Source: Pseudomonadota bacterium (GTDB lineage: Bacteria > Pseudomonadota > Gammaproteobacteria > Burkholderiales > Rhodocyclaceae). From it: a stretch of 36,587 nt of DNA. The stretch covers positions 1 through 36,587 of the forward strand of contig QQUN01000032.1 in NCBI GenBank assembly GCA_008501585.1, in the 5' to 3' direction. Made by a program: the position numbers and the translations under genes. Below the pieces are notes generated by a model. That model was not told the origin of the DNA and made no database searches. It saw nothing but the letters and a program-made list of their open reading frames with translations. Position 1 is the stretch's first letter. Every line of letters begins with the position of its first letter. This document shows positions 1-36,587 of the stretch, one piece after another.

Positions 1-79
1 CGTGCGAGGCGGCCGTGACCGGGCCGGCGATCAGCGGCGAGAGCAGTAGCGCGAGGCGCAGGGGGGCGGGGGCGCGCAT
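1..79 (-). CDS. N-terminus of an exported protein, cut by window edge
   Basis: The minus strand starts with ATG at 79-77 and stays open to the window edge, giving about 26 residues beginning MRAPAPLRLALLLSPL. This is a typical Sec signal peptide: a basic start, a Leu/Ala-rich core and a probable cleavage after an Ala-rich stretch. The start overlaps the stop of the TonB-dependent receptor in a TGATG arrangement, so the two genes are probably translationally coupled and co-transcribed. The product is therefore likely a periplasmic or outer-membrane partner of the receptor. Too little is visible to name a family. Confidence 0.6.
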   Translation of the reverse strand, partial: MRAPAPLRLALLLSPLIAGPVTAASH

Positions 80-2346
80 CAGAAACTCAGCTTGGCTTCG
101 ACATACAGCGTGCGCTGCGGCCAGGGGTGGGCCACGAAGGCGTCGTCGTTGAAGAGGTTGTCGATGCCCACGGCGAGGTGCCCGGCTTTGGTGACACGGT
201 AGCTGGCCTTGAGGTCGACGAAGAGGTAGTCGTCCTGCGCGCCGTACACATTGCTTTCCTTGTCCGAGTTGTCGAGCGTGCCATAGCTGTTGCTGGCATA
301 GCGCAGGCCGAGCGAGGTGTCGAACGTGTCGCTGGCATGCCAGGTGGCGAGCAGGTTGGCGCGCCAGCGCGGCATGCGCGGGAAGACCTTGCCTTCGGTG
401 CTGGGGTCGGCGCTGTTCTTGACGATCTTGCTGTCGGTCCAGGTGATGTTGGCGTTCACGCCCACCGGCAGGGCGAAGACGCGGTTCTGCTGCAGCACCA
501 GTTCCAGCCCGGTGGTGCGCACCTTGTCGACCGGCAGGAAGGTGCTCACGCTGTTGATGACGTCAGTCTGGCTCCAGATGGCGTCCTTGACGTTCTCGTG
601 GAACAGGTTGGCGCGCACGAAGCCGTTGGCGATCAGGCGCTCGAGCATGAAGTTGTGATGGATGCCGACCTCGGGGCGCAGGTGGGCGTTGGCGATGGTG
701 CTGCCGGTGATCTTCTCCTCGTTGCTGAACAGCTCCTCGACGATCGGGAAGCGGTAGGCGCGGCCGAGCGAGTAGCGCAGCTGCCAGGCCTCGGCGGGCT
801 GGAAGCCGAGCGAGAACTTGGGTGAGAAGCCGGTGGCGTCGCGGTCGTCGAAGTCGAGCAGCGCGGTGGTCTTGTGCTTGTAGTAGAAGCCGTCGTAGGT
901 CTGCCACTGCTCGTAGCGCGCGCCGAGCGCCACATCCCACTGCGGCGCGAAATCCCAGCCCCACTGCACGAAGGCGGCGTGGGTGCGGGTCTTGCCGCCG
1001 GTGGTCTGGTTGTGCACCGACTTGGCGCCGACGGTGTAGTTGGTGGAGTCGTAGCTGTCGATGGCCAGGCGGTTGCGGTCGAAGTGGTAGCCGGTGACGA
1101 CGTTCATGTCGTCGCGGCCGGCGAAGCGCTCGGTGCGGGCTTTCACGTCCAGCGACAGCCAGCCGGTGTCTTCGTAGTCCGAGACCGAACCGGCCGTGGT
1201 GTAGGTCGGGTCGTCCGGGTTCTTGTTGGAGCTGCGGGTGTGGTCCTTGAGCACGTCGAAGTGGCTCAGATGGGTCTCCAGCGTCCAGCCGCTGGTGCCG
1301 AGCGGGCCTTCCAGCCCCACGCCCAGCTGCAGGGTCTGGCGGATCTGGTCGCTGACCGCGAAGTGGCTGGAACTGACGCTGAAGCCTGCGCCGTTGTAGA
1401 CGGCGTTGCCGCTCCAGATCGTGTTGCCGGCCGCGTCGCGCAGGTAATTGGTGGGGCGGGTGCGCCAGTCGCGGTCTTCATAGGCCACCGTGGCGGTGGC
1501 CTGCCATTCGCCCAGCGTGTAGCCGAGCTTGAACTTGGTCAGGTCGGTGAGGGTGGCGGCCGGGCCGGAGTCGCCCACCCAGATCACGTCGTTGCTCTGG
1601 CTGTCACGGCCACGGACGGCGCCATCGGCGATGACGGTGGCGCCGCCGGCCGGGGTGCCCACGGCGCGGCTGCGGAAGGTCTGTGGCTGGCCCTTGTTTT
1701 CCAGGTGGTTGTGGAACACGAACAGGCGCAGGTCGCCGAAGGCGTCGCCAAAGGCGAGGTATTCGCGGTGGCCCGAGTAGGTCTCGTCGGCGCCCAAGTG
1801 GTCGAACTGCTGATGGAAGCTCGCTGCCTCGGCGTGTAGTACGCGCTGGGTGGGCAGCTTGGTCTTCATGTTGACCACGCCGCCCATGGCGTTGCCGCTG
1901 TATTCGGCCGAGAACGGGCCGTAGATGACTTCGGCCGATTCGAGTTCGTCGGCGGCCACCAGCCCCCAGCGCGGTGCGCCCGACCAGCGGGTCTCGAGCA
2001 GTGAGTGCAGCGGCATGCCGTCGGCGAAGACCATGGTGCGCGCGGTCTGGAACATGTTGGCGCCGCGCATGCCGACCGTGCCGTTCGAATCGCCGATGAA
2101 GCGCTTGCGAACGATCAGGCTGGGCTCGTACTTGAAGACGTCTTCCACCGAGGTGGCGTTGAGCGACTCGGCCTTGTCCGCGGTCACCACCGTCGACGGA
2201 CTGGTGAAGTGCGTGGGCGCCTCGGCCGCGGCGTTGACGACCACGGTGCCGAGCTGGGGGGTGTCGGCCGCGCGGGTGTGCGGCGCGAACGCGGTGAGCA
2301 GGGCAGCCACAAGGGGCTGCAGGCGGGCGAGCGGGTGGCGAGGCAT
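79..2346 (-). CDS. TonB-dependent outer-membrane receptor
   Basis: A 755-residue outer-membrane gated channel that would import a scarce ligand (siderophore, metal complex or cofactor) using TonB/ExbBD energy. It has a signal peptide (about residues 1-26), a TonB-box-like LGTVVVNA stretch near residues 32-39, and a plug domain with the typical VGMRGANMF, FADGMPL and VIYGPFSAEYSGNAMGGVV segments. A long beta-barrel rich in aromatic/polar alternation follows, ending in the canonical C-terminal Phe (YVEAKLSF). Length is normal for the family. The ATG at 2346 is preceded by a weak purine-rich site (CCAGGA). The ligand cannot be told from sequence. No Fur box or cobalamin riboswitch was recognised in the roughly 150 bases upstream. 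A coupled exported protein follows at the window edge. Confidence 0.92.
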   Translation of the reverse strand: MPRHPLARLQPLVAALLTAFAPHTRAADTPQLGTVVVNAAAEAPTHFTSPSTVVTADKAESLNATSVEDVFKYEPSLIVRKRFIGDSNGTVGMRGANMFQTARTMVFADGMPLHSLLETRWSGAPRWGLVAADELESAEVIYGPFSAEYSGNAMGGVVNMKTKLPTQRVLHAEAASFHQQFDHLGADETYSGHREYLAFGDAFGDLRLFVFHNHLENKGQPQTFRSRAVGTPAGGATVIADGAVRGRDSQSNDVIWVGDSGPAATLTDLTKFKLGYTLGEWQATATVAYEDRDWRTRPTNYLRDAAGNTIWSGNAVYNGAGFSVSSSHFAVSDQIRQTLQLGVGLEGPLGTSGWTLETHLSHFDVLKDHTRSSNKNPDDPTYTTAGSVSDYEDTGWLSLDVKARTERFAGRDDMNVVTGYHFDRNRLAIDSYDSTNYTVGAKSVHNQTTGGKTRTHAAFVQWGWDFAPQWDVALGARYEQWQTYDGFYYKHKTTALLDFDDRDATGFSPKFSLGFQPAEAWQLRYSLGRAYRFPIVEELFSNEEKITGSTIANAHLRPEVGIHHNFMLERLIANGFVRANLFHENVKDAIWSQTDVINSVSTFLPVDKVRTTGLELVLQQNRVFALPVGVNANITWTDSKIVKNSADPSTEGKVFPRMPRWRANLLATWHASDTFDTSLGLRYASNSYGTLDNSDKESNVYGAQDDYLFVDLKASYRVTKAGHLAVGIDNLFNDDAFVAHPWPQRTLYVEAKLSF

Positions 2347-2496
2347 GGCGGCATTCCTGGTGCGGTGTCGGTCGGTCGCGCTGCATAGGGCGCGTGGCGG
2401 CCGCGACTATATGACGGCCGTGGCGGGCGGTTCCGTCCCTGCGGCGACGCGTCGCACCGGTGCCAATGCCCGGGTGTTATTGGCTAAATGGTTGAT

Positions 2497-2533
2497 CGAA
2501 AAAGAAAACGGGCGCCTCCGAAGAGGCGCCCGT
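2497..2533 (-). terminator. Intrinsic terminator of yccA
   Basis: Perfect 11-bp inverted repeat 2508-2518 / 2523-2533 (ACGGGCGCCTC arm) with a loop that reads TTCG on the minus strand, an extra-stable tetraloop. On the minus strand the stem is followed by TTTTCTTTTT. It lies 33 bases beyond the yccA stop and separates that gene from the TonB receptor. The remaining stretch 2347-2496 holds the receptor's leader; no clear promoter was picked out. Confidence 0.9.
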
Positions 2534-2565
2534 GAGGCGGGGTGAGACCTTGTGTCGCAGCGATA

Positions 2566-3243
2566 TCAGTCGTCGTTCATGAAGCCCAGCAGGTGCAGCA
2601 GGCTGGTGAAGAGGTTGAAGATCGACACGAACAGCGTCACGGTGGCCATGATGTAGTTGGTCTCACCGCCGTGGATGATGTTGGAGGTCTCATACAGGAT
2701 GAGGCCCGACATCAGCAGCACGAAGGCGGCCGAGACGGTCAGCGACAGGGCCGGGATGCTGAAGAAGATCGCGCCCAGGCCGGCCAGGAAGGCGACGATG
2801 ATGCCGACCATCAGGAAGCCGCCCATGAAGGAGAAATCCTTGCGGGTGGTCAGCGCGTAGCCCGACAGGCCGAGGAAGATGGCGCCGGTGGCGGCCATCG
2901 CGGTCATCACGGTCTGCGTGCCGTTGGGCAGGTTGATGTAATGGCTGATGATCGGCCCCAGGGTGTAGCCCATGAAGCCGGTCAGGGCGAACACCGCCAG
3001 GATGCCGCCGGCGCTGTTGCGCAGCTTGGAGGTCAGGAACAGCAGGCCGAAGTAGCCGACCAGGGTGATGATCAGGCCCGGGTGCGGCAGGTTCAGTGCC
3101 ATCGACACGCCCGCGGTCAGCGCCGCGAACAGCAGCGTGGCCGACAGCAGCATGTAGGTGTTGCGGATCACCTTGTTGGTGGCGAGCACAGACGTTTGCT
3201 GGCCGCGACCGATCTCGGTGGGGAAGGGGGAAGTGCGGTTCAT
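2566..3243 (-). CDS. yccA: Bax inhibitor-1/YccA family inner-membrane protein
   Basis: A 225-residue polytopic inner-membrane protein of the Bax-inhibitor-1 superfamily, closest in recall to E. coli YccA, a modulator of the FtsH protease. Seven hydrophobic segments are visible from about residue 28 to 220. Diagnostic stretches match YccA: NKVIRNTYMLLSATL, LPHPGLIITLVGYFGLLFLT, YALTTRKDFSFMGG and ETSNIIHGGETNYIMATV. Length fits the family (about 219-235). The start is set by a GGAG ribosome site nine bases upstream. It is monocistronic, bounded by a strong terminator downstream and divergent from nhaR. Proposed role in membrane-protein quality control is from family knowledge, not shown here. 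Confidence 0.93.
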   Translation of the reverse strand: MNRTSPFPTEIGRGQQTSVLATNKVIRNTYMLLSATLLFAALTAGVSMALNLPHPGLIITLVGYFGLLFLTSKLRNSAGGILAVFALTGFMGYTLGPIISHYINLPNGTQTVMTAMAATGAIFLGLSGYALTTRKDFSFMGGFLMVGIIVAFLAGLGAIFFSIPALSLTVSAAFVLLMSGLILYETSNIIHGGETNYIMATVTLFVSIFNLFTSLLHLLGFMNDD

Positions 3244-3354
3244 TGTGCGCTCCGTTTAGTTTCTGGTGTTGGTTGCCGGCTGGCGGATCGCGCAAGGCGA
3301 TGCCCCGCTCAAAAGCCGTTTCTACGCGTTGCAGTGTAGTCGTAGTGTTTGGTA

Positions 3355-3387
3355 CGAACAAATCGAATAAAGTTCATCTGTTGTTCG
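3355..3387. promoter_or_regulatory. Inverted repeat in yccA-nhaR divergent promoter region
   Basis: A perfect CGAACAA ... TTGTTCG inverted repeat (arms 3355-3361 and 3381-3387, 19-base spacer) lies 23 bases before the nhaR start in an AT-rich patch that contrasts with its surroundings. LysR regulators commonly bind dyads upstream of their own divergently read gene, so this may be an NhaR operator. That role is inferred from position and symmetry only. Confidence 0.4.
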
Positions 3388-3409
3388 AAAAAACGGAGGC
3401 GTACCGGCC

Positions 3410-4342
3410 ATGGCTGCACTGAATTACAAGCACCTGCGCTATTTCTGGATGGTGGCCAAGGCCGGCAGCATCGCCCGCGCCAGCGAGCAGTTGCACCTCA
3501 CGCCGCAGTCGGTGAGCGGCCAGATCAGTGCTTTCGAGCAGCGCCTGGGGGTGGCCCTGTTCCAGCGTACCGGACGGCGTCTGGTGGTGACCGAGGCAGG
3601 CCAGCGCATCCTGCGCTACGCCGAGGAAATCTTCGCACTCGGCGATGAACTGCTCGATGTTCTGCATGATGCCGACGCCGCGCAGGCGCCGCCGTTCCGA
3701 GTCGGCATTGCCGATTCGGTGCCCAAGCAGATGGCCTACCGGCTGGTGGCGCCAACCCTGGCGCTCGACGAATCGGTGCGCCTGGTGTGCCGCGAGGGGC
3801 GGCTCACCCCGCTGCTGGCGGAACTGTCGGTGCACCACCTCGACATGGTGATCGCCGACCGCCCCATGCCGGCACGCTACAACGTGCGCGCCTACAGCCA
3901 CCTGCTGGGCGAGAGCGGGCTGACGGTGATGGCAGCGCCGTCGCTGATCGCGCGCTTTGCCGGTGTTTTCCCGCGCTGCCTGGACGAGGCGCCCTTCCTG
4001 CTGCCCGGCGAGGACGTGGCGGTGCGGGTGCCGCTGATGCAGTGGTTCGAGGCTGAGCGCTTGCGCCCGCAGATCGTCGGTGAATTCGACGACAGCGCGC
4101 TGCTCAAGGCTTTTGGCGGTGCGGGGGCGGGGTTCTTCTGTGCGCCCAGCGCGGTGGTGCCGGATGTGCAGGCCCAGTATGGCGTGGTGCCGGTGGGTGA
4201 GATCCCGGGCCTCGTCGAGCAGATCTACGGCATCACCACCGAGCGCAAGCTGACCCACCCGGCGATCGTCGCCATCAGTGGCGCGACCGCGCCGGCCGGG
4301 GTGAGCGCGAAGGGCGCGCGCAAGCGAGGCCGCCGAAGCTGA
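3410..4342 (+). CDS. nhaR: LysR-type transcriptional activator, NhaR-like
   Basis: A 310-residue DNA-binding regulator. The N-terminal winged helix-turn-helix (about residues 4-63: LNYKHLRYFWMVAKAGSIARASEQLHLTPQ, split here only for description) is characteristic of NhaR, whose start MxxLNYKHLxYFW is distinctive within LysR proteins. It is followed by a periplasmic-binding-protein-like effector domain (about 90-290). In E. coli NhaR responds to Na+ and controls nhaA; no nhaA is seen in the window, so the target is open. A CGGAGG ribosome site precedes the ATG. The C-terminal tail is rich in Lys/Arg. It is divergent from yccA, and an inverted repeat between them may be its operator. Confidence 0.85.
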   Translation: MAALNYKHLRYFWMVAKAGSIARASEQLHLTPQSVSGQISAFEQRLGVALFQRTGRRLVVTEAGQRILRYAEEIFALGDELLDVLHDADAAQAPPFRVGIADSVPKQMAYRLVAPTLALDESVRLVCREGRLTPLLAELSVHHLDMVIADRPMPARYNVRAYSHLLGESGLTVMAAPSLIARFAGVFPRCLDEAPFLLPGEDVAVRVPLMQWFEAERLRPQIVGEFDDSALLKAFGGAGAGFFCAPSAVVPDVQAQYGVVPVGEIPGLVEQIYGITTERKLTHPAIVAISGATAPAGVSAKGARKRGRRS

Positions 4343-4357
4343 GCGGTGGCGTCCCGG

Positions 4358-4386
4358 TTTCGCGCGTCCGGCGCGCCGGCTATGCT
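4358..4386 (+). promoter_or_regulatory. Possible sigma70-type promoter before hyi
   Basis: TTTCGC at 4358-4363 and TATGCT at 4381-4386 are separated by 17 bases and lie 33 bases upstream of the hyi start. The -35 match is poor; only spacing and the -10 support it. Confidence 0.3.
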
Positions 4387-4418
4387 CTCGTCGACTCCTT
4401 TGCCGATGGACTGCTGCC

Positions 4419-5192
4419 ATGCCGAAATTTGCCGCCAACCTGAGCTTGCTGTTCAACGAGCATGACTTTGTCGACCGCTTCGCCGCGGCCGCGGCCGCCG
4501 GCTTCAAGGGCGTCGAGTACCTGTTCCCCTATGCCTGGCCGGCGGCGCAGCTGGCCGACGCCTTGCAGGCCCAGGGGCTGGTGCAGGTGTTGCACAACCT
4601 GCCGCCGGGGGACTGGGACGCCGGCGAGCGCGGCATTGCCTGCCATCCGGACCGGGTCGGCGAGTTTCAGGACGGGGTGGGGCGCGGCATCGCGTACGCG
4701 CGGGCGCTGGGCTGCCCGCAGCTCAACTGCCTGGCCGGCATCCGGCCCGAGGGCGTGGGCCCCGAGCGCGCGCTGGCGACCTTCGTGGACAACCTGCGCT
4801 TCGCCGCCGCGGCGCTCAAGGCCGAGGGGCTGAAGCTGCTGATCGAGCCAATCAATACCTTCGACATCCCCGGATTCTTCCTCAACCAAACCGCGCAGGC
4901 GGCCGAGCTCATCGCTGCGGTGGGGGCCGACAACCTGTTCATCCAGTACGACATCTACCATGCCCAGCGCATGGAAGGCGAGCTGGCCAACACCATGGCG
5001 CGCTACCTGCCGCAGATCGCCCACATGCAGCTGGCCGACACGCCGGGGCGCCATGAGCCGGGCACTGGCGAGATCAATTTTCCCTTCCTGTTCCGCCACC
5101 TCGACACGCTCGGCTACGACGGGTGGATCGGCTGCGAATACCGCCCGCTGGCGGATACGGTGGGCGGATTGGGCTGGCTGCCGGCGGCGTGA
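4419..5192 (+). CDS. hyi: Hydroxypyruvate isomerase
   Basis: A 257-residue cytosolic TIM-barrel isomerase interconverting hydroxypyruvate and tartronate semialdehyde in glyoxylate metabolism. Family marks are the N-terminal PKFAANLSLLFNE, GFKGVEYLFPY, the metal/substrate carboxylate in LLIEPIN, QYDIYHAQRMEG, HMQLADTPGRHEPGTGEINF and the C-terminal GCEYRP. Two Glu residues in EPIN and CEYRP correspond to the conserved catalytic pair. Length is normal (about 258). OtnI is a close paralogue acting on other ketoses and cannot be excluded. Usual partners gcl and glxR are not adjacent, but two GarR/GlxR-like reductases lie at 28.2-29.9 kb. The ribosome site is weak. Confidence 0.87.
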   Translation: MPKFAANLSLLFNEHDFVDRFAAAAAAGFKGVEYLFPYAWPAAQLADALQAQGLVQVLHNLPPGDWDAGERGIACHPDRVGEFQDGVGRGIAYARALGCPQLNCLAGIRPEGVGPERALATFVDNLRFAAAALKAEGLKLLIEPINTFDIPGFFLNQTAQAAELIAAVGADNLFIQYDIYHAQRMEGELANTMARYLPQIAHMQLADTPGRHEPGTGEINFPFLFRHLDTLGYDGWIGCEYRPLADTVGGLGWLPAA

Positions 5193-5279
5193 TTGTCCCT
5201 GCAGCTGTCATGCGGCCGCGCTAAACTCTGCGCTTTACGTGCCCAGGAAGTGCCGGCCCGCCAGGCCGGCCGTGTGCCC

Positions 5280-6275
5280 ATGATGTCCTTCCGTTTCCTC
5301 GCCGTGTGCGCGCTGTTGCCGTGGTCGGCGCAGGCCGCCGAGCTGACCACCCGTCCGCTGTCCGAACTGGCGGTGTATGCCGTCTACCGGGTCAACGCCA
5401 CCGCCAACCCGGTCGACGAAGCCCAGCTCGGCCTGGCTGTGCCGGGGCGGATCGAGGCGCTGCCGGTGCGCGTCGGTGAGACGGTCCGGCGCGGCAGCGC
5501 CCTGGTGACGCTGGACGCGCGCGAGTACCGCATCGAGCGTGACCGCGCGAAGGCGCAGGTCGACCTGGTGGCCAGCCAGCTGCGGCTGGCCGAGACGCAA
5601 CTGGCGCAGAACCGTGCGTTGGCCCAGCGCGACTTCCTGAGCACCGACGCGCTGCGGGTGAAGGAAACCGAGCTGGCGGTGCGCAAGAACGAGCTGGCGG
5701 CGACCCGGCAGGGGCTGGCCGCTGCCGAACTGGCGCTGTCGCGCACGACGCTGGTGGCGCCCTTTGACGGCGTGGTGCGCTCGCGCCTGGCCAGCGTGGG
5801 CGACTATGTGTCGCCCGGCGCGCCGGTGGTGGTGCTGGCGGCGAGCGCGACGCCCGAGGTGCGCGCCAGCGTGCCGGTGTCGCAGATTGCCAGTGTGCGC
5901 GCGGCCAAGGCCTGGGTGCTCGATGCCGCCGGGCTGACGGTGCCGCTGGCGCTCAAGCGGATCTCGCCGCTGGTCGACCGTGCGGCGCAGGCGCAGGACG
6001 TGGTGTTTGCGCCGACGCAGGCCATGCCCGTCGGTCTGGCCGGCGAGGTGCGCTGGGAGGGCGGGCAGCCGATGCTGCCGCCGGCCTATGTGCAGAAGCG
6101 CGACGGCGTGTTCGGCGTCTATGTGATGCGCGGCGATGCGCCGGAGTTCCGCCCGCTGCCCGAGGCGCAGCAGGGGCGTCCGGTGCCGGTGCCGGCGGAC
6201 TGGCCGACCGACCTGGCGGTGGTCGACGAGGGGCGCTTCCAGATCGGGCTCGCGCCGGCGGGAGCGGCGCAGTGA
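5280..6275 (+). CDS. RND efflux periplasmic adaptor (membrane fusion protein)
   Basis: A 331-residue adaptor that would link the inner-membrane RND pump to an outer-membrane channel. ATG at 5280 begins a clean signal peptide (MMSFRFLAVC to AQA, about 20 residues); an open frame further upstream starts with TTG directly after the hyi stop and would spoil this. A lipoyl-like half (GLAVPGRIEALPVRVGETVRRGSALVTLD), an alpha-hairpin coiled coil (about residues 85-150), the second lipoyl half (TTLVAPFDGVVRSRLASVGDYVSPGAP) and a beta-barrel follow. There is no lipobox Cys. The stop overlaps the next gene's ATG (TGATG), so adaptor and pump are coupled. Substrate is not evident. Confidence 0.88.
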   Translation: MMSFRFLAVCALLPWSAQAAELTTRPLSELAVYAVYRVNATANPVDEAQLGLAVPGRIEALPVRVGETVRRGSALVTLDAREYRIERDRAKAQVDLVASQLRLAETQLAQNRALAQRDFLSTDALRVKETELAVRKNELAATRQGLAAAELALSRTTLVAPFDGVVRSRLASVGDYVSPGAPVVVLAASATPEVRASVPVSQIASVRAAKAWVLDAAGLTVPLALKRISPLVDRAAQAQDVVFAPTQAMPVGLAGEVRWEGGQPMLPPAYVQKRDGVFGVYVMRGDAPEFRPLPEAQQGRPVPVPADWPTDLAVVDEGRFQIGLAPAGAAQ

Positions 6276-9200
6276 TGGGCTTCTACCGCCGGCTGATCGA
6301 CAACCATCCGCTGGCCAACATCGCCTTTGCGCTGGTGCTCATCGGCGGCGCGCTGACCTATGTGCTGATGCCCCGGGCGCAGGACCCGGAGATCAACTTC
6401 AACTGGGTGAACATCATCACCACGCTGCCCGGCGCCTCGGCCGAGGATGTGGAGCAGGAGCTGACCTCGCCGCTCGAGGACGCCATCGCCCAGGTCAAGG
6501 ACATCAAGTATGTGTCCTCGTCGAGCCGCGAGAACCTGTCGTCGATTCTGGTGCGCTTCAACGAGTTGTCCGAGCGTGAGTTCGACAAGCGCATCGCCGA
6601 CCTGCGCCGCGAGATCCAGAACAAGGCCTCGGACGAGCTGCCCGAGGACGCGACCGACCCGCAGGTGGTGGAGATCACCACCTCCAACGGCTTTCCGACC
6701 GCCATCCTGGCCGTGTACGGCCCGGCGCTGGACGAGCGCCTGCGCCGCGCCGCCTTTGATCTGAAAAAGGATCTCGAGCGCTTGCCCGGTGTGGACAAAG
6801 TGATCGCCGCCGGCCTGGATGATCCGGAACTGCATGTGGACTTCGACCCGGCGGCGCTGGCGGCGCGCGGGGTCTCGCCGGTACAGGTGTCGGATTCGGT
6901 GCTCGGCTGGTTCCGCAACACCCTCGGCGGCCGGGTGCGGGTGCAGGACCGCGAATGGCTGGTGCGCCTGGAGGGCAAGACCGACGACCCCGAGGCGCTC
7001 GCCGCCACGGCGCTGATCACGCCGCAGGGCCGGATCGCGCTGGACGAGGTGGCCGAGGTCAGCCGCGGCCAGGCGCGCACCACCCAACGGGTCAGTGTGC
7101 GCGGCCAGCCGGCGGTGATGCTGTCGGTGACCAAGCAGAGCCGGGTCAATACGCTGTCGCTGGTCGACGAGCTGCGGGCCTTTGCCGAGGCGCGCAATCC
7201 GTTGTTGCAGCACCAGGGCGTGCAACTGGTGATGCTCGACGACCAGACCGACATGACGCGCAACGCCATCGGCATCATGGAGTCGAATGCGCTGCTCGGC
7301 CTGATCGCGGTGCTCGTCATGTGCTGGCTGTTTCTCGGCCCGCGCATGGCCTTGCTGGTCGGGCTCGGCGTGCCCTTCTCGTTGGCGGGCACCTTTCTCG
7401 TCGTCAATGCCATCGGCTCGACGCTCAACCTCACCGTGCTGCTCGGCGTGGTGATCGCCCTGGGCATGCTGGTGGATGACGCGGTGGTGGTGGTCGAGGC
7501 CATCTACTACCGCATGCAGCGTGGCGAGCCGCCGCGCGAGGCGGTGATCAACGGGGTGCTCGAAGTGGCCGCGCCGGTGACCAGCGCCGTGCTCACCACC
7601 ATGGCCGCCTTCCTGCCACTGATGCTGCTGCCGGGCATCCTCGGCAAGTTCATGTTCGTCGTGCCTTTCGTGGTGACGGTGGCGCTGGGGGTCAGCCTGT
7701 TCGAGGCGTTCTGGATCCTGCCCACCCATGTGCTGAGCATTCGCCCGAAGGCCGGCGCCGCGGCCAGTGCCGGGCAGGCGCGCCGCGTGCGCTTCACCCA
7801 CTGGGTGCGGGTGCGCTACTCGCGGGCGCTGATCCGTGTCATGCGCTGGCCCAAGCTGGCGATGGCGCTGGTGCTGCTGATCGTGGTCGGCGCGGGGGCG
7901 ATGGTCGGTGCCGGGGTGGTCAAGCAGCAGTTCTTCGCCTTCGACTCGATGCGCCTGTTCTATGTGAACGTGGACATGCCGGCGGGCATGTCGCTCGAGC
8001 GCACCCTGGCGCATGCCGACGCGGTGGCCGAGACCGTTCGTCAGCAGCTCGATCCGGTCGAGATGCGCACCGTTACTGCCTACGCCGGCCTCAAATTCAC
8101 CGACACCGAGCCGCTCTACGGCGACCAGTACGGCCAGGTGCTGGTGTCGCTCGCGCCCCGCCAGCCGGGCGGCGCCTTCACCGGCGAGATCATCGACCGC
8201 CTGCGCGAGCCGGTGATGGCGCTGACCGGCGAGGCCAGGCTGTCCTTTCTTGAAATGAAGGGCGGGCCGCCCTCGGGCAAGCCGATCAGCGTCAAGGTCA
8301 AGGCGGATGACTACGCCGTGCTGCGCGCGGCGGCCGATGCGCTCAAGGCCGAGGTGGCGAAGATTCCCGGCATCAAGGACCTGACCGACGACGACGTGCC
8401 CGGCCGCACCGAGATGCGCCTCGCACTGGACCGCGAAAAACTCGCCCGCGCCGGCGTGCAGCCGGCCACCGTGGCCCGCGTGCTGCGGCTCTATGGCGAG
8501 GGCGAGACGCTGGCCAGCGTGCGCATCGACGGCGAAAAGGTGGATCTGGTCGTGCGCGCCCGGCCCGAAACCCTGAGCGATATCGACGCCTTGCTCCAGC
8601 GCACCGTGCCGCTCGCCGACGGCCGCCAGGTGCAGCTGGGCGAGTTGGTCGATGCGCAGATGCGCATCTCCAAGGGCTATATCCGCCACTACCAGTTGCG
8701 CCGGGCGATCACCGTCGAGGCCAACCTGGCGCCCGACACCACCGACACGGTGACCGCCAACAACCGGCTCAAGGCCGCCTGGGCCGAGTTGCAGCCGCGC
8801 TTCCCGACCGTGGCGCTGGACTTCTCCGGCGAGCTGGACGACATCCAGGAGAGCCTGGATTCGATGGTCAAGCTGTTCGCCTTCGGCATCGGCCTGATCT
8901 ACCTGATCCTCGCCACCCAGTTCAGGAGCTACTGGCAGCCAATCCTGATTCTCGTGACCGTACCGCTGGCCTTCACCGGGGTGGTGCTCGGCCTGTTCGT
9001 GTCGGGCAACCCGATGTCGCTATACACCCTCTATGGCGTCATCGCCCTGACCGGCATCGCCGTCAACAGCGCCATCGTCCTCATCGACGCCGCCAACGAC
9101 CGCCTCACCAAGGGCATGAGCGTGCTGCATGCCGCGGTGTATGCCGCGCGCCGCCGCGTGGTGCCGATCCTCATCACCACCACCACCACCATCGGCGGCC

Positions 9201-9391
9201 TGTTCTCGCTGGCCGTCGGCCTCGGCGGCAAGTCGCTGATGTGGGGGCCGGTGGCCGCCAGCATCGTGTGGGGGCTGGGGTTCTCGACCGTGCTCACCTT
9301 GTTCGCCGTGCCACTGCTCTACCGGCTGGTGATGCGCGCGCCGAAACGGACAGTCGACCTGGATCAAGGCGTGGCGGTGTCCGCGGCGTAG
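6275..9391 (+). CDS. RND-family efflux pump, inner-membrane permease
   Basis: A 1038-residue proton-driven transporter of the AcrB/HAE-RND type, with duplicated 6-TM halves and two large periplasmic loops. TM1 follows the N-terminal MGFYRRLIDNHPLAN. The proton-relay pair of acidic residues is in TM4 (ALGMLVDDAVVVVEA). The TM10 region reads TGIAVNSAIVLIDAAND, where AcrB has its relay Lys at the position occupied here by Asn, as in a subgroup of RND pumps. Absence of the heavy-metal (CzcA) TM4 pattern favours organic substrates. ATG at 6275 overlaps the adaptor stop; a GTG one codon earlier is possible. No outer-membrane factor is encoded beside it, so a shared TolC-like channel is expected. 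Confidence 0.9.
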   Translation: MGFYRRLIDNHPLANIAFALVLIGGALTYVLMPRAQDPEINFNWVNIITTLPGASAEDVEQELTSPLEDAIAQVKDIKYVSSSSRENLSSILVRFNELSEREFDKRIADLRREIQNKASDELPEDATDPQVVEITTSNGFPTAILAVYGPALDERLRRAAFDLKKDLERLPGVDKVIAAGLDDPELHVDFDPAALAARGVSPVQVSDSVLGWFRNTLGGRVRVQDREWLVRLEGKTDDPEALAATALITPQGRIALDEVAEVSRGQARTTQRVSVRGQPAVMLSVTKQSRVNTLSLVDELRAFAEARNPLLQHQGVQLVMLDDQTDMTRNAIGIMESNALLGLIAVLVMCWLFLGPRMALLVGLGVPFSLAGTFLVVNAIGSTLNLTVLLGVVIALGMLVDDAVVVVEAIYYRMQRGEPPREAVINGVLEVAAPVTSAVLTTMAAFLPLMLLPGILGKFMFVVPFVVTVALGVSLFEAFWILPTHVLSIRPKAGAAASAGQARRVRFTHWVRVRYSRALIRVMRWPKLAMALVLLIVVGAGAMVGAGVVKQQFFAFDSMRLFYVNVDMPAGMSLERTLAHADAVAETVRQQLDPVEMRTVTAYAGLKFTDTEPLYGDQYGQVLVSLAPRQPGGAFTGEIIDRLREPVMALTGEARLSFLEMKGGPPSGKPISVKVKADDYAVLRAAADALKAEVAKIPGIKDLTDDDVPGRTEMRLALDREKLARAGVQPATVARVLRLYGEGETLASVRIDGEKVDLVVRARPETLSDIDALLQRTVPLADGRQVQLGELVDAQMRISKGYIRHYQLRRAITVEANLAPDTTDTVTANNRLKAAWAELQPRFPTVALDFSGELDDIQESLDSMVKLFAFGIGLIYLILATQFRSYWQPILILVTVPLAFTGVVLGLFVSGNPMSLYTLYGVIALTGIAVNSAIVLIDAANDRLTKGMSVLHAAVYAARRRVVPILITTTTTIGGLFSLAVGLGGKSLMWGPVAASIVWGLGFSTVLTLFAVPLLYRLVMRAPKRTVDLDQGVAVSAA

Positions 9392-9401
9392 GATACGACG
9401 C

Positions 9402-9746
9402 ATGTGGCGCCGTTGGCTCATCCTGCTGTTGATTGTGGTACTCCCGCAGCCCGCGCTGGCGAGCGTTGGGGGCCGTTGCGCGCCGGCTGAGCGCGCCGAC
9501 GCCCCGCCCGGCGTCCACCTGATGGCCACCACCGGGGGCGAGGCGGCGATGCCGTGTTGCCCAGCGTCCGAGCCCGGCGACGCCTGCGCTGGCGTCGATT
9601 GCGCTGCGGCCTCCACGGTGCTTGCCTTGCCCGCCGCCCATGCCGCGCCGGGCGAGCGGGCGCATGTGCTGTGTGCCGCGCCGATGCCGGGCTTTGCCTC
9701 GGTGACCGTCTCCCGACACGACCGACCACCCATCGCCCCCACCTGA
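9402..9746 (+). CDS. Small exported Cys-rich protein of unknown function
   Basis: A 114-residue protein starting ten bases after the RND stop. It has a strong signal peptide (MWRRWLILLLIVVLPQPALA), then a short Cys-rich region (MPCCPASEP, DACAGVDCAA, VLCAAP) and a Pro-rich tail. The family is not recognised. The architecture (short leader, CC and CxxxxC pairs, one His near the middle) resembles the small exported proteins that precede copper or cation resistance genes (CopL/CzcI/DUF2946 style), which fits its position just before a cytochrome c and a DUF411 protein. That is analogy, not homology shown. The RBS is poor, so it may depend on coupling. Confidence 0.55.
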   Translation: MWRRWLILLLIVVLPQPALASVGGRCAPAERADAPPGVHLMATTGGEAAMPCCPASEPGDACAGVDCAAASTVLALPAAHAAPGERAHVLCAAPMPGFASVTVSRHDRPPIAPT

Positions 9747-9808
9747 ATCCGGTCCCGCCGGGGCGCTGGCTGCCCCGTACCGCTTGTCGAGATTTGGGAG
9801 TGCCCCGC

Positions 9809-10258
9809 ATGAAAACACGTGGACTGGCCGTCATGGCCAGCATCTGGCTGGTCGCCTGTGGCGACTCGCCGACCCCCGGCACGGCGCCGGTCTCCGCCGC
9901 CGTGCTGACGCAAGGCGCCGCGCTCTATGCCGCACAGTGCGCCAGCTGCCATGGCGCCAAACTGGAGGGCCAGCCGGACTGGCGAGAGCGCAAGGCCGAC
10001 GGCCGCCTGCCCGCGCCGCCGCATGACGCGACCGGCCATACCTGGCATCACCCCATGGAGATGCTCGTCCAGATGACCCGCGACGGCATGGTGCCGCCGC
10101 TGGCGCCGGAGGGCTACCAGAGCGACATGCCCGCCTTCGGCCACATCCTGTCGGATGACGAGATCCGCGCCGTGCTTGCCTACATCGAGAGCCAGTGGCC
10201 CGATGAGGTGAAACAAATGCGCGCCGAACGATTCAAACCCCAGACGAGCGGGCGCTGA
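9809..10258 (+). CDS. Lipoprotein c-type cytochrome (monoheme)
   Basis: A 149-residue electron carrier. The start ATG at 9809 gives a lipoprotein signal with lipobox LVAC (Cys17). A single CASCH heme-attachment motif lies near residue 50, and a downstream Met in SDMPAFGHILSDDEIRAVLAYIES is the expected sixth ligand. This C-terminal helix is typical of class I cytochrome c. The segment HDATGHTWHHPMEMLVQMTRDGMV is common in cytochromes encoded in copper-resistance or copper-oxidase neighbourhoods (recalled, not searched). The open frame extends 85 codons upstream but without a signal peptide. It is 28 bases before a DUF411 gene and likely co-transcribed with it. Confidence 0.85.
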   Translation: MKTRGLAVMASIWLVACGDSPTPGTAPVSAAVLTQGAALYAAQCASCHGAKLEGQPDWRERKADGRLPAPPHDATGHTWHHPMEMLVQMTRDGMVPPLAPEGYQSDMPAFGHILSDDEIRAVLAYIESQWPDEVKQMRAERFKPQTSGR

Positions 10259-10285
10259 GCGCGCCCGCCGAACAAGGAAGCGAAC

Positions 10286-10735
10286 ATGAACACTTTTCAG
10301 ACAATCCGCCAACTGGCGCTGGTCGCCGCGTTTTCGATGAGTGCCGGTGCGGCCTGGGCCGAGCTGCCCGAAGCCACCATGTACAAAGACCCCAACTGCG
10401 GCTGCTGCGGCAAGTGGGCCGAGCACATGCGCGCGGCCGGTTTCGCGGTGAAGGAAGTCCCCAGCCACGCGATGGACCGCATCAAGTCGCAGTTGGGTGT
10501 CCCGGAAGCACTGGGCTCGTGCCATACGGCGCGGATCGGCAACTACGTCATCGAAGGCCATGTGCCGGCCGCCGACGTCAAGCGCCTGCTGGCCGAACAA
10601 CCCGCCGGCGCCCGCGGCCTGTCCGCCCCCGGCATGCCGATGGGCTCGCCGGGCATGGAAGGCGGCACCCCGGACCGCTATGATGTGGTGCAGTTCAACG
10701 CCGATGGCGGCCAGACCGTGTTCGCCAGCCATTGA
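10286..10735 (+). CDS. DUF411 family periplasmic metal-binding protein
   Basis: A 149-residue exported protein with signal peptide ending AWA|ELPEA. It carries the DUF411 hallmarks: TMYKDPNCGCCGKWAEHMRAAGF (CxCC metal-binding motif near residue 38) and LGVPEALGSCHTARIGNYVIEGHVPAADVKRLL. The C-terminal part adds the usual Met-rich APGMPMGSPGME and YDVVQF. Members are often found in copper-resistance clusters and are thought to bind Cu. A good AAGGAAG ribosome site precedes the ATG. Together with the cytochrome upstream it makes a plausible periplasmic copper-handling unit; metal specificity is inference. Confidence 0.88.
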   Translation: MNTFQTIRQLALVAAFSMSAGAAWAELPEATMYKDPNCGCCGKWAEHMRAAGFAVKEVPSHAMDRIKSQLGVPEALGSCHTARIGNYVIEGHVPAADVKRLLAEQPAGARGLSAPGMPMGSPGMEGGTPDRYDVVQFNADGGQTVFASH

Positions 10736-10758
10736 GCGCATGCCAGGGAGGTGCTGCG

Positions 10759-11076
10759 ATGAAATCGTACGGCCGGATGTTGCTCTTGGCGGTGGCGCTT
10801 GCGGTTGGCCCCGCGCACGCGCAGGAGGCCGGTTCGGTCACCGGCGACAAGGCCACCGACATGGCGGTCGATCTCGTGGTGGTGCGCCCGCTCGGCTTGG
10901 TCGGTGCGGTGGTCGGCACCGTCGGCTTCGTGCTGGCCTTGCCGTTTACCGTACCCAGTGGCTCGGTGGGTGAAACCGCCGAGGCGTGGATCGGCGAGCC
11001 GCTGGAATACACCTTCAACCGGCCGCTGGGGAATTTCGACCAGTGCGGGGCGGACCGGCATCCCTGCGGGAATTAG
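10759..11076 (+). CDS. Small hypothetical membrane/exported protein
   Basis: A 105-residue protein with an N-terminal signal or anchor (KSYGRMLLLAVALAVGPAHAQEAG) and a second hydrophobic segment (LGLVGAVVGTVGFVLALPF, about residues 50-70). Two Cys occur in the C-terminal QCGADRHPCGN. The start is fixed by GGGAGG eight bases upstream; the frame could open earlier at a GTG but without an RBS. It begins 23 bases after the DUF411 gene and is probably the last gene of that transcript. The pattern (signal, short TM, C-terminal FNRPLGNFDxC) looks like a conserved uncharacterised proteobacterial family; no function is assigned. Confidence 0.65.
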   Translation: MKSYGRMLLLAVALAVGPAHAQEAGSVTGDKATDMAVDLVVVRPLGLVGAVVGTVGFVLALPFTVPSGSVGETAEAWIGEPLEYTFNRPLGNFDQCGADRHPCGN

Positions 11077-11198
11077 CCGTCACGGCGTGGGGGCTGAGCC
11101 ACACCTTGACCGAGTTCGTTCAGGTTGTGTGTTGCCGTTCTTGGGGCGGTGTTGCCTTCGGCGAGGGGGCGTTGGCCGGGTCTCGCCCCGGCGGGCGA

Positions 11199-11228
11199 CC
11201 TCCTTTCTTGCACGCGCAAGAAAGGAGG
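11199..11228. repeat. Hairpin of element A, 13-bp perfect stem
   Basis: Arms 11199-11211 (CCTCCTTTCTTGC) and 11216-11228 pair perfectly around a 4-base loop ACGC. The same hairpin, with one wobble and one mismatch, recurs at 30508-30537. The right arm contains AAGGAGG, a Shine-Dalgarno-like sequence that the stem would hide in RNA. Confidence 0.85.
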
Positions 11229-11420
11229 CAAAGAAGGCGCCCCGCTGTGCCGCCGGTTTCGCCGGTGCCCTCTCTGCGCCCGGCGCCGGCGGGTCGTGTC
11301 GCAAACTCGCCCTGCGGGCTCAGACAGCGACACGACAATTCCCGCCGTCCCCGGGCTCCGTTCGGCGGCACAGAAGGGGAATGGCGCACGGGCTCGGCTT
11401 CGCCATCGCCCGAACAGTAG

Positions 11421-11490
11421 GGTGGGCGGCTCGCCGCCCACCATCGTGCCCCACGACCCACGCCGCCCGGTGGGCAACGCGTTGCCCACC
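11421..11490. repeat. REP-like palindrome pair of element A
   Basis: Two GC-rich palindromes, 11421-11442 (arms GGTGGGCGGC / GCCGCCCACC) and 11469-11490 (a perfect 22-bp palindrome with arms GGTGGGCAACG), are separated by 26 bases. The pair is itself bounded by outward-matching TAGGGTGGGC and GCCCACCCTA. Two adjacent palindromes in this layout resemble paired REP sequences. Confidence 0.8.
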
Positions 11491-11623
11491 CTACGAGCTT
11501 GCGCGTGCAAGAAAGGGAGCCGCCCGCCGGGGCGAGACCCGGCCAACGTCCGTCACTTAAAGCCAGACCCCGTGGCATCGGGCAATACCCACCCCGGCGC
11601 CGACCGGATGCCGCCCCCCGCAG

Positions 11624-12703
11624 CTACAGCAAGCCGATCGCCACCAGCCCGGCAAAGGCAAAGAACAGCGCCAGGTGGCTGACGCCTTCGATGGCGTTGG
11701 TCGAGCCGTTGTGCAGGTTGTTCATGACGGCGAGCATGGTCAGCAGCAGCATGCCGCCCTGCATCGGGGTGAGCGCCATGACGATGCGGTCGTCGGTGAG
11801 CAGGGCGATGCCCTCGATCACCGGCAGGGTCAGCAGCACGGTGGCGAGCGAGGCGCCGAGGGCGATGTTGACCGTGGTCTGCATGCGGTTGGCGGCGGCG
11901 GCGCGGGCTGCGGTGAGGATTTCCGGGCTGGCCGAGAGCAGGGCCACCAGCACGGCGGGCAGGCTCTTGGGCAGGGCGCTGCCGGCCAGGCCGGCGTCGA
12001 GCAGCACGGAGAGGACTTCCGACAGCAGGCCGACCAGCACGATGGCGCCGATCATGATGGCCACGTGCAGCCAGGAGGGGCTGTGCGCGGTGTCGTGGGC
12101 TTCTTCGTCCACCGCGGCGACATGCTCGAAGAAGGTGCGGTGCTCGACGGTCTGCAGGCGCAGGAAGGCGGCGTACATCAGCACCATGGTGCCGACGCTG
12201 AACAGCGAGTAGGCCTTCCAGTGTTCGTCGGGCACGAAGTCGGGGATGAACATGCCGATGCCGATGGCGACGATCAGCATGGCCATGAAGGAGTTGGCCG
12301 AGTCGAGGTTGTAGCGCGTGGTGCCGTGCTTGAGGCCGCCGATGATGGCGGCGATGCCGAGGATGCCGTTGATGTCGAGCATCAGCGCGGCAAACACGGT
12401 GTCGCGTGCCAGCGTCGGGTTGGGGGCACCTTGCAGCAGCACGACGAGGATCACCACCTCGACCGAGACTGCGGCGATGGTGAGGATCAGCGTGCCATAG
12501 GGTTCGCCCCAGCGCACCGCGAGGACCTCGGCGTGATGGCTGATGCGGAAGGCGACGCCGATGATGGCGGCGAGGATGACCCCGAGCAGCCCCCACAGCA
12601 TGAGGCCGCCTTGCGCGACCGCGCCGTGTTCGAGCGCGATACCGATGCCCAGGATGGCGGTGGCGAGGAAGATCGGCAGTTCGGCCTTGATGGGGTGTCG
12701 CAT
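11624..12703 (-). CDS. chaA: Calcium/proton antiporter, ChaA-type
   Basis: A 359-residue inner-membrane cation/H+ exchanger of the CaCA superfamily. Eleven or so hydrophobic segments fall in two halves that each carry the conserved acidic alpha-repeat: AAVSVEVVILVVLLQ with NGILGIAAIIGGLKHGTTRYN in the first, and LVALLSASPEILTAARAAAANRMQTTVNIALGAS in the second. A cytoplasmic acidic linker (HVAAVDEEAHD) lies between. Length matches E. coli ChaA (366). The frame stays open about 480 codons upstream, but the conserved N-terminus MRHPIKAELPIFLATAILG starts at the ATG at 12703. The ribosome site is weak. Physiological role would be Ca2+/Na+(K+) extrusion at alkaline pH by analogy with E. coli. Confidence 0.87.
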   Translation of the reverse strand: MRHPIKAELPIFLATAILGIGIALEHGAVAQGGLMLWGLLGVILAAIIGVAFRISHHAEVLAVRWGEPYGTLILTIAAVSVEVVILVVLLQGAPNPTLARDTVFAALMLDINGILGIAAIIGGLKHGTTRYNLDSANSFMAMLIVAIGIGMFIPDFVPDEHWKAYSLFSVGTMVLMYAAFLRLQTVEHRTFFEHVAAVDEEAHDTAHSPSWLHVAIMIGAIVLVGLLSEVLSVLLDAGLAGSALPKSLPAVLVALLSASPEILTAARAAAANRMQTTVNIALGASLATVLLTLPVIEGIALLTDDRIVMALTPMQGGMLLLTMLAVMNNLHNGSTNAIEGVSHLALFFAFAGLVAIGLL

Positions 12704-12894
12704 GGCATTGGGATGTCGGGTGGGGGATGTCCGATTGTGCCTTGCGCCGGGCGTGGGGGCCACCCGCAGGATGTGACGAATCGCGAACGCTCGGCCGTTG
12801 TCCCGGTCCGGAACGAGCCGGCGGAGAAAAATCAAGGCCCAATGCCGGGGCGGACACGGCGGGGGTGTCGCGGGGCAATACGCCAGCGTGTGGT

Positions 12895-12900
12895 TAGAAT
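12895..12900 (+). promoter_or_regulatory. Possible -10 element before the 12947 gene
   Basis: TAGAAT followed by GCTGCG, 47 bases upstream of the chosen GTG start. No convincing -35 was found at the right distance. Confidence 0.25.
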
Positions 12901-12946
12901 GCTGCGATGATGCCGGATCGTGTCGGCGAAACAACAGGAGTGGGTC

Positions 12947-13861
12947 GTGATCAAGCGTGTGGTGTGTCGGGGAGAGAAGATCGAAGCGGTGGGACCGACG
13001 ATCGAGATCGTGCTCAAGGAACTGGCCCGGCGCATCAGCGCGCGCGATGCCGCGCTCGAGGGGGTGCTCGACCAGGTGGTGGTGGCGGACGATTTCCCCG
13101 CCGCCCTGGTGGCGCTGGGCGAGGCGCCGGCGCCGGCCGGGGCCATCGTGCCGACGGTGGCACGCACCGTCTACCGCGATACCGGCCCGGTGCTGGTGCT
13201 CGAGGGGGCGCAGGTGGTGGCCGCGCTGGGGAGCGAGGTCGACGCCATGGCGCGCTTCGTGCACCTGCTCCATGGCGAACTGTGGCGGGCGCGCCTGCAC
13301 CTTGATGCCCTGGCGGCCGGCGAGGCGGGGCTCGGCGCGTGGCAGGACTCGGTGTTCGACAGCCAGCTGCGCCCGGTGGTCGAGGCCATGCGCGGCGAAT
13401 ATGCGGTGAGCCGGCGCACGGTGTGGTCCCTGCCCAATGATGCCGACCTGATGCTCAAGCACCTGCTCGATGTGATCGACGCCTTGCCGGCGGCCACGGC
13501 CGAGGACCTGGCCACCGCCGCGGCCGACCTCGACGGCCTGTTCGTGCGCAGCCTCGGACGCATTGCCCATCTGGCGCAGACCGCCGCCCACACCCAGGGC
13601 TATCTGACCGGGCTGGATCGGTCGATGGCGGCGATCAGCCCGGAGATGGCGGCGGCGGTCGAGGCGAGCTTCTTCGGCCCGCACTGGTCGGCGCTGTCGG
13701 CGCAGCTCGATACGCTGTTCCAGGCCACGGAGGCGACCGCCATCGAGGCCGCTCGCGGCGAGGTGCAGCACACGCTGGTGGCGGTGTTCGCCAGCCTCGG
13801 CCTGCAACTGCGCCGCGCCGAGGACGGCGGCGTGTGGTTGTCGCCCGGCGCGGCGACCTGA
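12947..13861 (+). CDS. Hypothetical soluble protein upstream of azlCD
   Basis: A 304-residue protein not recognised as any named family. GTG at 12947 is preceded by AGGAG seven bases away; an earlier GTG in frame at 12920 lacks a site. The N-terminal 110 residues look like an alpha/beta domain (IKRVVCRGEKIEAVGPTIE, then TVYRDTGPVLVLEGAQVVAALG). The remainder is almost wholly helical and Ala/Leu-rich (FVHLLHGELWRARLHLDALAAG onward), with no signal peptide, membrane span or catalytic motif. It ends three bases before azlC, so the three genes probably form one transcript. A helical bundle regulatory or scaffold role is possible but unsupported. Confidence 0.65.
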   Translation: MIKRVVCRGEKIEAVGPTIEIVLKELARRISARDAALEGVLDQVVVADDFPAALVALGEAPAPAGAIVPTVARTVYRDTGPVLVLEGAQVVAALGSEVDAMARFVHLLHGELWRARLHLDALAAGEAGLGAWQDSVFDSQLRPVVEAMRGEYAVSRRTVWSLPNDADLMLKHLLDVIDALPAATAEDLATAAADLDGLFVRSLGRIAHLAQTAAHTQGYLTGLDRSMAAISPEMAAAVEASFFGPHWSALSAQLDTLFQATEATAIEAARGEVQHTLVAVFASLGLQLRRAEDGGVWLSPGAAT

Positions 13862-13864
13862 GCG

Positions 13865-14569
13865 ATGAATCGCCGTTTCGTGGCCGGCGCCCGTTCCGGG
13901 TTCCGCATCTTCCTGCCGCTGTCGATCGGCCTGATCCCGTGGGCGCTGGTGACCGGCGTGGCGCTGACCTCGGCGGGCCTGAGCGTGGTCGAGGCGATGG
14001 GCATGAACCTCCTCGTCTATGCCGGCGTGGCGCAGATCGCCACGCTGCCGCTGATCATGGCGGGCGCGCCGCTGTGGCTGATCGGGCTCACCGGCCTGGC
14101 GCTCAACCTGCGTTTCCTGATCTTCAGCGCGGCCATTGCCAAGGGCTTCCATGGCGTGCCGCTGCGGCTGCGCATCCCCTCCGGCTACCTGCTGATCGAC
14201 GGCGTGTTCGCGGTGTGCACCGAGCGCATGCTGGCGGTGCGCGACTGGCGCTGGCGGCTGGGCTATTTCCTCGGCCCGTCGCTGTGGGGCTGGTGCCTGT
14301 GGCAGAGCTTCGTGCTCACCGGCGTGCTGGGCGCCGGCGCCTTGCCGCAGGACTGGTCGCTGGAATTCATGGCCACCATTGCGCTGATGGTGATCCTCGT
14401 GCCGCTGTCGAAGAACCGGCCGATGCTGGTGGCGGCCCTGTCGGGCGGGGTGGCTTCGGTGCTGCTGCGGGGCATGCCGCTCAAGCTGGGGGTGATCGTG
14501 GCGATCGTGATCGGCATCGTGGCCGGCTTTGTGGCCAGTCGGGCGCTGCCTGACACCCGGGGGGCGTGA
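13865..14569 (+). CDS. azlC: AzlC family branched-chain amino acid exporter, large subunit
   Basis: A 234-residue inner-membrane protein of the AzlC/YgaZ (LIV-E) family. Seen are GFRIFLPLSIGLIPWALVTGVALTSAGLS, the conserved NLLVYAGVAQIATLPL stretch, LALNLRFLIFSAAIAKGFHGVPL (the NxRxxxFSA signature) and a C-terminal pair of hydrophobic helices. With AzlD it would export branched-chain amino acids or analogues. The stop overlaps the ATG of azlD (TGATG), as is usual for this pair. Length is typical (about 230-250). Exact substrate is not determined by sequence. Confidence 0.88.
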   Translation: MNRRFVAGARSGFRIFLPLSIGLIPWALVTGVALTSAGLSVVEAMGMNLLVYAGVAQIATLPLIMAGAPLWLIGLTGLALNLRFLIFSAAIAKGFHGVPLRLRIPSGYLLIDGVFAVCTERMLAVRDWRWRLGYFLGPSLWGWCLWQSFVLTGVLGAGALPQDWSLEFMATIALMVILVPLSKNRPMLVAALSGGVASVLLRGMPLKLGVIVAIVIGIVAGFVASRALPDTRGA

Positions 14570-14892
14570 TGGACGGCATCTGGTTGTGGATCAGTTTTGT
14601 GCTGGTGTCGATGGCCACGCACCTGCCGCGCGGCAGCTTCATCGTGCTGGGCCAGCGTGCCAGCTTGCCCCCGGCGGTGCAGGGGGCGCTGCGCTATGCA
14701 CCGGCGGCGGCGCTGGCGGCCATCGTGGCGCCGAGCGTGTTCGTGGTCGATGGCGATGTCCAGCCGTTCAATCCGAAGCTGGCCGCGGCCGTGGTGGTAC
14801 TGGTGGTGACCCTGCGCTGGAAAAACCCGTGGTTGCCGTTCATCGTCGGCATGGGCGTACTGCTCGGATTGCGCAAGGGGCTGGGGTTCTGA
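14569..14892 (+). CDS. azlD: AzlD family exporter small subunit
   Basis: A 107-residue, four-helix inner-membrane protein that partners AzlC. Family features are the N-terminal helix (IWLWISFVLVSMATHLPRGSFI), the amphipathic ALRYAPAAALAAIVAPSVF stretch, and LAAAVVVLVVTLRWKNPWLPFIVGMGVLLGLR. The ATG at 14569 overlaps the azlC stop; a GTG one codon upstream is the alternative. Length agrees with YgaH/AzlD (about 100-110). It is the last gene of the transcript; no T-rich terminator follows. Confidence 0.85.
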   Translation: MDGIWLWISFVLVSMATHLPRGSFIVLGQRASLPPAVQGALRYAPAAALAAIVAPSVFVVDGDVQPFNPKLAAAVVVLVVTLRWKNPWLPFIVGMGVLLGLRKGLGF

Positions 14893-14903
14893 GCGCCTGA
14901 GCG

Positions 14904-14922
14904 GTTTGCCCGCGTGGCAAAC
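14904..14922. promoter_or_regulatory. GTTTGCC-N5-GGCAAAC inverted repeat
   Basis: A perfect 7-bp dyad (14904-14910 / 14916-14922) with a CGCGT spacer lies between azlD and the GAF kinase gene. A third GTTTGCC copy occurs at 14944-14950. It could be a hairpin ending azlD transcription, though no T-run follows, or an operator for the kinase gene. Spacing suits a dimeric regulator; the protein is unknown. Confidence 0.35.
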
Positions 14923-15053
14923 TGCCCGCCTCGGGTGAAAAAGGTTTGCCGTCCGTCCCGATCAGGGTAACAATCAAGGCGCTGCGCCCCTTGCGCCGCC
15001 GCCCGGCGGGTGCCCGCGGGGCGCGTTGTCCACCACCCGCCCGGAGGCCGGCC

Positions 15054-16253
15054 ATGCACAGTGCTGCCCCCCCTGCCAACGAAGCCCACCGGTTGTGGGC
15101 GTTGCGCCAGTACGACATTCTCGACACCGAACGCGAGGCGCTGTTCGACGAGGTGACCTCGCTGGCGGCCTGCGTGTGCGAGGCGCCGATCGCACTGATC
15201 TCGCTGGTCGATGTGTCGCGCCAGTGGTTCAAGGCCTGCGTGGGCCTGGCGGCGAAAGAAACGGCGCGCAGCGTGTCGTTCTGTGCCCACGCCATCTTGC
15301 AGCCCGGTGTGTTCCTCGTGCCGGATACCCATGCCGACCCGCGCTTTGCCGACAATCCGCTGGTGACCGGGGCGCCGCATATCCGCTTTTACGCGGGCGC
15401 GCCCCTGTTCACGTCGGAAGGCTACGGCCTGGGCACCTTGTGTGTCATCGATACCGTGCCGCGCACCTTGACCGAGACGCAGCGCAAGGCGCTGCAGCTG
15501 ATGCGCAACCATGTGACCAAGCTGCTCGATGTCCGTCTCAAGACACGCGAGCTGGCCGAGCTGAACCAGGAGCTGGACGCCTACAGCTATGCGGTGTCGC
15601 ACGACTTGCGTGCGCCGGTGCGGGCGGTGGCCGGCTTCAGCCATCTGCTGCGCACCGAACACGGCCACCAGCTCGACCAGGATGGCAATGAGCTGGTCGC
15701 CGACATCGAGCATGCGGCCAAACGGATGGGGCGGCTCATCGACGATCTGCTCTACCTGTCGCGTGCGGTGCGCTCGCCGGTGTCGAAGGAATCGGTGGAC
15801 CTGTCGCAGCTGGCCGGCGAGGCGGCGGCCATGTGCCGGCGGATGTATCCGGAGTCGCTGCTGAGCGTGACCATCGCGCCCGGCATGCGGGTGCAGGGCG
15901 ATCCGCGCCTGATCCGGCTGGCGCTGGACAACCTGATCGGCAATGCCGCGAAGTTCTCGGCGCATGCGGATGCGCCGGCGATCGAGGTCGGCTGCGAGGT
16001 GGTCGATGAGGAGACGCGCTTCGTCGTGCGCGACAATGGCGTCGGCTTCGACATGGCCTACGCGGCCAAGCTCTTCGAGCCCTTCTCGCGCCTGCATTCG
16101 AGCGACGAGTACCCCGGCACCGGCATCGGCCTGACGACCGTCAAGCGGGTGATCGAGCGCCATGGCGGCCGCGTCTGGGCCGAGGCGGCGGTCAATCAGG
16201 GGGCGAGCTTCTACTTCACGCTGCTGCCCGATCCGGCGCCCGAGGGCGCGTAG
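15054..16253 (+). CDS. GAF-domain sensor histidine kinase
   Basis: A 399-residue, apparently soluble kinase with no signal peptide or membrane span. An N-terminal GAF domain (about residues 25-160, with AxxISLVDxxRQWFKACVGL, SFCAHAI and the GxPLFTxxGxxLGTLCVID strand typical of GAF in light/redox sensor kinases) precedes a HisKA domain with phospho-acceptor His183 (YAVSHDLRAPV). The HATPase domain has N (DNLIGNAAKFS), G1 (DNGVGFD) and G2 (GTGIGLTTVKRV) boxes. The start is set by GGAGG eight bases upstream. C-terminally it resembles bacteriophytochrome-type kinases (RLHSSDEYPGTGIGL) but has no phytochrome domain or chromophore Cys motif. No cognate regulator is adjacent on the same strand; it converges on a kinase/regulator operon 12 bases away. 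Confidence 0.88.
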   Translation: MHSAAPPANEAHRLWALRQYDILDTEREALFDEVTSLAACVCEAPIALISLVDVSRQWFKACVGLAAKETARSVSFCAHAILQPGVFLVPDTHADPRFADNPLVTGAPHIRFYAGAPLFTSEGYGLGTLCVIDTVPRTLTETQRKALQLMRNHVTKLLDVRLKTRELAELNQELDAYSYAVSHDLRAPVRAVAGFSHLLRTEHGHQLDQDGNELVADIEHAAKRMGRLIDDLLYLSRAVRSPVSKESVDLSQLAGEAAAMCRRMYPESLLSVTIAPGMRVQGDPRLIRLALDNLIGNAAKFSAHADAPAIEVGCEVVDEETRFVVRDNGVGFDMAYAAKLFEPFSRLHSSDEYPGTGIGLTTVKRVIERHGGRVWAEAAVNQGASFYFTLLPDPAPEGA

Positions 16254-16265
16254 CGGCGCAGCGGT

Positions 16266-18053
16266 TCAGGCCGCGGGTGGTGTGTCGGGCGCTTGCTGGC
16301 GGATCGGCAGGGTGATGCGGAAGGTGGTGCCTTGCCCCGGCGTCGAGTCGATGTCGATCTGGCCGCGATGCTGCTGGATGATCCCGTAGGAAAGTGACAG
16401 CCCAAGGCCGGTGCCCTTGCCGACCGGCTTGGTGGTGAAGAAGGGTTCGAAGATGCGCGCCCGTACGTCCTCGGTCATGCCGCAGCCGGTGTCGCTGATG
16501 CTGATCTGCACATGCTCGGGGTCGGGCTGGGCGGTGGTGATGGTGATCGTGCCCGGCGCGGTGATGGCGTGGGCGGCGTTGACCAGCAGGTTCATGAACA
16601 CCTGGTTGAGTTGCGAGGGGTGGCACTCGATGCTGGGCAGCTCGGTGAAGTTGCGCACCACCTCGGCCTTGTACTTGATCTCGTTGTTCACCACATTCAG
16701 CGTGCTTTCGATGCCGTTGACCAGGTTGGCCCAGACCCACTCCTGCGCCTGGTCGGCATGCGAGAAATCCTTCAGGTCGGCGACGATCTTGCGCACCCGC
16801 GAGGCGCCTTCTTCGCTCTCGCGCAGCAGCGCGGGCAGGTCTTCCTTGAGGAAGTCGAAGTCCACGGCCTGCTTGAGCTGGCGGACCGCCAGCAGGGCCG
16901 GGTCGTTGGCCGGGCGGTCGCCTTCGAGCGCTTCGAAGGCGTCGAAGAGCCGGTAGATGTCGCCCAGATAGCCCCGCAGGCTGGTGATGTTCGACAGCAC
17001 ATAGCCGATCGGGTTGTTGATCTCGTGGGCCACGCCGGCCGCGAGCTGGCCGATGGAGGCGAGGCGCTCGGATTGCACCAGCTGCTCTTGCGCGTCGTGC
17101 AGCTGGCAGTTCAGTTCGGTCAGCTCGGCATAGCGCTTGAGCAGCTCCAGCTCGGCCTGCTCGCGCTGGGCGATGTCGGTGGCCAGCTGCTCGGTGCGGG
17201 CGGCCACCTTGGCTTCGAGCGTGGCCTCGACCTGCTTGCGCTCGGTGATGTCCTGCACGGTCTCGATGACGGCGATGATCTTGCCGCCGGCGTCGCGCAG
17301 CGGTGCGGCGAGGAAGTAGATCCAGCGCGCGGCGCCGCCGAGGTTGGGGTAGAAGCCTTCGGCCTCGATGGCATCCGGGGTGTGGGCGGGGCGCCGCCAG
17401 CGGTCGCCGTAGTAGTGGTTCAGCGCCTCGTCGCCGGCTTCGTCAAGGATGAGGTCGGCCATCAGCGGGCGGGGTTCGTCGAAGAACGAAGCCCAGTGCT
17501 GGCGGGTGCCCACCAGTTGCTGTGCCGGGATGCCGGAGATGCGTTCGCAGGCGCGGTTCCAGTGGGTGACGTGATGATGGCGGTCGATGATGAAGGTGGC
17601 GATCGGCAGGTCGCGGATGATCTGGTCGAACAGCGAGCGGATGCTGCTGCCCAGGCTGTGGCGGCGCGGGCGGTCGGTGACGTCGATGAAGACATGCAGC
17701 ACGAGCGGGCCGTCGGCATCGTCCAGGCGCTGGGCGCGGACCTCGAAGCGTCGCGGGCAGCCGTCGGCGGGGGTGTGGTCGATCTCGATCGGCGCGGCGG
17801 CGTCGCCCGCCAGGCAGGCCTCGCCTTGCCGGCGCAGGCAGGCCGCGCCTGCGGAATCGACGATCTCGTGAAACACGCGCGTGCGCAACAGGTCGGCGGG
17901 GCAGTCGAGCTGGGCGGCCAGCGTGTCGTCGGCCCACAAGACGGTGTCGCCGCGATGGGCCAGCGTGCCGGTGCCCGCGACCGCCAGGGCCTGCCGGCAC
18001 AGTCGCTCGATGGCCAGCCCCGGCGGCCGTTCAGCTGTCGTGTTCGAGGACAT
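16266..18053 (-). CDS. PAS-domain sensor histidine kinase
   Basis: A 595-residue soluble kinase. Two PAS-like modules are visible: a degenerate one at about residues 20-125 and a better one at about 145-270 (LPIATFIIDRHHHVTHWNRACERISG ... VIETVQDITERKQVEA). A coiled coil (about 275-330) leads to HisKA with His343 (AAGVAHEINNPIGY) and a HATPase domain (NQVFMNLLVNAAHAI, DTGCGM, GTGLGLSLSYGI). This H-box/N-box style is of the NtrB/PAS class whose partners usually have REC domains. Its start overlaps the end of the HDOD gene by 23 bases. It is the last gene of a four-gene overlapping operon that also encodes two REC proteins, its likely targets. Confidence 0.9.
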   Translation of the reverse strand: MSSNTTAERPPGLAIERLCRQALAVAGTGTLAHRGDTVLWADDTLAAQLDCPADLLRTRVFHEIVDSAGAACLRRQGEACLAGDAAAPIEIDHTPADGCPRRFEVRAQRLDDADGPLVLHVFIDVTDRPRRHSLGSSIRSLFDQIIRDLPIATFIIDRHHHVTHWNRACERISGIPAQQLVGTRQHWASFFDEPRPLMADLILDEAGDEALNHYYGDRWRRPAHTPDAIEAEGFYPNLGGAARWIYFLAAPLRDAGGKIIAVIETVQDITERKQVEATLEAKVAARTEQLATDIAQREQAELELLKRYAELTELNCQLHDAQEQLVQSERLASIGQLAAGVAHEINNPIGYVLSNITSLRGYLGDIYRLFDAFEALEGDRPANDPALLAVRQLKQAVDFDFLKEDLPALLRESEEGASRVRKIVADLKDFSHADQAQEWVWANLVNGIESTLNVVNNEIKYKAEVVRNFTELPSIECHPSQLNQVFMNLLVNAAHAITAPGTITITTAQPDPEHVQISISDTGCGMTEDVRARIFEPFFTTKPVGKGTGLGLSLSYGIIQQHRGQIDIDSTPGQGTTFRITLPIRQQAPDTPPAA

Positions 18054-18858
18054 GGGCGAGCGCGTCGGCGTCGGCCAGGGCGGCGCTCATGCGCGCCGTA
18101 TCGGGGAGCGGGTGCTCACCCAGCGCCTGCGTGATCCAGGGCGTGAGTGCGCTCAGCGCCGCGTCGTCCACCGGGTCGAGCCGGGTATGCGCGAGGTGGT
18201 CGGCGAGGGCGACGATGGCGCTCAGTGGCGACAGCTGCGCCGGGGGATGGTGGTGTCGGCCCACCGCCTCGCACAGGCTGTCCGGAAAGTTCCAGCGGGC
18301 GAGCAGAACCTGCCCCACCTCGGCATGGTCGGCGCCGATCAGCTCGCGCTCGCGGCTCACGTCGCTGCGTTCGCGCCAGTTGATGTCGGCAGCGGCCGGC
18401 ACGGGGGCCTGCGCGGCGACGACCTTGCCGACATCGTGCAGGATGCCGGCCGTGAAGGCTTCCTCGCCCGGATAGTCGATGCTCTCGGCGAGCAGCCGCG
18501 ACAGCATGGCGCAGCGGGTGCTGTGAAGCAGGAGCGTGCCCATGGAGCTGCGCAGCGCGGGCGGCAGCTGCATCAGCTGCGCCGAGCCGACGGCGAGCAC
18601 GAGCATGCGCACGGCGCGAAAACCCAGGATGGCGATGGCCTCGTGCACCGAGGTGACGCGCTTGCTCAGCCCGTAGAAGGGCGAGTTGGCCACTTGCAGG
18701 GTGCGCACGCTGAGCGCCAGCTCGGCGGCGACAGTGTCGGCAATGCGGCGTGCATCGACATCGGGCCGGGCGAACAAGGCGAGCAGTTCGGTCATCACCC
18801 GGGGCGGTGGCGGGAGTTGCCCGGCGGTGTCGACGATCTCCTGGGCAGTCAGCGGCAT
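18031..18858 (-). CDS. HDOD domain signalling protein
   Basis: A 275-residue cytosolic protein made almost wholly of an HDOD domain, a non-catalytic relative of the HD superfamily. Signature segments are LPPPPRVMTELLALF, ALSVRTLQVANSPFYGLSKRVTSVHEAIAILGFRAVRMLVL (the NSxxxG...SxxxAIxxLG motif), TAGILHDVGKVV (HD retained here) and HHHPPAQ. The start ATG at 18858 has GAGGGAGG nearby; the frame opens earlier but in a non-family sequence. HDOD proteins act as adaptors or modulators in two-component and c-di-GMP pathways, fitting its place between REC proteins and a kinase. The visible HD and HHH motifs leave open residual metal binding. Confidence 0.9.
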   Translation of the reverse strand: MPLTAQEIVDTAGQLPPPPRVMTELLALFARPDVDARRIADTVAAELALSVRTLQVANSPFYGLSKRVTSVHEAIAILGFRAVRMLVLAVGSAQLMQLPPALRSSMGTLLLHSTRCAMLSRLLAESIDYPGEEAFTAGILHDVGKVVAAQAPVPAAADINWRERSDVSRERELIGADHAEVGQVLLARWNFPDSLCEAVGRHHHPPAQLSPLSAIVALADHLAHTRLDPVDDAALSALTPWITQALGEHPLPDTARMSAALADADALAHVLEHDS

Positions 18859-18862
18859 GGGG

Positions 18863-19660
18863 TCAGCCTCCCTCGGTGGTCCGGAAGGTGTCGGCCGTGA
18901 ACAGGGCCAGCAGATGGCCGCGGCTGGTCGATTGCCGGCCCAGCGGGGCGCGGGTGATGTAAAGCCGGGTGTCGGCGACGACGGTCTGCGGCGCATTGCC
19001 CAGCAGATCGGCGGGCAGCGTGGCGTCGGCGCGTTGTCCGAGGCCGATCGGGTAGCCCGGCAACTGGGCGATGGCGGTGTCGTTGCAGAAGGCGATCAGG
19101 CCTTCGGCATCGATCCCGATCACGCCGACCGGCAGGGCATCGAGCACTTCGTGAAACACGCTGAGCGCCTCCGAGCGGATCTGCACCTGGTCCGAACGCT
19201 CTGCCAGCAGGACTTGCAGCTGCGCGTTCTTGGCCTGGAGCTCTTCCGTCAGGCGGCGGTTCTCGTTGGCCATGTGGCGCCGCTCGAAGGCCTCGGCAAT
19301 GTTGGCCTTGAGGTGGGCGTCGTCCCACGGCTTGCACAAGAACTTGTAGATGGCACCGTCATTGATCGCCGAGGTGACCGCCTGCAGTTCAGTGTAGCCG
19401 GACAACACGATACGTACACAGTCGGGCTGGATGTCCTTGGCGGCGCGCAGGAAGTCCACCCCGGCCATGCCCGGCATGCGCTGGTCGGAGATGACGACGT
19501 CGACGGCGTCCTTTTTCAGGATCTCGATACCTTCGGCGCCGCTGTTGGCGGTGAAGATGCGGTAGCCCTCGCTGCGCAGCAGGCGGCGCAGTGCCGACAG
19601 GATGTTCTGCTCGTCATCGACCAGCAGCAGCGTGGGTTGGTGGGTGTCGGTGCCGCTCAT
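18863..19660 (-). CDS. Response regulator, REC-coiled coil-PAS, no DNA-binding domain
   Basis: A 265-residue protein. The REC domain (about residues 9-130) has the acidic pair D15/D16, phospho-acceptor D59 (VVISDQRMPGM), conserved Ser (VLSGY) and Lys (LCKPW). A coiled coil (about 135-170, NRRLTEELQAKNAQLQVLL) then joins a PAS-like domain (about 175-265, FHEVLDALPVGVIGIDAEGLIAF). There is no DNA-binding, GGDEF or HD output, so it is a single-domain-style relay. The start ATG overlaps the preceding stop (ATGA). It ends four bases before the HDOD gene. Its REC is close to that of the HD-GYP protein next door (VDDEQNILSAL versus VDDEPNILSAL), suggesting duplication and perhaps one shared kinase. 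Confidence 0.88.
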   Translation of the reverse strand: MSGTDTHQPTLLLVDDEQNILSALRRLLRSEGYRIFTANSGAEGIEILKKDAVDVVISDQRMPGMAGVDFLRAAKDIQPDCVRIVLSGYTELQAVTSAINDGAIYKFLCKPWDDAHLKANIAEAFERRHMANENRRLTEELQAKNAQLQVLLAERSDQVQIRSEALSVFHEVLDALPVGVIGIDAEGLIAFCNDTAIAQLPGYPIGLGQRADATLPADLLGNAPQTVVADTRLYITRAPLGRQSTSRGHLLALFTADTFRTTEGG

Positions 19661-20982
19661 GCGCCGCTCCCGCGCGCTGGCGCTTCGATCTGTACCGTGA
19701 TGTGTCGTCCGCTGGAGGTCTCGAGCCGGCGCAGCTGCACGATGGTGTCTTCGTCGCAGACATGGCCCTTGGGCAGCAGCAGGTAGCCGTCGGGGTGCAG
19801 CAGGTCGAGGACCAGGCGCATGCCCTGCTTGAGCATGCCGGGGCGCAGGGCAATGCCCGGCGTGGCCTTGCCGCCGGCTTCGGAGATCATGCGCACGAAG
19901 GCGTTGGCCAGTTCGGGGTTGTAGCGCTTGCCGGCATTCTGGCTGATATAGACCAGCGCCTCGCGCGAGGGCAGGGCGCGGGCGGTGAGCTGGCCCTGCA
20001 TCAGTCCGTCGTAGTCGTTGGCGATGGCCAGGATCTGTGCGCCGAGCGGAATGGCGAGCCCGACCAGGCCGTCCGGAAAGCCGCTGCCGTCCCACATTTC
20101 GTGATGGTGGCGCACCAGTTTGCAGACCGCCTTGAGCTGGCTGACCGCGGTCAGCGCGGCCTCGCCGCGCTCGGCGTGGCGGATGTAGATGCTGCGCTCT
20201 TCCGGCTTGAAGGTGTTGTAGGGCTTGGCGAGCAGTTCGTCGGACAGTCCGATCTTGCCGATGTCATGGAGCAGGCCGGCGAGCATCACGTTCTGGGTGG
20301 CCGTCTCGTCGAGCCCGGCCACCTTGGCCAGCGCACGGGCGTGCTGCGCCACCCGCCGGCTGTGGCCGGCCATGTGGCCGCTGCGCATCTCGACCAGGTC
20401 GCTGAACACGCGCACGGTGGTGAGGAAGTTCTGCTTGAGCGACTCGTTCGCTTCCTTGATCTTGCCGATGGCGGTCTGCAGGTCGCGGGTACGCGCCTGG
20501 ACGCGGGATTCGAGCTCCGCGTTCATGTTCTTGAGCTGGGCGTTCTGTTCGGTGGTGAGCGCGTGCAGGCGCGCCACCTCCGCTTGAAGGCGGCCGCGCT
20601 CGACGGCGTCCTTGACCGTGCTGAGGATCTCCTGATCCTGCCAGGGCTTGTTCAGGTAGCGGGAGATGCCGCCGTCGTTGACCGCTGAAACGGTCGAGTC
20701 CATGTCGGCGAAACCGGTCAGCAGGATGCGTTCGACCTGCGGATGGCGCTCGCGCACGGCCTTGAGGAAGGCGGCACCGTCCATCTGTGGCATGCGCATG
20801 TCGGAGACCACCACATCGACGGCTTCGCTGGCCAGCAAGGTCAGGCCGTCCTGGCCGCTCGGTGCGGTCAGCACGCGGAGGCCGGTGGGGCGGAACAGGC
20901 GTTTGAGCGCGCTCAGGATGTTGGGCTCGTCGTCGACGAAGAGCACCGTGCCGGCGCTGGCAGGGGTGTCAGGCTGTGTCAT
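19657..20982 (-). CDS. HD-GYP response regulator (RpfG-type c-di-GMP phosphodiesterase)
   Basis: A 441-residue response regulator with REC at about residues 11-130 (acidic pair D17/D18, acceptor D61, KPW), a coiled-coil linker (about 130-185) and an HD-GYP domain (about 190-360). The catalytic metal pair is present (LLHDIGKIG, H239/D240) and the hallmark reads HHHEMWDGSGFPDGL, so the GYP triplet is GFP, a frequent functional variant. A C-terminal extension of about 80 residues (GIALRPGMLKQGMRLVLDLLHPDGYLLLPKG) follows, resembling a small beta-rich domain. It should hydrolyse c-di-GMP when phosphorylated. First gene of the four-gene operon; its promoter would lie in 20983-21228, which otherwise shows nothing recognisable. 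Confidence 0.93.
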   Translation of the reverse strand: MTQPDTPASAGTVLFVDDEPNILSALKRLFRPTGLRVLTAPSGQDGLTLLASEAVDVVVSDMRMPQMDGAAFLKAVRERHPQVERILLTGFADMDSTVSAVNDGGISRYLNKPWQDQEILSTVKDAVERGRLQAEVARLHALTTEQNAQLKNMNAELESRVQARTRDLQTAIGKIKEANESLKQNFLTTVRVFSDLVEMRSGHMAGHSRRVAQHARALAKVAGLDETATQNVMLAGLLHDIGKIGLSDELLAKPYNTFKPEERSIYIRHAERGEAALTAVSQLKAVCKLVRHHHEMWDGSGFPDGLVGLAIPLGAQILAIANDYDGLMQGQLTARALPSREALVYISQNAGKRYNPELANAFVRMISEAGGKATPGIALRPGMLKQGMRLVLDLLHPDGYLLLPKGHVCDEDTIVQLRRLETSSGRHITVQIEAPARGSGA

Positions 20983-21228
20983 GTCCAGTCGTCCGGGAAA
21001 GACGTATGTACTGGCTTACGGATGCGTGTCGCGAAACTTGAGTCGACGCCCCCGCCCCGGCCGGCCGGGCACCCTGGCCTGACCGACCGTGTGACGCCAT
21101 CGGCTGCGCGCGCCGATGGCCGCGTGGCTCACGCGCTCACGCCGCGCCTATCGCCTTGATATGGTGCGCTGTTTGCCAAGCGAGCGCCTGGCGCGCGGCC
21201 CGGCGCGCAAGGCGGTCTTCGACCGTGC

Positions 21229-23055
21229 TCAGGCCCCGGCCGCCGGGGGGCGGGCGGGGCTATCTTCCGCCGGGGGGGCGGTGTCGTCGGGGCGCGCGTC
21301 GCCCAGTTCCTGCTCGAGGATCAGCACCAGCTCCTCGCTGGCTTCCTTGGCGCTCTGGATGAGTTGGTGCTCATCGTGGTAGAGCGCCTGTTCGCGCTTG
21401 AGCATGTCCATGTCGTGGGCCGCAAAGCGGTCGATGATCTGCTGCGACTTGTCGGGTGCCTTGCCGAGGACTTCGAAGATCATCCGTGCCATGTCGAGGC
21501 TGGAGCGGAAGGTTTCGCGCATCATCAGCTCGACGCCGAGATCCATCAGCCGGTAGGCATGGAAGCGGTTGCGCGCGCGCGCCACCACCGTGACATGCGG
21601 GAAATGCTTGCGCACCATCTCGGCGCAGCGCAGCGAGGTCTCGATGTCGTCGATGGCCAGCACGAAGACCTTGGCTTCATCCACCCGCGCCGCGTGCAGC
21701 ACGTCCAGGTGCGCCGCGTTGCCGTAGTAGGCCTGGATGCCGAAGCGCTTGATGGTCTGGACTTCTTCGTGGTCGATGTCCAGCGCGGTGAACGGCACGT
21801 TGCGCGCCAGCAGGATGCGGCCGACGATCTGTCCGACCCGGCCGAAGCCCGCCATCACCACCGGGTTGGGCAGGTCGGGCAAGGTGTCGGCCTCCGGCTC
21901 GGCGACCGGTTCGGCGGCGGCCTCGCGGGCGTTGAGCCGGTCGGCGAGAATGAACAGCAGCGGTGCGGTGGCCATCGACAGCGCGACCGACAGGTTCAGC
22001 TGCGCGACCACCTCGGGCGCCAGCAACTGGTTGGCCTGGGCGACCCCGAAGAGCACGAAGGCAAACTCGCCGCACTGCGCCAGCGCCAGCGCCTGCATGC
22101 GCGACACCTGCCGGCTGCCGCGCGCCAGGCGGCGCAGGCCGTACATGCCGCCGCCCTTGACCAGCACCAGCGCAAGCGTCAGCCCGAGCACATTGAGCGG
22201 ATGCTCGACGATCATGCCCAGATTGATGGTCATGCCCACGGCGATGAAGAAGAAGCCCATCAGCAGGCCCTGGAACGGGGCGATGGCCGCCTCCAGCTCG
22301 TGGCGGAAGTCCGAGTCCGACAGCAGCACGCCGGCCACGAAGGCGCCCAGCGACATCGACAGGCCGCCCACCTGCAGCAGCAGCGCCAGGCCCAGGGCGG
22401 TGGCCAGCGCCGCGGCGGTGAACATCTCGCGGCTGTTGATGCGTGTGACATGGCGGAAGATGGCGTCGAGCACCGGCCGGCCGATCAGCACCACCACGGC
22501 CAGGAAGCCGAGCCCGACCAGCGGCGAGACGTCGCCCTCGGCACGAGCCGCGCCGAGCAGCGGCAGCAGCGCCAGCAGGGGGATCACCATCAGGTCCTGG
22601 AACAGCAGGATGGCGAAGGTCTCGCGCCCGTAGCGGCTGTGCAGCTCATGGCGTTCGCCCAGGGTGGGCAGGACGAAGGCGGTGGACGACAGCGCCAGGG
22701 TCAGGCCGATCATGATGGCGATCGGCCAGTCGAAGCCCAGTAGATAGGCGCCACCGATGAGCAGCGCGCCAACGCCGAAGAACTGCAGGCTGCCGAGGCC
22801 GAACACCGGTTTGCGCAAGGCCCACAGGCGCGAGGGCTGGAGTTCGAGGCCGATGATGAACAGCAGCAGCACCACGCCCAGTTCCGCGGTGTGGAGCAGG
22901 TTTTCGCCATCGTGCACCACGCCGAAGCCCGAGGGGCCGATCAGCACGCCGGCGGCCAGGTAGCCGAGCACGGTGCCCAGACCGGCGCGCTTGAACACCG
23001 GCACCAGCAGGACGGCGACGGCCAGCAGGGCGGCAAAGGTGGCGACAGATTGCAT
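21229..23055 (-). CDS. Monovalent cation:proton antiporter-2 family (KefB/KefC-like)
   Basis: A 608-residue inner-membrane antiporter. About 12-13 TM helices (residues 1-380) form the Na+/H+ exchanger fold, with GLELQPSRLW, GFDWPIAIMIGLTLALSSTAFVLPTL and FVAGVLLSDSDFRHELEAAIAPFQGLLMGFFFIAVGM, strongly Kef-like. A cytosolic TrkA-N/RCK domain (about 415-530) starts with the NAD-binding VVMAGFGRVGQIVGRILL and includes FGIQAYYGNAAHLDVL. The acidic tail is family-variable. ATG at 23055 has AGGAG upstream; a longer start to 23160 would add a non-hydrophobic leader. Likely a K+/H+ system gated by nucleotide or glutathione; no kefF/G ancillary gene is adjacent. Confidence 0.9.
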   Translation of the reverse strand: MQSVATFAALLAVAVLLVPVFKRAGLGTVLGYLAAGVLIGPSGFGVVHDGENLLHTAELGVVLLLFIIGLELQPSRLWALRKPVFGLGSLQFFGVGALLIGGAYLLGFDWPIAIMIGLTLALSSTAFVLPTLGERHELHSRYGRETFAILLFQDLMVIPLLALLPLLGAARAEGDVSPLVGLGFLAVVVLIGRPVLDAIFRHVTRINSREMFTAAALATALGLALLLQVGGLSMSLGAFVAGVLLSDSDFRHELEAAIAPFQGLLMGFFFIAVGMTINLGMIVEHPLNVLGLTLALVLVKGGGMYGLRRLARGSRQVSRMQALALAQCGEFAFVLFGVAQANQLLAPEVVAQLNLSVALSMATAPLLFILADRLNAREAAAEPVAEPEADTLPDLPNPVVMAGFGRVGQIVGRILLARNVPFTALDIDHEEVQTIKRFGIQAYYGNAAHLDVLHAARVDEAKVFVLAIDDIETSLRCAEMVRKHFPHVTVVARARNRFHAYRLMDLGVELMMRETFRSSLDMARMIFEVLGKAPDKSQQIIDRFAAHDMDMLKREQALYHDEHQLIQSAKEASEELVLILEQELGDARPDDTAPPAEDSPARPPAAGA

Positions 23056-23193
23056 GGGGACTCCTCGCTCGCCGCCCTTTGATTCTGCGAAGGCGCAAGG
23101 GCGGTCTGGATGCTTCGCGATGTCGGTGCGAGGCCGGCCGACGCGCGTGCCGGGCGGCACCCGCGTGGCCTAGTTATACCATTGCGCCCGGGT

Positions 23194-25899
23194 TTACCGG
23201 GCGGCCAGCCGCTTCAGCTCGGGCAGACAGGAGCCGCAGTTGGTGCCGCACTGGGTGCGCGCCTGGAGCTGGTCGAGGCTCTCGCCGGCATGGAAGGCGG
23301 CGAGGATGGCCTCCTCCGAGACATCGAAGCAGTTGCACACCACCTTGCCGCGGGTCGGCTGGCCGGCCGGCGGCTGGGTGAGCGGGGCGAACAGCCAGGG
23401 GCGCACCGCGGCGGCTGATTCGCCGCGCACCATCAGCTCGGTCAGCCATTCGGCGGCGCGCGTTTCGCCCGACAGGCGCACCGCGCTGAGCACGTCGTCG
23501 TCCACCCGTGCGCGCTTGGCGATGTCGCGGTGGGCGTCGACATACACCAGGGTGTGGGCCGCATCGTCCAGCCCCATCGCCGCATCCACGGCGTCGAGCA
23601 GGGCCGGCTCGGCCTCGCCGACGCGCGCCTTGAGCACCACCACCGGCACCTCGCGCCCGGCCAGCGTGAGGCTGGCGTAGGGCAGGTCGGGCAGTTGCTG
23701 GCGCAGGGCGCCGAGCACGGCGAAGGGGTCGTCGCCGGTGACCCGGCGCATGGCCATCAGCGCATGGCCGTCGGTGAGCTTGTCGACCTGCACGGCGGCG
23801 TGCTTGAGCTCCGGCTGCTTCGACGTGGGGTCGGCGGCCGACGGGGTCAGGGCGTTGATGCCGAGGCGGCCGGCCATGGCATTGCCGCCCCAGTGCATGG
23901 GCACGAAGCACTGGCCCGGGCGCACCGTGTCGCTGGCAATCACCTTGAGCACCGCCGCGCCCTGGCGCGAGCGCACGCGCACGATGTCGCCGTCGGCCAG
24001 GTCGCGCCGTGCCAGATCCTCGGCATGCATGTGCAGCTGCGGCTCGGGTTCGTGGTTGAACAGGCGCGGCACCAGGCCGGTGCGCGTCATGCTGTGCCAC
24101 TGGTCGCGCAGGCGGCCGGTGATCAGGTGCAGCGGGTAGCGGGCGCTGGGGCGCTCGGCGGTGGCGACATATTCCGTGGCGACGAAGCGGGCCTTGCCCG
24201 AGGGCGTGGGAAACACGCCGTCTTCATACAGGCGCACGCGGCCGGTGTCGGCGCCTTCGGGGCAGGGCCACTGCTGCGGGCCGTCGGCTTCCAGTTTGGC
24301 GTAGCTCAGGCCGGTGATGTCCAGGTCGCGGCCGCGGGTGCTCTCGCGGTGCTCGTTCCACACCGCTTCGGGCGAGTCGAAGCCGAACATGCGCGCGGCC
24401 AGTTCGGCCTTGTCCAGGCGGGCGCCCAGGCGGCGCGCGAAATCACAGGCGATCTGCCAGTCGTGGCGCGATTCGCCCAGCGGCGGCACGGCGGCGCGGG
24501 TGCGGCTGATGCGCCGCTCGGAGTTGGTGACCGTGCCGTCCTTCTCGCCCCAGCCGGTGGCCGGCAGCAGCACGTCGGCGTAGGCGGCGGTTTCGGTGTG
24601 ACGGTAGGTGTCCTGCACCACGACCAGCTCGGCGGCTGCGAGGGCGGCGTGCACCACGGCCTGGTCGGGCAGCGATTGGGCCGGGTTGGTGGCTGCAATC
24701 CACACCGCCTTGATCTCGCCGCGGCCGATGGCCTCGAACAGCTCGACGGCCGGCTTGCCCGGCGTGGCCGGCACGTCCGGCACACCCCACAGCGCGGCAA
24801 CTTCGGCGCGGTGTTCGGCATTGCCCAGGTCGCGATGGGCCGACAGCAGGTTGGACAGCGCGCCGACCTCGCGCCCGCCCATGGCGTTGGGCTGGCCGGT
24901 GAGCGAGAAGGGGCCGGCGCCGGCGCGGCCGATCTGGCCGGTGGCCAGGTGCAGGTTGATCAGCGCCGAGTTCTTGTGGGTGCCCGAGGTGGACTGGTTG
25001 AGCCCCTGGCAGTACATCGACAACGTGGCCGGGCTGGTGGCGAACCACTCGGCGGCCAGTTCGATGTCGCGCTTGGGCAGGCCGCACACCGTGGCCGCCA
25101 TGGCCGGGGTGTATTCGCGCACCAGGCGCTTGAGCGCATCGAAGCCCTCGGTGTGCGCCTCGATGTAGTCGCGGTTGAGCCAGCCTTCCCACAGCATGAC
25201 GTGGAGCATGGCGTTGAACAGCGCGATGTCGGTGCCCGGCAGCAGCGGCAGGAACAGGTCGGCCGCCTCGGCGGTGTCGGTGCGGCGCGGGTCGGCCACC
25301 ACCAGTTTCATCGCCGGGTTGGCCTCGCGGGCGGCCTCGATGCGGCGGAACACGATGGGGTGGGCGAAGGCGGTGTTGGAGCCGGCGATGAACAGGCAAC
25401 TTGTGGCGTCGATGTCGGTGTAGCTGCACGGCGGCGCGTCCACGCCCAGGCTCAGCTTGTAGCCGGCCACCGCGCTGGACATGCACAGGCGCGAGTTGGT
25501 GTCGAGGTTGTTGGTGCCGACCAGGCCCTTGGCCAGCTTGTTGAAGACGTAGTAGTCCTCGGTCAGCCACTGGCCGGAGCCGTAGAAGGCGACGGCGTCG
25601 GGGCCGTGTTCGCGGATGATGGCGGCGAAGCGCTCGGCGACATGGTCGAGCGCCGTGGCCCAGCCGGTCGGCTGGCGTGGCGCTGTGCGGTCGGTGCGCA
25701 ATTCGGGCACGAGGGCGCGCTGCGAGCGGGTGTCGGGGGCGACGGTCAGGTGCAGCGTGGCGCCCTTGGTGCACAGCCGGCCGAAGTTGGCGGGGTGCTC
25801 GGGGTCGCCACGCACGCCGGTGATCTGCGCGCCGTCATGCTCGATGAGGACGCCGCAGCCGACGCCGCAGTAGCAACAAGTGGATTTCGTCTCGGACAT
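23194..25899 (-). CDS. nasA: Assimilatory nitrate reductase catalytic subunit with C-terminal BFD-like [2Fe-2S] domain
   Basis: A 901-residue molybdopterin enzyme reducing nitrate to nitrite in the cytoplasm. N-terminal Cys8, Cys11, Cys15 and Cys43 ligate a [4Fe-4S] cluster (CCYCGVGCG; the usual Pro is Cys). The Mo-ligand Cys lies in NSRLCMSSAVAGYK, then QGLNQSTSGTHKNSALINLHL, GREVGALSNLL and MHWGGNAMAGRLGINALT typical of NasA/NarB. The C-terminal 50 residues (KVVCNCFDVSEEAI ... QCGTNCGSCLPELKRL) form a bacterioferredoxin-associated-type [2Fe-2S] domain, as in Klebsiella NasA. No Tat signal, so it is cytosolic. ATG at 25899 has AAGGAG six bases upstream. No NADH-dependent partner (NasC, NirB) is in the window, so electron donation must come from elsewhere. 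Confidence 0.95.
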   Translation of the reverse strand: MSETKSTCCYCGVGCGVLIEHDGAQITGVRGDPEHPANFGRLCTKGATLHLTVAPDTRSQRALVPELRTDRTAPRQPTGWATALDHVAERFAAIIREHGPDAVAFYGSGQWLTEDYYVFNKLAKGLVGTNNLDTNSRLCMSSAVAGYKLSLGVDAPPCSYTDIDATSCLFIAGSNTAFAHPIVFRRIEAAREANPAMKLVVADPRRTDTAEAADLFLPLLPGTDIALFNAMLHVMLWEGWLNRDYIEAHTEGFDALKRLVREYTPAMAATVCGLPKRDIELAAEWFATSPATLSMYCQGLNQSTSGTHKNSALINLHLATGQIGRAGAGPFSLTGQPNAMGGREVGALSNLLSAHRDLGNAEHRAEVAALWGVPDVPATPGKPAVELFEAIGRGEIKAVWIAATNPAQSLPDQAVVHAALAAAELVVVQDTYRHTETAAYADVLLPATGWGEKDGTVTNSERRISRTRAAVPPLGESRHDWQIACDFARRLGARLDKAELAARMFGFDSPEAVWNEHRESTRGRDLDITGLSYAKLEADGPQQWPCPEGADTGRVRLYEDGVFPTPSGKARFVATEYVATAERPSARYPLHLITGRLRDQWHSMTRTGLVPRLFNHEPEPQLHMHAEDLARRDLADGDIVRVRSRQGAAVLKVIASDTVRPGQCFVPMHWGGNAMAGRLGINALTPSAADPTSKQPELKHAAVQVDKLTDGHALMAMRRVTGDDPFAVLGALRQQLPDLPYASLTLAGREVPVVVLKARVGEAEPALLDAVDAAMGLDDAAHTLVYVDAHRDIAKRARVDDDVLSAVRLSGETRAAEWLTELMVRGESAAAVRPWLFAPLTQPPAGQPTRGKVVCNCFDVSEEAILAAFHAGESLDQLQARTQCGTNCGSCLPELKRLAAR

Positions 25900-25942
25900 T
25901 GAATCTCCTTTGTCCGGACAGTAGCAACCGCCATGCCAAGCG

Positions 25943-25968
25943 CCGGGCGCGGGGAGCGCCCGGTTTTT
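25943..25968 (+). terminator. Hairpin with T-run in the nasA leader, plus-strand orientation
   Basis: CCGGGCGC / GCGCCCGG arms (25943-25950 and 25956-25963) followed by TTTTT on the plus strand. No plus-strand gene ends here. On the minus strand the same hairpin would sit in the nasA leader, about 44 bases before the ATG, without a T-run. It could therefore block antisense read-through or act as a leader hairpin. Confidence 0.5.
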
Positions 25969-25980
25969 GCTTGTGATCAA
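25967..25980. promoter_or_regulatory. FNR/DNR-like box upstream of nasA
   Basis: TTGCT-TGTG-ATCAA matches the FNR/ANR consensus (TTGAT-N4-ATCAA) at nine of ten positions. It is centred about 75 bases upstream of the nasA ATG, between the YbiB gene and nasA. A CRP-family regulator, anaerobic or NO-responsive, is the inference; no direct proof. Confidence 0.4.
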
Positions 25981-25990
25981 GTTTTGAAAT

Positions 25991-26016
25991 GGTGCGGCGC
26001 GAAAAGTGCGCGCACC
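25991..26016 (-). terminator. Hairpin after the YbiB gene, possible weak terminator
   Basis: GGTGCG(G)CGC at 25991-26000 pairs with GCGCGCACC at 26008-26016 with one bulged G. It lies 12 bases past the ybiB stop. On the minus strand it is followed by ATTTCAAAAC rather than a proper U-tract, so termination would be weak; attenuation between ybiB and nasA is possible. Confidence 0.35.
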
Positions 26017-26027
26017 AATCTGGGGCG

Positions 26028-26945
26028 TCAGTCGCCGCGGGCGAGCCGGGTCAGTGCGGCGACCTGGGTGCGGATCGGCTCGGGCACCGGCGTGGTGCCT
26101 GCGAGCATGGCGCGGATCAGCGCCGCGTTGCCGGCCACATCGGGGACATCGGGGACGTCGGCCCTGGGCGGGGCGCCGCCGCCTTCGCCTTCGAGCGTTT
26201 CCAGTGCGCCGTCGCGGTACAGCGCCAGCGGCGGACGGCGGCGCGGGTTGGCGTAGGCCTCGCCTTCGGTGCCGCGCAGCAGCATGGCGCGACCGCCGTC
26301 GGCGCGCAGGAATTCGTCCATGCGCTGGAGGTACTCGGGGTGGGTCACCGCCACCACCCGGACGCTGCGCCCGTGCACCGGGTCGAGCAGCTTGGCCAGG
26401 GTGTGGCCGCTGTTGCGCACGCCCAGCCGGGGGCGCAGCGCGAGCAGGCGGTCGAGGCCGGGCAGCAGGGCGTCGAGCGCCACGGCGGCAATCTGGCGCT
26501 CGGCCAGCGCGGCGCCGGCGGCGGTGGCATCGGTGCTGAGGGGCACATCCAGCGTGGCGAGCAGGTCGAAGGGGCTGACCCGGGTGTCGAAGTCGTGCCG
26601 GCCCTGGATCAGCACCGGCACGCCCTCGCGCGCCAGCAGCAGGGCGACCAGCGGCATCAGGTTGGGCTGGCGGCGGGCGCCGTTGTAGCTGGGCAGCACC
26701 ACGCAGCGCGGCCCGTCGGGCACGGCCACCTGGGCGGTGCGGGCATCCATGGCGCGCTTGAAGCCGATCAGCTCGTCGAGCGATTCGCTCTTGATGCGCA
26801 GCGACAGCACGATGGCGCCCAGCTCCAGGTCGGGCACGCGGCCGTCGAGCATGTCGCCGAACAGCGTCTCGGACTGGTCGATGGTGAGGGGCTTGGCGCC
26901 TTTGGCGCCACGGCCGATTTCCTTGATGAGCGGGGCGTAGGTCAT
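26028..26945 (-). CDS. ybiB: YbiB/TrpD2 family protein (anthranilate phosphoribosyltransferase-like fold)
   Basis: A 305-residue protein of the glycosyl/phosphoribosyl-transferase TrpD2 group. It has a helical N-terminal domain (TYAPLIKEIGRGAKGAKPLTIDQSETLFGDMLDG) and a Gly-rich alpha/beta body. The SYNGARRQPNLMPLVALLLAREGVPVLIQG motif replaces the anthranilate/PRPP site of TrpD. Known YbiB proteins bind nucleic acid without sequence specificity and lack TrpD activity. A tandem VPDVPDV repeat sits near residue 255. ATG at 26945 is chosen because upstream codons are not family-like. It often neighbours nitrate-assimilation genes in proteobacteria (recalled), as here 128 bases upstream of nasA. 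Confidence 0.88.
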   Translation of the reverse strand: MTYAPLIKEIGRGAKGAKPLTIDQSETLFGDMLDGRVPDLELGAIVLSLRIKSESLDELIGFKRAMDARTAQVAVPDGPRCVVLPSYNGARRQPNLMPLVALLLAREGVPVLIQGRHDFDTRVSPFDLLATLDVPLSTDATAAGAALAERQIAAVALDALLPGLDRLLALRPRLGVRNSGHTLAKLLDPVHGRSVRVVAVTHPEYLQRMDEFLRADGGRAMLLRGTEGEAYANPRRRPPLALYRDGALETLEGEGGGAPPRADVPDVPDVAGNAALIRAMLAGTTPVPEPIRTQVAALTRLARGD

Positions 26946-26952
26946 GGCGCGG

Positions 26953-26958
26953 ATTATG
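26953..26958 (-). promoter_or_regulatory. Possible -10 element of ybiB
   Basis: Minus-strand CATAAT lies only seven bases from the ATG. If used, transcription would begin at or next to the start codon, making the mRNA nearly leaderless; this fits the absence of a Shine-Dalgarno sequence. Confidence 0.35.
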
Positions 26959-27016
26959 GCAGGCTTCGGGGTGGCCGGCGACGGCCTCGCATTGCGCTCA
27001 TGACAAGGATCAAACA

Positions 27017-28102
27017 ATGGCTGACCCCGACCGCCGTATCCCGGTAAACGTGCTGACCGGCTTTCTCGGCGCCGGCAAGACCACCGTGCTCAACCATGTG
27101 CTGCGCCACCCCGGCGCGGCGCGCACCGCGGTGCTGATCAACGAGCTGGGTGACGTGGGCGTGGACCACCATCTGGTCGAACAGGTGGACGAGGCCCTGG
27201 TGGTGCTCGACGGCGGCTGCGTGTGCTGCAGCGTGCAGGGCGATCTGGTGGCGGCGCTCAAGCGCCTGTTCATGCAGGCCTTCCGCAAGGAGATCCCGCC
27301 CATCGACCGGGTGCTGCTGGAGACCACCGGCCTGGCCGATCCGGCGCCGGTGGTGCACACCTTGATGGAAGAGCCCTTCATTGCCGACCGCTACCGCTGC
27401 GACGGCGTGGTGACGGCGGTGGACGTGACTCATGCCGCGGGGCAGTTGAAAGAACATCGAGAGGCCCTGCGCCAGGCGGCGATGGCCGACCGCCTGCTGC
27501 TGACCAAGTGCGATCTGGCGGCGGCGGACGACATCGCCGCGCTGCAGGCCACGCTGGCCGCGCTCAACCCCGGCGCGCGGCAGATTCCGGTGGCGCACGG
27601 CGCGGTGACAATCGACGACATCTTCGGCGGCGGCCTGTACACCGCCACCGGCAAGCTGCCCGAAGTGGCGGCCTGGCTGGGCGAGGCGGAGGTGCGTGCC
27701 GCCGCCTCGGCCGCTGCGCCGGCGTGGCGCAAACCCGGCAAGCCGGCGCCCGCGGGCGCGGTGAAGCACCACGGCGATGGTGTCGAGAGCTATGTGCTGC
27801 GCTTCGACGCGCCGCTGCCGTGGTGGGAGTTCTCCGACGGGCTGAACCTGATCCTGCAGGCCTACAGCCACCGCATCCTGCGCATCAAGGGCGTGCTCGA
27901 CGTGCGTGGCGACCCGCTGCCGCGCGTCATTCAGTGCGTGCAGCACAGCATCTACCCGGCGGTCAGCCTGCCCGCCTGGCCCGACACGCCGCCGTTTGAT
28001 GACCACTGCAGCCGCCTGGTGTTCATCGTGCGCGGCCTGCCCAGCGATGAGGTGGCGCGCACCCTGGGCGAGTTCACCGGCCTGCCGGTGACCGTGCTGT
28101 AA
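27017..28102 (+). CDS. CobW/COG0523 family metal-chaperone GTPase
   Basis: A 361-residue P-loop GTPase. Walker A is GFLGAGKTT (residues 15-23), the metal-binding motif is GGCVCCS (C68, C70, C71), switch-like LLETTGLADPAPV follows, and LTKCDL gives guanine specificity. The C-terminal CobW_C domain ends in SRLVFIVRGLP. The usual NEFG reads NELG. Family members deliver Zn (ZinU/YeiR), Co or other metals to client enzymes. No Zur-type box was seen in the 71-base divergent spacer with ybiB. An AAGGA ribosome site precedes the ATG. Client is unknown; proximity to nasA is suggestive only. Confidence 0.9.
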   Translation: MADPDRRIPVNVLTGFLGAGKTTVLNHVLRHPGAARTAVLINELGDVGVDHHLVEQVDEALVVLDGGCVCCSVQGDLVAALKRLFMQAFRKEIPPIDRVLLETTGLADPAPVVHTLMEEPFIADRYRCDGVVTAVDVTHAAGQLKEHREALRQAAMADRLLLTKCDLAAADDIAALQATLAALNPGARQIPVAHGAVTIDDIFGGGLYTATGKLPEVAAWLGEAEVRAAASAAAPAWRKPGKPAPAGAVKHHGDGVESYVLRFDAPLPWWEFSDGLNLILQAYSHRILRIKGVLDVRGDPLPRVIQCVQHSIYPAVSLPAWPDTPPFDDHCSRLVFIVRGLPSDEVARTLGEFTGLPVTVL

Positions 28103-28135
28103 CGTCCCCTGACCGACCGCGGCCGCCGGGGCGCG

Positions 28136-28141
28136 TAGAAT
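28136..28141 (+). promoter_or_regulatory. Possible -10 element before the dehydrogenase pair
   Basis: TAGAAT, 34 bases before the first dehydrogenase ATG, in the same GCG-TAGAAT-like context as at 12895. No clear -35. Confidence 0.25.
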
Positions 28142-28174
28142 CGGATGTCTGTGGATCGGTTCGGAGAGGCGTGC

Positions 28175-29044
28175 ATGAACATCGGATTTATCGGCCTGGG
28201 CCTGATGGGGCGGCCCATGGCGCTCAACCTGCGCAAGGCCGGCTTCGCGGTCAACGTGTGGGCGCGGCGCGAGGCATCGCTGGCGCCGCTGCGGGCCGCC
28301 GGTGCCGTGGCCCACGGCAGCATTGCCGAGGTTGCGGCGGCGTCGGACGTGGTGTTCTCCTGCGTGCCCGATGCGCCGCAGGTGGCCGAGGTGGCGCAGG
28401 CCGTGGCGGACGGTGCGCGCGCCGGGCTGGTCTATGCCGACATGAGCACCATCGCCCCGGCGGCGGCGCGCGAGATCGCCTCCCGGCTCAAGGCGCGTGG
28501 CGTGGTGATGCTCGATGCGCCGGTCTCGGGCGGCGAGGTCGGCGCCATCGCCGGCACGCTGACCATCATGGTCGGCGGCGAGCAGGCGGCCTTCGATACC
28601 GTGCTGCCGGCCTTCGAGGCCATGGGCAAAAGCATTACCCGGGTGGGCGAGGCGGGCGCCGGCCAGGTGGCCAAGGCCTGCAACCAGATCCTCACCGGCG
28701 TGGGCGTGGCGGCGGTGGCCGAGGCGCTCAACTTTGCCCGCAAGAGTGCGGTTGACCCGGCCCGCGTGCGCGAAGCGCTGCTGGGCGGCTTTGCCGGCAG
28801 CCGGATCCTCGAAAACCACGGCCAGCGCATGCTCGAGCGCAACTTCAAACCCGGCTTCAAGGCGTGGATGCACCAGAAAGACATGGGCATCGTGATGGAC
28901 GAAGCCCACCGGCTCGGCCTGGCCTTGCCGGCCGCGGCGGTGAGCGCACAACTGTTCAATGCGCTGGTCGGCAGTGGCATGGGCGAGGACGATTCGGTCG
29001 CCATGCTCAAGCTGTTCGAAACCATGAGCGGGGGTGCCGCATGA
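28175..29044 (+). CDS. Beta-hydroxyacid dehydrogenase, tartronate semialdehyde reductase-like (GarR/GlxR)
   Basis: A 289-residue NAD(P)-dependent oxidoreductase. The Rossmann motif GFIGLGLMGRPMALNL lies at the N-terminus; the substrate motif DAPVSGGEVGA and catalytic Lys in GQVAKACNQI follow, with the helical C-terminal domain (NFKPGFKAWMHQKDMGI). NFKPGF and MSTIAPAAAREI match GarR/GlxR closely, suggesting reduction of tartronate semialdehyde to glycerate; other 3-hydroxyacids are possible. ATG at 28175 has GGAGAGG upstream; an ATG at 28145 in frame lacks it. The stop overlaps the next start (ATGA). It is a partner candidate for Hyi at 4.4 kb. Confidence 0.88.
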   Translation: MNIGFIGLGLMGRPMALNLRKAGFAVNVWARREASLAPLRAAGAVAHGSIAEVAAASDVVFSCVPDAPQVAEVAQAVADGARAGLVYADMSTIAPAAAREIASRLKARGVVMLDAPVSGGEVGAIAGTLTIMVGGEQAAFDTVLPAFEAMGKSITRVGEAGAGQVAKACNQILTGVGVAAVAEALNFARKSAVDPARVREALLGGFAGSRILENHGQRMLERNFKPGFKAWMHQKDMGIVMDEAHRLGLALPAAAVSAQLFNALVGSGMGEDDSVAMLKLFETMSGGAA

Positions 29045-29913
29045 AGATCGGATTCATTGGCCTGGGCGACATGGGCCAGTCGATGGCGCGCCACCTCATG
29101 CAGGCCGGGCATGACCTGGCGGTGTGGGCGCGACGCGAGGCCTCGGCCGAGGCGCTGCGTGGCGAGGGCGCGACATGGTGCGCGTCGCCGGCCGAACTGG
29201 CGGCGCGCAGCGAGGTGGTGATCAGCATGGTGACGGCAAGCGCCGATGTCGAAGCCCTGGTGCTGCGCGACGACGGCCTGCTGGCCGGCTTTGCCGCCGG
29301 TGCGGTGCATGTCGACATGAGCACCATCGCCCCCGGCACGGCGCGCCAGCTTGCCGCCCGCTATGCCGAGCGCGGCGTGGGCTGGCTGGATGCGCCGGTC
29401 TCCGGCGGGCCGGCCGGGGCGCGGGAGGCGACGCTGGCGATCATGGTCGGCGGGGATGCCGCCATCCTTGAAAAAGTGCGGCCGGTGCTCGAGGTGCTGG
29501 GCCGGCGCATCGTGCACATCGGCGCAGCCGGGGCCGGCCAGGTGGCCAAGGCCTGCAACCAGATGATCATGGTGGCCGCCATCGAGGCCTCGGCCGAGGC
29601 CATGAGCCTGGCCGCCGCCAACGGCGTGGATGTGGCCAAGGTCCGCGCCGCGCTGCTGGGCGGCTCGGCCGGCTCGCGCGTGCTCGAGGTGATGGGCGAG
29701 CGCATGGTCAGCCGCGACTTCGACAAGGGTGTCGATGCCCGCCTGCACCACAAGGACTTCGCCATCCTGATGGCCGAAGCCCATGCGCTCGGGGCGCCGC
29801 TGCCGGTGGCCGCCGTGGTGTGGCAGCAACTCAATGCCTTGATGGCCCGCGGCGGTGCCCGCCAGGACACCGCCGCACTGCTGACGGTGCTCGAGGCCAT
29901 GCGCACCGCTTGA
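29041..29913 (+). CDS. Second beta-hydroxyacid dehydrogenase (tandem paralogue)
   Basis: A 290-residue paralogue of the previous gene, with the same parts: GFIGLGDMGQSMARHL, MSTIAPGTARQLA, DAPVSGGPAGAREA, GQVAKACNQMI (catalytic Lys) and a C-terminal helical domain with RDFDKGVDARLHHKDFAI. It lacks the NFKPGF stretch of the first copy (DFDKGV here), so substrate preference has probably diverged. Start overlaps the upstream stop by four bases, indicating translational coupling, and perhaps hetero-oligomer formation. Both look intact. Confidence 0.87.
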   Translation: MKIGFIGLGDMGQSMARHLMQAGHDLAVWARREASAEALRGEGATWCASPAELAARSEVVISMVTASADVEALVLRDDGLLAGFAAGAVHVDMSTIAPGTARQLAARYAERGVGWLDAPVSGGPAGAREATLAIMVGGDAAILEKVRPVLEVLGRRIVHIGAAGAGQVAKACNQMIMVAAIEASAEAMSLAAANGVDVAKVRAALLGGSAGSRVLEVMGERMVSRDFDKGVDARLHHKDFAILMAEAHALGAPLPVAAVVWQQLNALMARGGARQDTAALLTVLEAMRTA

Positions 29914-29939
29914 TCGACCCACCTCACGGAGGTTTGCTC

Positions 29940-30431
29940 ATGACAGTCCCGAATCGACGCCGTGTCCTGACCGCCGCTGCCGCACTGGTGCTGGCCGGCT
30001 GCGCCAGCCTGCCCCTCAACATGCAGCCGCCCGAGGTGTCGGTGTCCGACCTGCGCCTGCTCGATGTCGGGCTGTTCGAACAACGCTTCGGCCTCAGTCT
30101 GCGGGTGCTCAACCCCAACGACGCCGAGATCCCCATCGACGGCCTGAGCTTTACCGTTGAACTGAACGGCAAGCCCTTTGCCAAGGGCGTGAGCAACCAG
30201 GCGGTCACCGTGCCGCGGCTCAGCGAGGCCATGCTCGAGGTCGAGGCCGTCAGCTCGCTCACCGGCCTGCTGCGCCAGTTCGGCGCCATGGCCAAGGGGC
30301 AGGAGCGGATCGACTACCGGATCCACGGCACGCTGTACACCGGCCGCCTGTTCGGCGGGGTGCCGTTCGACCAGCGAGGCGAGGTGGATTTCGCCGACCT
30401 GGGGGTGCCGGCGGGGACGGGGCGGTTCTAG
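29940..30431 (+). CDS. LEA type 2 (WHy-domain) lipoprotein
   Basis: A 163-residue lipoprotein with a twin-Arg-like start (NRRRVLTAAAALVLAGC) and lipobox LAGC. It is followed by a single WHy/LEA14 immunoglobulin-like domain: PEVSVSDLRLLDVGLFEQRFGLSLRVLNPNDAEIPIDGLSFTVELNGKPFAKG (split for description), VTVPRLSEAMLEV and RIHGTLYTGRL. Such small periplasmic proteins are associated with desiccation or membrane stress; function in bacteria is poorly known. The GGAGG site confirms ATG at 29940. Seven T residues follow the stop at 30432-30438 without a good stem, then a repeat element. Confidence 0.82.
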   Translation: MTVPNRRRVLTAAAALVLAGCASLPLNMQPPEVSVSDLRLLDVGLFEQRFGLSLRVLNPNDAEIPIDGLSFTVELNGKPFAKGVSNQAVTVPRLSEAMLEVEAVSSLTGLLRQFGAMAKGQERIDYRIHGTLYTGRLFGGVPFDQRGEVDFADLGVPAGTGRF

Positions 30432-30507
30432 TTTTTTTGCCGCGTAGCGCGTCGGTCTGGTTGCCTTCGGTGGCGGTGCGCTGGCCGGGGCTCGCCCCGG
30501 CGGGCGA

Positions 30508-30537
30508 CCTCCTTTCCTGCACGCGCAAGAGAGGAGG
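30508..30537. repeat. Hairpin of element B
   Basis: Arms 30508-30520 and 30525-30537 around an ACGC loop; 11 Watson-Crick pairs, one wobble and one mismatch. Same position and loop as the hairpin at 11199-11228. The two base changes weaken but do not abolish the stem. Confidence 0.75.
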
Positions 30538-30589
30538 CAAAGAAGGCGCCCCGACTGTGCCGCCGGCTTCGGCTTCGGCCGAATTGCAG

Positions 30590-30659
30590 GGTGGGCGGCA
30601 AGCCGCCCACCATCGTTCCCCAAGACCAACGCCGCTTGGTGGGCGGCAAGCCGCCCACC
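30590..30659. repeat. REP-like palindrome pair of element B
   Basis: Two identical palindromes with arms GGTGGGCGGC / GCCGCCCACC and an AA centre lie at 30590-30611 and 30638-30659, separated by 26 bases. Both spacing and outer flanks (AGGGTGGGC and GCCCACCCTACGAG) match the pair in element A. Confidence 0.8.
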
Positions 30660-30782
30660 CTACGAGAATCGATGACGTTGGTCGCCCGCCGTGGCGAGAC
30701 CCGGCCAACGAAGGGGTGGCGTCAGCACGACGGTTGAAGCGCACCTGACGAAACAGGGCGCGACCAGCCCGGCCGCCGTTTG

Positions 30783-33569
30783 CTACGCATGCCCGGCATC
30801 CGGCAGCCCGAACAGTCGCGCCGCCCGCAGGCCCTTCAGCAGGGCATTCATCTCGTCTGCCGGCAGCGGGGGGCTGCACAGGTAGCCCTGGTAGGCGTCG
30901 CAGGCCCAGCCGCGCAGCATGCGGAGCTGGGCGACGGTTTCGACGCCTTCGGCGAGTACCTGGATGCGCAGGGTGTGGGCCATGGCGATGATGGTTTCGG
31001 CGATGGCTGCGTCGTCGGGTTCGGTTTCGATGTCGGCGATGAAGGAGCGGTCGATCTTGAGCCGGTCGATGGGGAAGCGCTTGAGGTAGGCGAGGCTGGA
31101 GTAGCCGGTGCCGAAGTCGTCCACGCCGATCATCACGCCCAGCGCCTTGGCCGCGTCGAGCACCTCGGCGGTGAGCTCGGGGTTGCGCATGATGAGCGAT
31201 TCGGTGAGTTCGAGCTCGAGCCGGTTGGCCGGCAGGCCGGTTTCGTGGAGGACGTCGGCGACGGTGTCGAGCAGGGTGTCTTCGTCGAACTGGCGGGCCG
31301 AGAGGTTGACCGCGATGGGGACGTCGATGAGGTGTGCCTGGCGCCAGGCCTGGGCCTGGGCGCAGGCGGTGCGCAACACCCAGGCGCCGATCGGGACGAT
31401 GAGACCGCTGTCTTCGGCGACGGGGATGAATTCGGCCGGGTCGACCAGGCCTTCGTCGGGGTCGCGCCAGCGCAGCATGGCTTCGACGCCGATGAAGCTG
31501 CCCGAGGCGATGTCGACCTGGGGTTGGTAGTAGAGCTCGAACTCGCGCCGCTCGAGGGCGCGGCGCAGGCGGTTCTCGAGGGTGAGGCGGGCCGAGACCA
31601 GCGTGGACAGGCGCGATTCGTAGAACTGGAAGTTGTTCCGGCCGGCGTCCTTGGCGTGATACATGGCGGCGTCGGCGTGCTGGATGAGGGTGTCGGCGGT
31701 GCTGCCGTCGTCGGGGTAGATGGCGATGCCGATGCTGGGGGTGACGGTGAGGCGGTGGCCCTTGACGTCAAAGGGCGCGCCCAGCGCTTCGACGATGCGT
31801 TCGGCCACTTCCGCAGCCTGGCGCCGGCTCTCGAGCTCGGGCAGGACGACGATGAACTCGTCGCCGCCCATGCGCGCGACGGTGTCCTGCTCGCGCACGC
31901 AGTGCTGGAAGCGGCCGGACACGGCCTTGAGCAGGGCGTCGCCGGCCTGGTGGCCGAGCGAGTCGTTGACGTTCTTGAACCGGTCGAGGTCGAGGAAGAG
32001 CACGGCCAGCGACTGGTCGAAGCGGCCGGCGGCCTCCAGCGCGGATTCGAGGCGGATGCCGAGCAGGCTGCGGTTGGGCAGGTCGGTGAGCGGGTCGAAA
32101 TGGGCGAGGTGGAGGATGCGCGTTTCGGCGGCCTTGCGGTGGGTGATGTCGGAGGCGATGGCGAGATAGCCGGTGATGCGTCCGTCCTGGGCGTCCATCA
32201 GTGGGGAGATGGAGACGGCGGCGGGCACGTTGCGCCCGTCCGGCCGGGTCAGCTCGAGCTCGACCGGTTCGCTGGAGGACAGGCCGCGGGCGGTTTCGAG
32301 CACGGCGGCGAAGCCGCGCTTGCCGGTGGCCGCCTGCATGCGGGCCATGGCCTCGCGGTTGATGAAGTCGATCGGGGTGCGCTGGCCGATGACCATGTCG
32401 GCCGTGCAGCCGAGCATGGCCTCGGCGGCCGGGTTGAACACGCGCACGATGCCGTCGGTATCGGTGAGCACGATGGCGTAGTCGGCGCTGTGCAGGATGG
32501 CCTGCTGCAGTACCGTGCTGGCGCGCAGGGCGGCTTCGGAGGCGGTGCGCTGGGCCACCTCGGCCTGCAGGGTGGCATTGGTGTCGGCCAGGATGCGGTT
32601 GGTGGCGGCCAGCTCGGCGGTGCTGCTGCGCACCCGTTCGCGGATGACCGAGTTGCGGGTCTGCAGGAAGGCGACCAGCAAGGCGGCCAGAACGGTGATG
32701 GCCCAGCCGGTGACGCGCTGGCGGGCGATCGAGGCGGAGGGGGCCAGTTCGAAGTGGTTGGGGGTGGGGGTGGCGATGATCAGCCAGCGGCGCGCGGCGA
32801 AGGCGATGACTTCGACGTAGGCCGTCTCGAAATGGTCGCCGAGGGTGTCGCGATAGACCTCGGGGGCGGTGCGCGGGTCGTCGGTGGTGTCGAGAATGGT
32901 GAAGGCCATGTTGCGGGCGTCGGGGTCCATCCCCGCCCACAGCGTGCTTTGCGCCAGCTCGCTCAGGTGCATGTAGATGCCGAGCAGGTGGTCGCCGGCC
33001 GGTGAAAACAGGCGGATGCCTTCGCCGTTTTCGGCTTCGGGGCTGAGCAGGGGGGTGGCAACGATCTGCCCCGTGCGCAGGGCGGCCTGCAGGCTTTCCT
33101 GGGCGACCAGGCCCTCCATGGCCAGGTCGGTGCCGGGCCGGGGCCAGGTGGCGTGGGTGGCGACATGGCGGGCCGGGAAGCGCACCGGCGGGGTGGCGCC
33201 GTCGTCGATGTCGGCCAGCGCGATGGCCTTGATGAAGGTGTGCACCCGCATCAGCGAGCCGCTGATCTGCTCGAAGTCGCGCGCTGTGCCGGCGCCGGCG
33301 ACGTCGACATGGTCGCTGAGCAGGCGCTGCAGGTCGAGCACGGCATCGAGTCGTTTGCGCAAGGTGCCGATGTGCTGGCCGGCGGCAAGCTGGAACTCGG
33401 CATACACGCGGTCGCGCTGGGCGTCGAGCGCGCTCTTGTACACCGCCTCGGTGGCAGCGGCGAGGACGCCGGCCAGGACCAGGGCGAGGCCGAAGTGCTT
33501 GACGAGGCGGCGAAGGTGCCGGATCACGCGCGGTGTGCGCGTCGCAGGTTCATGCGATGCAGCTTCCAT
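30783..33569 (-). CDS. CHASE-PAS-GGDEF-EAL membrane protein, c-di-GMP turnover
   Basis: A 928-residue inner-membrane signalling protein. TM1 is at about residues 24-42, a periplasmic CHASE domain at about 60-270 and TM2 at about 285-302. A PAS domain (about 350-475, ending ITHRKAAE), GGDEF (485-650) and EAL (about 665-915) follow. The cyclase motif MGGDEF (568-572) is intact, with an inhibitory RxxD I-site exactly five residues before it (REQD, 559-562). The EAL triplet reads EAM (696-698), but ELELTES, DDFGTGYSSL, IDRSFI and AEGVET are conserved, so phosphodiesterase activity is plausible. CHASE suggests a small-molecule periplasmic signal. A single-gene unit followed downstream by repeat element B. 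Confidence 0.93.
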   Translation of the reverse strand: MEAASHEPATRTPRVIRHLRRLVKHFGLALVLAGVLAAATEAVYKSALDAQRDRVYAEFQLAAGQHIGTLRKRLDAVLDLQRLLSDHVDVAGAGTARDFEQISGSLMRVHTFIKAIALADIDDGATPPVRFPARHVATHATWPRPGTDLAMEGLVAQESLQAALRTGQIVATPLLSPEAENGEGIRLFSPAGDHLLGIYMHLSELAQSTLWAGMDPDARNMAFTILDTTDDPRTAPEVYRDTLGDHFETAYVEVIAFAARRWLIIATPTPNHFELAPSASIARQRVTGWAITVLAALLVAFLQTRNSVIRERVRSSTAELAATNRILADTNATLQAEVAQRTASEAALRASTVLQQAILHSADYAIVLTDTDGIVRVFNPAAEAMLGCTADMVIGQRTPIDFINREAMARMQAATGKRGFAAVLETARGLSSSEPVELELTRPDGRNVPAAVSISPLMDAQDGRITGYLAIASDITHRKAAETRILHLAHFDPLTDLPNRSLLGIRLESALEAAGRFDQSLAVLFLDLDRFKNVNDSLGHQAGDALLKAVSGRFQHCVREQDTVARMGGDEFIVVLPELESRRQAAEVAERIVEALGAPFDVKGHRLTVTPSIGIAIYPDDGSTADTLIQHADAAMYHAKDAGRNNFQFYESRLSTLVSARLTLENRLRRALERREFELYYQPQVDIASGSFIGVEAMLRWRDPDEGLVDPAEFIPVAEDSGLIVPIGAWVLRTACAQAQAWRQAHLIDVPIAVNLSARQFDEDTLLDTVADVLHETGLPANRLELELTESLIMRNPELTAEVLDAAKALGVMIGVDDFGTGYSSLAYLKRFPIDRLKIDRSFIADIETEPDDAAIAETIIAMAHTLRIQVLAEGVETVAQLRMLRGWACDAYQGYLCSPPLPADEMNALLKGLRAARLFGLPDAGHA

Positions 33570-33612
33570 TGTGTGCCGCCCAATCGCGGCGGCGGGGTGT
33601 TGGCCAGGCAGT

Positions 33613-34683
33613 CTAGGGGCGCGTGCGCCGGCTGCCGATGACCGCGGTCAGCATGGTGAGTATGAACAGGCCGATGGCAATGGCATTGCCAAGGGCCCCA
33701 TACGCCCGCCAGCCGTGGGTCTGGGCGAGATCGCCGGCGACGCGCAGGAGCAGGCTCAGATGCAGCAGCGCCAAGGGTACATAAAAACCGGGGTGATATG
33801 GCAAGCGGACGCGAAGAACCGCGGGCAGGATGATCGGCGCGTGGCCGAAGACCATGGCGAACACGAAGCCGACCATCAGGCTGTGGACGGCGCTGTCCCA
33901 GCCGGTGTCGCCGGGGCCGGGGCCGAGCGTGGCGAGCACCGCACCGCCGAGCGCCAGCCACAGGTAGCCGGAGAGCAGGCAGAGGGCAATGTAGCGGGTG
34001 AGGCCGGTGGTCTTGACCGTGCGCCGGGCGACGTCCTGGCGAAACAGCCACAACGCCAGGCCGGCCGCGCCCAGGCCGAACAGGCGCGGGCCGGCGGGCA
34101 GGGCGGCGAGCGAGGCGCCGCCGACGAGCAGGCCGATCAGGGCGATGAAGATGCGCTGCATGCGCGGGCTGACCCGCATCAGCCGCGACAGTTCGAGCCG
34201 TTCCCCGGCGATGGTGACGATCAGGAAGGCCGCCCACCACCACAGCGCCAGATCGACGCTACCGGATAGCCCCCACACCAGCACGCCGATCAGCCAGGCG
34301 AGGGCGCCGAGGGTGAGCACGCGGGCATGCAGCGCCGGCACCCGCCGCTGGGCATGCAGCGAGGCGAGCACCAGGGCGATGCCGCCGACGGTGAAGCAGC
34401 CCGCGGCCACCGTGGGCGCGGCGCCGGCAATGAGCAGCGCGCTGCCGAGGCCCCCGGCCAGCGGACCGAGGTAGGCCCAGCGCTGGCCGACGGCGACGGC
34501 GCGCTCGAGCGCGATGAGGGTGCCGAAGAAGGCGCACATCATCAGCGCGCCATGTGGCGCGCCGGCGACGAAGGCGGGGGTCGGCCAGGCCAGGCGCCAC
34601 AGGCCGGCGAGCACGCCGGTGATCAGCCCGGCAAAGCCGAGGACCAGCAGCGGCGCGCGCTGCCAGGGCGGCAGGTCAGACAT
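33613..34683 (-). CDS. NnrS-like polytopic membrane protein
   Basis: A 356-residue protein with about ten to twelve hydrophobic helices. HGALMMCAFFGTLIALERAVA near the N-terminus and SLMVGFVFAMVFGHAPIILPAVLRVRLPYHPGFYVPLALLHLSLLLRV near the C-terminus, with conserved His, recall the NnrS superfamily, heme/copper membrane proteins linked to nitric-oxide and denitrification. It is shorter than R. sphaeroides NnrS (about 400), and the match is by recall. The ATG overlaps the SufT-like gene by eight bases. Role is unknown; NO or nitrosative stress tolerance is a hypothesis. Confidence 0.6.
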   Translation of the reverse strand: MSDLPPWQRAPLLVLGFAGLITGVLAGLWRLAWPTPAFVAGAPHGALMMCAFFGTLIALERAVAVGQRWAYLGPLAGGLGSALLIAGAAPTVAAGCFTVGGIALVLASLHAQRRVPALHARVLTLGALAWLIGVLVWGLSGSVDLALWWWAAFLIVTIAGERLELSRLMRVSPRMQRIFIALIGLLVGGASLAALPAGPRLFGLGAAGLALWLFRQDVARRTVKTTGLTRYIALCLLSGYLWLALGGAVLATLGPGPGDTGWDSAVHSLMVGFVFAMVFGHAPIILPAVLRVRLPYHPGFYVPLALLHLSLLLRVAGDLAQTHGWRAYGALGNAIAIGLFILTMLTAVIGSRRTRP

Positions 34684-34996
34684 CGTCCGGCTGCCAGCCG
34701 AAGTGGGCCTTGGCGGTGTCGCTCATCATGGCCGGCGTCCATTCGGGCTGCCAGACCAGCTCGACCTGGCGGGCGTGGTCGGGGGCGACGCGGCGCAGGG
34801 CGGCGTCGACCTCGTCCATGATCATCTGGCCCATCGGGCAGGCCGGGCTGGTCATGGTCATGTCGACGGCAATCCGGGTGTCGGTGACGGCGATGCGGTA
34901 GATCAGGCCGAGGTCGACGATGTTCATGCCGACTTCGGGGTCGATGACCTGTTTGAGGGCGTCGCGGACGGTGGTTTCGTCGAGGAGGTGGCTCAT
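34676..34996 (-). CDS. Metal-sulfur cluster assembly factor (MIP18/DUF59, SufT/PaaD-like)
   Basis: A 106-residue protein of the MIP18 family. Diagnostic are DALKQVIDPEVGMNIVDLGLIYRI and the Cys motif MTSPACPMGQMIMDEV with an aromatic-acidic C-terminus (VWQPEWTPAMMSDTAKAHFGW). Members aid Fe-S cluster maturation or carry (SufT, PaaD, Cia2). It starts inside the aldolase stop (ATGA) and ends eight bases into the NnrS-like gene. The operon context with an NnrS-like protein suggests repair of NO-damaged Fe-S clusters, but this is inference. Confidence 0.88.
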   Translation of the reverse strand: MSHLLDETTVRDALKQVIDPEVGMNIVDLGLIYRIAVTDTRIAVDMTMTSPACPMGQMIMDEVDAALRRVAPDHARQVELVWQPEWTPAMMSDTAKAHFGWQPDDV

Positions 34997-35649
34997 GTTG
35001 GCGTGTCGGGGTCGAGGGGGCGGGGGCGGCCGTACCAGCGGAACTGGTCGAGCGCTTCGTTCATCTGGGCTGCGTCGAGTCGCGGCGGTTCGCCCAGGCT
35101 GCGGGCGCGCCAGTAGTGTTCGCACAGCATTTCGAACTCGATGGCGCGATCGAGCAGGTGGTCGAGGCGGTCGGCCAGCACCACCATGCCGTGGTTGGCC
35201 ATCAGCGCCGCACTGCGTCCGGCCAGCGCGGCGAGGGTGGCATCGGACAGCGCCTGGCTGCCGAAGGTGGCGTAGTCGCCGCAGCGCACGCTGTCGCCGC
35301 CGAAGCGCGCCACCATGTAGTGGAAGGCGGGCACGTCGAGCCGCTGGCAGGCCAGCGCGGTGGCGAAGGGCGCATGCGCATGCAGCACGGCGCCGACTTC
35401 GGGCCGGGCGGCGTAGATGTCGCGGTGCAGGCGCCATTCGCTGGATGGCGCGCGTCGGCCGCGGGCGGTGCCGTCGGCGGCCACTTCGGTCATGTCGGCG
35501 GCCTCGCAGCGCTCGGGCGCCATGCCGGAGGGGGTGACCAGGAAGCCGGCGCCGTCGCGCACGCTGACATTGCCGGCGGTGCCCACCGACAGGCGCGCCG
35601 CGGTCATGCCGCGGGCCACGCCGAGCAGCTGTTCGGCGAGCGGGCTCAT
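34993..35649 (-). CDS. Class II aldolase/adducin family protein, likely methylthioribulose-1-phosphate aldolase or MtnB-like
   Basis: A 218-residue Zn-dependent enzyme. The phosphate-binding GTAGNVSVRDG, acid residue in SSEWRLHRDIY, Zn ligands in HAHAPFATALA and a further NHGMVV His are all present. It is coupled to mtnA by a four-base overlap, so its substrate is probably 5-methylthioribulose-1-phosphate. It may be an aldolase giving dihydroxyacetone phosphate and methylthioacetaldehyde (DHAP shunt, Ald2) or a dehydratase (MtnB) of the classical methionine salvage path. The family cannot be split confidently by eye. Absence of mtnC/mtnD nearby leans to the shunt. Confidence 0.75.
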   Translation of the reverse strand: MSPLAEQLLGVARGMTAARLSVGTAGNVSVRDGAGFLVTPSGMAPERCEAADMTEVAADGTARGRRAPSSEWRLHRDIYAARPEVGAVLHAHAPFATALACQRLDVPAFHYMVARFGGDSVRCGDYATFGSQALSDATLAALAGRSAALMANHGMVVLADRLDHLLDRAIEFEMLCEHYWRARSLGEPPRLDAAQMNEALDQFRWYGRPRPLDPDTPT

Positions 35650-36587
35650 GGCGCGAGGGGGGCCAGCGCGCCGGGGGCGACGACCCCGTGCTCGGTGATG
35701 ATGGCGGTGATGCGTGCCGCGGGCGTGACGTCGAAGGCCGGGTTGCCGACCGCGGTGTCGGCCGGCGCGATACGCAGCTGTGCCGTGCCGCCGCTGGCGT
35801 CGAGGCCGTGCAGCACGCGCACCTCGTCGCCGTCGCGGTCTTCGATGGGAATGGCGGCGCCGTTCGGGCAGGCGAAGTCGATGGTCGACACGGGGGCGGC
35901 AATATAGAAGGGCACGCCGTGGTCGGCGGCGGCCAGTGCCTTGAGATAGGTGCCGACCTTGTTGGCGGTGTCGCCGTTGGCGGCGACGCGGTCGGCGCCG
36001 GTGATGACCAGGTCCACCTCGCCGCGCATCATCAGCAGGCCGGCGGCGTTGTCGGCGATGAGGCGATGGGCGACACCGGACTCGCGCAGCTCCCAGGCGG
36101 TGAGCAGGCCCTGGTTGCGCGGCCGGGTCTCGCTCACCCACACCTCGACGGCGATGCCCGCCGCCTGCGCGGCATACACCGGCGACAACGCGGTGCCGTG
36201 GCCGAGCGTGGCCAGCCAGCCGGCGTTGCAGTGGGTCATGACACGCACCGGGCCGGGGCGGCGTGCGGCGATGTCGGCGATCAGCGCCAGGCCGTGCTGG
36301 CCGATGGCGGCGTTGGTGGCGATGTCTTCGGCGATGATGGCGTCGGCCTCGCGCTCGGCGGCGGCCAGGCGCGCCTCGGCCGGCAGCGCTCGCAGCACGC
36401 GGGCCATGCGCCCCAGGGCCCAGTGCAGGTTGACCGCGGTCGGGCGGGTCGCGCCGAGCACGGTGAGCGCGTGATCCAGCGTGGCGGCGTCGGCCGTCTC
36501 GCGCAGCGCCAGCGCCACCCCGCAGGCCGCGGTGGCGCCAATCAGCGGCGCGCCGCGCACCTGCATGGCGCGGATCGCATGGGCGAC
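35646..36587 (-). CDS. mtnA: S-methyl-5-thioribose-1-phosphate isomerase, N-terminus cut by window edge
   Basis: At least 313 residues of a MtnA-type isomerase that converts methylthioribose-1-phosphate to methylthioribulose-1-phosphate in methylthioadenosine salvage. The frame runs off the window end (VAHAIRAMQVRGAPLIGATAACGVAL), so some 40 N-terminal residues lie outside. The internal Met at 36566 is not the start. Catalytic Cys is in VMTHCNAGWLATLG and the partner Asp in VITGADRVAANGDTANKVGTY. It ends ...ITEHGVVAPG, the family C-terminus. The stop overlaps the aldolase start (ATGA). eIF2B-like paralogues differ in these motifs. Confidence 0.93.
   Translation of the reverse strand, partial: VAHAIRAMQVRGAPLIGATAACGVALALRETADAATLDHALTVLGATRPTAVNLHWALGRMARVLRALPAEARLAAAEREADAIIAEDIATNAAIGQHGLALIADIAARRPGPVRVMTHCNAGWLATLGHGTALSPVYAAQAAGIAVEVWVSETRPRNQGLLTAWELRESGVAHRLIADNAAGLLMMRGEVDLVITGADRVAANGDTANKVGTYLKALAAADHGVPFYIAAPVSTIDFACPNGAAIPIEDRDGDEVRVLHGLDASGGTAQLRIAPADTAVGNPAFDVTPAARITAIITEHGVVAPGALAPLAP

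Follow-up and report, generated by a model that had tools for sequence, protein, structure and literature searches.

The window, a stretch of 36,587 nucleotides from the Rhodocyclaceae contig QQUN01000032.1 (assembly GCA_008501585.1), carries at 11170-11548 an element located between two convergent open reading frames (Table 1). The element combines outer inverted repeats of 51 bp with nested hairpins, at a level far above chance. Specifically, inverted-repeat analysis of the window revealed that 11167-11220 and 11498-11551 are complementary over 54 nt (93%), that 11199-11211 and 11216-11228 form a perfect 13-bp stem, that 11240-11255 and 11363-11378 are 88% complementary, and that the two central palindromes pair over 26 nt (81%) as a GTAG-REP pair. 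The 27-base outer end occurs at 11172-11198 and, with one mismatch, at 11520-11546. A preliminary description, made from the letters alone, had named terminal repeats of about 51 bp, a 13-bp hairpin and a REP-like pair; all were located, the last as the GTAG-REP pair in the centre, and the element indeed contains no transposase. Folding, which that description had proposed as a check, gave a structure far more stable than shuffled sequences: as a single DNA strand, the element reached −155.7 kcal/mol versus −98.5 ± 4.1 kcal/mol for 100 shuffles (z = −14.0), none of which was as low. A complete copy from the same genome (G000:C61:55099-55630), folded as RNA, had a z of −19.2.

Table 1. Coordinates of the element, its parts and its neighbours in the window.
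Feature	Positions	Strand	Basis
Outer 27-base end of arm A (TTGGCC...GGGCGA)	11172..11198	+	Sequence, copy counts
Arm A hairpin H2 (perfect 13-bp stem)	11199..11228	+	Inverted-repeat analysis, covariation
Arm A (~245 bp), which includes branched hairpin H3	11172..11414	+	Comparison of copies
REP pair: two GTAG-tagged palindromes, 11417-11442 and 11469-11494	11417..11494	.	Inverted repeats
Arm B remnant, outer 51 bp; ~150 inner bp gone relative to relatives	11498..11548	-	Relatives' orthologues
Left flanking open reading frame, end 96 bp before the element	10732..11076	+	
Right flanking convergent open reading frame (span gives ORF limits), end 78 bp past the element	11624..14152	-	
Second, shortened family member in the window	30481..30708	.	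Matching flanks at an arm locus of relatives, such as L070 and L211

A BLAST search of the element against its own genome yielded 95 matches at E ≤ 0.001, a number that includes many matches to the REP part only or to the reverse strand of the same arms. The 27-base end was found 20 times at up to one mismatch, versus 0 times for the pattern read backwards, and CG usually directly precedes it in family copies. Using arm A as the query, the better matches in this genome were either arm A copies, 86-96% identical, or arm B copies, which were 75-81% identical over positions 1-161 to 1-211. The preliminary description had anticipated a dispersed family with common boundaries, which these counts bear out; the contrary outcome that it named, two copies only, sharing no boundaries in relatives, did not come true. 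A complete unit consists of two convergent arms facing each other, A of ~245 bp and B of ~210 bp. In complete cargo-free copies, a short centre with GTAG-tagged palindromes joins A and B, and most cargo-free pairs measure about 470-600 bp. Of these parts, the window copy retains arm A and the final 51 bp of arm B, with the GTAG-REP pair between them. The sequence of H2 differs among copies yet its pairing is kept, a clear covariation that is compatible with an RNA hairpin and a DNA hairpin alike.

Being short, bounded by terminal inverted repeats and devoid of coding capacity, the window copy has the characteristics of a MITE; unlike this non-coding copy, other family members carry genes. The MITE-like reading in the preliminary description was thus correct as to dispersal, inverted ends and lack of a transposase, and falls short in that intact members are paired arms able to enclose cargo genes. 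The central pair corresponds to GTAG REPs or BIMEs, that is, dispersed GTAG-tagged palindromes of 20-40 bp; it fills the place where other loci hold cargo, and the same REP was also detected alone elsewhere in the genome using BLAST. The arms, at 210-245 bp and with a different end, do not correspond to this class. A structured-RNA reading was rejected because a search of Rfam using seven sources (92,593 bases) returned 0 matches at the gathering score and sub-threshold matches only. The core of integron attC sites is GTTRRRY. The end of the element, GTTGGCC, does not fit it, and attC was set aside on this comparison with the consensus alone.

Arms were present in seven of ten Denitromonas genomes and lacking in G002, G005 and G007. 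The exact 27-mer occurs in at least 109 sequence stretches of genome contigs, and the matches listed also include Zoogloea, Hydrogenophaga, Rhodoferax, Polaromonas, Comamonas and Cognatazoarcus; the family thus extends beyond Denitromonas to further Betaproteobacteria. The 27-mer was rare in an even sample of the order, occurring at up to one mismatch in 2 of 399 genomes, one of them the window's own. Carriage by plasmids or phages was rejected: matches were found in 2 of 72,556 plasmid records, over 31-41% of the query, and in 0 of 50,697 phage records, the latter searched with arm B as the only query. For all 14 element places taken from the window's genome (G000), at least one flank matched the flank of a relative's arm, indicating that the sites are old. 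Both flanks matched a relative's arm locus for ten of these places; the other four are single arms or lie at contig ends.

At the site of the window element, five relatives (G001, G003, G004, G006 and G009) have a full B arm. Their B side is ~150 bp longer than that of the window copy, which is therefore incomplete. In G005 and G007, 14-18 bp separate the regions that match the two convergent flanking genes, versus 552 bp in the window, so the site can be empty; since about 170 bp of further flank is absent along with the element, the precise insertion point is unreadable. In G002 and G008, the left flanking gene alone matched. The B arms of the focal locus do not form one clade (p-AU 3.7 × 10−5), and arms have been replaced independently of their flanks. 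For locus Y, described below, a single clade of B arms was rejected only narrowly and the shuffle test was not low (108/500).

Cargo was compared between species, using one genome per species, at loci X (L052, L062, L066, L071 and L073) and Y (L051, L061, L068, L072 and L074), each in five species, and at locus Z (L050, L060, L067, L101, L102 and L103), where three of the six are known from arm B only. The flanks of X and Y are roughly 80-96% identical among the five species, the matches extending over ~1.5 kb in most comparisons and over 0.3-0.8 kb in some with L061 and L068. Between the arms lie 0.8-1.9 kb with a GC content of 41-57%, versus 63-71% outside, and each species has a different cargo: interspecies DNA matches inside X and Y are confined to stretches of up to about 210 bp adjoining the arms. 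Thus, X and Y hold different whole-gene cassettes between two conserved genes, as minimal mobile elements do. Locus Z has this character in part and is mostly alike among species: four of the six carry a conserved ~0.7-kb gene internally, towards arm A, and G004 and G009 share a further inner stretch of 1.6 kb at 94%. Alignments revealed that arm B is conserved up to ...GCGCGGCAGAGGGC, where the cargo begins, and that on the A side the arm is followed by GTAG REPs and then by cargo; GTAG REPs were also found beside cargo. Overall, the sites are common to species, the cargo at one site differs by species and starts where the arms end internally, and the arms of X, Y and Z belong to one pool across loci. 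Immediately inward of arm B, X, Y and Z share 65-210 bp that end near GGCATATACTT (seen in L062, L061, L072 and at locus Z), perhaps a promoter or what is left of an earlier cargo. An oriented promoter beside arm B was dropped as an explanation, for the cargo points either way despite this shared stretch at some loci.

Cargo genes were taken as the longest ORFs, and a subset of the inner ORFs was scanned. Six of 31 inner proteins, two of the 31 coming from the solo-arm locus S, matched PADLOC models at E ≤ 1e-10; in a small control of ten genes outside the arms, 0 did so and three matched more weakly (best 1.3e-8). The predicted systems, identified as matches to models, were Type II RM, GapS4a/b, TIR-TM and CBASS-like HNH. 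Half of the 22 cargo places were without a defence match. The cargo contained no transposase except for an rve-type gene in L060. At locus S (L104 2478-3274, L106 16507-17370), where five species have solo B arms, the genes that come after the arm are small, low in GC and different, encoding an HNH-like protein in G000 and a DUF4124-like protein in G004. Solo arms beside low-GC genes were found in other genera as well.

Genome G211, which belongs to the same family and another genus, came from the order sample and was not picked for its cargo. It contains four elements, all of them arm pairs with 0.7-2.3 kb between the arms and a cargo GC content of 49-58% versus 65-71% outside. The arms within an element are 98, 96, 90 and 75% identical, the left arm of the fourth element is disrupted, and the cargo is different in each. 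In at least three of the four, the arms on both sides terminate in GCAGAGGGG or a close variant, after which the cargo follows. Element E1 encodes a FitA-like antitoxin together with a PIN-domain protein, and also a TIR-domain protein (PADLOC, 7.5e-24) and a small protein that has no family assignment; an Mrr-type nuclease domain is encoded in E3, and the proteins of E2 and E4 had no match. Weaker partial arm matches were found on C14, C7 and C2 of this genome, and the two examined (L244 and L245) have no arm end at up to 8 mismatches.

Arm pairs usually sit just behind gene ends. Among 43 resolved pairs, the gaps holding elements were convergent in 26 cases, tandem in 16 and divergent in 1, versus 38, 114 and 29, respectively, for background gaps; these counts are based on rough gene calls and include some orthologues more than once. 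No consistent target duplication was detected in 63 pairs at offsets of 0-49 on both sides. The best exact 4-mer was common to 5 pairs at one offset (shuffles, 3-4), and the values for 5-mers, 6-mers and 8-mers were 2 (2-3), 1 (1-2) and 1 (0-1), respectively. The left and right flanks beyond the 27-mer matched each other in the Zoogloea-like group (p = 0.0045, 14 elements); no significant match was obtained for Denitromonas (p = 0.90, 41), a mixed comamonad group (p = 0.09, 8) or G211 (p = 0.50, 4). Counts were made after removal of near-duplicate rows. Non-Denitromonas records were grouped by hand; four of the 14 'Zoogloea' records (L127, L167, L184 and L213) lack a Zoogloea title. Insertion into the loop of a palindrome (terminator) was rejected, as the flank match was significant only in the Zoogloea-like group. 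At either end, the 10-12 bases immediately outside the 27-mer differ characteristically between genera (for example, Zoogloea has CGTCACA or CGTGACG, Hydrogenophaga CTTGGT and Cognatazoarcus GGCGA), and the true end of the element may therefore lie further out.

We give about an even chance to the reading that the window element is one of a set of repeat-bounded cassette-exchange loci and, jointly with this, that it is an empty, partly deleted member of a long-inverted-repeat cassette family. The sites are shared, the cargo varies and the arms are replaced; the exchange itself probably occurs by recombination in the arms. Each unit would comprise two structured arms facing each other, with a 27-base outer end, a covarying hairpin and a branched hairpin, and the space between them would be occupied by GTAG REPs or by cargo genes, often of an anti-phage kind. 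Dispersed arms may act as homology tracts, such that incoming or ectopic DNA would recombine in or just outside an arm and replace arm and cargo together, perhaps assisted by breaks at the hairpins. The family may first have spread through some transposition activity. More tentatively, and as a possibility rather than a probability, the loci would constitute a transposase-less cassette system of Betaproteobacteria in which paired arms mark fixed docking sites and anti-phage genes are swapped by arm recombination. Several points weigh against arm-mediated exchange: with one genome compared per species, no recombinant or exchange event was seen within a species; the narrow rejection of a single clade for the locus Y B arms, noted above, is a weak point; the similarity of arms between loci could reflect plain gene conversion, with cargo exchanged via the flanking genes; G211, in which 4/4 elements are paired and contain cargo, fits a transposing unit equally well; and the 1.6 kb shared at 94% by G004 and G009 at locus Z is not replacement.

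The alternative that arm, cargo and arm move as a whole, in trans by a putative transposase recognising the 27-base ends, appears rather unlikely. Such a non-autonomous transposon would account for the strong conservation of the inverted ends in several genera, for the four complete G211 pairs with their different cargo and for the near absence of transposases from cargo (L060 being the exception). However, target duplications were not consistent in the 63 pairs, the places in the window's genome are common to relatives, and different cargo at one site across species would require insertion at the same point more than once. Mobile insertion cassettes and MITEs have inverted-repeat ends and no transposase, and the cassettes carry passenger genes. 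The present family resembles these elements, as generally described, in all three respects; it differs in lacking a detected autonomous counterpart and a consistent target duplication, in its structured arms of ~205-245 bp and in its fixed sites common to species. No autonomous relative with the same ends and no IS with arm ends was found among the examined cargo-bearing pairs, PF01797 being the transposase family searched genome-wide; passenger genes are present between the arms. It is unlikely that cargo is exchanged through homologous recombination in conserved flanking genes, as in a safe harbour or minimal mobile element, with the arms as incidental terminator-like repeats: the flanks are indeed conserved and syntenic and divergent gaps are avoided, but the cargo is bordered by arms rather than by genes, the arms of X, Y and Z come from one pool, and solo arms adjoin low-GC genes in other genera.

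The preliminary description had proposed that a RAYT, or an IS whose ends match, could mobilise the element, a proposal that the Y1 transposases do not support. A search for PF01797 in the ten Denitromonas genomes gave 11 matches, eight of the genomes being positive. An arm end was found within 1.5 kb of none of the 11 loci, the best fits having 9 of 27 bases mismatched, and no Y1 gene was bracketed by the repeat in the manner of a REPtron or TIRtron, for which reason a RAYT/TIRtron origin was rejected. At five of the 11 loci, the gene is flanked on each side by GTAG REPs, the sequence being GTAGGGCGGG at two of them and GTAGGGTGCAAT at three. Because these loci have GTAG REPs and none has arms, RAYT-type genes can explain the central REPs and not the whole element. 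That TnpA-REP moves the entire structure, or that it is a TIRtron-type repeat, is thus very improbable: the REPs in the centre and beside cargo, and the TIR families described around Y1 genes in PMC3733652, are in its favour, while G008 has arms without a Y1 match and G002 has a Y1 match without arms.

In concept, the cassette-exchange reading is nearest to the minimal mobile element of Neisseria, in which, as defined in PMC3898611, different whole-gene cassettes lie between conserved neighbours by lineage, are incorporated solely via homologous recombination and need no transposase. Loci X and Y resemble it in this arrangement and differ from that account in that the borders are dispersed, structured inverted-repeat arms, which are also empty at many sites and are themselves exchanged between loci. 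In repeat anatomy, the nearest relatives are the TIR families and TIRtrons beside Y1 transposases, which PMC3733652 describes along with GTAG REPs: both have long, partly self-complementary inverted repeats, moderate copy number, dimers and internal GTAG REPs. In the present family, however, no Y1 gene is bracketed by arms in ten genomes and the cargo is defence-like. As in core defence hotspots, for example those of Pseudomonas aeruginosa and E. coli, anti-phage genes gather at particular chromosomal places; here, they number one to few and are bounded by a repeat family that is also empty elsewhere in the genome. No published description of paired arms with variable cargo was found by title among open-licence PMC papers. 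If arm-mediated exchange is correct, the exchange of anti-phage genes would have a physical address with readable borders, at which related species carry different small defences. Arm-bearing genomes could then be scanned for cargo, and cargo without a family would provide candidates for untried defence systems. Repeat-bounded replacement would also give very small defence cassettes that encode neither integrase nor transposase a means of spreading, and large palindromic repeats, which tend to be dismissed as debris, would gain a possible function.

Some arm arrangements departed from the convergent pair. G008 has a divergent arm subfamily, part of which forms tandem arrays of at least two ~590-bp units (L091, L092, L093 and L097). 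In Cognatazoarcus halotolerans (L180 and L192), about 380 bp separate arms that are directly repeated, and the GC content falls on the inner side. Finally, in Zoogloea L212 (1417-3420), a gene for a 362-aa transposase, which we take to be IS110-like, splits the H2 hairpin of an arm into halves that lie to its left and right. It looks as if this IS targets the H2 palindrome, and the identical junction was found in L122 and L206.
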